From Pectobacterium brasiliense (GTDB lineage Bacteria; Pseudomonadota; Gammaproteobacteria; Enterobacterales; Enterobacteriaceae): 64,000 nt of DNA. The notes beneath the pieces were generated by a model that searched no databases, was not told where the DNA came from, and saw only the letters and a program-made list of their open reading frames with translations. Positions 1 through 64,000 of this stretch are shown piece after piece. Both the position numbers and the translations under genes were made by a program. The DNA lies in assembly GCF_016950255.1 (NCBI RefSeq), contig NZ_JACGFN010000001.1, positions 1,612,001 through 1,676,000 on the forward strand, in the 5' to 3' direction. Each line of letters begins with the position of its first letter. Position 1 is the stretch's first letter.

Positions 1-77
1 GCTATCGCAGTAACGGGAAACTGGATCGTCTGCAATTCCAGATTGACAGGTCTTTGTTTTTTCACGGATTTGCCCAC
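1..77 (-). CDS. sdhC: Succinate dehydrogenase cytochrome b556 subunit, N-terminal fragment
   Basis: Read on the minus strand, the first 77 bases encode M-G-K-S-V-K-K-Q-R-P-V-N-L-E-L-Q and then FPVTAIA, the conserved cytoplasmic N-terminus of SdhC. SdhC is one of the two membrane anchors that bind heme b and ubiquinone in complex II. The window edge removes everything after about residue 26. The likely start is GTG at 75-77; a second in-frame GTG lies four codons later (63-65), so the exact start is open. Divergence from gltA is the standard enterobacterial arrangement and supports the call. Its promoter is recognisable at 259-287. Confidence 0.85.
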   Translation of the reverse strand, partial: MGKSVKKQRPVNLELQTIQFPVTAI

Positions 78-258
78 ACAGCTTTTATTATTGTTTCTTC
101 CTCCGGGCCTGATGTGAGGTCAGACAGTATGAAAGTTACAGCCCTGAAAAGTGGGTTTACGATACGCGCTCAAACATCGACATTCCGGTGTCTAAACAGC
201 GCATGATCCTTTCATACTGGGTGCTCCTACTGCAGGGTGATTCCGGAGACCTGGCGGG

Positions 259-287
259 AGTATAGGTCCTTCACATTCCCATTACAA
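259..287 (-). promoter_or_regulatory. sdhC promoter
   Basis: On the minus strand a -35 element TTGTAA (282-287) is followed after 17 bases by a -10 element TATACT (259-264). The sequence around it, including the CCCGCCAGGTCTCCGG block just downstream, resembles the E. coli sdhC promoter as I remember it. It predicts a leader of roughly 175 bases before the sdhC start. Confidence 0.65.
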
Positions 288-324
288 TTCCCATACAAAC
301 TGTTTGGTGACATTTGCCCCGAAC

Positions 325-340
325 AGTGATTTAGATCACG
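325..340. promoter_or_regulatory. CRP-like binding site
   Basis: AGTGA-TTTAGA-TCACG is close to the CRP consensus TGTGA-N6-TCACA. It lies about 40 bases upstream of the sdhC -35 element, on the side shared with gltA. The match is by eye; occupancy is inferred. Confidence 0.5.
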
Positions 341-374
341 AATTTCACAATTTATATAAAATTAATTATCTGAT

Positions 375-403
375 TTGACAAAAGTTCAACATTTCAATTA
401 CAA
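375..403 (+). promoter_or_regulatory. Candidate gltA promoter
   Basis: A perfect -35 hexamer TTGACA (375-380) is followed after 17 bases by TTACAA (398-403), a moderate -10. It faces gltA and would give a leader of about 320 bases. Other gltA promoters may exist nearer the gene. Confidence 0.4.
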
Positions 404-729
404 CTAGGGGATTGAATTCCTTATGATGTGTTAAAGCACAACGGCGACACTTCCACACTGGCGTAACTTATGTAACAGTGGGGAGAGTCCACGTAAAAGT
501 CATAGGTAATGACTACAATCTATTCAGAGCATTGTTAATTGCCTGAAGATCGCTAATTACCTGGAGAACGAATTTTTCATCCTGAATGCGGCTATCCGCC
601 TTACTCTGTATCCTATTTGACGACTGTGTCACGACAGAGTTTCACCGGACATTTATTCGCCCGGTGCACAGGCATGACGGTATTTCTTCAGTGAGAATAT
701 TTAAAATTAAAGCGCTAAGGAGACTGTAA

Positions 730-2016
730 ATGGCTGATAAGAAAGCAACTCTTACTCTAGAGGGTAAAGATCCAATTGAGCTAAATGTCCTATCAGGTAC
801 ATTGGGGTATGATGAGATTGATATTCGTCCCCTCGGTTCTAAAGGTTACTTCACATTTGACCCCGGCTTTACCTCTACCGCATCTTGCGAATCCAAGATT
901 ACCTATATCGACGGTGACGAAGGCATCTTGCTACACCGTGGCTTCCCTATTGCCCAACTGGCTGAAAAATCGAATTATCTTGAAGTTTGTTACATCCTGC
1001 TGTTCGGTGAAATCCCGACGGTAGAACAGTATGAAACCTTCAAAACCACCGTAACGCGTCACACCATGATCCATGAGCAGATTACTCGTCTGTTCCACGG
1101 TTTCCGTCGTGATTCACATCCAATGGCCGTATTGTGCGGTGTCACGGGTGCACTGGCGGCGTTCTATCACGATTCACTGGACATTAACATTGAGCGCCAC
1201 CGCGAAATCGCGGCCTACCGCCTGCTGTCCAAAATGCCGACCGTTGCAGCAATGTGCTACAAATACTCACTGGGTCAGCCGTTTGTTTATCCGAAAAACA
1301 ACCTGTCCTACGCGGGTAACTTCCTTCACATGATGTTCTCTACGCCTTGCGAAGAATATGTTGTGAATCCGGTGTTAGAACGTGCCATGGACCGTATCCT
1401 GATCCTGCATGCCGATCACGAGCAAAATGCCTCGACGTCTACCGTGCGTACTGCTGGCTCGTCTGGTGCGAACCCGTTTGCCTGTATCGCCGCGGGGATC
1501 GCCTCGCTGTGGGGACCGGCGCACGGCGGCGCGAACGAAGCCTGCCTGCGTATGCTTGAAGAAATCAGCAGCGTGGAGCACATCCCTGCGTTTATCGAGC
1601 GTGCAAAAGACAAGAACGATTCCTTCCGCCTGATGGGCTTCGGTCACCGTGTGTACAAAAACCACGATCCGCGCGCTACCGTCATGCGTGAAACCTGCCA
1701 TGAAGTGCTGAAAGAGCTGGGCAGAAAAGACGACCTGCTGGAAGTGGCGATGGAACTGGAAAATATCGCGCTGAACGACCCGTACTTCATCGAGAAGAAA
1801 CTGTACCCGAACGTGGACTTCTACTCCGGTATCATCCTGAAAGCGATGGGGATTCCGTCTTCCATGTTCACCGTTATCTTCGCGATGGCGCGTACCGTGG
1901 GCTGGATTGCACACTGGAACGAAATGCACGACGACGGCATCAAAATTGCCCGTCCACGTCAGCTGTACACCGGCTACGACAAACGTGACTTTGCATCCAA
2001 TCTGAAACACGATTAA
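730..2016 (+). CDS. gltA: Citrate synthase
   Basis: Condenses oxaloacetate and acetyl-CoA to citrate, the entry step of the TCA cycle; the Gram-negative type is a cytoplasmic NADH-inhibited hexamer. The 428-residue product matches the usual length (about 427). The catalytic landmarks are present in order: the histidine in [10 protein letters not shown], the histidine in [10 protein letters not shown] and the aspartate in PNVDFYSG. The ATG is preceded by AAGGAG (717-722) at normal spacing. A rho-independent terminator follows directly. The gene is divergent from sdhC, so two TCA-cycle loci share one control region. Confidence 0.98.
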
Positions 2017-2035
2017 TCCATTCCGCACGCATAAA

Positions 2036-2058
2036 AAAGGCCGGATTTTCCGGCCTTT
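2036..2058 (+). terminator. gltA terminator
   Basis: AAAGGCCGGA (2036-2045), a three-base loop, then TCCGGCCTTT (2049-2058) form a perfect 10-bp stem just after gltA. The adenine run on its left means it could also stop transcripts arriving from the minus-strand gene at 2071. Confidence 0.85.
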
Positions 2059-2070
2059 GTTACAATTGCA

Positions 2071-2496
2071 CTAAAGGGATGACTTACAACCTAAACTTTG
2101 CGTGAATCGCAATAAATAACCATCCGGATCCTGTACCAGAAAATTACTTTCCCCGTGATACACCTCATGATCGCGATACCAGCACGTATCCACCGGCCTG
2201 CGTAGCGTATAGCCAGCACGTTCAATCGCCGCCGCCAGCACCTGAACATCCGGGCACTCAATCGATAAATTCATACCGCGGCCAAACGGCGGTTCTAGCG
2301 GTTCCACACGCCAGGGCGATTCGATTAAGTAATCCTGTTCCAGCATCAGTTGGCTCCCATGAAATGAAAGGAATGCGAACTTATCTTCAGGCCTGTCGTA
2401 CTCAATCTGAAATCCCAAAACATGGCAATAAAACGCCAGACTCTTTTGTAAGTCAGAGACAATCATTTCTGGAATTAACGTATTCATCTTGCGCAT
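2071..2496 (-). CDS. VOC-superfamily (glyoxalase/bleomycin-resistance fold) protein
   Basis: A 141-residue protein with the single vicinal-oxygen-chelate pattern: N-terminal IPEMIVSDLQKSLAFY and LGFQIEYD strand-helix units, then a C-terminal NFLVQDPDGYLLRF strand containing the usual DPDG turn. Such proteins are small cytoplasmic metal-dependent enzymes or ligand-binding proteins; the substrate cannot be read from sequence. It lies last in the minus-strand block after nei, 16 bases downstream. A second in-frame ATG three codons in (MNTLIP) is an alternative start. Neither ATG has a strong ribosome-binding site. Confidence 0.75.
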   Translation of the reverse strand: MRKMNTLIPEMIVSDLQKSLAFYCHVLGFQIEYDRPEDKFAFLSFHGSQLMLEQDYLIESPWRVEPLEPPFGRGMNLSIECPDVQVLAAAIERAGYTLRRPVDTCWYRDHEVYHGESNFLVQDPDGYLLRFTQSLGCKSSL

Positions 2497-2511
2497 AAAT
2501 AACTCACATTA

Positions 2512-3303
2512 TTACTTCTGGCAGTGCGAGCACCAATAGAACGGGCGTGATGACAGCATCGTTCTTTCGATGATCCCGCCGCAGCGCTCGCAGCGTTCCC
2601 CTTCTCGATGGAAAACCTTGAACGAAAAAATCGCCCCGTGATGTCGATCCTCATCAACGGTACCGCGCGTGTTGTAGGACAAACGGGGAATCTCCAGCAG
2701 CGCTCGACTTAACGTCTGTAACTGTTCCTCATTCAACTGCGCTGCCGTGTGTTGCGGCGCAAGCTGTGCCTGCCAGAGAATCTCGACGCGCAGATAATTC
2801 CCCAGACCGGCGAGAAAAGCCTGATCCAGCAGCAGCCCACTGAACTGGCGACGGCGAAAGCGCGGTAATAACAGACGCTCACACACCTGTTCTGGCGTCA
2901 GAGAGAGATCCAAAACATCAGGGCCAATACGTTGCAGGAAAGGATGCGTCGAGAGCGTCTCCGGCGTCAGCATTTCAATATCGGACGCACTGTAAAGCAG
3001 AATAGCGCGATCCTGCGTTTCCAGCCGGACACGCAAATCCCGTTTCGTTTCCGGCGATTCACCAGCATTCACGACTCGCCACACGCCATACAGTTGGTTG
3101 TGGCTATACAATACCCGATCGTTGCTAAAATAGGTCAGCAGCGCCTTCCCGTGCGTGTCGATCTGCCTGACCTGCTGCCCGACCAATTCTGTCTCGTATG
3201 GCTTCAGTTCTGGAAATGCAAACCAGACACGCGTCAGCGTTTTTCCCACAACGGCCTCGACCAGTTTATCGGCCGCCCGGCGAATTTCCGGTCCTTCCGG
3301 CAT
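2512..3303 (-). CDS. nei: Endonuclease VIII (DNA glycosylase/AP lyase)
   Basis: Base-excision repair enzyme that removes oxidised pyrimidines and cleaves the abasic site. At 263 residues it equals the E. coli enzyme. It starts [14 protein letters not shown], so the catalytic Pro2 and Glu3 follow the initiator. A helix-two-turn-helix region precedes the C-terminal zinc finger, whose cysteines are in CERCGG and WCSHCQK. It sits downstream of pcp and the pxp genes on the same strand, as nei follows the pxp (ybgJKL) genes in E. coli, and is probably co-transcribed with them. Confidence 0.96.
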
Positions 3304-3346
3304 ACCTTACTCCCTGAAAATCATGCGTATTGCGCGATTAGCCACA

Positions 3347-3994
3347 CTAGTGCAGAGCACCGCCAGTCACCGCCACATCAACCTGCTGCACCAGCGACTG
3401 CTTGATCATCACCTCCAGCGCCGCCGTGACTAACGGCGTGGGCATGCTCGGTTCACCGGGATGTCGCGCGGCCTGCTCCGGCGAATAGGGAATGTGAACG
3501 AACCCGCCACGAACCACATCGCCCTGTTGATGTAACTGATGTAAAAGCCCGTACATCACATGGTTGCAGACAAACGTGCCTGCGGTTTGCGATACCGAGG
3601 CGGGAATGCCCGCTGCACGCAATGCCTGTACCAGCGCTTTCACTGGCAGCGTCGAGAAATACGCCGCGGGACCCTTTTCCACCACGGGCGTATCAATCGG
3701 CTGGTTACCTCGGTTATCGGCAATGCGGGCATCATTAATATTAATCGCCACGCGTTCGACAGAAATATCAGCACGGCCGCCTGCCTGCCCTACCGCGATC
3801 ACCACTTCCGGCTGCCATTCGGCTATCGCGCGGTAAAGCTGTTCCAGCGACAGGTCGAAGACGCAAGATAAACGGCAGGCCACTACGCGCGCACCGCCAA
3901 CTTCCCGCTGATGAAGGACTTTTACCGCTTCCCAGGAGGGATTAATCGCTTCGCCTTCAAAAGGCTCAAACGCCGTGATCAAAACGGTTTTCAT
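3347..3994 (-). CDS. pcp: Pyrrolidone-carboxylate peptidase
   Basis: Cysteine peptidase (family C15) that removes N-terminal pyroglutamate from peptides in the cytoplasm. Read from [14 protein letters not shown] the product is 215 residues, the family length; the frame stays open five codons upstream (to 4009), but this ATG has GGGGAAA just before it and matches homologues. The nucleophile is the cysteine in [12 protein letters not shown], with the conserved histidine in VHIPYSPEQ and the glutamate after [10 protein letters not shown]. It lies 30 bases downstream of pxpA. Its product, free 5-oxoproline, is the substrate of PxpABC, so the block looks like one recycling unit. Confidence 0.95.
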
Positions 3995-4023
3995 CGGTTT
4001 CCCCGTCATATAAAAAGTAATGA

Positions 4024-4761
4024 TTATGCCGCAGCAACAGCGATCTGATGCTGGCTAAAACAGTGTCGCAGCTTGCGGGCAAACAACAGCGCGTGTTGTC
4101 CATCGCCGTGAATACACACGGTATCCGCCTGCACGTTCACCCAGGAACCGTCAATCGCTCTGACCCGCTGACGTTGAATCATCTCCAGCGTTTGCGCCAG
4201 CGCCAGTTCATCGCTGTTAATCAATGCCCCCGCCTGAGTGCGCGGCACCAGCGATCCGTCAGGCAGATAGCAGCGGTCGGCAAACACTTCCTGACGCGTA
4301 TCCAGTCCCAGTCGTTGTCCGGCACGAATTAACTCGCTCCCCGCCAGCCCGACTAAGCGTAACGCTGGATTCACTACTTTCACCGCCTTGGCTATCGCAT
4401 CGGCCAGTGCCGGTTCACATGCCGCCTGATTGTAAAGCATGCCGTGAGGCTTAACATGCGACAGCGTGCCGCCTTCAGCGGCGACAATCGCGCTGAGTGC
4501 GCCAAGCTGATACACCACCTGTGCAAAGACAATTTCCGCGGGCACATTCATCGCCTTGCGGCCAAAATTTTCACGATCGGGAAAACTCGGATGTGCACCC
4601 AGTGCGACGCCATAGCCGATTCCCCAACGCACGGACTGACGCATGGTTTGTGCATCACCGGCATGAAACCCACAGGCAATATTGGCAGAGGTCACCAGCT
4701 TGAGTAGCGCTTCGTCGTTCTCACTGCCTTCGCCCAGATCGGCATTCAGATCAATAATCAT
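4024..4761 (-). CDS. pxpA: 5-oxoprolinase subunit A
   Basis: LamB/YcsF-family subunit of the ATP-dependent 5-oxoprolinase PxpABC, which opens 5-oxoproline to glutamate. The product from [13 protein letters not shown] is 245 residues (E. coli 244). I chose this ATG because GGAGG lies seven bases upstream; the open frame continues 32 codons further, inside pxpC. Conserved stretches are [17 protein letters not shown] and [10 protein letters not shown]. The start overlaps the 3' end of pxpC by 11 bases, which suggests translational coupling. Confidence 0.95.
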
Positions 4762-5695
4762 GCAGCCTCCACGCCAGCTGTTCGAGGTAACGTCGCTGTT
4801 CTTCGGCCGCTTTTTGCGCCTGTGCCTGCGTACAGTGAATAAAATGTATCGGTTCACCGAGCCGGATTTGCGCTAAATGGAATAAATCGGCTTCAATCAC
4901 CGTCGCAATTCGCGGGTAACCGCCGGTTGTCTGGGCATCCGCCAGCAGTACGATAGGGCGACCATTGTGCGGAACCTGCACCACGCCCGGCAGCAACCCA
5001 TGCGATGGCAGCTCGCGCGGTTTGCTACCCGGCAATGCGGCGCGCTGTAGTTCAGCACCCAGCAAACGGTAACCCATACGGTTACTTTGCGGGCTCAGTT
5101 GCCAGGACGTTCGCCAGAACAGCTCCTGCATCTCTTCGCTGAATTCCTGATATTCCGGCCCCGGCAAGGCCCGCACGCGATTGCCGAACAGCAGTTGCTT
5201 GATACCAATTTCTCGCGTCAGTTCGCGAGTCGGCGTTCCCAGCGGAAGTTCATCGCCATCCCTCAGCAAGCGTCCGTCAAAGCCGCCAAAACCAGCTTTC
5301 AAATCGGTACTGCGCGACCCAAGCGCTTCCGGCACATCCACCCCGCCGGACAAGGCCAGATAGCTGCGCATTCCGTTACGCGGCATGCGCATTTTCAACG
5401 TTTGTCCCGGCTTCACGGCGAAACGCCAGCCGGTCCAGAGCGGCTTGCCATCGAGGTCAGCATGACAGTCCGCACCAGTCAGCGCCACCCAGCAGGCGGT
5501 GGTGAATGTTGCGCTAAACTTGCCCAGCGTAATTTCCAGCGCAGCAGCATTCTCCGCGTTGCCCACCAGCAGGTTGGCCATTGTCAGTGCAGGCAGATCG
5601 AGCGCGCCCGACTGGCTGATACCCAAACGGCGAAAGCCGACACGACCACCATCCTGCACCGAAGTATGCAAGCCGGCATGAATAACCTTCAGCAT
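4751..5695 (-). CDS. pxpC: 5-oxoprolinase subunit C
   Basis: AHS2-domain (carboxyltransferase subdomain A/B type) subunit of PxpABC, 314 residues against about 310 in E. coli. The family signature is visible: the N-terminal [21 protein letters not shown] block and the central [10 protein letters not shown] and [10 protein letters not shown] stretches, followed by [12 protein letters not shown]. Its start overlaps the pxpB stop by seven bases and its end overlaps pxpA by eleven, so the three subunits form a tightly coupled operon in the order B-C-A. Confidence 0.95.
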
Positions 5696-6345
5696 ACGCC
5701 CTCCTTCTGTGGCAGAAACCGAACGTTATCGCCAGGTCGCAGCAGCGTTGGCGGCATCGTTTGTGGAGTAAACAGCTTCAACGACGTGCGGCCAATCAGC
5801 TGCCAGCCACCCGGCGTCGCCAGCGGATAAATCCCCGTCTGCGCGCCACCAATCCCGACCGATCCCGCCGGCACGCGCAGGCGTGGTTCGGCGCGACGCG
5901 GCATATGCAGCTTCTCGTTTAATCCACCGAGGTAGGCAAAGCCCGGCTGAAAGCCCAAAAAGTAAACCACATACTGCGCGGCAGCGTGTGCTTCCACAAC
6001 CTGACTCACTGTCAGGCCACTGTGAGCGGCAACTTCCGCCAGATCTGGCCCCGCCTCTCCGCCATACACAACAGGAATGTCGATATCGCGTGGATCAAAC
6101 ACCAGCGATTCACTCTCTTCCCACCAGCGCTGCAAACGTTCAATCGCATCCAGCGCCACCTGCTGGGGATGCGCCAGCAGCACCGTCAGATTGTTCATGC
6201 CCGGAATCGCTTCCAGCACCTCTTCATGATGGTTCAGGCGCTCGGCCAGCCCCCATATCCGCTGCTGGCTCTCCAGCGACATTGGCGGTTCCAGTTCCAG
6301 AACGACAGCCCTCTCGCCCAGAAGATAACACCGTGCTCGTTGCAA
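5689..6345 (-). CDS. pxpB: 5-oxoprolinase subunit B
   Basis: AHS1-domain subunit of PxpABC, first gene of the minus-strand pxpB-C-A-pcp block. The 218-residue length equals E. coli YbgJ. Conserved motifs include [28 protein letters not shown] and [20 protein letters not shown]. An AGGAGG ribosome-binding site lies just upstream of the ATG. The 156 bases between it and ybgI must hold the promoter; I could not single one out with confidence. Confidence 0.95.
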
Positions 6346-6501
6346 TCTTTCCTCCTGAATCGCGTTTTTTCCGTCATGATGAACATGGCTAAATGATTAG
6401 CGTTGCTTACTGATAAATTTTCTTCTCAACAGCGAAGCAACAACGATGCCAATATCGAAAATGTGACATCATTCCTGTGCGATACCAAGACTTTCAACCC
6501 A

Positions 6502-7245
6502 TCACGCCGGGTTAGGAATATCAATAAATGTCACATCAAAACCATGTTGTGCCGCCAGCCATTCGCCCAATGCTTTGATGCCGCCGCGTTCGGTAGCATG
6601 GTGTCCGGCAGCAAAGAAGTGCAGTCCCATCTCGCGCGCGATATGAATCGTTTGTTCAGACACTTCACCGGTAATAAACGCATCGACCCCGAAGCGGGCC
6701 GCTTGTTCAATAAAACCCTGACCGCCGCCAGTACACCAGGCTACGCGCTGTATCTGTTGCGGTGCATTATCCCCACAATGCAGCACGCTACGCCCCAGCC
6801 GTTTTTCTACACGGCGGCAAAAAGCGTCTGCTGTCATGGGCTGTGCCAGTTCGCCATACGGCACCAGCGGTTCGATCGCGCCCTGCACCTGAATCTCCAG
6901 CAGCGCCGCCAGCTGTGCGTTATTCCCCAGTTCCGGGTGTGCATCCAGCGGCAGATGGTAGCCGTACAGGTTGATATCATTAAGCAACAGCGTTTTCAGT
7001 CGGTTACGCTTCATACCACAGACAATCTGCGGTTCGTTTTTCCAGAAATAGCCGTGGTGAACCAGAATCGCATCGGCCTGCTTTTCTACCGCCGCATCCA
7101 GCAGCGCCTGTGAGGCCGTTACGCCCGTCACAATACGTTTTACGTCCGCACGCCCCTCAACCTGTAAACCGTTCGGTGCGTAGTCCTGAAACGTCGCCGT
7201 GCTCAGTTTCTCGTTAATGATTCTTTCCAATTCCACATTACGCAT
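6502..7245 (-). CDS. ybgI: Nif3-like dinuclear metal centre protein YbgI
   Basis: DUF34/NIF3 family, a toroidal hexamer with a di-metal site per subunit; the biochemical role is unsettled (a GTP cyclohydrolase-like or metal-chaperone activity has been proposed for the family). From MRNVELERII the product is 247 residues, as in E. coli; the frame runs 19 codons further upstream but into phrB. Metal ligands are likely the histidines of LVHHGYFW and the FFAAGHHATERGG segment near the C-terminus, where HH and E are conserved. It overlaps the end of phrB by eight bases. Confidence 0.93.
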   Translation of the reverse strand: MRNVELERIINEKLSTATFQDYAPNGLQVEGRADVKRIVTGVTASQALLDAAVEKQADAILVHHGYFWKNEPQIVCGMKRNRLKTLLLNDINLYGYHLPLDAHPELGNNAQLAALLEIQVQGAIEPLVPYGELAQPMTADAFCRRVEKRLGRSVLHCGDNAPQQIQRVAWCTGGGQGFIEQAARFGVDAFITGEVSEQTIHIAREMGLHFFAAGHHATERGGIKALGEWLAAQHGFDVTFIDIPNPA

Positions 7246-8716
7246 ACTTACTTTTCTCTTCTCGATCGTTATCCGCCATACCGATATTTTTGGCCGCCTC
7301 AAACGCCGCCAGCGTATCCTGACGTGCAGTTTTGTGGTCGACGATGGGCAGCGGATAGTTCAGCTGATGGTGGTGTTTGTCAGCCCAGCGATGGGGCTGA
7401 TGAATATCTTTATCCGGCACGGCGGCCAGTTCGGGCAGCCAGTGACGAATAAACCGACCTTCAGGGTCGAAGCGCTCGCCCTGCGTTGTCGGGTTAAAAA
7501 TACGAAAATAAGGTGCTGCATCGGTGCCTGTCGACGCCGCCCACTGCCAGCCGCCGTTATTCGCCGCCAAATCGCCATCCAGCAGTTGGGACATAAAGTA
7601 GCGTTCGCCTTCGCGCCAATCGATCAGTAAATCTTTGACGAGAAAACTGGCACAAATCATACGCAGGCGATTGTGCATCCATCCCGTTTCATTTAGTTGA
7701 CGCATCGCTGCATCCACGATCGGGTAGCCCGTTTTCCCTTGCTGCCAGGCGGCTAAATCCTCCCGCGATTCTCGCCATTTCACCCACTGCGTCCACGCGG
7801 TGAACGGTCGGTGTTTACACAACTGCGGCCAGGACACAATCAGGTGGCGGTAAAATTCACGCCAGACCAGCTCGTTAAACCAGGTAAACGCCCCGCCCTC
7901 ACGCCGTTCCAACATCTCTGGGCATTCGGCACGCAGACGGTTAAAGCATTGGCGCGGCGATACGATCCCAAGTGCCAGATACGGAGAAAGTTTGCTGGTG
8001 CCGGGCAGCGCAGGAAAATCCCGCTGCTGGTCGTAATCCTGCACCTGCTCGCGGCAAAAACGGCGCAGTTGCTGTAATGCCGCACGTTCGCCGCTGGGGA
8101 AATCGTCGCCATCCACCTCACGCTGCGGGTAGCTGAACGGTGCCAGTTCCACCATGTTATTGATCGGCTCACCGCGCGCGTCCGGTGCCGGTACGCACGT
8201 CGTATCCGACTCAAGCAGACGTTTGATAAAAGCCTGACGAAAGGGCGTAAACACTTTGTACATCTCGCCATTACCCGTCAGCACACTACCAGGCGGTAAC
8301 AACAGACTGTCATGATAACCGTGACAAACAACGCTATCGGCCAGCCGATCTTTCACCTGCTTATCACGCAGCCGCTCATTGATTTCATACTGGTAATTGT
8401 AGAAAAGATCGGTCGCCTGCTGCTGCGCACAAAACTGTACCAGCCAGTCAACCGACGCTGCAAAGTCAGCACATTCGTGGTAATGCAGCGGGATGCCTTT
8501 CTCGGCTAGCGCCTGCTGCACCAACCTCAGGTTCTCCAGCAGAAAGGCCGCCTGACGCGGTGCCATATCGTGCTTTTCCCACTGCACCGGCGTGGCGATA
8601 AAGACCGCCAGCACGGTGGCGTTCGGATCCTGACAGGCCGCGTACAGCGCCAGATTATCGGTAACGCGCAGATCGTTGCGTAGCCAGACTACATGTGTAA
8701 CTGCATGCGTGGTCAT
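7238..8716 (-). CDS. phrB: Deoxyribodipyrimidine photolyase
   Basis: Light-driven repair of UV cyclobutane dimers. The 492-residue protein has the N-terminal alpha/beta antenna domain (starting VVWLRNDLRVTDN) and the C-terminal FAD domain with TGYPIVDAAMRQL, MHNRLRM and NGGWQWAASTGTDAAPYFRIFNP-type sequence that contacts flavin and DNA. It is about 20 residues longer than the E. coli enzyme, mostly at the C-terminus after the conserved domain. It is coupled to ybgI downstream and follows ybgA by about 20 bases, a common enterobacterial pairing. Confidence 0.96.
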   Translation of the reverse strand: MTTHAVTHVVWLRNDLRVTDNLALYAACQDPNATVLAVFIATPVQWEKHDMAPRQAAFLLENLRLVQQALAEKGIPLHYHECADFAASVDWLVQFCAQQQATDLFYNYQYEINERLRDKQVKDRLADSVVCHGYHDSLLLPPGSVLTGNGEMYKVFTPFRQAFIKRLLESDTTCVPAPDARGEPINNMVELAPFSYPQREVDGDDFPSGERAALQQLRRFCREQVQDYDQQRDFPALPGTSKLSPYLALGIVSPRQCFNRLRAECPEMLERREGGAFTWFNELVWREFYRHLIVSWPQLCKHRPFTAWTQWVKWRESREDLAAWQQGKTGYPIVDAAMRQLNETGWMHNRLRMICASFLVKDLLIDWREGERYFMSQLLDGDLAANNGGWQWAASTGTDAAPYFRIFNPTTQGERFDPEGRFIRHWLPELAAVPDKDIHQPHRWADKHHHQLNYPLPIVDHKTARQDTLAAFEAAKNIGMADNDREEKSKYA

Positions 8717-8737
8717 GAAATTCCTCGGGCGGTCAAA

Positions 8738-9697
8738 CTAGTGTCCATAACGCAGGCGTAATGCCTCGGGGTACGGCTCAAAGTAACGCTGCTGAGCCAG
8801 ATACGCATCGGGGTATTCCGCCATGTAATGTTTTAGCAACGTGATAGGTGCCAGCAGCGGCTGCAAGCCCTGTCGATAGCGATCGATGAGATGTGCCAGT
8901 TCCTGTCGCTGTTGAGAATTAAGCTGGCGTCGGAAGTAGCCCTGCACATGCATCAACACGTTGGTGTGATTACGCCGCGTCGCAGGCTTCGACAGTAGCT
9001 TCATCAACCGCTTCCGATATTCAACGATGTAGTCTTCCAGCGATTCCCACTTATCGATCCCCGCAACAAACGGCCCTAGCTCGCGGTATTCCGGCTGGGA
9101 ATGCGCCAACAGCAGGAGTTTATAGCGGCTATGAAAGGCAATCAGCGCACCACGGCTCAGCCCGTTTTGCCATAGCTGATTCAGTTCGTGTAACGCATAA
9201 ACGCGCTCAATGAAATTCTCCCGCAAGCCGGGATCCTGCAAGCGTCCGTCTTCCTCAACCGGTAGCCAAGGCATTTGCCGCATCAGCTCCTGCGTAAACA
9301 GGCCGATACCGCTTTTACGTGCATCTTTTTGCGCTTCATCGTAAACCTTCACGCGCTCCATACCGCAGCTCGGCGATTTGGCACAGACGATATAACCGCA
9401 TAAGTGCTGAAGCAGGCTGACTTTGTCAGCGGAAAACGCCGCCATCTGCTGGGTGACATCCAGTGGCGAACCATTGCTGGCGCGCAGCGTGATATCGCTT
9501 TCCCCTTTGCGCACCAGCCTGAGCGCCGGACGCGGCACCGGTAACCCAATCGCCATTTCCGGGCAGACCGGTTCAAAACGAAAATAGGGTGCCAGTTGTT
9601 CAGCGGCAAACGTCAAACGCTTGTGCCCGCCATCAAATCGCACAGGATTACCGAGCAAACAGGCGCTGATACCAACAGGAATGAGTTCGAGCGTCAT
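8738..9697 (-). CDS. ybgA: YbgA family protein, DUF523-DUF1722 fusion
   Basis: A 319-residue protein with two domains. Residues 1 to about 150 match DUF523, with the cysteine motifs SACLLGNPVRFDGGHKR and CAKSPSCGMERVKVY. Residues about 170 to 310 match DUF1722, the only domain of the 169-residue E. coli YbgA, including HSRYKLLLLAHS and YFRRQL. It is immediately upstream of phrB, as ybgA is in E. coli. The function is unknown; the DUF523 cysteines could bind a metal or cluster (inference). Fused forms are known in other bacteria, so this is a variant rather than a novelty. Confidence 0.9.
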   Translation of the reverse strand: MTLELIPVGISACLLGNPVRFDGGHKRLTFAAEQLAPYFRFEPVCPEMAIGLPVPRPALRLVRKGESDITLRASNGSPLDVTQQMAAFSADKVSLLQHLCGYIVCAKSPSCGMERVKVYDEAQKDARKSGIGLFTQELMRQMPWLPVEEDGRLQDPGLRENFIERVYALHELNQLWQNGLSRGALIAFHSRYKLLLLAHSQPEYRELGPFVAGIDKWESLEDYIVEYRKRLMKLLSKPATRRNHTNVLMHVQGYFRRQLNSQQRQELAHLIDRYRQGLQPLLAPITLLKHYMAEYPDAYLAQQRYFEPYPEALRLRYGH

Positions 9698-9981
9698 GAT
9701 TTATCCTTACGCTTGTCAATATGGTTTACCTTGATGGCATTCTGCAAACCCTCTGACCAGCATAGCGGATTTCACCACGATTCTGTGCAGTCGCAGCGAA
9801 GAATAAAGGAATAAATCATGAGATTGGGGAGAAATAACGGCAGGACAGGCAGAAAGGGAAATGGGTAAATCTCGTCAAAACATCTTTAAACCGATCCTTC
9901 ACCGGTTCATTTTTCGTGTTTATCTGCCATTCCCGTTTTAGGGATACAGCAGATAAACACGAGAGACCTTATACGCAGGCC
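9698..9981. other. ybgA-ybfA intergenic region
   Basis: Here two minus-strand genes are separated by 284 bases. No gene is visible. It contains a 13-bp perfect inverted repeat (9915-9961), described separately, and a small AACCG/CGGTT hairpin at 9890-9908. Confidence 0.5.
9915..9961. repeat. Large imperfect stem-loop downstream of ybfA
   Basis: CGTGTTTATCTGC (9915-9927) pairs perfectly with GCAGATAAACACG (9949-9961); inside the loop TCCC and GGGA can pair again. There is no thymine run on either side, so it is not a standard terminator. It lies 20 bases past the ybfA stop and may stabilise or end that transcript. Confidence 0.6.
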
Positions 9982-10188
9982 TTAATAAAAATCGCAGGCG
10001 ACGGCTTCGGACTGCGCCATCCACACGGGTTTATCGCTGGTTTTCAGCCAGACGCGGTGTAAATAGCTGTAAAAACGCGCCCGATCGCGACGGAACAGCA
10101 TCACCGGTAACGCCAGCACGCCGATGGCAACCACGGCGGCGCGACGCAGGAGAATACGGTGTAAGGGATAAGTAGTATAAAGCGACAT
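9982..10188 (-). CDS. ybfA: Small membrane-associated protein YbfA
   Basis: A 68-residue protein, the same length as E. coli YbfA and sharing its C-terminal half, including [12 protein letters not shown] and [10 protein letters not shown] place the start at MSLYTTYPL because GAGGATCG precedes it; the frame is open 16 codons further up. One hydrophobic stretch ([14 protein letters not shown], residues about 15-30) could span the membrane. It is divergent from kdpFABC as in E. coli. The function is not known to me. Confidence 0.9.
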
Positions 10189-10609
10189 AACGATCCTCCT
10201 CTGGGATAAGCACCTTTGTTCAGCGGCGCTTTTCATAACGATAAAATAAGAACTGTGATATTGGTTAAAATTTTACCGCCTTTTCTGAAAGTTTACTACT
10301 CATCTGACCAGTAAAAGATGAAATAATCGCCAATTTTTTCGTCATCACGTCATTAAGTTACAACAACGTTAAAAACAAACTTATCATTAGTTAATTTATG
10401 GTTTTAGATTGGATCACTTTATCCCTTTCTCTTGATACCACCTTCCCACCGCAAACGATGTTGTTGGCACCGTAGTGCCATTACCGCTTCCACCGTCTAC
10501 TTTTCAGCCCATTTTTATACTTTTTTTACGCCTACAGACGGGAAATTTGCACCTTCTTTTCCTGCGTTTTCCTACCCTGACGCTGTCTATTTTGTTCTGG
10601 AGGTGTGTT
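10189..10609. promoter_or_regulatory. ybfA-kdpF divergent regulatory region
   Basis: Some 420 bases without a gene, AT-rich in the first half. It contains the probable KdpE-binding element at 10511-10529 upstream of kdpF. The kdp promoter itself should lie between that element and 10600, but I see no unambiguous -35/-10 pair. Confidence 0.6.
10511..10529 (+). promoter_or_regulatory. KdpE operator
   Basis: ATTTTTATACTTTTTTTAC at 10511-10529 matches the T-rich KdpE target known upstream of E. coli kdpFABC. It is about 80 bases before the kdpF start. This implies the same K+-limitation control by KdpDE encoded downstream. Confidence 0.65.
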
Positions 10610-10699
10610 GTGACGCTTAGCATCGTCTTAGGCGGCCTGATCGTGCTGCTGTTACTGGTGTATCTGGTTTATGCCTTGTTGAAGGCGGAGGAATTCTGA
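10610..10699 (+). CDS. kdpF: KdpF, small stabilising subunit of the Kdp potassium ATPase
   Basis: A 29-residue single-span membrane peptide ([20 protein letters not shown] then ALLKAEEF), exactly the E. coli KdpF length. The start is GTG with GGAGG (10599-10603) seven bases before it. Its stop overlaps the kdpA start as TGATG. It is nearly all hydrophobic and stabilises the KdpABC complex in the inner membrane. Confidence 0.92.
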
Positions 10700-12387
10700 T
10701 GGCCGCTGACGCTTTTTTACTGATCTTTGGTCTGTTGCTCACGGTGCTGATTGTCGCTCAGCCGCTGAGCAGCGGACTGGCCCGTCTGATTGAGGGCGAA
10801 ACGGGTGCGCTCTTGCAAAAGTTTGAATCAGGAGCGGCGCGCCTTTTCGCTTTCGATACGACGGAGATGCGCTGGCAGCAGTATGCGGCGGCTATTCTGA
10901 CGCTTAACCTGATCGGCATTGCCGTCCTGTTTGTCCTGTTAATGGCGCAGGGGACTCTGCCGCTTAACCCAGAAAATATGCCGGGGTTGTCGTGGCATTT
11001 GGCGTTAAACACGGCAATCAGCTTTGTCACCAACACCAACTGGCAGGCTTACAGCGGTGAAAACACGCTGAGCTATCTGAGCCAGATGGTTGGCCTAACG
11101 GTACAAAATTTCCTGTCCGCTGCCAGCGGCATCGCCGTCGCTTTCGCGTTAATCCGCGCATTTTCCCGTCGCTGCGTCGACACGCTAGGCAACGCGTGGC
11201 TCGATCTGTTTCGTATCACGCTGTATGTGCTGCTGCCGCTGTCCCTGCTGCTGGCGCTGTTTTTTGTCAGTCAGGGCGTGTTGCAGAACCTGCTGCCTTA
11301 TCAGCATCTAACCACCCTAGACGGCGCAGCCCAAACGCTGCCGATGGGGCCCGTTGCTTCACAGGAAGCCATTAAACTGCTCGGCACCAACGGCGGCGGT
11401 TTCTTTGGCGCTAACTCGGCGCACCCGTTTGAAAACCCGACCGCGCTGAGCAACATCGTGCAAATGCTGGCGATCTTGTTGATTCCTACTGCGCTGTGCT
11501 TCGCCTTTGGCAAAGCCGTGAGCGACAAGCGTCAGGGCCACGCGCTGCTGTGGGCGATGGCGCTGATCTTTATCGTCGCCGCTGCCGTCGTGATGAAAAT
11601 GGAGGTCAACGGTAACCCGCATCTGCTGGCACTAGGCGCGGACAGCGCCGCGAATCTGGAAGGTAAAGAGACGCGTTTTGGCGTTCTGACGTCCAGCCTG
11701 TATGCGGTTGTCACCACGGCGACCTCGACGGGCGCGGTAAACGCGATGCACGATTCTTTCACCGCCCTCGGCGGCATGGTTCCCATGTGGCTGATGCAGA
11801 TTGGCGAAGTGGTGTTCGGCGGTGTCGGTTCTGGCCTATACGGCATGCTGCTGTTCGTACTTCTGACTGTCTTTATTGCCGGCCTGATGATTGGCCGTTC
11901 GCCGGAATATCTGGGCAAAAAGATCGAAGTCTATGAGATGAAGATGACGGCGCTGGCGATTCTGATTCCTCCTGCGTTAGTGCTACTCGGCACCGCGCTG
12001 GCGCTGAGTACGGAAGCCGGACGCAGCGGCATTCTGAACCCCGGCGCACACGGCTTTAGCGAAGTGCTCTATGCCGTGTCCTCCGCCGCGAACAACAACG
12101 GCAGCGCGTTTGCCGGCCTGAGCGTCAACACACCGTTCTATAACGTTCTGCTCGCTGTCGCCATGCTGCTGGGCCGCTTTGCCGTCATGCTGCCGGTGCT
12201 GGCTATCGCCGGTTCGCTGGTCGTGAAAAAGCGCCAGCCGGAAAGTAAAGGCTCATTGTCTACTCGTAGTCCGCTGTTTATCGGCATGCTCATCGCTATC
12301 GTCCTGCTGATTGGCGCACTGACGTTTATCCCTGCACTGGCGTTAGGGCCAGTCGCTGAACATTTACAGTTCGGCCTGACTCACTAA
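10699..12387 (+). CDS. kdpA: Potassium-transporting ATPase, channel-like subunit A
   Basis: The K+-binding, channel-like subunit of the high-affinity Kdp pump, related to Trk/Ktr transporters, with about ten membrane segments. The 562 residues agree with the E. coli length of 557. The selectivity-filter-type loops are visible, for example [30 protein letters not shown] and [12 protein letters not shown], each with the conserved glycines. Translation is coupled to kdpF by the overlapping stop/start. Confidence 0.98.
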
Positions 12388-12402
12388 GGCTGGAGACTTT
12401 TT

Positions 12403-14547
12403 ATGACTCGTCACACGATGAATCATCAGGCAACACAGGAACCGGCCTCTGCCCAGCAGGGCGAGGCTTCCCGCCACGTTGGCAAACGTAAACAGCAAGC
12501 ACTGTTTGACAGAGCGTTAATCCGTTCGGCGCTGAAAGATGCGCTGAAGAAACTCGATCCGCGCGTGCAGTGGCGCAATCCGGTCATGTTCGTGGTGTAT
12601 CTCGGCAGTATGCTGACGACCCTCGTCTGGCTGGCGATTCTGGCAGGTAAAACGGAAGGAAACGCCGTGTTTACCGGGCTGGTATCACTCTGGCTGTGGT
12701 TTACCGTGCTGTTCGCCAACATGGCCGAAGCACTGGCGGAAGGTCGCAGTAAGGCGCAGGCAAATGCGCTGAAAGGCGTTAAGAAAACCAGTTGGGCTAA
12801 CAAGCTCGCCGCGCCGCATCACGATGCCAGCTCGGAATCGGTCCCAGCCGATAGCCTGCGCAAGGGCGATATTGTGCTGGTGAGCGCGGGTGAAACCATT
12901 CCGTGCGACGGTGAAGTGCTGGAAGGCGGCGCGTCCGTCGATGAAAGCGCCATCACAGGGGAGTCCGCGCCGGTAATCCGCGAGTCCGGCGGCGATTTCG
13001 CCTCCGTCACCGGCGGCACACGCGTGCTGTCCGACTGGCTGGTGATTCAGTGCAGCGTCAATCCCGGCGAAACGTTCCTCGACCGGATGATTGCCATGGT
13101 CGAAGGAGCACAGCGCCGGAAAACGCCGAACGAGATCGCGCTGACCATTCTGCTGATCGAACTGACACTGATTTTCCTGCTGGTAACGGCCACACTCTAC
13201 CCGTTCTCCTGGTTTGGCGTGCAGGCCAATAACAGCGGCGATGTTGTCGGCGTGACCGTGCTTGTCGCCCTGCTCGTCTGTCTGATCCCCACCACCATCG
13301 GTGGCCTGTTGTCGGCTATCGGCGTGGCAGGGATGAGCCGGATGCTGGGTGCTAACGTGATTGCTACCAGCGGGCGTGCCGTCGAAGCGGCGGGCGATAT
13401 TGACGTTCTGCTGCTGGATAAAACCGGCACCATTACGTTGGGCAACCGTCAGGCTTCGGCTTTCCTGCCCGCACCGGGTGTGACCGAACAGGCGCTGGCT
13501 GACGCCGCGCGTCTTGCCTCCTTAGCCGATGAAACGCCCGAAGGCCGCAGCATCGTGGTGCTGGCTAAGCAGCGCTTTACTCTGGCGGAACAAGACTTAA
13601 CGTCGCTGGACGCGACTTTTGTCCCCTTTACGGCTCAGACGCGCATGAGCGGCGTCAATGTTGGTCAGCGCACCATTCGTAAAGGTGCCGTCGATGCCCT
13701 GCGTCGCTACATTGAAGCGAACAACGGTGACTTCCCGCATCAGGTCGAAGAAGCCGTCTCCAACGTCGCTCGCAGCGGAGGGACGCCGCTGGTCGTTGCA
13801 GAAGGCAAGCGCGTGCTTGGCGTGGTGGAGCTGAAAGATATCGTGAAAAGCGGCATCAAAGAGCGCTTTGCCGAGCTGCGCAGTATGGGGATCAAAACCG
13901 TGATGATCACCGGCGACAACCCGCTCACGGCAGCGGCGATTGCCGCAGAAGCTGGCGTCGATGATTTTCTGGCGGAAGCGACACCGGAAACCAAGCTGGC
14001 GCTGATCCGCCAGTATCAGGCCGAAGGTCGACTGGTGGCAATGACGGGCGACGGCACGAACGATGCCCCCGCGCTAGCGCAGGCCGATGTGGCGGTGGCC
14101 ATGAACTCCGGCACGCAGGCAGCAAAGGAAGCGGGCAACATGGTTGATTTGGACTCCAATCCAACCAAGCTGATCGAAGTCGTGCACATCGGTAAGCAGA
14201 TGCTGATGACACGCGGCTCACTGACCACGTTCAGTATCGCCAACGATGTGGCGAAGTACTTCGCCATTATCCCAGCTGCGTTTGCTGCCACTTATCCGCA
14301 GCTCAATGCGCTCAACGTGATGCAGTTGCATTCCCCCACTTCGGCCATGCTGTCGGCGGTGATCTTCAATGCGCTGATTATCGTGTTTCTGATCCCGCTC
14401 GCGCTCAAAGGGATTCGCTATCGCCCCATGAGCGCCGCGGCGCAGTTAAGCCGCAATCTGTGGATTTATGGTCTTGGCGGGCTGCTGGTGCCGTTCCTCG
14501 GTATCAAGCTGATTGATATGTTGCTGACTGGGCTGAATCTGGCTTAA
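12403..14547 (+). CDS. kdpB: Potassium-transporting ATPase, ATP-binding subunit B
   Basis: P-type ATPase subunit that energises K+ uptake by phosphorylation of an aspartate. The DKTGTIT motif puts that aspartate at residue 339. Also present are the actuator loop ITGESAPV, the hinge [22 protein letters not shown] segment and TGDNPLTA. The protein is 714 residues, about 32 longer than E. coli KdpB, all at the N-terminus (a polar, glutamine-rich stretch before the first conserved region). The first ATG has GGAG eleven bases upstream; an ATG five codons later is an alternative. Confidence 0.97.
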
Positions 14548-14566
14548 GGACTGACGGGTATACGCT

Positions 14567-15142
14567 ATGCGCTATTTACGTTCCTCTTTGTTTTTATTCT
14601 TATTATTACTGCTGGCTACCGGTCTGGCCTACCCGCTACTGACAACGGTGCTGGCACAGTGGCTGTTCCCAACACAGGCAAACGGATCGCTGATTTACCG
14701 TGAGAATACCGCCGTGGGGTCATCTCTGATCGGGCAGACGTTCAGTCGGCCTGGCTATTTTCAGGGGCGTCCGTCCGCCACGTCAGATGCGCCTTATAAC
14801 GCGCTGGCGTCCGGTGGTAGCAATCTGGCCGCCAGCAATCCGGCGCTGGACAAACAGATCGGCGAACGCGCCGCTCACTGGCATCAGGCGGTTGGCAATC
14901 AGCAGCCGGTGCCTGCTGAACTGTTGACGGCATCCGGCAGCGGTCTGGATCCGCAGATTTCCCCAGAGGCCGCGCGCTATCAGGCGATCTACATCGCGCA
15001 GGCCAGAGGAATGTCGCTCCAACAGGTGCAGCAACTGATCGATCGCTTTACCGAAACGAGTAGACCTGCGTTCATTGGGCAGCCGGCGGTCAATGTCCTG
15101 TTGCTGAATCTGGCACTGGATAAGGAAAAACCCCTGCCTTAA
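14567..15142 (+). CDS. kdpC: Potassium-transporting ATPase subunit C
   Basis: Single-span inner-membrane subunit needed for Kdp assembly and high substrate affinity. The 191-residue length matches the family. One N-terminal membrane helix (LFLFLLLLLATGLAYPLLTT) is followed by a periplasmic domain with the conserved GSSLIGQTFSRPGYFQGRPSA region and the SGSGLDPQISPEAARYQ segment. It ends the kdpFABC unit; two hairpins separate it from kdpD. Confidence 0.97.
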   Translation: MRYLRSSLFLFLLLLLATGLAYPLLTTVLAQWLFPTQANGSLIYRENTAVGSSLIGQTFSRPGYFQGRPSATSDAPYNALASGGSNLAASNPALDKQIGERAAHWHQAVGNQQPVPAELLTASGSGLDPQISPEAARYQAIYIAQARGMSLQQVQQLIDRFTETSRPAFIGQPAVNVLLLNLALDKEKPLP

Positions 15143-15171
15143 TCGGCAGTGCGTTACTATTAATGATTATA

Positions 15172-15226
15172 CGGGGAGCCAGACTCCCCGCCGTCTTTGC
15201 TGCGGCCTGACCACGGTTCAGGCCGC
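15172..15226 (+). repeat. Two hairpins between kdpC and kdpD
   Basis: A first stem CGGGGAG/CTCCCCG spans 15172-15190 and a second, GCGGCCTGA/TCAGGCCGC, spans 15202-15226. Neither is followed by a thymine run. They lie in the 102-base kdpC-kdpD gap and may lower or process read-through from the pump genes into the sensor genes. Confidence 0.6.
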
Positions 15227-15244
15227 GCTAATAAGGGATAGAAC

Positions 15245-18007
15245 ATGATTGACGGTGAAGATCGTCGCCCGGATCCCGATAGCCTGCTGGCTCAGGTCGG
15301 TGCGCCACCGCGCGGCAAGCTAAAAATCTTTTTTGGTGCCTGCGCGGGCGTCGGGAAAACCTATGCCATGTTGCAGGAAGCCCAGCGGCTACGCGCTCAA
15401 GGATTGGATATCCTTGTCGGCGTGGTCGAAACCCACGGCCGTAGCGAAACCGCTGCGCTGCTGGATGGCTTACCGCTGCTGCCGCTCAAGCATTTTCGCC
15501 ACCACGGCCGCCATACTGTCGAATTCGATCTGGATGCGGCGCTGGCGCGCTGTCCGGCGCTGATTCTGATCGACGAACTGGCGCACAGTAACGTCAACGG
15601 CTCTCGCCACCCAAAACGCTGGCAGGACGTGCAGGAACTGCTCGATGCCGGTATCGACGTCTTTACGACAGTGAACGTTCAGCATCTGGAAAGCCTGAAC
15701 GATGTGGTCGGCGGCGTCACGGGAATTCGGGTACGGGAAACCGTACCGGATCCTATCTTCGATCAGGCCAGCGAAGTCATTCTGGTGGACTTGCCGCCGG
15801 ACGATCTACGTCAGCGCCTGAATGAGGGCAAAGTGTATCTGCCGCTGCAGGCCGAGCGCGCCGTCGAGAATTTTTTCCGTAAAGGTAATTTGATCGCCCT
15901 GCGTGAGCTGGCGCTGCGGCGCATGGCGGATCGGGTTGACGATCAAATGCGCGCCATGCGTGCCGGGAAAGGACGCGAACAGGTCTGGCATACGCGCGAT
16001 GCCATTCTGTTATGCATCGGCCACGGCACGGGTAATGAAAAACTGGTGCGTACGGCTGCGCGGCTGGCGGCACGGTTGGGCAGCGCCTGGCACGCCGTTT
16101 ACGTCGAAACGCCGCGTTTGCACCGCTTGCCTGAACCGCAGCGGCGCGCCATCTTGCGGGCGCTCAAGCTGGCACAGGATTTAGGGGCAGAAACCGTTAC
16201 GCTATCTGAACCCGACGAAGAGCTTGCCGTCCTGCGCTATGCGCGTGAACATAATCTCGGTAAGATCGTTATTGGCCGCCACGTAGAGCAGCGCTTCGGC
16301 TGGTGGTGGCGCACCCGCTTTGCCGAACGGCTCGGCCGACTGGGGCCGGATCTCGATCTGGTCGTGGTGGCCGTGCAGGATGACGCGCCAGCCACACCGA
16401 TTAAAACGCCTGATGCCCGCGGGATAGTAGAAAAATGGCGTATGCAGCTGTTTGGCTGCGGGCTCGCCACGCTGCTGTGCGCCTTTATCACTCTCCTCGC
16501 GTCATGGTCGCCGTTCGCCATGCTGGAGCCGGTCAATCTGGTGATGATTTATCTGCTGGCCGTAGTGATCGTCGCGCTCTTCTTTGGCCGCTGGCCGTCG
16601 GTGTTCGCCGCCGTCATCAACGTCGCCAGTTTTGATCTCTTCTTTATTCTACCGCGCGGCACGTTTGCCGTGTCGGATGCGCAATATCTGGTCACCTTTG
16701 CCGTGATGCTTGGCGTCGGCCTGCTGGTCGGTAATCTGACCGCTGGCGTGCGCTATCAGGCCAGAGTCGCCCGCTATCGCGAGCAGCGCGTCCGCCATCT
16801 GTATGAGATGTCCAAGGCGCTGAACCGCAGCCTGTCCAGCGCCGATATTGTCAAAGCCAGCCAGCATTTTCTCAGCACGACGTTTCAGGCCAGAATCGCG
16901 GTTCTACTTGCAGACAGCCTGCATCATACTTCCGCTGAACTCACGCAGCCTGCGCGGGACGGTCAGCAGTTGATTGTCGATCGTGCTATCGCCCGCTGGA
17001 GCTTCGATCATCGCGCGCCGGCCGGAGCGGGAACGTCCACCCTACCCGGCGTGTCGTATCAGATCCTGCCGCTCGCCACCACACAGCAAATCTTCGGCGT
17101 GTTAGCGATCGAGCCCAATAACGCCCGCCAACTGATGATCCCCGAACAGCAGCGCCTGCTGGAAACCTTTACCGTGCTGATCGCCAATGCGTTGGAGCGT
17201 CTGCATCTGATGCAAAGTACGGAAAATGCCCGGCTGGATGCCGAGCGTGAGCAGTTGCGTAACTCGCTGCTTGCCGCGCTCTCACACGACCTTCGCACGC
17301 CGCTGACTGTCCTTTTTGGTCAGGCCGAGATTCTGACGTTGAATCTGGCGAGCGAAGGATCGCCTTATGCTCAGCAGGCCAACCAGATTCGCCAGCACAT
17401 TTTAAACACCACGCGGCTGGTGAATAATTTGCTCGATATGGCGCGTATTCAGTCGGACGGCTTTAACCTGCGCAAAGAGTGGCAAACGCCGGAGGAACTC
17501 ATCGGCAGTGCCCTGCAACAGCTGGAAAGCGCGCTGGCGAAAAACACCATTCAGGTTAATCTACCTGATGAGATGGTTCTGGTTTATTGTGATGCGGGGC
17601 TGATGGAACGCGTGTTCATTAACCTGCTGGAGAATGCGCTAAAGTACGCCGGAGAGCAGGCCACGATCGCGATTTCGGCGAGCGTTATTCCCACCAGCCT
17701 TATTGCAGAGAACACAGCCTCGCAGCCCGGTACGCAGGAAAATGCGTTGGAAATCATCGTGCAGGACAATGGCCCGGGGATTGAGCCTGGTCAAGAAAAC
17801 ATGATTTTTGATAAATTTTCCCGTGGTCACAAAGAGTCGTCGATTCCCGGCGTGGGGCTGGGGCTGGCGATCTGTCGGGCAATTGTGGAAATTCACGGCG
17901 GCCGTATCTGGGCAACGAATGCGGAAAGCGGCGGTGCAGCTTTCCACTTCACGTTACCACTATCGGCACCGCCGGATCTCGAGCCGGAAGATATTGAGGA
18001 GCACTGA
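15245..18007 (+). CDS. kdpD: Sensor histidine kinase KdpD
   Basis: Membrane sensor for K+ limitation that phosphorylates KdpE. The 920 residues (E. coli 894) show the KdpD domain with a Walker A motif GACAGVGKTYAML near residue 35, a USP-like domain around 250-370, four membrane helices around 400-500, a GAF-like segment, then the kinase core: phospho-acceptor His681 in LAALSHDLRTPLT, the N-box LLENALKYAG and the G-boxes DNGPGI and GVGLGLAI. It is followed by kdpE after five bases. Confidence 0.97.
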   Translation: MIDGEDRRPDPDSLLAQVGAPPRGKLKIFFGACAGVGKTYAMLQEAQRLRAQGLDILVGVVETHGRSETAALLDGLPLLPLKHFRHHGRHTVEFDLDAALARCPALILIDELAHSNVNGSRHPKRWQDVQELLDAGIDVFTTVNVQHLESLNDVVGGVTGIRVRETVPDPIFDQASEVILVDLPPDDLRQRLNEGKVYLPLQAERAVENFFRKGNLIALRELALRRMADRVDDQMRAMRAGKGREQVWHTRDAILLCIGHGTGNEKLVRTAARLAARLGSAWHAVYVETPRLHRLPEPQRRAILRALKLAQDLGAETVTLSEPDEELAVLRYAREHNLGKIVIGRHVEQRFGWWWRTRFAERLGRLGPDLDLVVVAVQDDAPATPIKTPDARGIVEKWRMQLFGCGLATLLCAFITLLASWSPFAMLEPVNLVMIYLLAVVIVALFFGRWPSVFAAVINVASFDLFFILPRGTFAVSDAQYLVTFAVMLGVGLLVGNLTAGVRYQARVARYREQRVRHLYEMSKALNRSLSSADIVKASQHFLSTTFQARIAVLLADSLHHTSAELTQPARDGQQLIVDRAIARWSFDHRAPAGAGTSTLPGVSYQILPLATTQQIFGVLAIEPNNARQLMIPEQQRLLETFTVLIANALERLHLMQSTENARLDAEREQLRNSLLAALSHDLRTPLTVLFGQAEILTLNLASEGSPYAQQANQIRQHILNTTRLVNNLLDMARIQSDGFNLRKEWQTPEELIGSALQQLESALAKNTIQVNLPDEMVLVYCDAGLMERVFINLLENALKYAGEQATIAISASVIPTSLIAENTASQPGTQENALEIIVQDNGPGIEPGQENMIFDKFSRGHKESSIPGVGLGLAICRAIVEIHGGRIWATNAESGGAAFHFTLPLSAPPDLEPEDIEEH

Positions 18008-18012
18008 ATCCA

Positions 18013-18693
18013 TTGCAGGCCACTATTCTGATCGTTGAGGATGAAAAAGAGATTCGTCGTTTTGTTCGTCAGGCGCTGGAAGGCGAAGGCTGTCGCGTGT
18101 TTGACGCAGAAACGATGCAGCGCGGTTTGCTGGAAGCGGCCACGCGTAAGCCCGATCTGATTATTCTCGATTTGGGCCTGCCGGACGGCAACGGTATCGA
18201 CTACATCCGCGATTTACGCCAGTGGAGCAGCCTGCCCGTGATTGTGCTGTCTGCCCGCACCGACGAGCAGGATAAAATAGACGCGCTGGATGCGGGTGCC
18301 GATGATTACCTGACCAAACCGTTCGGCATCGGCGAACTGCTGGCACGGTTGCGCGTCGCGCTGCGGCGTCATAGCAATACACAGCAGGAAACGCCGCTGG
18401 TGAGCTTCGGGAATATTACTGTCGATTTACTTAATCGGCAGGTGAATCGCGACGGTCAGGAACTGCACCTGACGCCCATCGAATTTCGCCTGCTGGCAAC
18501 GCTGCTCGCCAACCCCGGCAAAGTGCTGACGCAACGTCAACTCCTGACGCAGGTTTGGGGGCCGAACGCCGTCGAGCACAGCCACTATCTGCGCATTTAT
18601 ATGGGGCACCTGCGCCAGAAGCTGGAAAGCGATCCGGCAAGACCGCGCCATCTCTTGACTGAAACCGCTATCGGCTATCGTTTTATGCCGTAA
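18013..18693 (+). CDS. kdpE: Response regulator KdpE
   Basis: OmpR-family regulator activating kdpFABC. The receiver domain carries the acidic pair in VEDE, phospho-acceptor Asp53 in LILDLGLPDG and the conserved lysine in LTKPFG; the C-terminal winged helix shows LTPIEFRLL and HYLRIYMGHLRQKLE. The length is 226 residues (E. coli 225). No ATG fits: TTG at 18013 gives the right length, with GAGGAG (17996-18001) eleven bases upstream; ATC at 18007 has better spacing but is a rarer start. Confidence 0.95.
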   Translation: MQATILIVEDEKEIRRFVRQALEGEGCRVFDAETMQRGLLEAATRKPDLIILDLGLPDGNGIDYIRDLRQWSSLPVIVLSARTDEQDKIDALDAGADDYLTKPFGIGELLARLRVALRRHSNTQQETPLVSFGNITVDLLNRQVNRDGQELHLTPIEFRLLATLLANPGKVLTQRQLLTQVWGPNAVEHSHYLRIYMGHLRQKLESDPARPRHLLTETAIGYRFMP

Positions 18694-18775
18694 AATCATC
18701 TTCCTGTATTAGGCAACGTCCGTGGGGAACCTCTCCCGCAGTACGTGCCTGTCTTTTCTTCAGGAATACACCGTC

Positions 18776-19204
18776 ATGAGTAGTTGGTTAATTTACGCCT
18801 TGCTGTCTGCTGTATGTGCCGCGATGGTCGCGATATTTGGCAAGATCGGTCTGCAAAATTTGGACGCCAATACGGCGACCGCAATTCGTGCCGTCATTAT
18901 GGCACTTTTCCTGGTGGGCGTGGTGGTCGCACAGGGTAAGCTGGCGCTGGTCGGTGAGATTGTCGCCAATAAGAAAGCGCTGTTGTTCATTGTGCTCAGC
19001 GGCGTTGCTGGTGCGCTGTCGTGGCTATTTTACTTTGTGGCGTTGAAGAACGGTAACGTCGCACAGGTCGCGCCGATCGATAAGCTCAGCGTGGTCTTCG
19101 CGGTCGTGCTGGCAGTCATTCTGCTGGGAGAGAAAATTTCGCTGATGGCGGGAGCCGGCGTGGCGCTGATTTCCGTCGGAGCGCTACTGGTCGCGTTGGG
19201 ATAA
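18776..19204 (+). CDS. Half-size EamA (DMT) family transporter
   Basis: A 142-residue hydrophobic protein with a single EamA domain: about five membrane helices from SSWLIYALLSAVCAAM to GAGVALISVGALLVALG, with the family's conserved YFVALKNGNVAQVAPIDKLS segment. Full-length DMT exporters have two such domains, so this one probably works as a dimer. The ATG at 18776 has AGGAA 8 bases upstream; the frame is open 18 codons further. It stands alone between kdpE and the convergent pgm, ending at a terminator. The substrate is unknown. Confidence 0.85.
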   Translation: MSSWLIYALLSAVCAAMVAIFGKIGLQNLDANTATAIRAVIMALFLVGVVVAQGKLALVGEIVANKKALLFIVLSGVAGALSWLFYFVALKNGNVAQVAPIDKLSVVFAVVLAVILLGEKISLMAGAGVALISVGALLVALG

Positions 19205-19241
19205 AGGCGTTCTGCGTTTTCTGTCCGTACAAGATAAAAAA

Positions 19242-19259
19242 GGCGCTGCAAGCAGCGCC
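19242..19259. terminator. Bidirectional terminator between the EamA gene and pgm
   Basis: GGCGCTG (19242-19248) and CAGCGCC (19253-19259) form a 7-bp stem with a four-base loop, with adenines on the left and thymines on the right. It can therefore end both convergent transcripts. Confidence 0.85.
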
Positions 19260-19266
19260 TTTTCAC

Positions 19267-20910
19267 TTATTTAGCCGTTGCGAGTACCGCACTGACAATT
19301 TCTACCGCTTCTTTCTCGATTCGCTCGCGGTGTTCCGCCCCGAGGAAACTTTCACAGTAGATCTTGTAGGCTTCTTCCGTACCGGAAGGACGTGCAGCAA
19401 ACCAGCCGTTTTCCGTCATCACTTTCAGGCCGCCAATCGATGCACCATTACCCGGCGCAGCGGTCAGGCGTGCAGTAATCGGATCGCCCGCCAGCGTGCT
19501 GGCTGATACCTGCTCAGGTGACAGCTTAGACAGCACCGCTTTTTGCGCATGCGTCGCGGAAGCCTGAATACGGTTGTAGCTCGGCGCGCCAAAACGCTGT
19601 GCCAGCTCATCATAGTGCTGCTGCGGGTTTTTACCCGTCACGGCCGTAATTTCCGCCGCCAGCAGACACAGAATGATGCCGTCTTTGTCCGTCGACCACG
19701 GCGTGCCGTCAAAGCGCAGGAAAGACGCCCCCGCGCTCTCTTCACCACCGAAGCCAAAGCTGCCGTCATACAAACCATCAACGAACCATTTGAAGCCAAC
19801 CGGCACTTCCACCAGCTTACGACCCAAATCTGCCACTACGCGATCGATCATCGCACTGGATACCAGCGTTTTGCCGACAGCAACAGATTGTCCCCACTGA
19901 GGACGGTGCTGGAACAGATAGTTGATCGCTACCGCCAGATAGTGGTTCGGGTTCATCAGCCCGGAAGGCGTGACAATACCGTGGCGGTCATAGTCAGGAT
20001 CGTTGGCAAACGCCAGATCGAATTTGTCACGCAGCGCCAGCAGCCCAGCCATGGCAAACTCTGACGAGCAGTCCATACGGATCACCCCATCGTGATCCAG
20101 CGACATAAAGCGGAATGTCTGATCGACGGCATCGTTCACCAGCGTCAGATCCAGCTTGTAGTGCTCTGCGATACGCTGCCAGTAGGCAATGCCGGAACCG
20201 CCCAGCGGGTCGACACCCAACTTCAGACCCGCACGTTGGATCGCCGCCATGTCCACCACGCTAGCCAGCCCTTCGACATAGGCCTGAACCAGATCCTGTT
20301 CATGGACGTGTCCGCTGTTCAATGCCTGATCCAGCGTAATCCGCTTCACGTCACGTAGTTCATCCGCCAGCAGCGCATTCGCACGCGTCTCAATCACGCT
20401 AGTGAGGTTGGTATCTGCCGGGCCACCGTTTGGCGGATTATATTTGATCCCACCATCTTCCGGCGGGTTGTGGGACGGCGTAATCACAATGCCGTCCGCC
20501 AGCGCACCGCCCTGACGATTGTGAACCAGAATCGCGTTAGACACCGCAGGCGTTGGGGTAAAACCATTATCCAACTGAACGATCACATCCACGCCGTTGG
20601 CAGCCAACACTTCCAGCACGGAGATAAACGCTGGCTCGGAGAGCGCGTGAGTATCTTTACCGACATAGCACGGGCCGCTGATGCCTTGCTTTTTACGCTC
20701 TTCTGCAATCGCCTGCGCAATCGCCAGAATATGCGGTTCATTAAAGCTATGACGCCCCGCGCTACCGCGATGGCCAGACGTACCGAATTTCACCGCGTGC
20801 GCTGTGTTGCCGACTTCCGGGCGCAGCACATAATATTGTGACGTTAACTGTGCCACATTAATCAAATCGCTCTGCTGGGCAGGCTGTCCGGCCCTTGGGT
20901 GATTAGCCAT
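19267..20910 (-). CDS. pgm: Phosphoglucomutase
   Basis: Interconverts glucose-1-phosphate and glucose-6-phosphate in the cytoplasm, feeding glycogen, trehalose and nucleotide-sugar synthesis. The 547 residues match the alpha-D-glucose phosphate-specific family (E. coli 546). The phosphoserine loop is [11 protein letters not shown], the metal loop is NDPDYDRHG, the sugar-binding loop GEESAGASF and the phosphate-binding end [12 protein letters not shown]. It lies 47 bases downstream of seqA, as in E. coli. Confidence 0.98.
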
Positions 20911-20957
20911 TGGCGCTTCTCCCTAACGCTGTAGTTAGATAAGTGGTTAATAGATAA

Positions 20958-21494
20958 TTAGATAGTGCCGCACACTTTTTCTGTCAGTTCCGCTGGGAAC
21001 TGCATCGTCAGCATGATGTGCTCAACCATGCTGCGTTTACGACCGGTATTCGTGTTGGTAATCACCCAGTATGGCGTGCCTGGAATATGTTTGGGCTTGG
21101 TGTGTGTGCCATGCTGAAGCAACGTTTGCTGGTCGCCCGCGAAATAGACGCGGGTGCGGCCATGAAGAGATTCTGTCGCGGCAGCAAATTCCTGCGGCGA
21201 TAAGGTATACAGCGTGGACAGAACCAGCATAAAGCGATTGATGGCTTTATTCTGTTCAGCGTATTCATCCGACAGCAGCAGCTCACGCAGGGTTCGTACC
21301 CGGTCGCGCGGGCTCGGTGCAGCGGCAGGCTGAGACGTCGTCGTTGCGGCACTCGCTACCGCAGGCGTTGTGACAGGTTGCCCAGCGGTAAATTTCAGCA
21401 TGCGCCGTAAAATATCTGATGCGCTCTCACCAATATGCTGTGTGTGGCTGGCAATATAACGATAAAGCTCTTCGTCGACTTCAATAGTTTTCAT
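20958..21494 (-). CDS. seqA: Negative modulator of replication initiation SeqA
   Basis: Binds hemimethylated GATC sites and sequesters oriC after replication. The 178 residues (E. coli 181) show the N-terminal oligomerisation segment MKTIEVDEELYRYIASHT, a variable alanine- and threonine-rich linker at about residues 40-65, and the C-terminal DNA-binding domain with the NTNTGRKRSMVEHIM recognition segment. It is divergent from ybfF and upstream of pgm, the conserved arrangement. Confidence 0.98.
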   Translation of the reverse strand: MKTIEVDEELYRYIASHTQHIGESASDILRRMLKFTAGQPVTTPAVASAATTTSQPAAAPSPRDRVRTLRELLLSDEYAEQNKAINRFMLVLSTLYTLSPQEFAAATESLHGRTRVYFAGDQQTLLQHGTHTKPKHIPGTPYWVITNTNTGRKRSMVEHIMLTMQFPAELTEKVCGTI

Positions 21495-21755
21495 CTTTAT
21501 CCAGTGCTGTTTTTACCCATTACCATGCAAATTACAGAGACATTTTCCCTTCTGTAACCCGACATCGATGGATAGATGACTCAAATCAAAAGGATTATAC
21601 AGGCGTTCAAACATTATCGAACAGCGGCATAATGGGACAATAGCAAAAGTCAGACTATGCCCCAAAGCCTTTCATTCCTTGCTGCCCCTTCAGTGACAAC
21701 ATTCATTCTAAAGTCATGATACCCTAAGCCCATGTCTCTCTGAATGAACTTCACC

Positions 21756-22523
21756 ATGAAATTGAATCATCGCTGGCAAAATGCGCACCAGCCCACAGAT
21801 AACCTCCCTGTCGTCCTGATTCATGGCCTGTTTGGTACATTAGATAACCTTGGCGTATTGGGCCGGGATTTGCAAAACACGCATGACATTCTGCAAATCG
21901 ATTTACGTAATCACGGTTTGTCGCCGCGTTCATCACAGATGAACTACCCCGCGATGGCGCAGGATGTGCTGGCATTACTGGATGAACTGAACATCGAACG
22001 CGCTATCGTTATTGGGCATTCAATGGGCGGAAAAGTCGCTATGGCGCTCAGCGCGCTCATTCCCGAACGGTTGGACAAACTGGTCGCCATTGATATCGCA
22101 CCGGTGGATTATCAGGTGCGCCGCCACGACACTATCTTTGCCGCACTGCGTGCCGTAACGGAAGCGGGTGTGACATCACGAGCAGAAGCGACAACACTCA
22201 TGCGCCAGCACATAAAGGAAGACGGCGTGATTCAGTTTTTGCTGAAATCCTTCCAACAGGGAGAGTGGCGTTTTAACGTGCCGGTGCTGTGGGATGAGTA
22301 CGAAAACATCGTTGGCTGGCAAGAGGTTCCGTCCTGGCAAGGACCCATCCTGTTCATTCGCGGCGGCGATTCTCCCTATCTGGACGATTCCTACCGCGAT
22401 GCGCTATTGCGTCAATTCCCGGCGGCGCGTGCGCATGTGATCAGCGGTGCTGGACACTGGGTTCATTCAGAAAAACCCGATGCGGTTTTGCGCGCTATCC
22501 ACCGTTTTCTGGACACGAATTAA
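21756..22523 (+). CDS. ybfF: Alpha/beta-hydrolase esterase YbfF
   Basis: Alpha/beta-hydrolase with esterase activity on acyl thioesters/esters in E. coli. The product from MKLNHRWQ is 255 residues (E. coli 254); an ATG four codons upstream is also possible. The oxyanion region is IHGLFGTLDNLGVLGRD, the nucleophile elbow GHSMGG and the C-terminal histidine GAGHWVHSEKP. The catalytic triad is therefore intact. It is transcribed away from seqA. Confidence 0.95.
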   Translation: MKLNHRWQNAHQPTDNLPVVLIHGLFGTLDNLGVLGRDLQNTHDILQIDLRNHGLSPRSSQMNYPAMAQDVLALLDELNIERAIVIGHSMGGKVAMALSALIPERLDKLVAIDIAPVDYQVRRHDTIFAALRAVTEAGVTSRAEATTLMRQHIKEDGVIQFLLKSFQQGEWRFNVPVLWDEYENIVGWQEVPSWQGPILFIRGGDSPYLDDSYRDALLRQFPAARAHVISGAGHWVHSEKPDAVLRAIHRFLDTN

Positions 22524-22537
22524 CCAGACGGCACTGA

Positions 22538-22588
22538 CACTGGCGGATTCATGATAACGGCGGCAGTTAACCGTTGTCGCCGCCAGTG
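22538..22588. repeat. Stem-loop downstream of ybfF
   Basis: CACTGGCGG (22538-22546) pairs with CCGCCAGTG (22580-22588) around a 33-base loop that contains further GC-rich pairing. There is no thymine run after it. It lies just past the ybfF stop and may end or protect that mRNA. Confidence 0.45.
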
Positions 22589-22708
22589 CGGCTAGGGTAT
22601 GATGGCGCACGCAGTAGAGGGACGGCTGATTCAGCCACAAGCATTGTAACCACTTCATCAAAATGCACGCATCACTCCCAACATGTTTCACAGATAGAAA
22701 ACCGCCAC

Positions 22709-22724
22709 CTGACACCTGTAGCAG
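22709..22724. promoter_or_regulatory. Candidate LexA box upstream of ybfE
   Basis: CTG-ACACCTGTAG-CAG fits the LexA core CTG-N10-CAG, about 85 bases before the ybfE start. The centre is less AT-rich than the consensus, so binding may be weak. The E. coli orthologue is LexA-regulated, which makes the match more credible. Confidence 0.35.
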
Positions 22725-22810
22725 GATGAGAATAGGCATCGGTTGTATCTTTTGAACAAGACGGGCAGCGCGGTGTATTTTGGTCCGAATACCTTGCAGT
22801 ATCATTACTT

Positions 22811-23092
22811 ATGGCAAAAGAACAAACGGATCGCACCACACTGGATCTGTTCGCAGACGAGCGTCGTCCGGGCCGCCCCAAGACCAACCCGCTCACGCGT
22901 GACGAACAACTAAGAATTAACAAGCGTAATCAACTACGTCGCGATAAAGTTCGTGGGTTGCGACGTGTTGAATTAAAGATTAACAGCGATGCCGTCGATA
23001 TCCTGAACAGCCTTGCTGAAGAGCGGAACATTAGCCGCAGTGAGTTGATTGAAGAGATGCTGCTGGCGCAGCTGGCCGAACAGCAATCCTGA
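22811..23092 (+). CDS. ybfE: LexA-regulated protein YbfE (ribbon-helix-helix like)
   Basis: A 93-residue basic protein whose N-terminal half is rich in Arg and Lys (RRPGRPKTNPLTRDEQL) and whose C-terminal half is a CopG-like ribbon-helix-helix motif (VELKINSDAVDILNSLAEER then SRSELIEEMLLAQL). It is related to E. coli YbfE, an SOS-regulated gene of unknown function sitting next to ybfF and fldA. It is probably a DNA-binding protein (inference). Confidence 0.85.
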   Translation: MAKEQTDRTTLDLFADERRPGRPKTNPLTRDEQLRINKRNQLRRDKVRGLRRVELKINSDAVDILNSLAEERNISRSELIEEMLLAQLAEQQS

Positions 23093-23226
23093 TGGGCACA
23101 GCGCGACATTCAGATAACGCGGTGTTAATAACGTAGTATTCAGTAATGCAGTATTCACATCTTGTGCGGCGCCATTTCTGACGCCGCCTGAACGTTAATC
23201 CAAGATTAAACACGCCATCCCAGATT

Positions 23227-23247
23227 AAGAGCCTATATCAGGCTCTT
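23227..23247. terminator. Hairpin between ybfE and the convergent chemoreceptor gene
   Basis: AAGAGCCT (23227-23234) and AGGCTCTT (23240-23247) form a perfect 8-bp stem with a five-base loop. Thymine runs are poor on both sides, so efficient termination is uncertain. Confidence 0.5.
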
Positions 23248-23256
23248 GAACGACGC

Positions 23257-24924
23257 TTAAAACTTTTCCCAGTTGTCGTTACTGGCTGGCAGTGCTTTGC
23301 CTGCACGCGGGGCAATCACCTGCGTTTTCTGCACGGGTTTTGCGGCCACTTGCAGTTTTGATTGCGCATCGGACAGTTGGAACAGCGACACAGTCTGGTT
23401 CAGCAGGGCCGCTTGTTCTTCCAGTGACAACGCGGCTGACGAGGCCTGTTCAACCAACGCGGCATTTTGCTGCGTTACGCTGTCCATTTCCGCCACGGCT
23501 TGACCAACCTGAGCAATCCCTTTGCTCTGCTCTTCCGAGGCCGACGCAATTTCACCCATGATATCCGTCACGTTCGTCACCGCACGAACGATATCCTGCA
23601 TGGTGTCACCCGCGTCGCTAACCAGATTTGAGCCGGTATCCACACAGCGAACAGACTCAGAAATCAGCCCTTCAATCTCTTTCGCAGCCTGCGCACTACG
23701 CTGCGCCAGGCTGCGGACTTCGCCCGCCACCACGGCAAACCCGCGGCCTTGTTCACCCGCACGCGCGGCTTCTACCGCCGCGTTCAGCGCCAGAATGTTG
23801 GTCTGGAACGCGATGCCGTTAATCACGGTGGTGATCTCTGCAATTTTTCTCGAGCTGCCGGAGATTTCCGCCATGGTTTTCACCACGTTCTCAACGATTT
23901 CACCGCCCTTCTTCGCCGTTGTTGAGGCTTGTAATGCCAGTTGGCTGGCGTGGTTGGCGTTTTCGGCGTTCTGTTTCACCGTTGCAGTCAATTGCTCCAT
24001 GCTCGCCGCCGTTTCTTCCAGTGCGGAAGCTTGCTCTTCGGTACGTGAAGACAGATCGTTGTTGCCTGCGGCAATCTCAGAAGCCCCTTGATAGATGGAA
24101 TCCGTGCTGTTTCTGATCGTGCTAACCGTGCTAGCCAAACTCCCCTGCATGTCACGCAGCAGTGGGAACAGGCGGCCGACGCAGTTATTACCAAAGTCCA
24201 GAATCGGTTTGCCCAAGTGGCCGGAAGCAATCACACCAAAGTGATAGCGCAGATCGTTTAACGGACGAACCAGACACACCACCAGATAGCGGTCAGTCAG
24301 GAACAGCATGATCAGGCCGATAATCAACCCGCTCAGCAAAATGTTCTGTCCAATCGTGGTGATTTGTTCAAAACGAACACCTGCGGCATCAAATTTCTCT
24401 GCGCTGGCGTGACTGAATGCAGAGAGAGAGGCACCAAACTGACGACTCAATGGCGGCACAACGTTCTTGGCCTGATTTTGGTAGTCATCCAGCGCGTTGG
24501 CAGCGGCCTTCTGGTAAAGCGGTTCAACGCCCTGAGTCACCAGGTTATTCCAGTCACGGCTGACCGCCTGTACCAGCGCAGCATCCAGACCCGCATGATC
24601 GATAGCATTAAACGCCACCAAATCAGATTTCAGTTTATCCAGCGCGACAAGTGCAGAAGCCTGCTCTTTATCTGCGGTAGCATTATCACCACTGCGACGA
24701 GCGTCAACCGCACGCGCCAGACGGGTTACCATACGGAAATATTGATCGTTGCCCTGGTTGATAAAATTCATGTTCTGAACCAGCAAGGTGCTGGTTTTCG
24801 AGGTCGTCGTCATCTCTTTAAAAGAGAACATGGTGTATATGGATACACCACCCCAAAGAACACAAAAAATGCCTAGCACCCACAGCATCGCGGTTCTGAT
24901 GGCAATATTTTTTATAAGTTTCAT
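23257..24924 (-). CDS. Methyl-accepting chemotaxis protein
   Basis: Chemoreceptor of 555 residues read from [14 protein letters not shown] (GGAG just upstream; the frame is open 17 codons further). Membrane helix 1 is at about 8-28, a periplasmic four-helix-bundle sensor domain at about 30-188, helix 2 at about 190-212, then HAMP and the long cytoplasmic coiled coil. Methylation-region sequence [17 protein letters not shown] and the hairpin tip [20 protein letters not shown] are intact. It ends NWEKF, a CheR/CheB tether pentapeptide, as in the major E. coli receptors Tar and Tsr. The ligand cannot be told. It is absent from this place in E. coli. Confidence 0.95.
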
Positions 24925-25808
24925 AGCTAACTCCAAATCAGGAAAATGGTTAAAAAGATTTTTATCGCTCATCAACCGATATGAATCAGAAAATTCACAC
25001 CATGAAACAAGTCACTTCTCCCTAGCGTTCACATTTCACCGAGTTGAAAACTCAAAAACCACGCTAACTCATCGGCTAAATGCCGAGAATATTTAGCATT
25101 CTCGCTATATTTATTAATATAATTTTTCATTCTGAGACTAAACGCACCTATTTTTATAGATATAAGTATTTTAATCATAGAGTTGCAAGCGAATGCGCCG
25201 CCGCCCGCGTCATGCGGGCGTTGGCATGGGTATGTCATTAGGCGAAAAGGCAATTTGAACGCAACTTCATTTTATTCTTTAACATCAAAAGAATAAAACC
25301 ATCTCTTATAGATCCCCATCGATTCAGCTGCAAATGGTTATAATTACTATTTCCATTTATTAAGAATATTCCCGCGAAATGTTACAAATTTTCAACTCTA
25401 TAAAACATTATCTTTTGTACGCGTTTTAATTCCCCACGAATAGTAATGAGCCATTACGCGATCTTTATTCTTCACAAACAGAAGCCTGCTTTTAATTACA
25501 ATTGAAACAAACCATAAAATAAAAAGCAAATTCATAAAAAATGAAACGCTGTTATAAATAAATATCCGCAACTCTATTAAGGGAATGTGCGCGTAATCTC
25601 AAACGATAACATAATCCCTACTCATTATAGGGAGTTTAGTATCAGCAGAGATGTTTTCGTTTTCTGACTTACCTCGCATTCCACACACTCTTGATTTACG
25701 CATCCTTACCGATACGAGTTTCTCCCGATGTGAGTGTCTGTTATTATTAACAGATAAGTGGGTGAAATATTACACCATACCATTAGGAATCAAGAGGTTA
25801 TTCAATTC
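24925..25808. other. Long AT-rich intergenic region between the chemoreceptor and fldA
   Basis: About 880 bases between divergent genes, with no open frame I would accept. It must hold both promoters. An isolated GC-rich hairpin, CGCCCGC/GCGGGCG, stands at 25202-25220 in otherwise AT-rich sequence. The chemoreceptor gene interrupts the usual ybfE-fldA neighbourhood, so part of this spacer probably arrived with it. Confidence 0.5.
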
Positions 25809-26336
25809 ATGGCACTCATCGGAATATTCTTTGGCAGTGATACTGGCAACACTGAAAACATCGCCAAAACGATTCAACAGCAGTTAGGCACCAACGTCGC
25901 TGATGTTCATGACATCGCCAAAAGCAGCAAAGAAGACCTCGAAGGTTTCGATATTCTGCTGCTGGGTATTCCAACCTGGTATTACGGTGAAGCTCAGTGC
26001 GATTGGGATGACTTCTTCCCGTCGCTGGAAGAAGTGGATTTCACAGGAAAATTGGTTGCCCTGTTTGGCTGCGGCGATCAGGAAGACTATGCAGAATACT
26101 TCTGTGATGCCATGGGCACCATCCGTGACATTATTGAGCCTCGCGGCGCGACGATTGTCGGCCACTGGCCAACAGAGGGCTATTACTTTGAAGCCTCTAA
26201 AGGGCTCGCCGACGACAATCACTTCATCGGCCTGGCTATCGATGAAGACCGTCAGCCTGAACTGACCAGCGAACGCGTAACAACGTGGGTGAAACAGATC
26301 AGCGATGAGCTGAACCTGAAAGAACTGGTTGGCTAA
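25809..26336 (+). CDS. fldA: Flavodoxin 1
   Basis: FMN-containing electron carrier, 175 residues (E. coli 176), reducing partners such as radical-SAM enzymes and biotin synthase. It begins MALIGIFFGSDTGNTENIAK; the FMN phosphate loop is GSDTGNTE, and the 50s and 90s loops are PTWYYGEAQCDWDDF and FGCGDQEDYAEYF. AAGAGG lies 10 bases before this ATG; the open frame extends 17 codons further up. It is followed by fur 331 bases on, as in E. coli. Confidence 0.97.
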   Translation: MALIGIFFGSDTGNTENIAKTIQQQLGTNVADVHDIAKSSKEDLEGFDILLLGIPTWYYGEAQCDWDDFFPSLEEVDFTGKLVALFGCGDQEDYAEYFCDAMGTIRDIIEPRGATIVGHWPTEGYYFEASKGLADDNHFIGLAIDEDRQPELTSERVTTWVKQISDELNLKELVG

Positions 26337-26340
26337 GCCA

Positions 26341-26373
26341 TTTCGGCTCTGATAATCCCTATCAGAGCCGAAA
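26341..26373. terminator. Strong hairpin after fldA
   Basis: TTTCGGCTCTGATA (26341-26354) and TATCAGAGCCGAAA (26360-26373) make a 14-bp perfect stem with a five-base loop, five bases past the fldA stop. No thymine tract follows, so it is an atypical terminator or an mRNA-stability element. Confidence 0.55.
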
Positions 26374-26552
26374 ACAGCATTGATAGGTAAAACCTTTCAT
26401 AATAATTGATACATTTTTTTAACTTCTATCAGTAAACCTGTACAATAATCCCATCGGCTTTGTATGTGCATCATCATTTCCTCATTCATCAACAACGAAT
26501 TGCGTTGTATACCAATAGTGTGAATGGGGACAATATTGTTAACATTCCCTTG

Positions 26553-26581
26553 TTTTCATTTTGTATGCGCGGTTCTATAAT
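26553..26581 (+). promoter_or_regulatory. Candidate fur promoter
   Basis: TTTTCA (26553-26558), 17 bases, then a perfect TATAAT (26576-26581). The -35 is weak, so an activator may be needed; fur is activated by oxidative-stress regulators in E. coli. The start site would be about 80 bases before the fur ATG. Confidence 0.5.
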
Positions 26582-26667
26582 TGAGACGCTTTTGCATTTT
26601 TTTGAGCCGACCGATGTCATAGGCTAGGCAGCCTCCATTGATAAGTAAGCAACAGGATTAAACCCGC

Positions 26668-27117
26668 ATGACTGACAACAATACCGCATTAAAGAAGGCC
26701 GGCCTGAAAGTCACTCTTCCAAGACTGAAAATACTGGAAGTGTTACAGGACCCTGTCTGCCATCACGTCAGTGCGGAAGATTTATATAAGAAACTGATTG
26801 ATATGGGCGAAGAGATTGGTCTTGCTACCGTCTATCGCGTACTCAACCAGTTTGATGATGCGGGTATCGTAACCCGTCATAACTTCGAAGGTGGCAAATC
26901 CGTCTTTGAATTGACGCAGCAGCATCATCACGATCACTTAATTTGCCTCGACTGTGGCAAAGTCATTGAATTCCGCGATGAATATATCGAAGCACGTCAG
27001 CGTGAGATCGCAGAAAGACACGGCATTAAACTGTCCAACCACAGTCTTTATCTTTATGGGCATTGCAGTGAAGGGGATTGCCGAGAGGATGAAACCCTGC
27101 ACGATTCAACACGATAA
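26668..27117 (+). CDS. fur: Ferric uptake regulator Fur
   Basis: Fe(II)-dependent global repressor of iron uptake, 149 residues (E. coli 148). The N-terminal winged helix (MTDNNTALKKAGLKVTLPR, then GLATVYRVLNQF) is highly conserved, and the metal region HHHDHLICLDCGK plus the C-terminal HCSEGDCRED follow. It acts as a dimer at Fur boxes. Located after fldA and followed by a bidirectional terminator. Confidence 0.98.
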   Translation: MTDNNTALKKAGLKVTLPRLKILEVLQDPVCHHVSAEDLYKKLIDMGEEIGLATVYRVLNQFDDAGIVTRHNFEGGKSVFELTQQHHHDHLICLDCGKVIEFRDEYIEARQREIAERHGIKLSNHSLYLYGHCSEGDCREDETLHDSTR

Positions 27118-27130
27118 ATCGACCGCATAA

Positions 27131-27161
27131 AAAAATAAAACCGCCGAGGCGGTTTTATTTT
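27131..27161. terminator. Bidirectional terminator between fur and glnS
   Basis: AAAACCGCC and GGCGGTTTT form a strong stem around a GAG loop (27137-27157), flanked by adenines on the left and thymines on the right, so it can end both convergent genes. Confidence 0.88.
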
Positions 27162-27180
27162 TGTCTTCTTACCGGTGGCC

Positions 27181-28839
27181 TTAGCCTACCCAGGTATCAC
27201 GTAGCCCAACCGTGCGGTTAAACACCAGATTTTCTGCACTGGAGTAAACGCGGTCAGCACAGAAATAGCCTTCACGCTCAAACTGATACGCTTTCTCTGC
27301 TTCTGCCTGCGCCAGGCTTGCTTCTACAAAACCTTGCGTAATTTTCAGTGAATCAGGATTAATCGTCGACAGGAAATCTTCCGCCGCACCAGGGTTTGCC
27401 ACACTGAACAGGCGATCGTACAAGCGGAATTCAGCTGGTACCGCGTGTGCCGCAGAAACCCAGTGGATAACGCCTTTCACTTTACGACCATCAGACGGAT
27501 CTTTGCTCAGCGTTTCCGCATCATAGCTACAGTAGATCGTGGTGATAGTACCCTGCTCGTCTTTTTCAATGCGCTCTGCTTTGATCACATAAGCGTTACG
27601 CAGACGCACTTCTTTACCCAGCACCAGACGCTTGTACTGCTTGTTGGCTTCTTCACGGAAGTCAGCACGATCGATGTAAACTTCGCGGCTGAATGCGACC
27701 TGACGTGAACCCATTTCTGGCTTGTTCGGATGGTTTGGCATCGCGACAAACTCTTCGTGCTCGGCTGACAGATTCTCGATCACGACTTTGACCGGATCCA
27801 GCACCGCCATGGCACGCGGCGCGTTTTCATTCAGGTCGTCGCGGATACAGGACTCAAGCGCGGCCATTTCCACGTTGTTATCCTGCTTCGTTACGCCGAT
27901 ACGCACACAGAATTCGCGGATAGAGGCTGCGCTATAACCGCGACGGCGCAGACCAGAGATGGTCGGCATACGCGGATCGTCCCATCCTTCAACGACGTTT
28001 TCCACAACCAGCTGGTTCAGCTTACGCTTAGACATAATCGCGTATTCGAGATTGAGGCGGGAGAACTCGTACTGACGCGGATGGCAAGGAATGGTGATGT
28101 TATCCAGCACCCAGTCATACAGACGGCGGTTGTCCTGGAATTCCAGCGTACACAGCGAATGCGTGATCCCTTCCAGCGCATCGGAAATGCAGTGGGTAAA
28201 GTCATACATCGGGTAGATGCACCACTTGTTGCCCGTCTGGTGGTGATCGGCAAATTTAATGCGATACAACACCGGATCGCGCATCACGATAAAGGACGAT
28301 GCCATATCGATTTTTGCACGTAGACAGGCCGTACCTTCCGCAAACCCACCGTTACGCATTTTTTCAAACAGCGCCAGGTTTTCCTGCACGGTGCGATCGC
28401 GGTAAGGGCTGTTTTTGCCCGGTGCCGTCAGCGTACCGCGGTATTCGCGAATCTGCTCAGGCGTCAGTTCATCAACGTAAGCCAGCCCTTTACCGATCAG
28501 CTCAACCGCATAAGCGTGCAGTTGATCGAAATAATCAGAAGAATAGCGAACGTCGCCGCTCCATGAAAAACCCAGCCACTCGACGTCACGTTTGATCGAC
28601 TCAACGTATTCGATGTCTTCTTTTACCGGATTGGTATCGTCAAAACGCAGGTTGCATTGCCCCTGATAGTCACGCGCGATACCAAAATTCAGGCAAATAG
28701 ACTTTGCATGCCCAATATGCAGATAGCCGTTCGGCTCTGGCGGGAAACGCGTCTGAATATGGTCATGCTTACCGGACGCCAGATCTTCATCGATAATCTG
28801 ACGGATAAAGTTGGTTGGGCGGGCTTCAGCCTCACTCAT
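27181..28839 (-). CDS. glnS: Glutaminyl-tRNA synthetase
   Basis: Charges tRNA-Gln, 552 residues (E. coli 554). The class I motifs are present: the HIGH-type [15 protein letters not shown] near residue 33-47 and the KMSKS-type VMSKRK near residue 270. The C-terminal anticodon-binding beta-barrels follow. Its substrate tRNAs (three genes) lie 8 kb further on in the same window. It is convergent with fur, as expected in enterobacteria. Confidence 0.98.
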
Positions 28840-28943
28840 TCTTCATTCCTCAATGCTAAAACGACGTATAACCAACAATGATCCAACAAGCTACGCTGGG
28901 AAACAACCGTTAGTTTCATTTAATTATTCATAACGAAAAAAAA

Positions 28944-28965
28944 GGGCGAGATTACTATCTCGCCC
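28944..28965 (-). terminator. nagE terminator
   Basis: GGGCGAGA (28944-28951) and TCTCGCCC (28958-28965) form an 8-bp stem. The eight adenines to its left read as a thymine run on the minus strand, making it a good terminator for nagE. Confidence 0.88.
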
Positions 28966-29027
28966 TATCTATTTCATCGGTATAACACCGCGTTACACGA
29001 TCAACATCGTCGTATTACGCCTTGTCA

Positions 29028-30524
29028 TTATATCTTGTCATACTCTGCTTTCAGCGCGGTCGCTATCGATTCAGCCTGCGTACCTACCACAATCTGTACG
29101 CTCTGCTTATTCAGACGAATAACGCCCGCCGCACCAAGACGTTTTGCCTGTGCATCATCAACCAGAGAGGAATCAGCTACGTTCAAACGCAGACGTGTGA
29201 TACAGGCATCAATGCCCGTCAGATTGGCTTTTCCGCCAAGTGCCTGCAAATAGCCCCGCGCCAGCGTCGCCGTATCGCTTGATTTCTCGCCCGCAGACGC
29301 CGTGCTCACGTCATAGCCATCGGCTTCACTACCGCTCACAGCCAGCTCACGCCCCGGCGTTAACAGATTGAAGCGAGTGATGGTAAAGCGGAACACCACG
29401 TAGTAAATGACGAAGAATACCAGCCCTTGGGCAAGCAGCATGTACCACTGAGTGGCCAGCGGGTTACGTGAGGACAGCACCATATCGACCAGACCCGCAC
29501 TGAAACCAAAACCGGCAATCCAATGCATGCTGGCTGCGATAAAGACGGAAAAACCGGTCAGCAGCGCATGCAGGAAATACAGCACCGGCGCAACAAACAT
29601 GAAGGAGAATTCCAGCGGCTCGGTGATCCCGGTAAAGAAGGAAGCAAATGCCGCCGCCAGCATAATCCCGGCCACTTTGCTTTTGTTTTCAGGGCGTGCG
29701 CAGTGATAAATCGCCAATGCGGCACCCGGCAAACCGAACATCATAATCGGGAAGAAGCCTGCCTGATAACGTCCGGTGATCCCCACGACGGCTTTACCAG
29801 AATCGATAGACTGTTGGCCGGCCAGGAAGTTAGGAATATCGTTGATACCCGCGACATCAAACCAGAACACGGAATTCAGCGCATGGTGCAATCCAACAGG
29901 AATCAACAAGCGGTTAAAGAAGGCATAGACCCCAGCGCCGACCGACCCCATCTGTTGAATGTGTTCACCGAACGACACCAGCGCATTGTAAATCACCGGC
30001 CAGACGTACATTAAAATGAACGCCACCAGAATCATCAGGAAAGAAACCAGAATCGGAACCAAACGGCGTCCGCTGAAGAACGACAGCGCTTTAGGCAATT
30101 CAACCTGACTGAAGCGGTTATACAGCTCGGCGGACATGACACCGACCAGAATCCCGATGAACTGGTTTTCAATCTTGCCAAATGCGGCGGGTACCTGTTC
30201 AACAGGGATCCGTTGGATCATGGCAACAACGGCCGGTGAACACAGCGTGGTCAGCACCAGATAACCGACAAAACCGGTCAATGCCGCCGCACCATCTTTA
30301 TCTTTCGACATACCGTACGCGACACCGACAGCAAACAGTACGGCCATATGCCCGATAATCGCCTCACCCGATTTGATGAGGAGAGCCGCCAACGCGTTCT
30401 CGCTTCCCCAGCCAACCGGATCAATCCAGTAACCTATCCCCATCAGGATAGCGGCAGCAGGCAGCGTCGCGACAGGCACCATCAATGCCCGACCGACTTT
30501 TTGTAAATAGCTCAGAGTACTCAC
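29028..30524 (-). CDS. nagE: N-acetylglucosamine PTS permease, EIICB
   Basis: Imports and phosphorylates N-acetylglucosamine. From the GTG at 30522-30524 (AGAGGG upstream; the frame is open 23 codons further) it has 498 residues. The membrane IIC domain spans about 1-380, with GFFPIMMFGLPGAALA and FLTGITEPLEF-like segments. The IIB domain (about 410-498) carries the phosphorylated cysteine in DACITRLRL. E. coli NagE is 648 residues because a IIA domain is fused at the C-terminus; here the protein ends after IIB, so a separate IIA (most likely Crr) must serve it. Divergent from nagBA. Confidence 0.93.
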   Translation of the reverse strand: MSTLSYLQKVGRALMVPVATLPAAAILMGIGYWIDPVGWGSENALAALLIKSGEAIIGHMAVLFAVGVAYGMSKDKDGAAALTGFVGYLVLTTLCSPAVVAMIQRIPVEQVPAAFGKIENQFIGILVGVMSAELYNRFSQVELPKALSFFSGRRLVPILVSFLMILVAFILMYVWPVIYNALVSFGEHIQQMGSVGAGVYAFFNRLLIPVGLHHALNSVFWFDVAGINDIPNFLAGQQSIDSGKAVVGITGRYQAGFFPIMMFGLPGAALAIYHCARPENKSKVAGIMLAAAFASFFTGITEPLEFSFMFVAPVLYFLHALLTGFSVFIAASMHWIAGFGFSAGLVDMVLSSRNPLATQWYMLLAQGLVFFVIYYVVFRFTITRFNLLTPGRELAVSGSEADGYDVSTASAGEKSSDTATLARGYLQALGGKANLTGIDACITRLRLNVADSSLVDDAQAKRLGAAGVIRLNKQSVQIVVGTQAESIATALKAEYDKI

Positions 30525-30671
30525 TTTTCCCTCTCTTACCTTTGCGAGGTAATGAAATGTTGTGGGGCAAACAAACCTGCCAATAAATTTCACTGCCGAA
30601 GAACGTCGCTGTCGAAAACGTCATTGTTGAAAAAACGTGGCAGCGGTGGTTCTTAGGGGGAGTGTAAGAAA

Positions 30672-30694
30672 AATAATTCGCTACACAAATTAAA
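30672..30694. promoter_or_regulatory. Candidate NagC operator near nagE
   Basis: AATAATTCGCTACACAAATT is an imperfect AT-flanked palindrome with inner C-G contacts, of the NagC type. It lies about 150 bases before the nagE start. Recognised by eye only. Confidence 0.35.
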
Positions 30695-30705
30695 CCCCGT
30701 AATTA

Positions 30706-30721
30706 TGTGATAAAAATCACC
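30706..30721. promoter_or_regulatory. CRP-binding site of the nag divergon
   Basis: TGTGA-TAAAAA-TCACC matches the CRP consensus in nine of ten conserved positions and lies between the divergent nagE and nagB genes, where CRP activates both in E. coli. Confidence 0.65.
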
Positions 30722-30834
30722 AAAAAACTGCATACAAAAAGTTTATACCTGAATAAAACCCCAACTTATTTCAAGATTAAAAAAAACGGAGTAGACTAAT
30801 TTTAATGCATAGACAAAACGCGCAACTGGCGCGA

Positions 30835-30855
30835 TTTGCGCAATAACGTATTTAA
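30835..30855. promoter_or_regulatory. Candidate NagC operator near nagB
   Basis: TTTGCGCAATAACGTATTTA is an imperfect palindrome with an AT-rich flank, about 30 bases before the nagB start. It could block nagBA transcription when NagC is bound. Recognised by eye only. Confidence 0.35.
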
Positions 30856-30882
30856 TTCCACTAAAAAATCAGGAGAGCGCCG

Positions 30883-31683
30883 ATGAGACTCATCCCTTTA
30901 ACCACCGCCGCCGACGTCGGAAAATGGGCCGCCCGCCACATCGTTGAGAAAATTAACGCATTCAAGCCCAGCGCAGAGCGCCCTTTTATTCTGGGATTGC
31001 CGACGGGCAGTTCACCGCTGGAGGCCTACAAATCGCTGGTCGCCATGTACAAAGCCGGTCTGGTGAGCTTCAAACACGTTGTCACCTTCAATATGGATGA
31101 GTATGTCGGCCTGCCGACCGACCATCCAGAAAGCTATCATACCTTCATGCATCAGAATTTCTTCAATCACGTTGATATTCCGCGCGAAAACATTAACCTG
31201 TTGAACGGCAACGCAGAAGACACCACAGCAGAATGTCGCCGCTATGAAGAGAAAATAAAGTCCTACGGGAAAATTCATCTTTTCATGGGCGGTGTGGGTA
31301 ATGACGGACATATCGCCTTCAATGAACCCGCCTCATCTCTGGCCTCCCGCACCCGCATCAAAACGTTGACAGAAGAAACCCGTATCGCCAATTCCCGTTT
31401 CTTCGGCGGGGACGTCAGTCTGGTACCTAAATTTGCCCTGACCGTAGGCGTCGGTACGCTGCTGGATGCCGAAGAAGTGATGATTCTGGTGACAGGTCGT
31501 AACAAGGCACAGGCGCTACAGGCTGCGGTAGAAGGCAACGTTAACCATATGTGGACCATCAGCTGTCTGCAACTTCACGCCAAAGCCATCATGGTTTGTG
31601 ACGAGCCTTCAACAATGGAGCTAAAGGTAAAAACCGTTAAATATTTCCGTGAGTTAGAAACGGAAAGCATGAAAAATATCTAA
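30883..31683 (+). CDS. nagB: Glucosamine-6-phosphate deaminase
   Basis: Converts glucosamine-6-phosphate to fructose-6-phosphate and ammonia, the step linking amino-sugar catabolism to glycolysis. The 266-residue length equals E. coli NagB. Substrate loop [13 protein letters not shown] and the active-site residues in FNMDEYVGL and [13 protein letters not shown] are intact. AGGAG precedes the ATG. nagA follows after 18 bases in one operon. Confidence 0.98.
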
Positions 31684-31701
31684 CCGATGCGGGAGTCGAT
31701 G

Positions 31702-32847
31702 ATGTACGCATTAACCCATAGCCGGATCTTCACCGGCCACCAGATTCTGGATAATCACGCCGTCGTGATTGCCGATGGGCTGATCGAGCGAATCTGCCCA
31801 CTTGCCGAGCTTCCTGCCGGCATTGAACAACACGACCTGAGCGGTGCGTTCCTCGCCCCGGGTTTTATCGATCTGCAGTTGAACGGCTGCGGCGGCGTGC
31901 AGTTCAACGACTCGCTGGACACGATCTCCGTCAAGACGCTGGAGATCATGCAGCAGGCGAACGAGCGTTCAGGCTGTACCAGTTTTTTACCTACGCTGAT
32001 TACCTCCAGCGATGCATTTATGAAGCACAGCATCGATGTGATGAGAGACTGGCTAGCGCAGAATAAGTATCAGGCGCTTGGGCTGCATCTCGAAGGTCCG
32101 TGGCTGAATGTGCTAAAGAAAGGCACGCATGACCCTGCTTTTATTCGCAAACCAACGCAGGAGTTGGTCGACTTCCTGTGCGCCAACGCGGATACCATTA
32201 CGAAAATCACGCTAGCACCGGAAGAAGTCGAACCGTCGGTTATCCGCCAGCTAACAGCGGCGGGCATTATTGTCTCTGCCGGGCATTCCAACGCCACGTG
32301 GGAAGAGGCTAAGCAAGGTTTTGCCGCCGGTATTCGTTTCGCTACCCACCTGTTCAACGCCATGCCGTACCTGACCGGTCGCGAGCCCGGATTGGTCGGC
32401 GCGATTTACGACGCCCCGGAAGTCTATTGCGGTATTATCGCGGATGGACGACACGTTGACTGGGCCAACATTCGCAACAGTAAACGTATCAAGGGCGATA
32501 AGTTGGTGCTGGTGACCGACGCCACGGCACCGGCCGGCGCGGATATTGACCAGTTCATTTTTGCTGGTAAAACCATATACTACCGTGATGGTATTTGTGT
32601 CGATGAACACGGCACCCTGAGCGGTTCGGCACTGACCATGATCGACGCCGTACGTAATAGCGTCGAACATGCGGGCGTCGCGCTGGATGAAGCGATTCGG
32701 ATGGCAACGCTCTACCCTGCGCGCGCCATCGGCGTGGATAAGCAGTTAGGCAGTATTGAAAGCGGTAAAGTGGCCAACCTGACCGTCTTTGACCGTGACT
32801 ATCACATTCTCAAGACGTTTGTTAACGGTAACCCTGTTTGGGGATAA
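31702..32847 (+). CDS. nagA: N-acetylglucosamine-6-phosphate deacetylase
   Basis: Removes acetate from N-acetylglucosamine-6-phosphate, giving the NagB substrate. From [13 protein letters not shown] it has 381 residues (E. coli 382); two ATGs lie upstream in frame at 31687 and 31699, but GGGAG (31690-31694) fits the one chosen. Metal and catalytic residues are in [21 protein letters not shown] and VTDATAPAG. Amidohydrolase fold, cytoplasmic. Confidence 0.97.
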
Positions 32848-32878
32848 AACGAGAAACGCCTTGGGGTAAAGCGGAAAT

Positions 32879-32915
32879 ACGTTGGGGTAAACTGAGATAA
32901 GGTTTACCCCAACGT
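32879..32915. repeat. 14-bp inverted repeat between nagA and nagC
   Basis: ACGTTGGGGTAAAC (32879-32892) pairs perfectly with GTTTACCCCAACGT (32902-32915) around a nine-base loop; a third partial copy, TTGGGGTAAA, lies at 32861-32870. No thymine tract follows. It may be an intercistronic stem-loop that sets nagBA/nagC mRNA levels. Confidence 0.65.
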
Positions 32916-32944
32916 TGAGTTAAACCTAAGCGAGTAACTTCTTA

Positions 32945-34168
32945 ATGACCACAGGCGGACAAGCGCAGATAGGGAATGTCGATCTGGTTAAGCAATTAAA
33001 CAGCGCGGTGGTTTACCGCCTGATTGACCAGCAGGGTCCGATCTCGCGGATTCAGATAGCAGAACAGAGCCAGCTTGCCCCCGCCAGCGTGACCAAAATC
33101 ACCCGCCAGCTTCTGGAACGCGGGCTCATCAAAGAAGTCGATCAACAGGCCTCCACCGGTGGCAGACGCGCCATTTCGATTATCACCGAAAACCGTCCTT
33201 TCCATACCATAGCGGTACGCCTTGGTCGCTATGACGTCACCATTGCGCTGTACGATTTGCAGGGAAAAGCGCTGGAAGAAGCGCACTACGATCTGCAAGA
33301 AAAAACGCAGGAGTCGCTAGAAGCCGCGCTCTTTCACGTTATCAGCGGCTTTATCGCCAGCCATCAGCGCCGTATTCGCGAGCTCATTGCGATCTCGATT
33401 GTGCTGCCGGGGCTGGTTGATCCCGTTGCGGGCATCGTCCGCTATATGCCACACATCAGCGTGAATAACTGGCAACTGGTCGAAAATCTGCAACGTCATT
33501 TCAACGTCACCAGCTTTGTCGGTCACGATATCCGTAGCCTAGCGCTGGCAGAACACTATTTCGGTGCCACCCACGATTCACTGGATTCTATCCTGGTACG
33601 CGTCCATCGCGGCACAGGCGCGGGTATTCTCGTCAACGGGCAAATTTTTCTTGGCAGCAACGGCAACGTGGGCGAGATCGGCCATATTCAGATCGATCCA
33701 CTTGGCGATCGCTGCCACTGCGGCAATTTCGGCTGTCTGGAAACCGTCGTCGCCAACGCCGCCATTGAACAACGCGTACAACACCTGCTGGGTCAGGGCT
33801 ACCCCAGCAAGCTTTCTATCGATAGCTGCACGATTTCTGCGATTTGCAAAGCGGCAAACCGTGGTGATGCCCTCGCCCGTGAAGTCATCGAACAGGCCGG
33901 ACTCAATCTGGGCAAAGCGCTATCCATCGCCATCAACCTGTTCAATCCTCAGAAAGTCGTGATTGCTGGTGAAATCACCGAAGCAGAAAAAACGCTGCTT
34001 CCTGCGATCCAACGCTGCATCAACGCGCAGGTGTTGAAAGAATTTCGTCACAACCTGCCGATTGAGATATCCAGCCTCAACCACCTTTCCGCTATCAGCG
34101 CGTTCGCTCTGGTCAAACGGGCGATGCTGAACGGCGTGCTGCTACAGCAATTGCTCGAAAATGCCTGA
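32945..34168 (+). CDS. nagC: N-acetylglucosamine repressor NagC
   Basis: ROK-family repressor released by N-acetylglucosamine-6-phosphate, 407 residues (E. coli 406). The N-terminal helix-turn-helix reads GPISRIQIAEQSQLAPASV; the sugar-binding ROK domain includes the zinc motif CHCGNFGCLE and the GHD and GTGAGI loops. It is the third gene of the nag operon and controls both nagE and nagBA. E. coli has nagD next; here the next gene is asnB. Confidence 0.97.
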   Translation: MTTGGQAQIGNVDLVKQLNSAVVYRLIDQQGPISRIQIAEQSQLAPASVTKITRQLLERGLIKEVDQQASTGGRRAISIITENRPFHTIAVRLGRYDVTIALYDLQGKALEEAHYDLQEKTQESLEAALFHVISGFIASHQRRIRELIAISIVLPGLVDPVAGIVRYMPHISVNNWQLVENLQRHFNVTSFVGHDIRSLALAEHYFGATHDSLDSILVRVHRGTGAGILVNGQIFLGSNGNVGEIGHIQIDPLGDRCHCGNFGCLETVVANAAIEQRVQHLLGQGYPSKLSIDSCTISAICKAANRGDALAREVIEQAGLNLGKALSIAINLFNPQKVVIAGEITEAEKTLLPAIQRCINAQVLKEFRHNLPIEISSLNHLSAISAFALVKRAMLNGVLLQQLLENA

Positions 34169-34178
34169 TTCCCTTTCT

Positions 34179-34213
34179 GGCCGGATTATGTAATCCCTAA
34201 AAATCCGGCCTTT
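34179..34213 (+). terminator. Hairpin after nagC
   Basis: GGCCGGATT (34179-34187) and AATCCGGCC (34202-34210) form a 9-bp stem with a 14-base loop, followed by only three thymines. A plausible but weak terminator of the nag operon. Confidence 0.55.
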
Positions 34214-34371
34214 CCCTTCTATGAATTTGACGAATCAACACCAAAAAACCGAATAAATTAACGAAACACCACGTTGATGGCTTTTTTCATTAAACAATAT
34301 TGAATTCCTATGGCACTTTGATGCTAAATCAATGGCACTGAGTTCGAATCTGTCATTACTGGGAGTCATGT

Positions 34372-36036
34372 ATGTGTTCTATTTTTGGTGTGCTTGATCT
34401 GAAAAGCGATCCTGTTGAACTGCGTAAGAAAGCGCTGGAGTTATCCCGTTTGATGCGTCACCGCGGGCCAGACTGGTCCGGCGTTTATGCCAGCGACAAA
34501 GCAATTCTGGCTCACGAACGTCTGTCTATCGTTGACGTCAACACGGGCGCACAGCCGCTTTACAACGCCGAGCGCACCCACATTCTGGCCGTTAACGGTG
34601 AAATTTATAACCATCAGGCATTGCGTCAGCAATACGGTGACCGTTACGCGTTCCAGACTGGCTCCGACTGCGAAGTGATTCTGGCGCTGTATCAGGAAAA
34701 AGGTCCAGAATTCCTGGATGAACTGCGCGGCATGTTCGCCTTTGCCCTGTATGACAGCGAAAAAGACGCCTACCTGATTGGCCGTGACCACCTCGGCATC
34801 ATCCCGCTGTATATGGGTTACGATGAGCACGGCAACCTCTACGTCGCTTCTGAAATGAAAGCGCTGGTACCGGTTTGCCGCACCATCAAAGAATTCCCGG
34901 CTGGCAGCTACCTGTGGAGCAAAGACGGCGAAATTCGCGAGTATTACCAGCGCGACTGGTTTGATTATGACGCAGTAAAAGACAACGAAACGGATAAAGA
35001 AGCGCTGCGCGATGCGCTGGAAGAAGCGGTGAAAAGCCACCTGATGTCTGACGTGCCCTACGGCGTGTTGCTCTCTGGCGGCCTGGATTCCTCCGTTATC
35101 TCTGCAATCACCAAAAAATATGCGGCACGTCGCGTAGAAGATGACGAACGTAGTGAAGCCTGGTGGCCTCAGTTGCACTCTTTCGCCGTCGGTTTGGAAG
35201 GTGCGCCAGATTTGAAAGCCGCGCAGGAAGTCGCTAACCACTTGGGTACCGTGCACCACGAAATTCATTTCACCGTGCAGGAAGGGCTGGATGCGATTCG
35301 CGACGTGATTTATCACATCGAAACCTATGACGTCACCACGATTCGCGCCTCAACGCCGATGTACCTGATGTCCCGTAAAATTAAAGCAATGGGCATCAAG
35401 ATGGTGCTGTCAGGCGAAGGGTCTGACGAAGTGTTCGGCGGCTATCTCTACTTCCACAAAGCGCCAAACGCCAAAGAGTTGCATGAAGAAACCGTGCGTA
35501 AGCTACTGGCACTGCACCAGTACGACTGCGCCCGCGCGAACAAAGCGATGTCCGCCTGGGGTGTGGAAGCTCGCGTACCGTTCCTGGACAAAAACTTCCT
35601 CGATGTCGCGATGCGCATCAACCCACGCGACAAAATGTGTGGCAACGGCAAGATGGAAAAACACATCCTGCGCGAGTGCTTTGAATCCTACTTGCCGCAC
35701 AGCGTTGCATGGCGTCAGAAAGAGCAGTTCTCTGACGGCGTAGGCTACAGCTGGATTGATACGCTGAAAGAAGTAGCGGCTCAGCAGGTTACCGATCAGC
35801 AGTTGGAGACAGCACGCTTCCGCTTCCCGTACAACACGCCAGGCTCCAAAGAAGCGTATCTGTACCGTGAAATCTTCGAAGAGCTGTTCCCGGTTCCAAG
35901 CGCAGCAGAATGTGTACCGGGTGGCCCGTCAGTCGCCTGTTCGTCAGCTAAAGCGATTGAGTGGGATGAATCTTTCAAGAAACTGGATGATCCATCAGGC
36001 CGCGCGGTAGGCGTACACCAGTCCGCCTACAAATAA
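34372..36036 (+). CDS. asnB: Asparagine synthetase B (glutamine-hydrolysing)
   Basis: Makes asparagine from aspartate, ATP and glutamine. The 554-residue length equals E. coli AsnB. Mature Cys2 of MCSIFGV is the glutaminase nucleophile; the N-terminal domain continues with RHRGPDWSG and NGEIYNH, and the synthetase domain has the pyrophosphatase loop SGGLDSSV and GEGSDEVFGGY. It is a single gene between a nagC hairpin and its own terminator. Confidence 0.98.
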   Translation: MCSIFGVLDLKSDPVELRKKALELSRLMRHRGPDWSGVYASDKAILAHERLSIVDVNTGAQPLYNAERTHILAVNGEIYNHQALRQQYGDRYAFQTGSDCEVILALYQEKGPEFLDELRGMFAFALYDSEKDAYLIGRDHLGIIPLYMGYDEHGNLYVASEMKALVPVCRTIKEFPAGSYLWSKDGEIREYYQRDWFDYDAVKDNETDKEALRDALEEAVKSHLMSDVPYGVLLSGGLDSSVISAITKKYAARRVEDDERSEAWWPQLHSFAVGLEGAPDLKAAQEVANHLGTVHHEIHFTVQEGLDAIRDVIYHIETYDVTTIRASTPMYLMSRKIKAMGIKMVLSGEGSDEVFGGYLYFHKAPNAKELHEETVRKLLALHQYDCARANKAMSAWGVEARVPFLDKNFLDVAMRINPRDKMCGNGKMEKHILRECFESYLPHSVAWRQKEQFSDGVGYSWIDTLKEVAAQQVTDQQLETARFRFPYNTPGSKEAYLYREIFEELFPVPSAAECVPGGPSVACSSAKAIEWDESFKKLDDPSGRAVGVHQSAYK

Positions 36037-36057
36037 TTCGATTTAATTTCTTCAATC

Positions 36058-36082
36058 AACGGGCCTTTCATGGCCCGTTTTT
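36058..36082 (+). terminator. asnB terminator
   Basis: AACGGGCC (36058-36065) and GGCCCGTT (36072-36079) form an 8-bp stem running into a thymine tract to 36082. Confidence 0.88.
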
Positions 36083-36188
36083 GTACGCTTAATTCACTGG
36101 GAATGCGTGCTTTTTGGCGTTTTTCTCACCATACTGTTCACAACCCAAACAAACGACACATTGAGGGCACTTTTCGGGAAAAAACTAG

Positions 36189-36217
36189 TTGACGCAATTA
36201 GGCCAACTACGCATAAT
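36189..36217 (+). promoter_or_regulatory. tRNA operon promoter
   Basis: TTGACG (36189-36194), 17 bases, then CATAAT (36212-36217), followed by a GC-rich discriminator GCGCCCC typical of stringently controlled stable-RNA promoters. It lies about 40 bases before the first tRNA. Confidence 0.75.
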
Positions 36218-36255
36218 GCGCCCCGCAACGCCGATGAAGGTGACGCGGAAAAGAT

Positions 36256-36332
36256 GGCTACGTAGCTCAGCTGGTTAGAGCACAGCACTCATAATGCTGG
36301 GGTCACAGGTTCGATTCCCGTCGTAGCCACCA
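36256..36332 (+). tRNA. metT: tRNA-Met(CAT), elongator
   Basis: A 77-base cloverleaf with encoded CCA, anticodon CAT and the T-loop GGTTCGATTCC. It is first in the operon, matching metT of the E. coli metT-leuW-glnUW-metU-glnVX cluster. Identical to the second Met gene in this operon. Confidence 0.96.
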
Positions 36333-36340
36333 TCTTTTTT

Positions 36341-36425
36341 GCGGGAGTGGCGAAATTGGTAGACGCACCAGATTTAGGTTCTGGCGCCGCAAGGTGTGCG
36401 AGTTCAAGTCTCGCCTCCCGCACCA
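36341..36425 (+). tRNA. leuW: tRNA-Leu(TAG)
   Basis: 85 bases with encoded CCA, a long variable arm and anticodon TAG in the loop ATTTAGGTT. Acceptor ends GCGGGAG/CTCCCGC pair fully. Second in the operon, as leuW in E. coli. Confidence 0.95.
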
Positions 36426-36481
36426 TATCATCTTCTCGGTCTGACATCGCTTTTCGAAGCCTGTTAGTGTTTTGTAGTGAT

Positions 36482-36556
36482 TGGGGTATCGCCAAGCGGT
36501 AAGGCACCGGTTTTTGATACCGGCATTCCCTGGTTCGAATCCAGGTACCCCAGCCA
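36482..36556 (+). tRNA. glnU: tRNA-Gln(TTG), copy 1
   Basis: 75 bases including CCA; acceptor TGGGGTA, anticodon TTG in TTTTTGATA. Differs from the next copy at two positions (36508 C and 36522 G) that form one anticodon-stem pair. Confidence 0.95.
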
Positions 36557-36591
36557 TTTCAAAACATATGCTGAAAAATTCGTTGTCCTGT

Positions 36592-36666
36592 TGGGGTATC
36601 GCCAAGCGGTAAGGCACTGGTTTTTGATACCAGCATTCCCTGGTTCGAATCCAGGTACCCCAGCCA
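36592..36666 (+). tRNA. glnW: tRNA-Gln(TTG), copy 2
   Basis: 75 bases including CCA, anticodon TTG. The anticodon-stem pair is T-A here (36618 and 36632) where the first copy has C-G, a compensated change. The rest is identical to the first copy. Confidence 0.95.
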
Positions 36667-36719
36667 TCTACTTGATAGTAGAAGATTTGTTGAAGTGAAG
36701 TAACATTAGCAATAGATTT

Positions 36720-36796
36720 GGCTACGTAGCTCAGCTGGTTAGAGCACAGCACTCATAATGCTGGGGTCACAGGTTCGATTCCCGTCGTAGCCACCA
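36720..36796 (+). tRNA. metU: tRNA-Met(CAT), elongator, second copy
   Basis: 77 bases including CCA, identical in sequence to the first tRNA-Met of this operon; anticodon CAT. Confidence 0.96.
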
Positions 36797-36802
36797 TATT
36801 TT

Positions 36803-36877
36803 TGGGGTATCGCCAAGCGGTAAGGCACCGGATTCTGATTCCGGCATTCCGAGGTTCGAATCCTCGTACCCCAGCCA
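36803..36877 (+). tRNA. glnV: tRNA-Gln(CTG); integration target
   Basis: 75 bases including CCA, anticodon CTG (36835-36837). From tRNA position 27 to beyond the 3' end its sequence is repeated at 40727, so this gene is the attachment site of the downstream element. The gene stays intact because the element restores the 3' part. Confidence 0.95.
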
Positions 36878-36942
36878 AATAAAGCTGGTAAAACAGCAAA
36901 GAAACGGGGCGACAGTCGAAAGATGTCGCCCCGTTTTCTTAT
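36829..36942 (+). repeat. attL: 114-bp direct repeat, left copy
   Basis: Matches 40727-40840 with only two differences (36924 T/C and 36938 C/G). It begins at the 5' side of the anticodon stem of tRNA-Gln(CTG), runs through the 3' end and takes in the operon terminator. The repeats are 3,898 bases apart and define the ends of the integrated element. Confidence 0.93.
36902..36938 (+). terminator. Terminator of the tRNA operon
   Basis: AAACGGGGCGACA (36902-36914) pairs with TGTCGCCCCGTTT (36924-36936), a 13-bp stem, followed by thymines. It lies wholly inside the att repeat, so a second copy exists at the right end. Confidence 0.9.
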
Positions 36943-37614
36943 ACGTGGCGACAAAAACGTTAACACTCATCCTACTGTTACTCCCCTTCTCTGTTTTGAA
37001 TACTAAGATCCCCCCTCAATAGGCGGAAACAACACTCTACTCTTCTACTTGGCTCCAAGCATTTCCCTAAAGCTCGTCAGAAAGCCATAGCGCCACGCAA
37101 GATAAATTCCTAAGCCCCAGACGATGCGCTACCACATCTCGCGATACTAAGCCCCTGAGTGCGTTTCACGCTAAGTGAAGAATCCCCTGTATCCAACGTA
37201 TGTCAAAATCCTACCTGGAAGTGATTCGGGAGGACTCCCCGTTCTTGTCATGATCGTAGTTCGCAGATAAGCCTATTTTTCATACGAATACCAAAAGAAT
37301 TGAAATTGTAATATTCAGAAACATAGGGCATCATTTGCAGCCAAGCACGATTTAAAGCGTATGTTCTTCAAAACTGAATTTCTGGCTGACGTGATTGTTG
37401 TACCCGTTAAATGCGATCATGTCTAAGTTTGATGAAGTAACAGATAGAAAGTGGCTGGTTGAGATTGAAGGTAAAACAAGCGTCCGCGATCTGACCCGTA
37501 TCCCTGTAGGCAAAGTGCGCGTTAGCTAGGTTGGTATGGCGTTTGATCGCGGGATTGATAAGATTGGTGTTTTATCGAAAGTAACAACTATTATTTTAAA
37601 TAAGGAATGTTTTA
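36943..37614. other. Left arm of the element, no assignable gene
   Basis: About 670 bases of roughly average composition, unlike the AT-rich cargo that follows. On both strands open frames are short and broken. The longest with a proper start are ATG 37361-37426 (21 codons) and an overlapping ATG 37419-37529 (36 codons, starting MSKFDEVTDRKWLVEIEG), whose frame resumes after one stop as VGMAFDRGIDKIG. This looks like a decayed gene. A small TTCAC/GTGAA inverted repeat is near 37170. Promoters for the cargo must lie at its right end. Confidence 0.5.
37419..37529 (+). pseudogene. Short open frame, probable gene remnant
   Basis: A 36-codon frame from ATG, overlapping the end of another short frame (37361-37426). 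The residues KWLVEIEGKTSVRDLTRIP look protein-like, and after a single TAG the same frame continues for about 25 codons. I do not recognise the family. It could be a real small protein, but a broken gene is more likely. Confidence 0.2.
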
Positions 37615-37935
37615 ATGGCTGAAACGTTATTGGCTGATGAATTAAAAAATAGAGTAGATAATTTACTAGAAAACAGCATGTTAGATCTTAATACGCATAG
37701 AATTCTCACCTCTTTACTTGATAATCACAAATTTGATGCTGTAGATAATATAATAAATACTATAATAAAACATACAGATACATCTAATAAAAAAAACATC
37801 ATTAACCATAAAGAGAACATAAACGAAAACTTAATAAATAATAAAAAAATATTATTACTTTCACAGGAAAATGCAAGTCTTGCGGAGATACAAAAAAATC
37901 ATATAAAAGAAATGGGGGAAACGTTAAGATTATAA
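37615..37935 (+). CDS. Unassigned coiled-coil protein, probably the N-terminal part of a split gene
   Basis: A 106-residue, very AT-rich frame starting MAETLLADELKNRVDNLL, with AAGGAA seven bases before the ATG. It is helical, with many Asn, Ile and Lys residues; from about residue 80 it turns into a coiled-coil-like stretch (ENASLAEIQKNHIKEMGE) and then stops. The frame one base back stays open past this stop and continues the same lysine/glutamate-rich helix into the next gene without a start codon. A one-base loss near the five-guanine run at 37914-37918 would explain this. I know no homologue. Confidence 0.6.
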   Translation: MAETLLADELKNRVDNLLENSMLDLNTHRILTSLLDNHKFDAVDNIINTIIKHTDTSNKKNIINHKENINENLINNKKILLLSQENASLAEIQKNHIKEMGETLRL

Positions 37936-38033
37936 AAGAAAAAGAAAAAGAAATTAAAAAAATTACTGAGGAGAATAAAGAACTAAAAGAAAAAACACAG
38001 CAATCCAGGATAGACGATAATATATCTGGCTAT

Positions 38034-38555
38034 GTGGATTCTGTAAAAAACAAACTTAATTCAGATGATAAATTTTTTATAAAAATGTCTCACGTTTGGT
38101 CTAGTTGTGGCGCATTATTTTGCATAGGGGCAATTGCAGCAGCATTTTGTACATTCGTATCTGGCATCGATACGCTTTTAAAAAATGAAGAATTGAACTC
38201 AGTAAGTATATTTTACTTATTTACACGTGGACTATTAGGGATCGGCTTGCTTTCATGGCTTTCCTACATATGCTTTAACAATTCAAGACGATACACTCAC
38301 GAATCAATTCGGCGAAAAGACCGCCAACATGCGTTGATGTTTGGGCAAATTTTCTTACAGATTTTTGGCGGCACAGCTTCAAAAGAAGACGCGATCCACG
38401 TATTCAAAGATTGGAATATGTCCGGTGATACTGCATTTTCTGGAAAAACAGAACAGCCTCCATCCGTTCATGGATTGTTAGCACAGATAAAAAATATGTT
38501 GCCAGAAAAATCTGGCAAGGCTAGTGATTCAACTAAAAAAGAAGATAATAACTAA
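38034..38555 (+). CDS. Unassigned two-span membrane protein
   Basis: 173 residues if read from GTG 38034, which has no ribosome-binding site. The frame is open back beyond 37920, encoding a KEKEKEIKKITEEN-type coiled coil, so this is probably the C-terminal part of the gene starting at 37615. Membrane spans lie at about 21-43 and 59-82. The cytoplasmic tail has a basic, aromatic segment (RRKDRQHALMFGQIFLQIFGG) and ends in a polar KKEDNN. It is followed after 18 bases by a second membrane protein gene with its own AGAGG. Function unknown. Confidence 0.6.
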   Translation: MDSVKNKLNSDDKFFIKMSHVWSSCGALFCIGAIAAAFCTFVSGIDTLLKNEELNSVSIFYLFTRGLLGIGLLSWLSYICFNNSRRYTHESIRRKDRQHALMFGQIFLQIFGGTASKEDAIHVFKDWNMSGDTAFSGKTEQPPSVHGLLAQIKNMLPEKSGKASDSTKKEDNN

Positions 38556-38573
38556 TAAAAGGGAAGAGGTTTT

Positions 38574-39530
38574 ATGTCGTTTCGCTGGTTAAAATTAGAT
38601 GAAAGAAGACTATCACAACAATGGATTTTTAGATTAGCAATAGCCATACCGTTTTCAATAAGTTTCTTATTGTGTATTCCATTATGGTTTGAAACCACCT
38701 TCGATTTCTCATCTACTGGATATGCGAAATTCCTTTCGATATTTTCATTACCTATAGGTGTGTTGTCTTTATCTATTCCTCTGGTTGCTATTGTGGCTCA
38801 TATACATAGGACTATTCAAACAGAGAAACAAATAAATCTTATAAATCAGAAAAACACAAGCGATAAATTTTACGCACATTACAAATATATCACAGATTCA
38901 TTTTCATCAATAAAAAGCAGCAATATAAATTTAAATGGGAAGGAAGTTATAATAGAGATATCAAATGTTAATTCGTTATATCGGGATTTTTTCCCAAATT
39001 CATCCCCCGAAAATGGAACTGTTATAAAACAAAAATCAGTTCATACGATAAAAATATTTAAATCACTTAACGAAATAGACAAAGAGTTATATAAAATAGA
39101 ATATGAAAGAAGTGATAAGTCTGATCCAAATTTTGTACTTTTTAATATTTTAAACGAAATAATATCGTTATCTAGTAATTTAAGCATCGACATACACAAG
39201 ATAATACCAACTGAGAACACTAGAAAATTATTGCTTATGAAGAATGATAAGAAATTCAAGATGATCACTTGTTTTCTAGATGAAGCGGAATTAAAGAACT
39301 ATTTGAAATGTATATATGTTATAAATATTACCATCATGGATTTATTAGATATAAAATTCGATTATTATCCTAGTCTTTCTAATTATGCACTTAGTAATAA
39401 AAAATATCATTTCACATCATCTTTTGACGTCATGAAAAAAACAAATGAGCCATATCACTCTTTCGATATAGGAGATGGCGCCTTTACATCAGAAGAATTC
39501 GACGATTTTAATTCATATTTAACCCAATAA
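38574..39530 (+). CDS. Unassigned two-span membrane protein with a soluble C-terminal domain
   Basis: 318 residues, AGAGG (38565-38569) just upstream. Two membrane spans (about 18-38 and 53-76) come first, followed by a helical linker (TEKQINLINQKNTSDKFYAHY) and a 220-residue AT-rich, charged cytoplasmic domain with no motif I can name. The layout (two spans, then a helix carrying a conserved-looking F-Y-x-H-Y) resembles, in outline only, membrane proteins annotated as putative phage abortive-infection proteins. It is transcribed with the preceding frame. Base use differs strongly from core genes. Partner of the upstream membrane protein in a two-gene module (inference). Confidence 0.7.
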   Translation: MSFRWLKLDERRLSQQWIFRLAIAIPFSISFLLCIPLWFETTFDFSSTGYAKFLSIFSLPIGVLSLSIPLVAIVAHIHRTIQTEKQINLINQKNTSDKFYAHYKYITDSFSSIKSSNINLNGKEVIIEISNVNSLYRDFFPNSSPENGTVIKQKSVHTIKIFKSLNEIDKELYKIEYERSDKSDPNFVLFNILNEIISLSSNLSIDIHKIIPTENTRKLLLMKNDKKFKMITCFLDEAELKNYLKCIYVINITIMDLLDIKFDYYPSLSNYALSNKKYHFTSSFDVMKKTNEPYHSFDIGDGAFTSEEFDDFNSYLTQ

Positions 39531-39604
39531 ACACGCTTTTAAGACAATGTTGATTTAACTTAAAACCAAACATTGAATACTATTTTTATATACAGCAAAA
39601 ATAT

Positions 39605-39624
39605 CCCCCTCAGTTAACAGGGGG
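39605..39624 (+). promoter_or_regulatory. Hairpin enclosing the integrase ribosome-binding site
   Basis: CCCCCT (39605-39610) pairs with AGGGGG (39619-39624) around an eight-base loop. The AGGGGG is the Shine-Dalgarno sequence of the integrase, four bases before its ATG at 39629. The stem would hide it and limit integrase translation. Confidence 0.6.
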
Positions 39625-39628
39625 CTGT

Positions 39629-40615
39629 ATGGCAGTTCGTAAACAAGCATCAGGAAAATGGCTGTGTGAGTGCTACCCGCACGGACGTGAAGGCAAGCGG
39701 GTACGCAAGCAATTTGCCACTAAAGGTGAAGCCGTCGCCTTTGAACGCTTCACCATGGAACAAGCAGAAAACAAGCCGTGGACAGTAGAGAAACGCGACA
39801 CGTGTAAGCTGTCTGACCTGATTGATGTGTGGTACCGCGCCCACGGCATTACGCTGAATGATGGCGAAGGCAGAAAGAGTATTCTGGATTGTGCCGGCGC
39901 CTCATTGGGCGATCCTGCCCGTGATTTCTCCGTATACCGTGAAAAGCGGCTCAACGGCGAAATATCTCACAATGGCCGTGAGGCAAAAATCAGCCCTACC
40001 ACCGTTAACCGTGAATTATCGTACTTTAGGGCGCTGTTCAACGAGCTGGCGCGACTCGGTGAATGGAACGCAGCGAATCCGTTAGAAAGCGTGCGACCGT
40101 ACAAAACCTCTGAAAGCGAAATGGCCTTTTTACAAAAAGACCAGATCGCCAGGCTGCTGCACGAATGTGAAGCCAGCAAGGCCAAAGACCTGTTATTGAT
40201 TGTTAAGCTGTGTCTGTCTACCGGTGCGCGTTGGTCAGAAGCAGAAGAATTAACCCGTTTTCAGCTTTCCCCCTACCGCGTGACGTTTACCAAAACCAAA
40301 GGCAAACGTAACCGTACCGTGCCGATCAGCGAAACGCTGTATAACGCACTTCCAAGGAATAACGGGCGATTGTTCAGCGGCTGCTATAATGCATTCAGGA
40401 AAGCAATGGAACGGGCTGATATTGTGCTACCTGCTGGCCAGTGTTCTCACGTTCTGCGCCATACGTTTGCCAGCCACTTTATGATGAACGGCGGCAACAT
40501 TCTGGTGCTGCAACGCATCCTCGGCCACACCGATATTAAGATGACAATGCGTTATGCCCACTTCAGCCCCAACCATCTGGAAGACGCACTACGCCTGAAT
40601 CCGCTGGCTTCCTGA
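39629..40615 (+). CDS. int: P2-type tyrosine integrase
   Basis: Site-specific recombinase for the element, 328 residues. The N-terminal arm-binding domain (MAVRKQASGKWLCECYPHG) and a SAM-like core-binding domain precede the catalytic domain with Arg in STGARWSEAEEL, Lys in KTKGKRNRTVP, HVLRH, GHTDIKMTMRY with the nucleophile tyrosine in MRYAHF. All catalytic residues are present. Around residue 95 (GDPARDFSVYREKRL) it appears a few residues shorter than P2-like relatives as I recall them. Its base composition is near that of the core, unlike the cargo. It is adjacent to attR. Confidence 0.95.
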   Translation: MAVRKQASGKWLCECYPHGREGKRVRKQFATKGEAVAFERFTMEQAENKPWTVEKRDTCKLSDLIDVWYRAHGITLNDGEGRKSILDCAGASLGDPARDFSVYREKRLNGEISHNGREAKISPTTVNRELSYFRALFNELARLGEWNAANPLESVRPYKTSESEMAFLQKDQIARLLHECEASKAKDLLLIVKLCLSTGARWSEAEELTRFQLSPYRVTFTKTKGKRNRTVPISETLYNALPRNNGRLFSGCYNAFRKAMERADIVLPAGQCSHVLRHTFASHFMMNGGNILVLQRILGHTDIKMTMRYAHFSPNHLEDALRLNPLAS

Positions 40616-40726
40616 ATGGCGGAAAAAATGGCGGCAGCGCAAATACATAATACTGTACAAAAACACACATAAAATCCATAACCCAATGTATTTAATGTAA
40701 TTAATTGAGTTCATTAGGCCATGCTA

Positions 40727-40840
40727 CGGATTCTGATTCCGGCATTCCGAGGTTCGAATCCTCGTACCCCAGCCAAATAAAGCTGGTAAAACAGCAAAGA
40801 AACGGGGCGACAGTCGAAAGACGTCGCCCCGTTTTGTTAT
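40727..40840 (+). repeat. attR: 114-bp direct repeat, right copy
   Basis: Second copy of the sequence at 36829-36942. It holds a 49-base 3' piece of tRNA-Gln(CTG) (40727-40775, starting in the anticodon stem) and a full terminator hairpin with one changed base next to the loop. This is the original chromosomal 3' end displaced by integration. The tRNA fragment is not functional. Confidence 0.93.
40800..40836 (+). terminator. Displaced original terminator of the tRNA operon
   Basis: The same GGGGCGAC/GTCGCCCC stem as at the left end, intact apart from the change at 40822. It now stands between the integrase and the downstream gene. Confidence 0.75.
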
Positions 40841-40909
40841 GTCTGGTATTAACATCATCCGGTGCTAACATATGCAAACCAATCATTCGATTTTCCCAAA
40901 AGGGCGGGC

Positions 40910-41509
40910 ATGAAGGTTTTATCGACATCCTCTGTTATTCATGGTTTCAGCCAATTGCGGCGATCCGTGATACGCACGCAGTTAAGCAAACTGCTACTCA
41001 GCGTGGCATTGCTGTTTTGCTTCATCACACCGACTGATGCTGCTAGCGTCCCTTCTTTTAAGATGTCTTCGCAAACGTTCGCTGACCGAATGAATGCCAA
41101 TCTGAAGAAACTCAATATCCCTCTCGAATTGACCGTTAAGTTGGAAAAGGGAACGTCCGTCGATGATTTTCAGCACATTTTTAATGAGCACGTCGGATTA
41201 ATTGGGTCGGTAGAGAGTAAAAGCCAGCAGCTTAATGGACTTGTGATACTCAACGCCGCGTCAGAATCCCCCGATGCAACAAGACAGAATCTGCAAATCG
41301 TTGCTGCCGCGTTTTCTGCTTTATTGGGTGAGAACACGTCATCAGGTGAAAACAGTCTCGAAAGCCCTGAGATGACTGAGATGATGTTCGGCCTGCTTCA
41401 GGATAGCCAGACCTCAGGTAAAGGTGTTAGGCAGATAGGGCATGTTCGCTTTATAGCAACAACTAATAAGGACACCGATATTATCTTCACCGCCGAGCCT
41501 ATGCTGTAG
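40910..41509 (+). CDS. Unassigned exported protein
   Basis: 199 residues from MKVLSTSSVIHGF (GGGCGGG close upstream; the frame is open 16 codons further). A hydrophobic segment LSKLLLSVALLFCFITPTDA followed by A-S looks like a signal peptide with cleavage near residue 45 after a longer basic N-region. The mature part is soluble, about 150 residues, with a helical SSQTFADRMNANLKKLNI segment and an alpha/beta-like second half; no cysteines stand out. It lies just outside attR, convergent with ubiF. I do not know the family, and no counterpart is present here in E. coli. Confidence 0.75.
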   Translation: MKVLSTSSVIHGFSQLRRSVIRTQLSKLLLSVALLFCFITPTDAASVPSFKMSSQTFADRMNANLKKLNIPLELTVKLEKGTSVDDFQHIFNEHVGLIGSVESKSQQLNGLVILNAASESPDATRQNLQIVAAAFSALLGENTSSGENSLESPEMTEMMFGLLQDSQTSGKGVRQIGHVRFIATTNKDTDIIFTAEPML

Positions 41510-41531
41510 CGGGCGGCGTCCTCATTACTCA

Positions 41532-42698
41532 TCAGACGCCAATGGCATATTTCAATGCGCGCTGTTTTAACACCCCAGCGCGCTGTGCAACCATCAGCGC
41601 CATATTGCGCGCAAAACTCAGCGGTGGTAACGCATTACTGAACACGTTATAGAAGAGATCCATCCCGCTTTGCATCATCAGATTATCCGGCATACGGCGG
41701 CACTGATAGCGGCGTAACACGCGCTCAGAAGCCCATTCTTCTCCTGCATTACGCGCATTAATCAACACGTCCAGCAGCGCCTCAACGTCGCGATACCCCA
41801 GATTAACCCCCTGCCCCGCCAACGGATTGATGGTATGCGCGGCATCACCCAACAGCACCAAGCCTGGCTTGATATAGGTTTGTGCATGGCGTCTGACCAA
41901 CGGGAATGACCCGGCGGAGAGCGCTTTGACCGTGCCCAATCGCTCAGGAAATGCGGCCGCAATTTCTTTATCCAATTGAGCAAGCGGCATCGCCTGAAGC
42001 TGACGAATACGCTGCGGACTGTCATACCACACCAGCGATCCCCACTGGTCAAACAGCGGCAAAAATGCACGCGGGCCGCTCGGCGTAAACTGCTGCCAGG
42101 TCACATCCTGCTGGGGCTGCGAGGTCTCAACGCCGATCAACATACAAGACTGACGGTACTGCCAGCCGTTGATACCAATCCCCGCCCACCAGCGAACCTG
42201 AGAATTCGCGCCATCAGCTCCCACCACCAGCGAAGCCGTCAGTTGCTGCCCATCAGCAAGCTGTAAGCACCAGCCATCATCGGTGCGTTGCAGGTTCTGC
42301 GGCGTAGCCGGGCAATAACATTGGCAGCGTTCCTCTTCCTGTAAACTTTCCCAGAGCGCCCGTTGCAACACGCGGTTTTCCACCATAAAACCCAGCTCGG
42401 GCAGGTGAATGTCGGCAGCATCAAAAACGACTCTGGCATTCGCCCATTCCCAGGTTTCCAATCGACGGTAAGGCGCGCTGCGCATCTGCTGAACCCGCTG
42501 CCATGCACCCAGTTCTTTCAATAGCGCAACCGACGCATAGCCAATCGCCGAGATCCGTAAATCTGGCGGACTGGCGGCATCAAACGGTGTCGGCATTTCC
42601 TGTTCAACCACGGCAACCTGAAATCCTTGCTGTGCCAACCCAAGCGCCGCGGCCGCGCCGACCATGCCACCGCCAACCACAATCGCATCGTAATGCAT
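41532..42698 (-). CDS. ubiF: 3-demethoxyubiquinol 3-hydroxylase
   Basis: FAD monooxygenase that adds the last ring hydroxyl in ubiquinone synthesis, 388 residues (E. coli 391). The dinucleotide fold GGGMVGAAAALGLAQ is at the N-terminus, followed by the VVGADGANSQVRWW and GDAAHTINPLAGQG motifs. It belongs to the UbiH/F/I family; position next to the tRNA cluster and divergent from miaB identifies it as UbiF. Confidence 0.95.
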   Translation of the reverse strand: MHYDAIVVGGGMVGAAAALGLAQQGFQVAVVEQEMPTPFDAASPPDLRISAIGYASVALLKELGAWQRVQQMRSAPYRRLETWEWANARVVFDAADIHLPELGFMVENRVLQRALWESLQEEERCQCYCPATPQNLQRTDDGWCLQLADGQQLTASLVVGADGANSQVRWWAGIGINGWQYRQSCMLIGVETSQPQQDVTWQQFTPSGPRAFLPLFDQWGSLVWYDSPQRIRQLQAMPLAQLDKEIAAAFPERLGTVKALSAGSFPLVRRHAQTYIKPGLVLLGDAAHTINPLAGQGVNLGYRDVEALLDVLINARNAGEEWASERVLRRYQCRRMPDNLMMQSGMDLFYNVFSNALPPLSFARNMALMVAQRAGVLKQRALKYAIGV

Positions 42699-42925
42699 AT
42701 TGGCTTTATCCTCTCTGGTTCTGGTTTATTCACACCAGTAAAAATGCATGAAAATAGTGTACTGGATTTGCGGGTAACTTTTCAGAAAAGCCGCATTTTT
42801 ATAGAAAGTAAGGAGTTATCAAATCAGCGTGGTTTCCGGTGCTGGTCACAACGTCGGCGAGCGATTACAATACCCACCCCAAATGAGGGGAATCTTTCTT
42901 ATCCGCACTGAGTAATGGTAAGTCG

Positions 42926-44350
42926 ATGACAAAAAAACTGCATATTAAAACCTGGGGCTGTCAGATGAATGAGTACGATTCATCAAAGATGGCTGATTTA
43001 CTGGGAAGTACGCACGGCTATGAGCTGACTGAAATCGCTGAAGAAGCCGATGTTCTGCTGCTCAATACCTGTTCTATCCGTGAAAAGGCGCAGGAAAAGG
43101 TCTTCCATCAACTTGGCCGTTGGAAAACGCTGAAAGATCTCAATCCAAACCTGATTATTGGTGTCGGTGGCTGCGTGGCCTCACAGGAAGGCGCGCATAT
43201 TCGTGAACGTGCGCACTACGTTGACGTTATTTTTGGCCCGCAAACCTTGCACCGCCTGCCGGAAATGATTAATCACGTACAGGGCACCCGTAGCCCCATC
43301 GTGGATATCAGTTTCCCTGAAATCGAAAAATTCGACCGCCTGCCAGAGCCGCGAGCCGAAGGGCCAACCGCTTTCGTCTCCATCATGGAAGGCTGCAATA
43401 AATATTGCACATTCTGCGTTGTGCCTTATACCCGCGGCGAAGAAGTCAGCCGCCCGTGCGATGATGTATTGTTTGAAATCGCTCAACTGGCCGCGCAAGG
43501 CGTACGTGAAGTTAACCTTTTAGGACAGAACGTCAACGCCTACCGCGGCGAAACCTATGACGGTGAAATCTGCTCCTTTGCTGAGCTGCTGCGTCTGGTT
43601 GCCGCTATTGACGGGATCGATCGCGTCCGCTTTACCACCAGCCATCCGATTGAATTCACAGATGATATTATCAGCGTCTATGAAGATACTCCGGAGCTGG
43701 TCAGCTTCCTGCATTTGCCAGTACAAAGCGGCTCTGACCGCGTGCTGACAATGATGAAACGCCGTCATACCGCGCTGGAATACAAAGCCATCATCCGTAA
43801 ACTGCACAACGCACGTCCTGGCATTCTGATCAGTTCTGACTTTATCGTCGGTTTTCCTGGCGAAACGCAGGCTGACTTTGAACAAACGATGAAGCTGATT
43901 ACCGATGTGAATTTCGATATGAGCTACAGCTTTGTCTACTCTGCCCGTCCGGGAACACCGGCTGCGGATATGGTCGATGACGTGCCGGAAGAAGAGAAAA
44001 AACAGCGTCTGTATCTTCTGCAAGAGCGCATCACCCAGCAGGCAATGCGGTTTAGCCGCCTCATGTTGGGCACCGTCCAGCGTATTCTGGTTGAAGGCAC
44101 CTCACGTAAGAGCGTGATGGAGCTGTCTGGTCGTACGGAAAACAACCGCGTCGTCAACTTCGAAGGCACGCCGGATATGATCGGTAAATTCGTCGATGTG
44201 GAAATCGTTGATGTTTATACCAACTCGCTGCGCGGCATCGTGGTGCGTACCGAAGATCAAATGGACCTGCGCGTACATGAATCACCGTCTTCCGTGATTG
44301 CGCGTACCCGCAAAGAGAATGAGATCGGCGTCGGGTTCTATCAGCCGTAA
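42926..44350 (+). CDS. miaB: tRNA-2-methylthio-N6-isopentenyladenosine synthase
   Basis: Radical-SAM methylthiotransferase that modifies A37 of tRNAs reading UNN codons. The 474-residue length equals E. coli MiaB. The N-terminal UPF0004 domain binds one cluster ([28 protein letters not shown] cysteines) and the radical SAM motif is [17 protein letters not shown]-terminal TRAM domain follows. Divergent from ubiF and ended by a terminator. Confidence 0.98.
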
Positions 44351-44380
44351 TCGATGTAGCTTTCAGTCTCAGCATGATTA

Positions 44381-44406
44381 ATGGGTGGCTTTGCCACCCA
44401 TTTTTT
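44381..44406 (+). terminator. miaB terminator
   Basis: ATGGGTGGC (44381-44389), a three-base loop, GCCACCCAT (44393-44401) and a run of thymines to 44406. Confidence 0.9.
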
Positions 44407-44407
44407 A

Positions 44408-44481
44408 TGGCAGGCTATCCCTGCCTGCCACCCTCCGGGCCGTTGCTTCGCAACGTTGAAAAACGTTCCTGCGTTTTTTAT
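44408..44481. repeat. Stack of hairpins, possible dispersed intergenic repeat
   Basis: After the terminator come GGCAGGC/GCCTGCC (44408-44428), then CGTTGC/GCAACG (44442-44456) and AACGTT-rich sequence ending in CGTTTTTT. This looks like a mobile intergenic repeat of enterobacterial type rather than part of a gene. Only one copy is in the window, so the repeat status is inference. Confidence 0.4.
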
Positions 44482-44691
44482 AGCAGGATTATCATTCAAT
44501 AATCCGCGTCAATTTCATGCCGCTTACATTTGCTTTTGCGAGGCGGCATCCCAATATAATGATTGTGACTTGCACCATCGGGTATTCACGATGAATAATT
44601 CATTCATATGGCTGACATATCAGGCCGTCTGACAACTGTTCATTTTGTGCAGGCAGAAAGCGCCAGCGCAGTAACGCTCAAGAGGAATAAT

Positions 44692-45750
44692 TTGAACGTA
44701 ACGACAAAAGAAATTGCCCTTGAACCCGCAGATAACCAACGCCTGCTCAGCCTTTGCGGCCCGTTTGATGACAATATTAAGCAGTTAGAGCGCCGCTTAG
44801 GCATCGAGATCAATCGCCGCGATAACCAGTTTAAGCTGGTCGGTAAAAACCTGCTGACGCAAGCTGCCGCCGATATCCTGCAACGTCTGTATGTCGATAC
44901 GGCCCCAGTACGTGGCGTCATCGGTGATATCGATCCAGAGCAAATCCACCTGGCGATTAAAGAATCCCGTGTGCTGGAACAGTCTGCGGAACATGTTCCT
45001 GACTATGGCAAAGTGGTCAATATCCGCACCAAACGCGGCGTAATCAAACCACGCACGCCGAATCAGGCGCAGTATGTCGCCAATATTCTCGATCACGACA
45101 TCACATTCGGTGTTGGCCCTGCGGGAACGGGGAAAACCTACTTAGCCGTCGCTGCCGCCGTGGATGCACTGGAGCGTCAGGATATTCGCCGTATTCTGTT
45201 AACGCGCCCAGCCGTCGAAGCTGGCGAGAAATTGGGCTTCCTGCCTGGTGACCTGAGCCAGAAAGTCGATCCTTACCTGCGCCCACTTTATGATGCTCTG
45301 TTTGAAATGCTGGGCTTTGAGCGCGTAGAGAAACTCATCGAACGCAACGTCATTGAAGTCGCGCCACTGGCTTACATGCGTGGCCGAACGCTGAACGATG
45401 CCTTTATCATTCTGGATGAAAGCCAGAACACCACCATCGAACAGATGAAAATGTTCCTGACACGCATCGGGTTCAACTCAAAAGCGGTCATCACTGGTGA
45501 CGTCACGCAGATCGACCTGCCGAAGAATCTGAAATCCGGCTTACGCCACGCGATAGAAGTGCTGGCCGATGTGGAAGAGATCAGCTTTAACTTTTTCCAC
45601 AGCGAAGACGTGGTGCGCCATCCGGTGGTTGCACGGATTGTGAATGCCTATGAAGCGTGGGAAAATGCCGAACAGAAACGTAAAGACGCCTTAGCGGAAC
45701 AGCGTAAGCGTGAAGCACAGGCTGCGGCATCAGATCAGGAGCAAAAATGA
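44692..45750 (+). CDS. ybeZ: PhoH-like ATPase YbeZ
   Basis: PhoH-family P-loop ATPase thought to work with the endoribonuclease YbeY in RNA and ribosome quality control. From TTG 44692 it has 352 residues (E. coli 346), with AGAGGAA five bases before; the open frame extends to an ATG at 44608, but homologues begin at the TTG. Walker A is [12 protein letters not shown], Walker [12 protein letters not shown], with a conserved [17 protein letters not shown] segment. Its stop overlaps the ybeY start as ATGA. Confidence 0.95.
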
Positions 45751-46226
45751 GTCAGGTGATTCTGGATTTACAAATCGCCAGCGAGCAAACACAGGGGCTA
45801 CCGGAAGAAAAAGACTTTCAGCGCTGGCTGGAAGGCGTTCTGCCACAGTTTCAAGAAATCTCTGAAGTCACGATCCGTATCGTGGATGAGGCCGAAAGCC
45901 GCGACCTGAATAACACCTATCGCGGTAAAGACAAGCCGACCAACGTGCTGTCGTTTCCTTTCGAGGCACCGCCTGAGGTTGAGCTTCCTTTGCTTGGTGA
46001 TTTAATCATCTGTCGTCAGGTTGTCGAACGTGAATCCGCAGAGCAGGAAAAAACCGTAGAAGAGCACTGGGCGCACATGGTTGTCCATGGTAGCCTGCAT
46101 CTGCTAGGGTATGACCATATCGAAGACAGCGAAGCCGAAGAAATGGAGGCGCTGGAAACCGAGATTATGCAAAGTATGGGCTATGCCGATCCTTATCTTG
46201 CAGAAAAAGATGGCCTCACCGAATAA
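45747..46226 (+). CDS. ybeY: Endoribonuclease YbeY
   Basis: Zinc-dependent endoribonuclease needed for 16S rRNA 3'-end processing and 70S ribosome quality control. It has 159 residues (E. coli 155), with the metal motif [15 protein letters not shown] (H-x3-H-x5-H). [14 protein letters not shown] is the family's conserved N-terminal segment. Translation is coupled to ybeZ. Confidence 0.97.
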
Positions 46227-46354
46227 ATAGAAATACATTTTATCTAGCCCGAGATCGGGAAGATATCGGGTACTAATCTGCTCCACGTCAGCCGCTGTGT
46301 CGATTCCAACGGCTGGCAATAATCCCTTAACAAGAGTGATGTTAATTAAAACGC

Positions 46355-47233
46355 ATGAGCGACGACCATTCTCAAAACAGCGATGCACCCAGTCCCAAAA
46401 AGGGCTTCTTTTCTCTTATTCTTAATCAGCTTTTTCACGGCGAGCCAAAAGATCGTAACGGTTTACTCACTCTGATTCGTGATTCCGAACAGAATGAACT
46501 GATCGATCCTGAAACACGAGATATGCTCGAAGGCGTCATGGATATCGCCGACCAGCGTGTACGCGACATCATGATCCCTCGCTCGCAGATGATTACGCTA
46601 AAGCGCGATCAAACGCTGGAAGAGTGTCTGGACGTGATTATTGAATCCGCCCACTCTCGTTTCCCCGTTATTAGCGAAGATAAAGACCACATTGAAGGCA
46701 TCCTGATGGCGAAGGATTTGCTGCCGTTTATGCGCAGCGATTCCGAGCCTTTCAGTATGGATAAAGTTCTGCGTTCCGCCGTGGTTGTGCCGGAAAGTAA
46801 ACGCGTTGATAGAATGCTGAACGAGTTCCGCTCACTGCGCTATCACATGGCGATTGTCATCGATGAGTTTGGTGGCGTATCCGGCCTGGTCACGATTGAA
46901 GATATTCTTGAGTTGATTGTCGGCGAAATTGAAGACGAATATGACGATGAAGAAGACAGAGATATCCGTCAGCTTAATCGCCAGACCTACACCGTTCGTG
47001 CGTTAACCGATATCGAAGATTTTAACGAAGCGTTCGGTACACGGTTCAGCGATGACGAGGTCGACACCATTGGCGGCTTGGTTATGCAGTCTTTCGGCCA
47101 TCTTCCTGCCCGTGGCGAAACCATCGACATAGAAGGTTACCTGTTTAAGGTTGCGATGGCGGACAGCCGCCGTATTATTCAGGTTCATGTCAGAATCCCT
47201 GACAATGCCCCTCAACCAAAATTGGAAGAATAA
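46355..47233 (+). CDS. corC: CorC/YbeX magnesium-cobalt efflux-associated protein
   Basis: 292-residue cytoplasmic protein, the E. coli length, with two CBS domains (about 70-130 and 135-190) that include [11 protein letters not shown] and [18 protein letters not shown], and a C-terminal CorC_HlyC domain (from about 210). It is linked to Mg2+/Co2+ handling and, with YbeY/YbeZ, to ribosome metabolism. lnt starts within a few bases of its end. Confidence 0.95.
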
Positions 47234-47240
47234 TTTGGCA

Positions 47241-48770
47241 ATGGTTGTCGCTTCTTTTCTACAACGCCAGCGGGTCAAAGCCCTGCTGGCGCTCTTATTT
47301 GGTGCCTGTGGCACGCTGGCATTTTCTCCCTTTGATTTCTGGCCTGCGGCGATTATCTCGCTCATGGGCCTTCAGGCACTGACGCTCAACCGTACGAGTC
47401 GTCAGTCAGCCTGGATAGGATTTTGCTGGGGATTAGGTCTGTTCGGTAGCGGCGTTAACTGGGTTTACGTCAGCATCGCGCAGTTTGGCGGAATGCCGGG
47501 TCCTGTCAATGTTGCGCTGGTCATTCTGCTCGCTGCCTATTTGTCGCTCTACCCTCTGCTGTTTTCTGCCCTACTCTCACGCCTGTGGCCGAAAACAACG
47601 CTGTGGCGTCTGGCGCTTGCCGCTCCCGTGCTCTGGCAGTTAACCGAATTTCTACGCGGCTGGGTACTCACCGGTTTTCCGTGGCTGCAATTCGGCTACA
47701 GCCAAATTGACGGCCCGCTCAAAGGTATCGCGCCTATTCTGGGTATAGACACTATTACCTTCCTATTGATGAGCCTCAGCGGGCTACTCGTTTATGCCAT
47801 CAATCAACGAAAAATCGCACCGGCAGCCATTGCCATCAGCGTTTTTGTTTTGTCATGGCCGCTGCGCAACGTGCAGTGGTATACCCTGCAACCTGAACGC
47901 GCCGTCAATGTCGCACTGGTACAGGGCAACATCCCTCAGGCCATGAAGTGGGAACAAGATGAGCTGTTGAATACGCTGAAAATCTATCTGGATAACAGCC
48001 TGCCTTATATGGACAAGGCCCCTATCGTTATCTGGCCAGAAACGGCGATTCCTGATATTGAAAGCCGTCAGGGTGCCTATTTGAAGCAGATTGACGACAT
48101 TCTGCGTAGCCGTAATAGCAGCCTGATTACAGGTATCGTCGATATCCGGCGTGAGGGGAATAAAACCGATTTTTATAACTCAGTCATCGTTTTGGGTGAC
48201 AAAGATCCGTATCACTACCCCACAACGAACCGTTACAACAAAAACCATCTGGTACCTTTTGGCGAGTTTGTCCCGCTGGAAACGTTGTTACGTCCACTCG
48301 CACCGTTCTTCGATCTCCCTATGTCGTCGTTCAGCCGCGGAGACTACGTTCAGCCTCAGCTTTCTGTGCACGGCTTCAAGCTCAACGCCGCCATTTGTTA
48401 TGAAATCATCTTAGGCCAGCAGTTGCGTGATAACTTCCGTCCAGACACCGATATGCTGCTGACCATCTCGAACGATGCCTGGTTTGGTCATTCAATCGGT
48501 CCGTGGCAACACTTCCAGATGGCACGCATGCGCGCGCTGGAATTAGGGCGTCCTCTGGTTCGTAGTACCAATAACGGCGTCACAGCGGTGATTACCCCCG
48601 ATGGCAATGTCAGCGCCAGTCTGCCGCAGTTTACGCGTGCGGTCCTCAGCACGCAGGTCGTGCCAGCAACGGGGATAACGCCGTATGCACGCTTCGGTTC
48701 CTGGCCGCTCTGGATCATTACGTTACTGGGCGGTGTCGCTGCCGTTTTCTTCGGTTTGCGTCGCCGATAA
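47241..48770 (+). CDS. lnt: Apolipoprotein N-acyltransferase
   Basis: Inner-membrane enzyme that adds the third acyl chain to lipoproteins. From ATG 47241 it has 509 residues (E. coli 512); TTG 47235 gives 511 and aligns slightly better, so the start is uncertain, while a further ATG at 47151 lies inside corC. Six or so membrane helices precede the periplasmic nitrilase domain with Glu in WPETAIPD, Lys in [11 protein letters not shown] and Cys in AAICYEI, the catalytic triad. Confidence 0.97.
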
Positions 48771-48794
48771 CCAGCCACTTTTCACATCCCTAAG

Positions 48795-48819
48795 GGCATG
48801 CTTTTGCATGCCTTTTTTT
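48795..48819 (+). terminator. lnt terminator
   Basis: GGCATGC (48795-48801), TTTT loop, GCATGCC (48806-48812), then seven thymines. Confidence 0.9.
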
Positions 48820-49176
48820 ATTTATGGCACGGTATTTGCCTCTTATTACCCTGTAAAGGGTTGTTTCTGTATTTTTTTGGATATTACGTCGGCTAAAGCT
48901 CTCTATTGGGGCAAGTAACGCACCAAATTGGTGCCACCCTCTGACATTGCTGTTATTTGGTGCGGCGGATATCGCAAAAAACAAACATTTCTATTTCAAT
49001 CTATTTACAATCAGCTACTTTTTAACTGTATAGACAGTAACTTCGCGCTTTAACGGTGCAGCGTTATCACAAAGAAGTCGCAAAGCATTATGAGTGATAC
49101 AGCAATACGATGTTAGCTTGAAGACAATGTTAACTTGAAGATGACGGGTATATAACGACAGCAAAGGAGTTAGAAC
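48820..49176. promoter_or_regulatory. gltI upstream region
   Basis: About 360 bases with no gene, holding the gltIJKL promoter. Near its end two 17-base near-identical units stand in tandem (49110-49126 and 49127-49143; one central mismatch). AAGGAG precedes the gltI ATG. Confidence 0.5.
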
Positions 49177-50073
49177 ATGCAAATGCGTAAACTGGCATTA
49201 TCATTGCTTCTGCTTGGCACCGCCGCCAGCGTAGCTCAGGCTGAAGATCTGGCCGGTACATTGAAAAAGGTCAAAGATAATGGCGTGATCGTCATTGGAC
49301 ACCGCGAATCGTCCGTGCCTTTTTCTTATTATGACAACACGCAAAAAGTGGTCGGCTACTCTCAAGCCTACTCTGACAAAATTGTCGAAGCGGTTAAGAA
49401 AAAACTGGATGCGCCTAATCTGCAGGTCAAGCTACTCCCTATCACCTCTCAGAACCGTATCCCGCTGTTACAGAACGGTACTTTTGATTTTGAATGTGGT
49501 TCAACGACTAACAACCTGGAACGTCAGAAACAAGCCGCGTTCTCTAACACCATTTTCGTGGTCGGTACGCGTCTGTTAACTAAAAAAGATTCTGGCGTAA
49601 AAGACTTCCCAGATCTGGCGGGTAAAACCGTCGTCGTGACTTCCGGCACCACCTCTGAAGTTCTGCTGAACAAGCTGAATGAAGAAAAACAGCTGAAAAT
49701 GCGTATCATCAGTGCGAAAGACCATGGTGACTCCTTCCGTACGCTGGAAAGCGGCCGTGCTGTCGCCTTTATGATGGATGATGCGCTGCTGGCGGGTGAA
49801 CGTGCGAAAGCGAAAAACGCCGATCAGTGGGATATCGTCGGCAAAGCGCAGTCTGAAGAAGCCTACGGCTGTATGCTGCGTAAAGACGATCCGCAATTCA
49901 AGAAACTGGTTGATGACACCATCGCTGAAGTTCAGGCCTCCGGTGAAGCTGAAAAATGGTTCGATCGCTGGTTCAAACAACCGATCCCACCAAAAGATCT
50001 TAACCTGAACTTTGCACTGTCAGACGAAATGAAAGCGCTGTTCAAAGCGCCAAATGACAAAGCGCTAAACTAA
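49177..50073 (+). CDS. gltI: Glutamate/aspartate ABC transporter, periplasmic binding protein
   Basis: Periplasmic receptor of the GltIJKL uptake system, 298 residues (E. coli 302). A signal peptide LALSLLLLGTAASVAQA with cleavage before EDLAG is followed by the type 2 solute-binding fold, with GHRESSVPFSYYD and the GSTTNNLERQKQAAFS ligand segment. Ribosome-binding site AAGGAG at normal distance. First gene of the operon. Confidence 0.97.
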   Translation: MQMRKLALSLLLLGTAASVAQAEDLAGTLKKVKDNGVIVIGHRESSVPFSYYDNTQKVVGYSQAYSDKIVEAVKKKLDAPNLQVKLLPITSQNRIPLLQNGTFDFECGSTTNNLERQKQAAFSNTIFVVGTRLLTKKDSGVKDFPDLAGKTVVVTSGTTSEVLLNKLNEEKQLKMRIISAKDHGDSFRTLESGRAVAFMMDDALLAGERAKAKNADQWDIVGKAQSEEAYGCMLRKDDPQFKKLVDDTIAEVQASGEAEKWFDRWFKQPIPPKDLNLNFALSDEMKALFKAPNDKALN

Positions 50074-50099
50074 TTAATAATGAGAATTAAGGGCAGAGC

Positions 50100-50280
50100 T
50101 ATCTGCCCTCTGATTGCTGATTCGTGGCAGGACAGACAGGCATGTGATGGTCGTTCCCCATCACATGTTGCCCCGAGAAATTTCGATAAACAGGAAAATA
50201 AACAATACACCTGTAGTTTGAAACAGAACGGGAATATGGCCGCTCATCAATCTTCAGGGTAGCTTCGCTACCCTTTTTTT
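50100..50280 (+). ncRNA. sroC: SroC-like small RNA from the gltI-gltJ spacer
   Basis: The 220-base gap between gltI and gltJ ends in a perfect rho-independent terminator (GGGTAGC 50257-50263, GCTACCC 50267-50273, then thymines). In E. coli and Salmonella SroC is cut from this position of the gltIJKL mRNA and sequesters GcvB. Position and the terminator support a homologue; the 5' end is not determined and I did not check the GcvB-pairing bases. Confidence 0.55.
50257..50280 (+). terminator. Terminator inside the glt operon (SroC 3' end)
   Basis: A 7-bp stem with a TTC loop and a seven-thymine run, placed 14 bases before gltJ. It would attenuate transcription so that gltI is made in excess of gltJKL. 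Confidence 0.88.
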
Positions 50281-50293
50281 ACCGGAGTTCGTT

Positions 50294-51034
50294 ATGTCAA
50301 TAGATTGGAACTGGGGCATATTTCTACAAGCCGCCCCCTTCGGCAACACAACCTACCTCGGGTGGATTTTGTCCGGTCTGCAAGTCACCGTCACATTATC
50401 TATCTGTGCCTGGATTATCGCTTTTCTTATTGGTTCTTTATTTGGAATCCTGCGTACCGTCCCAAATCGTTTCCTTGCGGGCATTGGTACCTGCTACGTC
50501 GAACTATTTCGCAACGTCCCACTGATTGTCCAGTTCTTTACCTGGTATCTGGTGGTTCCTGAACTGCTTCCCGTCAACATCGGTATGTGGTTTAAGGCAG
50601 AACTCGATCCCAATATTCAATTCTTCCTGTCATCAATGATTTGTCTGGGGCTCTTCACCGCGGCGCGCGTTTGTGAGCAGGTGCGTGCAGGGATTCAATC
50701 GCTACCACGCGGCCAGAAAGCTGCCGGGCTGGCGATGGGCCTGACGCTGCCGCAAACCTACCGCTATGTGTTACTACCGAATGCGTACCGTGTGATTGTT
50801 CCGCCGCTGACGTCAGAGATGCTGAACCTGGTAAAAAACTCGGCTATCGCTTCCACGATTGGTCTGGTTGATATGGCGGCACAGGCAGGTAAATTGCTGG
50901 ACTATTCCGCCCACGCGTATGAATCCTTTACCGCCATCACGCTGGCGTACGTTGGCATCAATGCCATCATTATGTTGATTATGCAGGTCGTTGAGCGAAA
51001 AACCCGTTTGCCGGGCAATATGGGGAGCAAATAA
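50294..51034 (+). CDS. gltJ: Glutamate/aspartate ABC transporter permease GltJ
   Basis: Inner-membrane permease of the HisM/GlnP family, 246 residues as in E. coli. It has about five membrane helices and the EAA-type loop around SLPRGQKAAGLAMGLTLPQTYRYVLLP that contacts the ATPase. GGAG precedes the ATG. gltK follows after three bases. Confidence 0.97.
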   Translation: MSIDWNWGIFLQAAPFGNTTYLGWILSGLQVTVTLSICAWIIAFLIGSLFGILRTVPNRFLAGIGTCYVELFRNVPLIVQFFTWYLVVPELLPVNIGMWFKAELDPNIQFFLSSMICLGLFTAARVCEQVRAGIQSLPRGQKAAGLAMGLTLPQTYRYVLLPNAYRVIVPPLTSEMLNLVKNSAIASTIGLVDMAAQAGKLLDYSAHAYESFTAITLAYVGINAIIMLIMQVVERKTRLPGNMGSK

Positions 51035-51037
51035 ATC

Positions 51038-51712
51038 ATGTATGAATTTGACTGGAGCTCAATTGGGCCAAGCATGCCGTACCTGATTCAGGGGATGGTC
51101 GTCACACTCAAAATTACGCTAACGGCGGTGGTCTTCGGGATTATCTGGGGCACGATTCTGGCGGTGATGCGCTTGTCGCCGATCAAGCCTATCAGTTGGT
51201 TCGCCAAGTTGTATGTGAACCTGTTCCGCTCCGTTCCGCTCGTCATGGTGCTGCTGTGGTTCTATCTGGTGGTTCCTAGCTTATTACAAAATGTGCTTGG
51301 GCTATCGCCGAAAACCGATATTCGACTGATTTCAGCTATGGTAGCCTTCTCGCTGTTCGAGGCAGCCTATTATTCGGAAATCATTCGTGCGGGTATTCTC
51401 AGCGTGTCACGCGGTCAATCCTCCGCGGCGTTAGCATTAGGCATGACGCACTGGCAATCCATGAAGCTGGTTATTCTGCCGCAGGCATTCCGCGCGATGG
51501 TGCCGCTGCTGCTGACGCAGGGGATTGTTCTGTTCCAGGATACCTCACTGGTTTACGTGCTCAGCCTCGCTGATTTCTTCCGTACCGCCTCAACCATCGG
51601 CGAGCGTGACGGAACACAAGTTGAAATGATCCTGTTTGCCGGGTTCATTTATTTTCTCTTCAGCATTACTGCCTCAATGCTGGTCAGTTACCTGAAAAAA
51701 AGGACGGTTTGA
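51038..51712 (+). CDS. gltK: Glutamate/aspartate ABC transporter permease GltK
   Basis: Second inner-membrane permease, 224 residues as in E. coli; the EAA loop reads [20 protein letters not shown]. Its TGA overlaps the gltL ATG by one base, so the two are translationally coupled. Confidence 0.97.
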
Positions 51713-52437
51713 TGATTTCCCTGAAAAATGTTTCTAAATGGTACGGCCAATTTCAGGTGCTAGCCGACTGCTCCACAGAAGTAAAAAAAGGTGAAGTCGT
51801 GGTCGTCTGCGGGCCTTCTGGCTCTGGTAAATCAACCCTGATCAAAACCGTAAACGGTCTGGAACCGATTCAAAAAGGTGAAATTACCGTCAATGGTATT
51901 GCCGTTAACGATAAGAAAACCAATCTGGCCCAGTTGCGTTCCAAAGTCGGGATGGTGTTCCAGCACTTTGAACTGTTCCCACATTTATCAATTATCGAGA
52001 ACCTGACGCTGGCGCAGGTGAAAGTGCTGAAACGTAATCGTGAAGAAGCCAAAGCTAAAGCGCAGAAGCTGTTGGAACGCGTTGGGCTAGCGGCGCACGC
52101 CAACAAATACCCAGGGCAGCTTTCCGGTGGTCAGCAACAGCGTGTCGCCATCGCGCGTGCGCTGTGCATGGATCCTATCGCGATGCTATTTGACGAACCG
52201 ACATCCGCACTCGATCCAGAGATGATCAACGAAGTGTTGGACGTTATGGTTGAATTGGCGCAGGAAGGCATGACCATGATGGTCGTTACGCATGAAATGG
52301 GCTTTGCCCGTAAAGTGGCGCACCGCGTGATCTTTATGGATGAGGGCAAAATCGTTGAAGACACCCGCAAGGATGATTTCTTCAATAACCCACAATCCGA
52401 ACGCGCGAAAGACTTCCTGGCGAAAATCCTGCATTAA
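51712..52437 (+). CDS. gltL: Glutamate/aspartate ABC transporter ATP-binding protein
   Basis: ATPase of GltIJKL, 241 residues as in E. coli when read from ATG 51712 (an in-frame TTG precedes it). Walker [12 protein letters not shown]-loop [10 protein letters not shown], signature [15 protein letters not shown], Walker [15 protein letters not shown] and the switch histidine VTHEMGFA are all intact. Ends at a terminator. Confidence 0.98.
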
Positions 52438-52448
52438 TAATCAGATAC

Positions 52449-52473
52449 AGCGTGCCGCAAGGCACGCTTATTT
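52449..52473 (+). terminator. glt operon terminator
   Basis: AGCGTGCC (52449-52456), GCAA loop, GGCACGCT (52461-52468), then a TATTT tail. Lies between gltL and the convergent ybeL. Confidence 0.8.
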
Positions 52474-52485
52474 ACCCCAACAGCT

Positions 52486-52968
52486 CTACGGCTGAAACGG
52501 CTGGCGGTGGAACAGGTCATGTGAGCATTTCGGGCAGAGTGGCAACACCTCCGGCGTGTAGAATGCAATATGATGATGGCAGTTCTCACACACCAGATTA
52601 CCTAGCCCCACCACTTCACCGCTGTGATACACCCCGTGATGATTCACATCTTTGAAGATCTCACGCCACTCTAGCTGCGTTTTATCCGTAATATCCGCCA
52701 GCTCCTGCCACAGGCTTTCCTTAATAACTCGCATAAAAACGCTGTCGGTAAACTCACCCTGACTCTCGTTATAGCTGCGGGCAAACTCTTCCAAGTCGCG
52801 CTGAACAGCCTGAATAACCTGCTCGATTTCTTTCTGCGTCAGCTCCGAGCTTTCCTGCAAGGTTTTGCGGGCACTCAGCACCAGACTGTCGAGATCGCGT
52901 TCACCATTGTTCAGCCGGGCCGTCACTGAAGCCATTAACTCGCGGTAGTAGCGGGCTAGTTTATTCAT
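52486..52968 (-). CDS. ybeL: Zinc-ribbon protein YbeL (DUF1451)
   Basis: 160 residues as in E. coli YbeL, starting MNKLARYYRELMASV with AGGAGG upstream; the frame is open 21 codons further. The N-terminal two thirds are helical and charged; a C-terminal zinc ribbon has the pairs CENC and CPKC. The function is unknown. It is divergent from leuS, the conserved position. Confidence 0.93.
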   Translation of the reverse strand: MNKLARYYRELMASVTARLNNGERDLDSLVLSARKTLQESSELTQKEIEQVIQAVQRDLEEFARSYNESQGEFTDSVFMRVIKESLWQELADITDKTQLEWREIFKDVNHHGVYHSGEVVGLGNLVCENCHHHIAFYTPEVLPLCPKCSHDLFHRQPFQP

Positions 52969-53278
52969 GCTTCCTCCTGAATTAAGCGGGTTGAAAGGTG
53001 ATAAAGCACGACTATTCGCTGTCTGGCACATCAGGCCAAAAACCGATACGTTGCCTATCTCTCTCTATTTTAGATTATTTTTTCGGTACGCCTGATAAAT
53101 TGTCGCCAATTTGCGCAACGCTTCGCAGTATGTCGCTCACAGATCAGAAATATTCCTCAGTCGGGCGCTGGGTGTTGTTGCCCGCGCCGCTTACGGCTAT
53201 GCTATGCGGATCTTTTGTTATGAATCAGAACAGGCTACTCACGTAGCGATTCTTCACTAAACAGGACCCCTGGCAGCC

Positions 53279-55861
53279 ATGCAAGAGCAATACCGCCCAG
53301 AAGAGATAGAAGCGGACGTCCAGCTTCACTGGCAAGAGAAGCAGACATTTAAAGTCACCGAACAGCCCGGCAAGGAAAAATACTATTGCCTTTCCATGCT
53401 GCCTTACCCTTCTGGCCGACTACATATGGGCCACGTCCGTAATTACACCATCGGCGACGTGATCTCCCGTTATCAGCGCATGCTGGGCAAGAACGTTCTG
53501 CAACCGATCGGTTGGGATGCCTTTGGTCTGCCGGCAGAAGGCGCAGCGGTTAAAAACAACACCGCGCCAGCTCCCTGGACCTACGCCAATATTGACTACA
53601 TGAAAAACCAGCTCAAACTGCTGGGCTTTGGCTATGACTGGGATCGTGAAGTCGCGACCTGCAAACCAGACTACTACCGCTGGGAACAGTGGTTCTTCAC
53701 CAAATTGTACGAGAAAGGTCTGGTTTATAAAAAAACCTCCGCCGTTAACTGGTGCCCGAACGACCAGACCGTACTGGCGAACGAACAGGTTATCGACGGC
53801 TGCTGCTGGCGTTGTGACACCAAAGTCGAACGCAAAGAAATTCCACAGTGGTTTATCAAAATCACCGCTTACGCAGACCAACTGCTGAACGATCTGGATA
53901 CGCTGGAAAGCTGGCCTGAGCAGGTCAAAACCATGCAGCGTAACTGGATTGGCCGTTCTGAAGGTGTGGAAATCACCTTTGACGTGGCGGACAGTGCCGA
54001 GAAACTGACTGTTTACACCACGCGCCCGGATACGTTCATGGGCGTGACCTACGTGGCCGTTGCCGCAGGTCACCCTCTCGCCGCACAAGCTGCCGCAGCG
54101 AACCCGGCGCTGGCCGATTTCATTGCAGAATGCCGTAATACCAAAGTTGCCGAAGCCGATATGGCGACGATGGAGAAAAAAGGCATGGCCACTGGCCTGT
54201 ATGCGATTCACCCGCTGAACGGTGAGAAAGTCGCTATCTGGGTCGCCAACTTCGTCCTGATGGAATACGGTACAGGCGCAGTGATGGCCGTTCCAGGCCA
54301 CGACCAGCGCGACTGGGAGTTTGCCACCAAATACGATCTGTCTATCAAGCCAGTTATTCTGAACGCTGATGGTAGCGAGCCCGATCTGTCCGCTCAGGCG
54401 ATGACAGAGAAAGGCAGCCTGTTCAACTCTGGTGAGTTTGACGGTCTGGATTTCGAGGCTGGGTTCAACGCTATTGCCGATAAGCTGGTAGAAAAAGGCA
54501 TCGGCGAGCGTAAAGTCAACTATCGCCTGCGTGACTGGGGTGTTTCCCGTCAGCGTTACTGGGGCGCACCAATTCCAATGGTGACGCTGGAAGACGGCAC
54601 CGTCATCCCAACGCCAGAAGATCAACTGCCAGTGATCCTGCCGGAAGATGTCGTGATGGATGGCATCACCAGCCCGCTGAAATCTAATCCGGAATGGGCG
54701 AAGACAACCGTTAACGGTCAGCCAGCGCTGCGTGAAACCGACACGTTCGACACCTTTATGGAATCTTCCTGGTACTACGCGCGCTACACCTGCCCGCAGT
54801 ACGATCAGGGAATGCTGGATCCGGCTGCTGCCAACTACTGGCTGCCCGTTGACCAATACGTTGGCGGTATCGAACACGCCATCATGCACCTGATGTATTT
54901 CCGCTTCTTCCACAAACTGATGCGCGACGCTGGTCTGGTGACCTCTGATGAACCCGCCAAACGCCTGCTGTGTCAGGGCATGGTGCTGGCCGATGCCTTC
55001 TACTATCTGGGCAATAACGGCGAACGCATCTGGGTATCTCCGACCGACGTGACCGTTGAGCGTGATGAGAAAGGACGCATCGTCAAAGCCGTCGATAACG
55101 AAGGCCGTGACGTGGTTTACGCGGGCATGAGCAAAATGTCGAAGTCTAAAAACAACGGCATCGACCCGCAGGTCATGGTAGAGAAATACGGTGCAGATAC
55201 CGTTCGCCTGTTCATGATGTTTGCTTCTCCGGCGGAAATGACGCTGGAATGGCAGGAGTCCGGCGTAGAAGGCGCAAACCGCTTCCTGAAACGCGTCTGG
55301 AGACAAGCCTTCGAGCATACCGAGAAAGGTGCGGTAACGGCTCTGGATATCGCTACACTGACGGAAGATCAGAAATCACTGCGCCGCGATCTGCACAAAA
55401 CAATTGCTAAAGTGACCGATGATATCGGCCGTCGCCAGACCTTCAACACCGCGATCGCCGCCATCATGGAGCTGATGAACAAGCTGGCGAAAGCTCCGCA
55501 GGACAGCGATCAGGATCGCGCGCTGACGCAGGAAACCATGCTGGCCGTCGTTCGTATGCTGTATCCGTTCACGCCGCACGTTTGCTTCACGCTGTGGCAG
55601 GCGCTGCAAGGTGAAGGCGACGTTGATACTGCGCCGTGGCCGGTTGCTGATGAGAACGCGATGGTGGAAGATTCCAAGCTGGTCGTTGTTCAGGTTAACG
55701 GTAAAGTACGTGGTAAAATCACCGTTGCCGCTGACGCAAGCGAAGAACAGGTTCGCGAACGCGCTGCACAGGAACCGCTGGTCGCGAAATATCTGGACGG
55801 CGTCACGGTTCGTAAAGTGATTTATGTCCCTGGCAAACTGCTTAACCTGGTTGTGGGTTAA
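53279..55861 (+). CDS. leuS: Leucyl-tRNA synthetase
   Basis: Charges tRNA-Leu; the 860-residue length equals the E. coli enzyme. The HIGH-type motif is [16 protein letters not shown] (about 42-57) and the KMSKS motif is [10 protein letters not shown] (about 618-627), with the CP1 editing domain between them, including [12 protein letters not shown] and [12 protein letters not shown]. lptE, holA and nadD follow closely, so they form one operon. Confidence 0.98.
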
Positions 55862-55875
55862 GGCAAGGAGGAACT

Positions 55876-56430
55876 GTGCGACATCGTCTATTCACGTTGT
55901 TGCTGGGGCTGGCGGTGTTAATCACCGCTGGCTGCGGTTTTCATCTGCGCGGCACGACACAAGTGCCTGCGCAGTTACAAACACTGGTGCTCGACAGCAG
56001 CGATCCTTATGGTCCGCTAACGCGTGCAGTACGTGAGCAACTCCGTCTCAGCGATGTGAAAATCGTTGACGATGCGACGCGTCAGGATATCCCGTCTCTG
56101 CGCGTACTGGGCTCAAGCGAAACGCGCGATACCGTCTCTATTTTTCAGGACGGTAAAACAGCGGAGTACCAGATGGTGCTAACGTTGCAGGCGCAGGTGC
56201 TGATGCCGGGTGAAGATATTTATCCGCTCAGCGTGACGGTGTTCCGCACGTTCTTTGATAACCCGCTGGCCGCACTGGCGAAAGATGCCGAACAGGACAT
56301 CGTCCGTCAGGAAATGCGTGAGCAGGCTGCCCAGCAGTTGGTGCGTAAGTTGCTGACCGTCAATGGTAGTCAGGAAGTCAAAAATCGGTTGCAATCTACC
56401 GATTCCACCGCTGCCGCCACGCGTTCATGA
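55876..56430 (+). CDS. lptE: LPS-assembly lipoprotein LptE
   Basis: Outer-membrane lipoprotein that plugs LptD for LPS insertion, 184 residues. It starts at GTG with AAGGAGG before it. The lipoprotein signal [13 protein letters not shown] puts the lipidated cysteine at position 20, followed by [11 protein letters not shown], the family's conserved start. Its stop overlaps holA as ATGA. Confidence 0.96.
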
Positions 56431-57452
56431 TTCGGCTTTACCCCGAACAACTCACCGCGCAGCTCCATGAGGGGCTGCGCGGTTGTTATTTGGTCTTTGG
56501 TTCAGACCCACTGCTGCTGCAGGAAAGTCTCGACAGCATCAAACGGGTCGCTCAACAGCACGAATTCAGCGAGCATTTCAGCTTCATTCTGGATCTTCAT
56601 ACTGACTGGGATGCGATTTTCAGCACCTGTCAGGCGCTCAGCCTGTTCGCCTCGCGCCAATCGCTCTTACTGGTTTTGCCGGAAAACGGCCCAAACGCCG
56701 CGATGGGTGAAAATCTGGTTAAGCTTTCTGGATTATTGCACCCCGATATTTTGCTGATTCTGCGCGGTCATAAGCTGACCAAAGCGCAGGAAAACAGCGC
56801 CTGGTTCAAAGCGCTGGCGCAAGACAGCGTCTATATCAATTGTCTGACGCCGGAACAGGCACAGCTCCCTCGCTGGGTTGCTCAACGTGCCAAGTCCATG
56901 AAGTTGACGCTGGATGACCAGGCCACACAGCTTATTTGCTATTGCTATGAAGGCAACTTGCTCGCGCTGTCTCAGGCGTTAGAGCGGCTGGCGCTGCTTT
57001 ATCCCGATGGCAAGCTGACCCTGCCGCGTGTGGAAAGCGCAGTCAATGATGCCGCTCACTTCACCCCGTTCCACTGGCTTGATGCGCTGCTGGCAGGCAA
57101 AGGCAAACGCGCCTGGCACATTTTGCAGCAGTTAAAACAGGAAGATTGCGAGCCTGTCATTTTACTGCGCACGCTACAGCGTGAACTATTACAGCTGTTG
57201 GCGCTAAAACGGCGCATGTCAGACACACCGCTGCGTACGCTCTTCGATCAGCAAAAAGTGTGGCAAAACCGGCGTGACCTGCTCACTCAGGCACTACAGC
57301 GGCTTTCTCTTCAACAGCTACAGCAGGCCGTACGCTTGCTAACGCAGGTGGAAATAACCTTAAAGCAAGACTATGGTCAGTCCGTTTGGTCTGAACTGGA
57401 ATCGCTTGCCATGCTGCTGTGCGGCAAAGCCTTGCCGGAGGCATTCATCTGA
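56427..57452 (+). CDS. holA: DNA polymerase III delta subunit
   Basis: Clamp-loader delta subunit that opens the beta clamp, 341 residues (E. coli 343). The N-terminal [13 protein letters not shown] and [16 protein letters not shown] are conserved, and the middle and C-terminal helical domains follow. Start coupled to lptE; its last codons overlap the start of nadD. Confidence 0.96.
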
Positions 57453-58108
57453 ATACGTCACCCGCAGCGCCATCCCTGACCGCGTTTTTTGGCGGCACAT
57501 TTGACCCGATTCATTACGGTCACCTTCAGCCAGTGACCGCACTGGCAAAGCTCGTGGGGCTGACTCAAGTCGTCCTGATGCCCAATAACGTTCCGCCGCA
57601 CCGGCAGCAGCCCGAAGCCAGTTCCCGGCAGCGTTTTCATATGGCTGAGCTGGCTGTTGAAGGCAACCCGCTATTTACCGTGGACGATCGTGAACTGCAA
57701 CGGCAAACGCCCTCCTATACCATCGATACGCTGGAAGCGCTGCGGGCTGAAAAAGGCCGAGATGCGCCACTGGGCTTTATCATCGGACAAGATTCGCTGC
57801 TAACGCTGCACCACTGGCACCGCTGGCAGGATCTGCTTAGCGTCTGCCATTTGCTGGTATGCGCTCGGCCCGGCTATCGCTCGACGTTAGAAACGCCCGA
57901 ACTACAGCAGTGGCTGGACGATCATCTGACGCACACGCCGGACGATCTTCATCAGCAACCGCAGGGACGGATTTTTTTAGCAGACACGCCGCTGGTCACC
58001 ATTTCCGCCACGGACATTCGCCAGCGTCGCCAGCAAGGTCTGGACTGTCGCGATTTATTACCTCCCGCCGTGCTCAGCTACATCGACGAAAGCGGCCTGT
58101 ACCAATAA
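57449..58108 (+). CDS. nadD: Nicotinate-mononucleotide adenylyltransferase
   Basis: Makes nicotinate adenine dinucleotide in NAD synthesis. The nucleotidyltransferase motifs are [14 protein letters not shown] and [13 protein letters not shown]. No ATG is suitable: CTG 57449 has a perfect GGAGG seven bases upstream (57437-57441) and gives 219 residues, close to the E. coli 213; GTG 57419 gives 229 but has no ribosome-binding site. I chose the CTG, a rare start, which overlaps the holA stop. The catalytic part is unaffected. Confidence 0.93.
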
Positions 58109-58302
58109 CGCCGCTTTTCCTGCCCATCAGCCACGGGCTTTATACCACTCGGTAAAAGTGCGTGATATACTCCGCGGCTGGTTTCAATCACCGGAAAAAG
58201 CGGAAATTCTCGGCAATTACTCGGTGATTCACCTTTTTCCTAAACAATTCAGCGCCACACGCGTTCGTCAGTTGCTGACAAAACGCCATTGAGGGGGAAC
58301 CT
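58109..58302. promoter_or_regulatory. nadD-rsfS spacer with probable rsfS promoter
   Basis: E. coli has cobC here; this window does not. The sequence holds an extended -10-like TGATATACT (58163-58171). A 44-codon frame from GTG 58158 to TGA 58292 (ending VRQLLTKRH) lies across it and reads somewhat protein-like; it may be a remnant, but I do not recognise it. Confidence 0.4.
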
Positions 58303-58620
58303 TTGCAAGGCCAAGCACTCCAAGACTTCGTTATTGATAAGGTCGATGACTTAAAAGCCCAGGATATTGTTGCACTTAACGTGCAGGGTAAGTCCAGCAT
58401 CACCGATTACATGGTTATCTGTACAGGTACCTCTACGCGTCATGTCGCTTCTATCGCCGATCACGTCGTGCAATCTTCACGCGCCGCGGGTCTGATTCCA
58501 CTCGGAGTAGAGGGCGAAAGCGCTGCTGACTGGGTTGTTGTCGATTTAGGTGACGTGATGGTTCATGTCATGCAAGAAGAAAGCCGTCAACTGTACGAAT
58601 TAGAAAAGCTGTGGGGCTAG
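58303..58620 (+). CDS. rsfS: Ribosome silencing factor RsfS
   Basis: Binds L14 (uL14) and blocks subunit joining in starvation. 105 residues as in E. coli, starting at TTG with GAGGGGG (58291-58297) five bases upstream; no ATG fits. The conserved [15 protein letters not shown] and [16 protein letters not shown] segments are present. rlmH follows one base after the stop. Confidence 0.96.
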
Positions 58621-58621
58621 T

Positions 58622-59092
58622 ATGAAACTGCAACTGGTCGCCGTTGGCACCAAAATGCCCGACTGGGTGCAGACTGGTTTCACCGATTATCTGCGCCGTT
58701 TCCCAAAGGACATGCCTTTCGAATTACTCGAAATTCCGGCGGGGAAACGGGGTAAAAATGCGGACATCAAACGCATTCTGGAGCGCGAAGGCGAACAAAT
58801 GCTAGCCGCAGTAGGCAAAGGCAACCGCATTGTTACGCTGGACATACCAGGGACTCGCTGGGAGACGCCACAGTTGGCGCAACAGCTAGAGCGCTGGAAA
58901 CAGGACGGGCGCGACGTCAGTTTGCTGATTGGCGGACCAGAAGGACTTTCGCCGGAGTGCAAAGCCGCAGCAGAACAAAGCTGGTCACTCTCGCCATTAA
59001 CGCTGCCGCACCCGCTTGTTCGTGTACTGGTGGCGGAGAGCCTGTACCGTGCATGGAGCATTACGACTAATCACCCTTACCATCGGGAGTAA
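58622..59092 (+). CDS. rlmH: 23S rRNA pseudouridine-1915 N3-methyltransferase
   Basis: SPOUT-family methyltransferase acting on 70S ribosomes, 156 residues (E. coli 155). The SAM-binding knot shows [14 protein letters not shown] and [17 protein letters not shown], ending HPYHRE. In the same unit as rsfS. Confidence 0.97.
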
Positions 59093-59125
59093 GGCGATAC
59101 GATGAAACCTGTGAAATAACGCTGG

Positions 59126-61030
59126 ATGAAAGTAGAACGTAAACCCTTTCGTGATTATACGGCTGAGTCCGCCCTGTTTGTGCGCCGTGCTTTGGTAGCC
59201 TTTCTGGGCATTTTGCTGCTTTCCGGTGTATTAGTCGCTAATCTTTATCATCTGCAAATTGTGCGCGTTGATGACTACCGCACACGCTCTAATGAGAACC
59301 GCATTAAGCTGGTTCCTATCGCGCCCAGCCGCGGCATCATCTATGACCGTAACGGCACCCCGCTGGCGCTGAACCGCACTATCTATCAGTTAGAACTGGT
59401 ACCCGACAAAGTCGACAACCTTAAAGATACGCTCGAAGCCCTGCGCCCCGTCGTCGATCTGACCGATGACGATCTGGAAAACTTTGAAAAAGAGCGTAAG
59501 CGTTCACGCCGTTTTACTTCCATCCCCGTAAAAGCTGGGCTCGATGAGATTCAGGTCGCCCGCTTTGCCGTCAACCAATACCGCTTCCCCGGTGTTGAAG
59601 TTAAAGGCTACCAGCGCCGCTATTATCCTTACGGCTCGGCTCTGACGCACGTCACGGGCTATGTCTCCAAAATCAACGATAAAGACATAGAGCGGCTAAC
59701 CAAAGAAGAAAAAATTGCCGATTATGCCGCCACACGTGACATCGGTAAGCTAGGTATTGAACGTCATTACGAAGATCTGCTGCACGGCAAGCCTGGCTAT
59801 GAAGAAGTTGAAGTTAACAACCGCGGCCGCGTGATCCGCCAGCTCCACGAACAGCCACCGCAGGCCGGGCGTGATATTTATCTGACTTTGGATCTAAGCC
59901 TGCAAATCTACATCGAGAAACTGCTGGAAGGCAGCCGTGCTGCCGTGATTGTCACCGATCCACGCGACGGCGGTATTCTGGCGATGGTTTCCACGCCCAG
60001 TTACGATCCCAACCTCTTTGTCGACGGGATTTCCACCAAGAATTACACAAAACTCCAAAGCGATCCCGATCGTCCGCTGATCAACCGTGCGACACAGGGG
60101 ATTTACCCCCCCGCCTCCACCGTTAAACCTTATATTGCGGTCTCTGCTCTCACGGCAGGCGTGATCACAACGAACACCAGCTTGTTCGATCCCGGCTGGT
60201 GGCAATTACCCGGTTCCGAAAAGCGCTTCCGCGACTGGAAAAAATGGGGACATGGTCGCCTTAATCTCACCAAATCGCTGGAAGAGTCCGCGGATACCTT
60301 CTTCTATCAGGTCGCTTATGACATGGGGATCGATCGTCTATCCGAATGGATGAACAAATTTGGTTACGGCGAGAAAACCGGTATCGATATTTCGGAAGAA
60401 AGCAAAGGCAATATGCCAACGCGCGAGTGGAAATTAGGACGGTTCAAAAAACCCTGGTATCAAGGGGATACGATTCCGGTCGGGATTGGTCAAGGTTATT
60501 GGACCGCAACGCCTATCCAAATGAATAAGGCGCTGGTGACGCTGATCAACGACGGCCAGGTCAAAACGCCGCACCTGCTTTATAGCTCGCGGGAAAATGG
60601 CAAAATTGTGCCTTTCCGGCAGACAGAGAATCAGCAAATTGGCAACATCCACTCTGGCTATTGGGAAGTGGCGAAGGATGGAATGTATGGCGTAGCTAAT
60701 CGGCCTAACGGTACTGCCCACAAAAGCTTTGAGGATGCGCCTTATAAAATTGCGGCCAAATCCGGTACAGCACAGGTTTTCGGCCTGAAAGAAAACGAAA
60801 CCTATAATGCGCACAAGATCGCAGAACATCTGCGTGACCATAAATTAATGGTTGCGTTTGCCCCCTATAAAGACCCTAAAGTAGCGATGTCGATTATTCT
60901 GGAAAACGGTGGCGCAGGCCCGACCGTTGGCACCATCACCCGCCAGATCCTCGATCATATTCTGCTGGGTGATAACAATACCGATTTACCCAGTGCGCCT
61001 CCTGCACCACCGGGTAGCGAGAGTGAGTAA
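59126..61030 (+). CDS. mrdA: Penicillin-binding protein 2
   Basis: Transpeptidase of the rod-shape elongasome, 634 residues (E. coli 633). A short cytoplasmic tail and one membrane helix (LVAFLGILLLSGVLVANLY) precede the dimerisation domain and the penicillin-binding domain with Ser in YPPASTVKPY, the SADTF motif and KSGTAQ. mrdB follows 9 bases on. Confidence 0.98.
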   Translation: MKVERKPFRDYTAESALFVRRALVAFLGILLLSGVLVANLYHLQIVRVDDYRTRSNENRIKLVPIAPSRGIIYDRNGTPLALNRTIYQLELVPDKVDNLKDTLEALRPVVDLTDDDLENFEKERKRSRRFTSIPVKAGLDEIQVARFAVNQYRFPGVEVKGYQRRYYPYGSALTHVTGYVSKINDKDIERLTKEEKIADYAATRDIGKLGIERHYEDLLHGKPGYEEVEVNNRGRVIRQLHEQPPQAGRDIYLTLDLSLQIYIEKLLEGSRAAVIVTDPRDGGILAMVSTPSYDPNLFVDGISTKNYTKLQSDPDRPLINRATQGIYPPASTVKPYIAVSALTAGVITTNTSLFDPGWWQLPGSEKRFRDWKKWGHGRLNLTKSLEESADTFFYQVAYDMGIDRLSEWMNKFGYGEKTGIDISEESKGNMPTREWKLGRFKKPWYQGDTIPVGIGQGYWTATPIQMNKALVTLINDGQVKTPHLLYSSRENGKIVPFRQTENQQIGNIHSGYWEVAKDGMYGVANRPNGTAHKSFEDAPYKIAAKSGTAQVFGLKENETYNAHKIAEHLRDHKLMVAFAPYKDPKVAMSIILENGGAGPTVGTITRQILDHILLGDNNTDLPSAPPAPPGSESE

Positions 61031-61039
61031 CAGACAGTC

Positions 61040-62152
61040 ATGACCGATAGCCAACAAAAGGGATCGTTCTGGGCGAAAATCCATATCGATCTGCCGTTTC
61101 TTCTCTGCATCCTGGCACTGCTAGGCTATAGCCTATTTGTCTTATGGAGCGCCAGCGGACAAGACGTCGGTATGATGGAGCGAAAAGTCGTTCAAATCGT
61201 GCTGGGGTTTACGGTGATGATCGTAATGGCGCAAATCCCTCCGCGCGTATATGAAGGCTGGGCCCCCTACCTCTATGTGTTTTGCGTGATTTTGCTGCTC
61301 ATCGTGGATATTTTTGGGCAGATCAGTAAAGGCGCACAGCGCTGGCTGGATCTGGGCTTTATCCGTTTTCAGCCGTCAGAAATTGCCAAGATAGCCGTAC
61401 CGCTGATGGTCGCACGTTTTATCAACCGTGATATGTGCCCGCCGTCGTTAAAAAATACGGCAATCGCGCTGGTGCTAATTTTTGTCCCTACGCTGCTGGT
61501 TGCCGCACAGCCGGATTTAGGCACCTCAATTCTGGTCGCGCTATCAGGGCTATTTGTGCTTTTCCTCGCGGGTATGAGCTGGCGTTTGATTGGCATCGCC
61601 GTCCTGCTACTCGCCGCTTTTATTCCTATACTCTGGTTTTTCCTGATGCATGATTATCAGCGCGCCAGGGTCATGATGTTGCTCGATCCAGAAAGCGATC
61701 CGCTCGGAGCCGGGTACCATATTATTCAGTCGAAAATTGCGATAGGCTCAGGCGGGCTGTCTGGAAAAGGCTGGCTGCATGGCACCCAGTCTCAGTTAGA
61801 GTTTCTGCCAGAGCGCCACACCGACTTTATCTTTGCCGTGCTGTCAGAAGAGCTCGGGTTAATCGGCGTGTTGGTCCTGCTCGCCATGTATCTGTTCATG
61901 ATTATGCGTGGCTTGGTCATCGCCGCGAATGCGCAAACCTCGTTCGGCCGGGTGATGGTCGGCGGGCTGATGTTGATTCTGTTTTTCTATGTGTTCGTCA
62001 ATATCGGGATGGTCAGCGGTATACTTCCCGTCGTTGGCGTGCCGCTGCCGCTAGTCAGCTACGGCGGGTCGGCGCTGGTCGTCTTAATGGCGGGGTTCGG
62101 TATCGTCATGTCGATACATACTCACCGCAAACTGCTATCTAAGAATTTATAA
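61040..62152 (+). CDS. mrdB: Peptidoglycan glycosyltransferase RodA
   Basis: SEDS-family polymerase that works with PBP2, 370 residues as in E. coli, with about ten membrane helices. Conserved SEDS features include [20 protein letters not shown] (catalytic aspartate), and the [13 protein letters not shown] loop. Confidence 0.98.
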
Positions 62153-62165
62153 CACGAGGTGAGCA

Positions 62166-63284
62166 ATGCGTAAGGATTGGCTTTGGATCGGCGTAGCAAC
62201 TCTGGCGCTTGCGGCCTGTACCACAACGGAACAGCGGCAGCCTGTGCCGCCCGTGACTCAGGTTTACAGCGGCCCGACGGAAGAGATCGGTGGTGCAGAA
62301 CCGCGCTATGAACCCTACAATCAGGGTACGCTGCAAGACTACAGCATCAAAGGCAAGAGCTATAAGATTGTCAAAAATCCGCAAAATTTTAGCGAGACAG
62401 GCTTAGCCACATGGTACGGCGAAGAAGCCAGCGGTAACCGCACATCTATCGGTGAAACGTTTGATCCTAATGCGATAACCGCCGCCCACCCAACGCTGCC
62501 TCTGCCAAGCTATGTCCGCGTGACCAACCTGAGTAACGGCCGCCGTCTGGTTGTACGCGTAAACGACCGCGGGCCGTATACGCCGGGCAGAATTATCGAT
62601 TTGTCGAAGGCCGCAGGCGATCGGCTGAATATCTCGAACAATACCAAAGTAAAAGTGGACTTCATCAACGTCGCACCAGACGGTACGCTCTCCGGTCCCG
62701 GAACCGTGGGCACCACCGTCGCTAAGCAAAGCTTCGCCCTGCCGGAACGCCCAAGCTTCGGTGCCAGCGGGCTGGGCACACCGATGATGGAAACGACGTC
62801 ACCAACGCCCAACAACGCCGTGCGCCCGATCAGCAATAGTAGCCTGAGTGCACCAGCAGACAGCGCACAGCCGCAGAGTAGCGCGACGTCGCACAGCGGT
62901 GGTTTTCTGGGCGCGCCTTCCGCCCTGCGCGCTGGCGTGGTTGAGTCCAGCGTGACGCCAGCGGTAGCGCCATCGTCATCCGCTGCGCCAATGAACGTCG
63001 CGCCAGCTGCAACGGTTGTCGCGCCCGCGGCTGTAACGCCATCTGCCACGGGTCGCTATGTGGTTCAGGTCGGTGCATTGAGCGATCAACAACGCGCACA
63101 AACCTGGCAGCGCAGCCTGAGCGAACGCTTCCACGTGGCTGGGAAAGTCACGGCGAGCGGTGGCCTGTATCGTATTCAACTGGGGCCGTTCCAGAATCGT
63201 CAGCAAGCCGCTGAACTTCAACAACGTTTGTCAGTCGAAGCTCAGCAGCAGTCGTTTATTACCGCCGCACCCAGCACCCTCTAG
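62166..63284 (+). CDS. rlpA: Septal-ring lytic transglycosylase RlpA
   Basis: Lipoprotein of 372 residues (E. coli 362). The signal ends at the lipobox LALAAC (lipidated Cys19). The double-psi beta-barrel domain (about 75-165) includes GLATWYGEEASGNRTSIGE and NDRGPYTPGRIIDLS with the catalytic aspartate. A long Ser/Ala/Pro-rich linker follows, then a C-terminal SPOR domain (from about 296, GRYVVQVGALSDQQRAQTW) that binds denuded septal glycan. Confidence 0.96.
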   Translation: MRKDWLWIGVATLALAACTTTEQRQPVPPVTQVYSGPTEEIGGAEPRYEPYNQGTLQDYSIKGKSYKIVKNPQNFSETGLATWYGEEASGNRTSIGETFDPNAITAAHPTLPLPSYVRVTNLSNGRRLVVRVNDRGPYTPGRIIDLSKAAGDRLNISNNTKVKVDFINVAPDGTLSGPGTVGTTVAKQSFALPERPSFGASGLGTPMMETTSPTPNNAVRPISNSSLSAPADSAQPQSSATSHSGGFLGAPSALRAGVVESSVTPAVAPSSSAAPMNVAPAATVVAPAAVTPSATGRYVVQVGALSDQQRAQTWQRSLSERFHVAGKVTASGGLYRIQLGPFQNRQQAAELQQRLSVEAQQQSFITAAPSTL

Positions 63285-63450
63285 TAACAGATAATCGGCA
63301 GACTCACGCAGCGAAAACGGCGGCTATGGCATTGAACATACCGCCCTTTTGCAAAATCACGTAACGTAATGTCTGATGCCTGCCTATTTCCCATCTGATA
63401 TAGTGTGGCTCGTTTTTTAACTCATACCCACGGATGTTGTTGTTCCAATC

Positions 63451-64000
63451 ATGAATACTGTAAACACGTCTCGTTTTACTAAACGTACTGCGCTTGGCGC
63501 ACTGCTCGCCATTAGCGCCTCTTCTTTTGCCTATGCCGAAGATATCAATCTTAAAACGATGATCCCCGGCGTCCCGCAAATCGATGCTGAATCCTACATC
63601 CTGATTGATTACAACTCTGGGAAAGTGTTGGCGGAAATGAATGCCGACACGCGCCGCGATCCGGCCAGCTTAACGAAAATGATGACCAGCTACGTGATTG
63701 GTCAGGCCATTAAATCAGGAAAAATCAGCCCGAACGACATCGTTACCGTCGGTAAAGATGCCTGGGCAACCGGCAACCCGACCTTCCAGGGCTCTTCCCT
63801 GATGTTCCTGAAACCGGGCGACCGCGTTCCTGTCTCCCAGTTAAACCGCGGCATCATTCTGCAATCTGGTAACGATGCCTGCGTCGCGATGGCCGACTAC
63901 GTTGCCGGCAGTCAGGATGCCTTCGTTAACCTGATGAACGGTTACGTGAAAGCACTGGGGCTGAAAAATACCAATTTTGAAACCGTGCACGGTCTTGATG
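63451..64000 (+). CDS. dacA: D-alanyl-D-alanine carboxypeptidase PBP5, N-terminal part
   Basis: Cut by the window end after about 183 residues (E. coli protein 403). A signal peptide [17 protein letters not shown] precedes [14 protein letters not shown]. The active-site serine is in DPASLTKMM and the SGN motif in [13 protein letters not shown]. It trims the terminal D-Ala of pentapeptides in the periplasm. Follows rlpA as in E. coli, 166 bases on. Confidence 0.97.

Follow-up and report, generated by a model that had tools for sequence, protein, structure and literature searches.

Two membrane-hairpin protein families in the repressor-integrase slot of a decayed P2-like prophage of Pectobacterium brasiliense, with a probable role against phages

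AbiC proteins possess one or more N-terminal membrane spans followed by a cytosolic part, and the nuclease domain of the phage defence protein SNIPE is of the GIY-YIG type. From P2-related, K139-like phages of Vibrionaceae, Rousset et al. (2022, PMC9122126) describe a defence hotspot between the cI and integrase genes. The locus studied here resembles this cI-int hotspot, as portrayed there, in that high-turnover accessory genes, known defence genes included, are found between repressor and integrase, but it differs from it in residing in Enterobacterales instead of Vibrionales, in harbouring two undescribed families, referred to as A and B, and in belonging to a decayed prophage. The P2 hotspots of E. 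coli reported by Vassallo et al. (2022, PMC9519451) likewise exemplify that P2-like prophages carry small defence loci; in that account, however, hotspot 1 is situated between the replication endonuclease and portal genes and the second one at the fun locus, not between the repressor gene C and the integrase gene int. SNIPE/PD-Lambda-1, as described in PMC13190303, provides membrane-anchored phage defence, and a PD-Lambda-1 homologue is present in the C-int slot (L360 cluster, six loci), yet SNIPE harbours DUF4041 in addition to its nuclease domain while A and B show neither. Finally, PdpSau of S. aureus prophages causes abortive infection with membrane polarity changes and is, by the description in PMC10127798, a prophage accessory protein with an N-terminal membrane helix and a cytosolic C terminus; unlike A and B, it has a single TM helix and sits, according to the same source, in the lysis module.

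The window, i.e. the whole stretch of 64,000 nucleotides analysed, contains a 3.9-kb remnant of a P2-like prophage at tRNA-Gln(CTG) (36803..36877, + strand, assigned by ARAGORN), the last member of a tRNA cluster upstream of the element. A repeat search reveals a flanking 114-nt direct repeat, whose copies attL (36829..36942, +) and attR (40727..40840, +) are 98% identical with a spacing of 3898 nt. On the + strand the repressor C remnant, gene A, gene B, the P2-type integrase gene and attR follow one another in this order. Of the P2-type repressor C merely the C-terminal third, interrupted by an in-frame stop, is left (37425..37601, +; tblastn and translation); it shares 83% identity over 59 residues with one prophage repressor (tblastn, E 2.4e-25) and is matched by 64 of 67 C proteins in tblastn. 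The end of the C homology is separated from the start of gene A by 13 nt, gaps of 9 to 14 nt being common in the prophages examined. The P2-type tyrosine integrase, recognised by family matches, is encoded by an intact ORF of 328 aa (39629..40615, +) adjoining gene B, as the preliminary description of this DNA had stated. The P2-type integrase and the att repeats at a tRNA gene mark the element as a P2-like prophage, the co-oriented upstream C repressor being represented by its remnant only. From attL to the C remnant there is about 0.5 kb of DNA, for which no ORF for replication or structural genes is listed, and no promoter-like site is seen on the + strand upstream of gene A. The G+C content amounts to 0.34-0.37 over 37-40 kb compared to about 0.48-0.55 in the adjoining kilobases, in agreement with the AT-richness of the cargo pointed out before. 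A second AT-rich stretch of the window lies at 25001-26000 (G+C 0.377). Among the named homologues, those nearest to B and A come from Pectobacterium and its relatives.

Gene A is present in two frames. Its first piece (37615..37935, +; 106 aa), identified as an ORF and by means of full-length relatives, comprises the head and a variable coiled coil and ends at a stop codon. The remainder lies in another frame which is open to 38555 (37926..38555, +; ORF listed from GTG 38034, 173 aa), with homology to phrog_2628 starting at 37926, and contains the end of the coil, the TM hairpin and a conserved C-terminal domain. Since the frames differ here while all 30 aligned A relatives are single ORFs of 303-356 aa, gene A must be considered broken in the window. 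Either decay or an assembly error in an A-rich tract accounts for the break. The 173-aa piece (P0078) is represented by two member sequences on six contigs, which hints at a real break, though these may be copies of one assembly. The coiled-coil protein with two membrane spans announced in the preliminary description hence exists intact in relatives but not as one ORF in the window.

In members of the A family, a head and coiled coil of variable sequence make up the N-terminal region; they are followed by a membrane hairpin of two helices and by a C-terminal domain that is highly conserved. The mean pairwise identity is 0.17 for residues 1-120 versus 0.79 for residues 223-285 (39 distinct rows, as P0098 was entered twice in the alignment). 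The 3' piece of the window shows a dN/dS of 0.085 to the same-genus genome G013 and of 0.091 to G024 (ubiF: 0.063), while the first piece, 28% identical to its counterpart in G013, yields about 1.04 over 102 codons and shows no constraint. For whole A, the comparison of G013 with G024 gives 0.33. The 3' piece matches phrog_2628 at 9e-62, a group whose PHROG function label reads unknown. No Pfam family exceeds its cut-off for the A pieces of the window or for ten A members scanned, and no useful NCBIfam family is obtained for the pieces. PADLOC gives no useful match to them (best rows E 0.023 and 0.032), its 2TM effector model attaining 0.032 at best, and no SLATT family is hit at E<=1 by the A piece or at E<=0.1 by the ten members. 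The predicted structure of A is helical (pLDDT 74, pTM 0.39) and, at this pTM, matches no PDB entry at E<=0.001.

Gene B (38574..39530, +; 318 aa; phrog_17460) is intact and begins 18 nt downstream of the preceding ORF, as described before. Its product features an N-terminal TM hairpin and a cytosolic domain: hydropathy detects two hydrophobic spans (windows 16-43 and 50-81), followed by a cytosolic part of about 220 residues, and the structural model agrees, which bears out the domain layout initially proposed; the topologies of A and B given here are derived from hydropathy, charge and models. AlphaFold2 predicts a confident mixed alpha/beta fold for the cytosolic domain (pLDDT 89, pTM 0.72), for which no match at E<=0.001 is found in PDB or BFVD, so that the structural check suggested in the preliminary description delivers a confident model for B but no known fold, and for A a helical one. 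With 65 proteins related to B at E<=0.001, and with the phrog_2628 match of the 3' piece of A, both A and B can be regarded as genuine families beyond chance. As in A, the membrane part of B is the conserved one, with an identity of 0.63 in the hairpin (residues 17-92) versus 0.24 in the cytosolic part (residues 116-318; 41 rows). PHROG 17460 likewise bears the function label unknown, and B itself is matched by no family of Pfam, NCBIfam or PADLOC; together with the results for the A pieces this agrees with the earlier view that the proteins are undescribed. Neither A nor B contains a known effector or sensor motif, just as no known catalytic motif had been noticed before. One B homologue, P0051, passes the cut-off of the eukaryotic TM-domain model PF10192 over its TM part.

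An affiliation of B with AbiC/putAbiC (PF16872) was considered in view of the shared layout of membrane span(s) followed by a cytosolic part, and of the UniRef name of the B homologue P0060, which begins "Phage abortive infection pr". Family matching does not support it, as none of 41 B members matches PF16872 at E<=0.01; hhalign assigns a probability of 0.2, obtained against a poor alignment of five rows. The abortive-infection likeness of B noted in the preliminary description is therefore not borne out at family level. Besides, one record contains two tandem B genes with a 4-nt overlap (L038:8817-10957) plus a third B directly after an integrase gene. The B hairpin may reach past tailed phages, since a Vibrio phage assigned to Tectiliviricetes encodes a weak relative (62 bits) next to a repressor of the LexA type (L012:5860-6933).

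The genomic neighbourhoods of both families were inspected in 98 IMG/VR loci, 58 with B and 40 with A, retrieved by family scans built on short peptide patterns; as IMG/VR consists of viral contigs, the counts lean towards prophages. B stands beside a P2-type integrase gene in 52 of its 58 loci (33 of 37 if one locus per 90% cluster is counted), 11 times in the order C-B-int and 41 times in the order int-B, often with a 4-nt overlap. The remaining six comprise three contig ends (L025, L028, L071), L031, and two loci with B located away from int (L038, L040), the former harbouring a B directly after int as well. B itself is in two pieces in L050, and B relatives occur with no P2 integrase in the stretch covered in L014, L015, L157 and L159. 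For A, C is found upstream in all 40 loci and int downstream in 38, the contigs of L085 and L086 ending ahead of int. The C-A gap measures -68 to 81 nt in 39 loci; in L115 a 160-aa ORF is interposed. A is the sole occupant of the C-int slot in 30 of the 40 loci and is followed by another gene in six, namely by a KAP NTPase gene in L078, L084, L111 and L115, by a PD-T7-4 homologue in L110, and by a PDC-M11A homologue plus a small ORF in L099. A reverse-transcriptase-type insertion is present at the A locus of L087 and L088. Two E. coli records are annotated in the order CI - hypothetical protein (A) - integrase, and two such A genes have near matches in 24/5426 and 7/5426 E. coli genomes, respectively. 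In none of the 98 IMG/VR loci do A and B occur together. Hence, they do not form an obligate pair, and the candidate two-component module of the preliminary description is not supported as an obligate one. The roles of "coiled-coil partner" and "anchored effector" find no direct support either, and A is broken here.

The C-int slot was further surveyed in 160 integrase-anchored loci, near-duplicates included, made up of two sets: the best 80 of at least 598 candidates closest to the integrase of the window (at most 64% identical to it) and the best 80 of 346 candidates obtained with the L017 integrase as second query. Among the window-type integrases (best 80 of at least 598) no C is found in three loci, 62 show a gap of less than 150 nt and 15 a slot ORF, which means that the slot is closed in 62 of the 77 loci having C; neither A nor B is encountered in this set. 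Among the L017-type integrases (best 80 of 346) a slot ORF is present in 55 loci, a gap of less than 150 nt in two, and a longer gap with no ORF of 80 aa in 23; B is found in seven of these 80 loci, A in six and both in none. Since B is present at L017 itself and each of the 13 A/B loci of the survey is a contig already contained in the A and B sets, the survey reports on turnover in the slot and not on independent co-occurrence of A and B.

The other slot proteins of at least 120 aa fall into 24 clusters. PADLOC, run on the slot genes alone of 20 of these clusters, matches 11 at E<=1e-5 and nine not at all. The matches are to PDC-S20 (twice; 7e-181), PD-Lambda-1 (7e-120), PD-T7-4 (8e-76; on one contig alone, L110 = L319), NsnA/PD-T4-2 (2e-62), a TIR effector (1.6e-8), PDC-M34B (1.3e-8), WYL (4e-9), AriA/Old-like, PDC-M11A and PDC-M18A; no fewer than two of these matches (L309, L250) are weak ones or hit a regulator domain. 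The KAP NTPases, which are hit by the PDC-S20/PifA models, are likewise found in this slot, in four loci immediately downstream of A; they are P-loop NTPases and show no similarity to A or B. With genes located between repressor and integrase whose turnover, in relatives as well as within the genus, includes known defence genes, the slot acts like a hotspot of defence genes within one lineage of integrases, the L017 type. A 160-aa protein with no PADLOC match recurs with KAP NTPases in L301, L318, L321, L322, L324, L325, L115 and L371, mostly directly before KAP, where A stands elsewhere. A further candidate is a two-gene slot pair (L295, L344, L347, L350, L352, L357) encoding proteins of about 350 aa and of 200-226 aa with hydrophobic stretches, for which PADLOC yields no match either.

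The tRNA site is present in all 25 same-genus genomes. The gap to the right flank amounts to 0-34 nt in 17 and to 624-966 nt in three of them, while in G000 (the window), G004, G008, G013 and G024 the right flank is beyond reach; all five carry P2 remnants. In the window B and int are open beside the broken A. In G013, A and B are both open and 20 nt apart, while C and int are broken. G024 harbours A followed by a TIR-like protein (PADLOC TIR effector 6.6e-8; Pfam Nuc_deoxyrib_tr merely 0.027), with C reduced to a fragment and int in pieces. In G004 fragments of C and int enclose the gene of a 572-aa protein that matches AIPR (8.5e-46). G008, in which more prophage-type ORFs are retained at the tRNA site, possesses a 160-aa protein together with a KAP protein (1.4e-214 to that of L115), C being open and int in two pieces. 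Slot genes thus remain open beside a decayed C and/or int in G013, G024, G004 and G008. Adjacency of A and B, the subject of the co-occurrence check recommended at the outset, is observed in two of the 25 genomes (that of the window and G013) and, over all the loci inspected, in Pectobacterium alone.

Distant proteins whose N-termini differ from that of A also contain its hairpin and C-terminal part. In an order-level relative (L075:1417-2337, - strand) and on a Sinorhizobium plasmid (L122:3497-4429), both outside the prophage slot, a TIR domain is fused to the A-family hairpin and C-terminal domain (TIR_2 4e-21 and 9e-16, respectively), and in Vibrio europaeus (L120) an MgtE_N match (4e-8) precedes an A-type membrane part. 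Eleven aligned sequences share ten invariant positions (W162, G166, E230, R237, H239, A240, G244, F264, W267, N268), and the conserved motif of the domain reads ES..(D/E)R.HA..(F/Y)G....F..WN. A circular 9111-bp record (L118, Klebsiella p1878-9k) combines a P2-type replication/lysogeny module with a repressor, A and a group II intron protein but no annotated integrase; it may represent either a prophage in plasmid form or an artefact of assembly.

We consider it probable that A and B are separately exchangeable lysogenic-conversion proteins with anti-phage activity at the inner membrane, carried by a decayed P2-like lysogeny module. Most likely they are two distinct membrane-hairpin proteins, serving superinfection exclusion or abortive infection, whose sensing parts in the cytosol vary. 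This reading is suggested by their location, by the company of defence genes, by slot genes staying open beside decay, and by the split between conserved membrane and variable cytosolic parts. In an intact lysogen, the transcript of the repressor gene would also yield A and/or B, given that C, A, B and int share one orientation, and both would be inner-membrane proteins whose two termini lie in the cytosol. Their rapidly diverging cytosolic part, i.e. the N-terminal coil of A or the C-terminal domain of B, would meet a component of the incoming phage, upon which the conserved hairpin, in A together with the C-terminal domain, would respond by blocking DNA entry or disturbing the membrane. In the window genome B alone might still be able to act, unless the break of A is an assembly error. 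Against this reading stand the unconstrained first piece of A, the break, the lack of a promoter-like site and of a known effector or sensor motif, the mostly closed slot of window-type integrases, the nine slot clusters and the window proteins with no (useful) PADLOC match, the B model with no solved counterpart, and the B relatives found with no P2 integrase. Of the anti-phage-type layout proposed in the preliminary description, the setting, with known or candidate defence genes in the slot of relatives, has held up, but not the obligate two-component module.

A role of A as the constant membrane sensor of a modular platform is a minor possibility: its variable coil would read the phage, and the hairpin and motif domain would signal to an adjoining effector, be it B, a TIR-like protein, a KAP NTPase, PD-T7-4 or PDC-M11; in distant relatives the effector is part of the same chain (TIR-2TM-A domain). 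While the evidence speaks against A+B as an obligate system, a looser arrangement with several effectors served by A would be compatible with it. Somewhat less probable is a true two-component complex with A as sensing or anchoring partner and B as effector. The two genes do lie adjacent on the same strand, 18 nt apart in the window and 20 nt in G013, and A and B homologues on contigs of equal size (P0001/P0084, 2777; P0004/P0080, 4678; P0010/P0071, 3946; P0006/P0070, 124811) suggest that further contigs may carry both A and B; yet a complex is difficult to reconcile with their complete separation in the IMG/VR loci, where A is alone between C and int in 30 of 40 and B alone in 11, with other genes following A in G024 and in six IMG/VR loci, and with B being still open beside the broken A.

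That A, and perhaps B, regulates lysogeny maintenance or induction in concert with C and int appears improbable. The fixed position next to C or int, the conserved C-terminal domain of A and the strong purifying selection on its 3' half would fit such a regulator. However, the C-int gap is shorter than 150 nt in 64 of 157 integrase-anchored loci (best 80 of at least 598 plus best 80 of 346) and is elsewhere filled by unrelated genes, many of them defence-like; moreover, slot genes of the genus are open beside decayed C and/or int, and relatives of the membrane and C-terminal part of A exist outside the slot, fused to TIR. It is very improbable that the genes are neutral prophage leftovers. Although little of C is left, gene A is disrupted and no more than 3.9 kb of the element persists, B is open over 318 codons with a dN/dS of 0.32 to G013 (at a dS of 1.2, which is near saturation), and A is open at the same site in two other species, with a dN/dS of 0.09 over its 3' half.

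Two membrane families of enterobacterial P2-like prophages, hypothetical proteins in most annotations, thereby acquire a role that can be tested, and small contigs suffice to search the C-int slot of Enterobacterales for additional anti-phage genes. The survey of the genus, in which cargo genes at one tRNA are open beside a decayed repressor and/or integrase, offers a view of the route by which defence genes of prophages may turn into genes of the host. The domain that A shares with TIR proteins, in turn, would tie a prophage protein to bacterial immune signalling.
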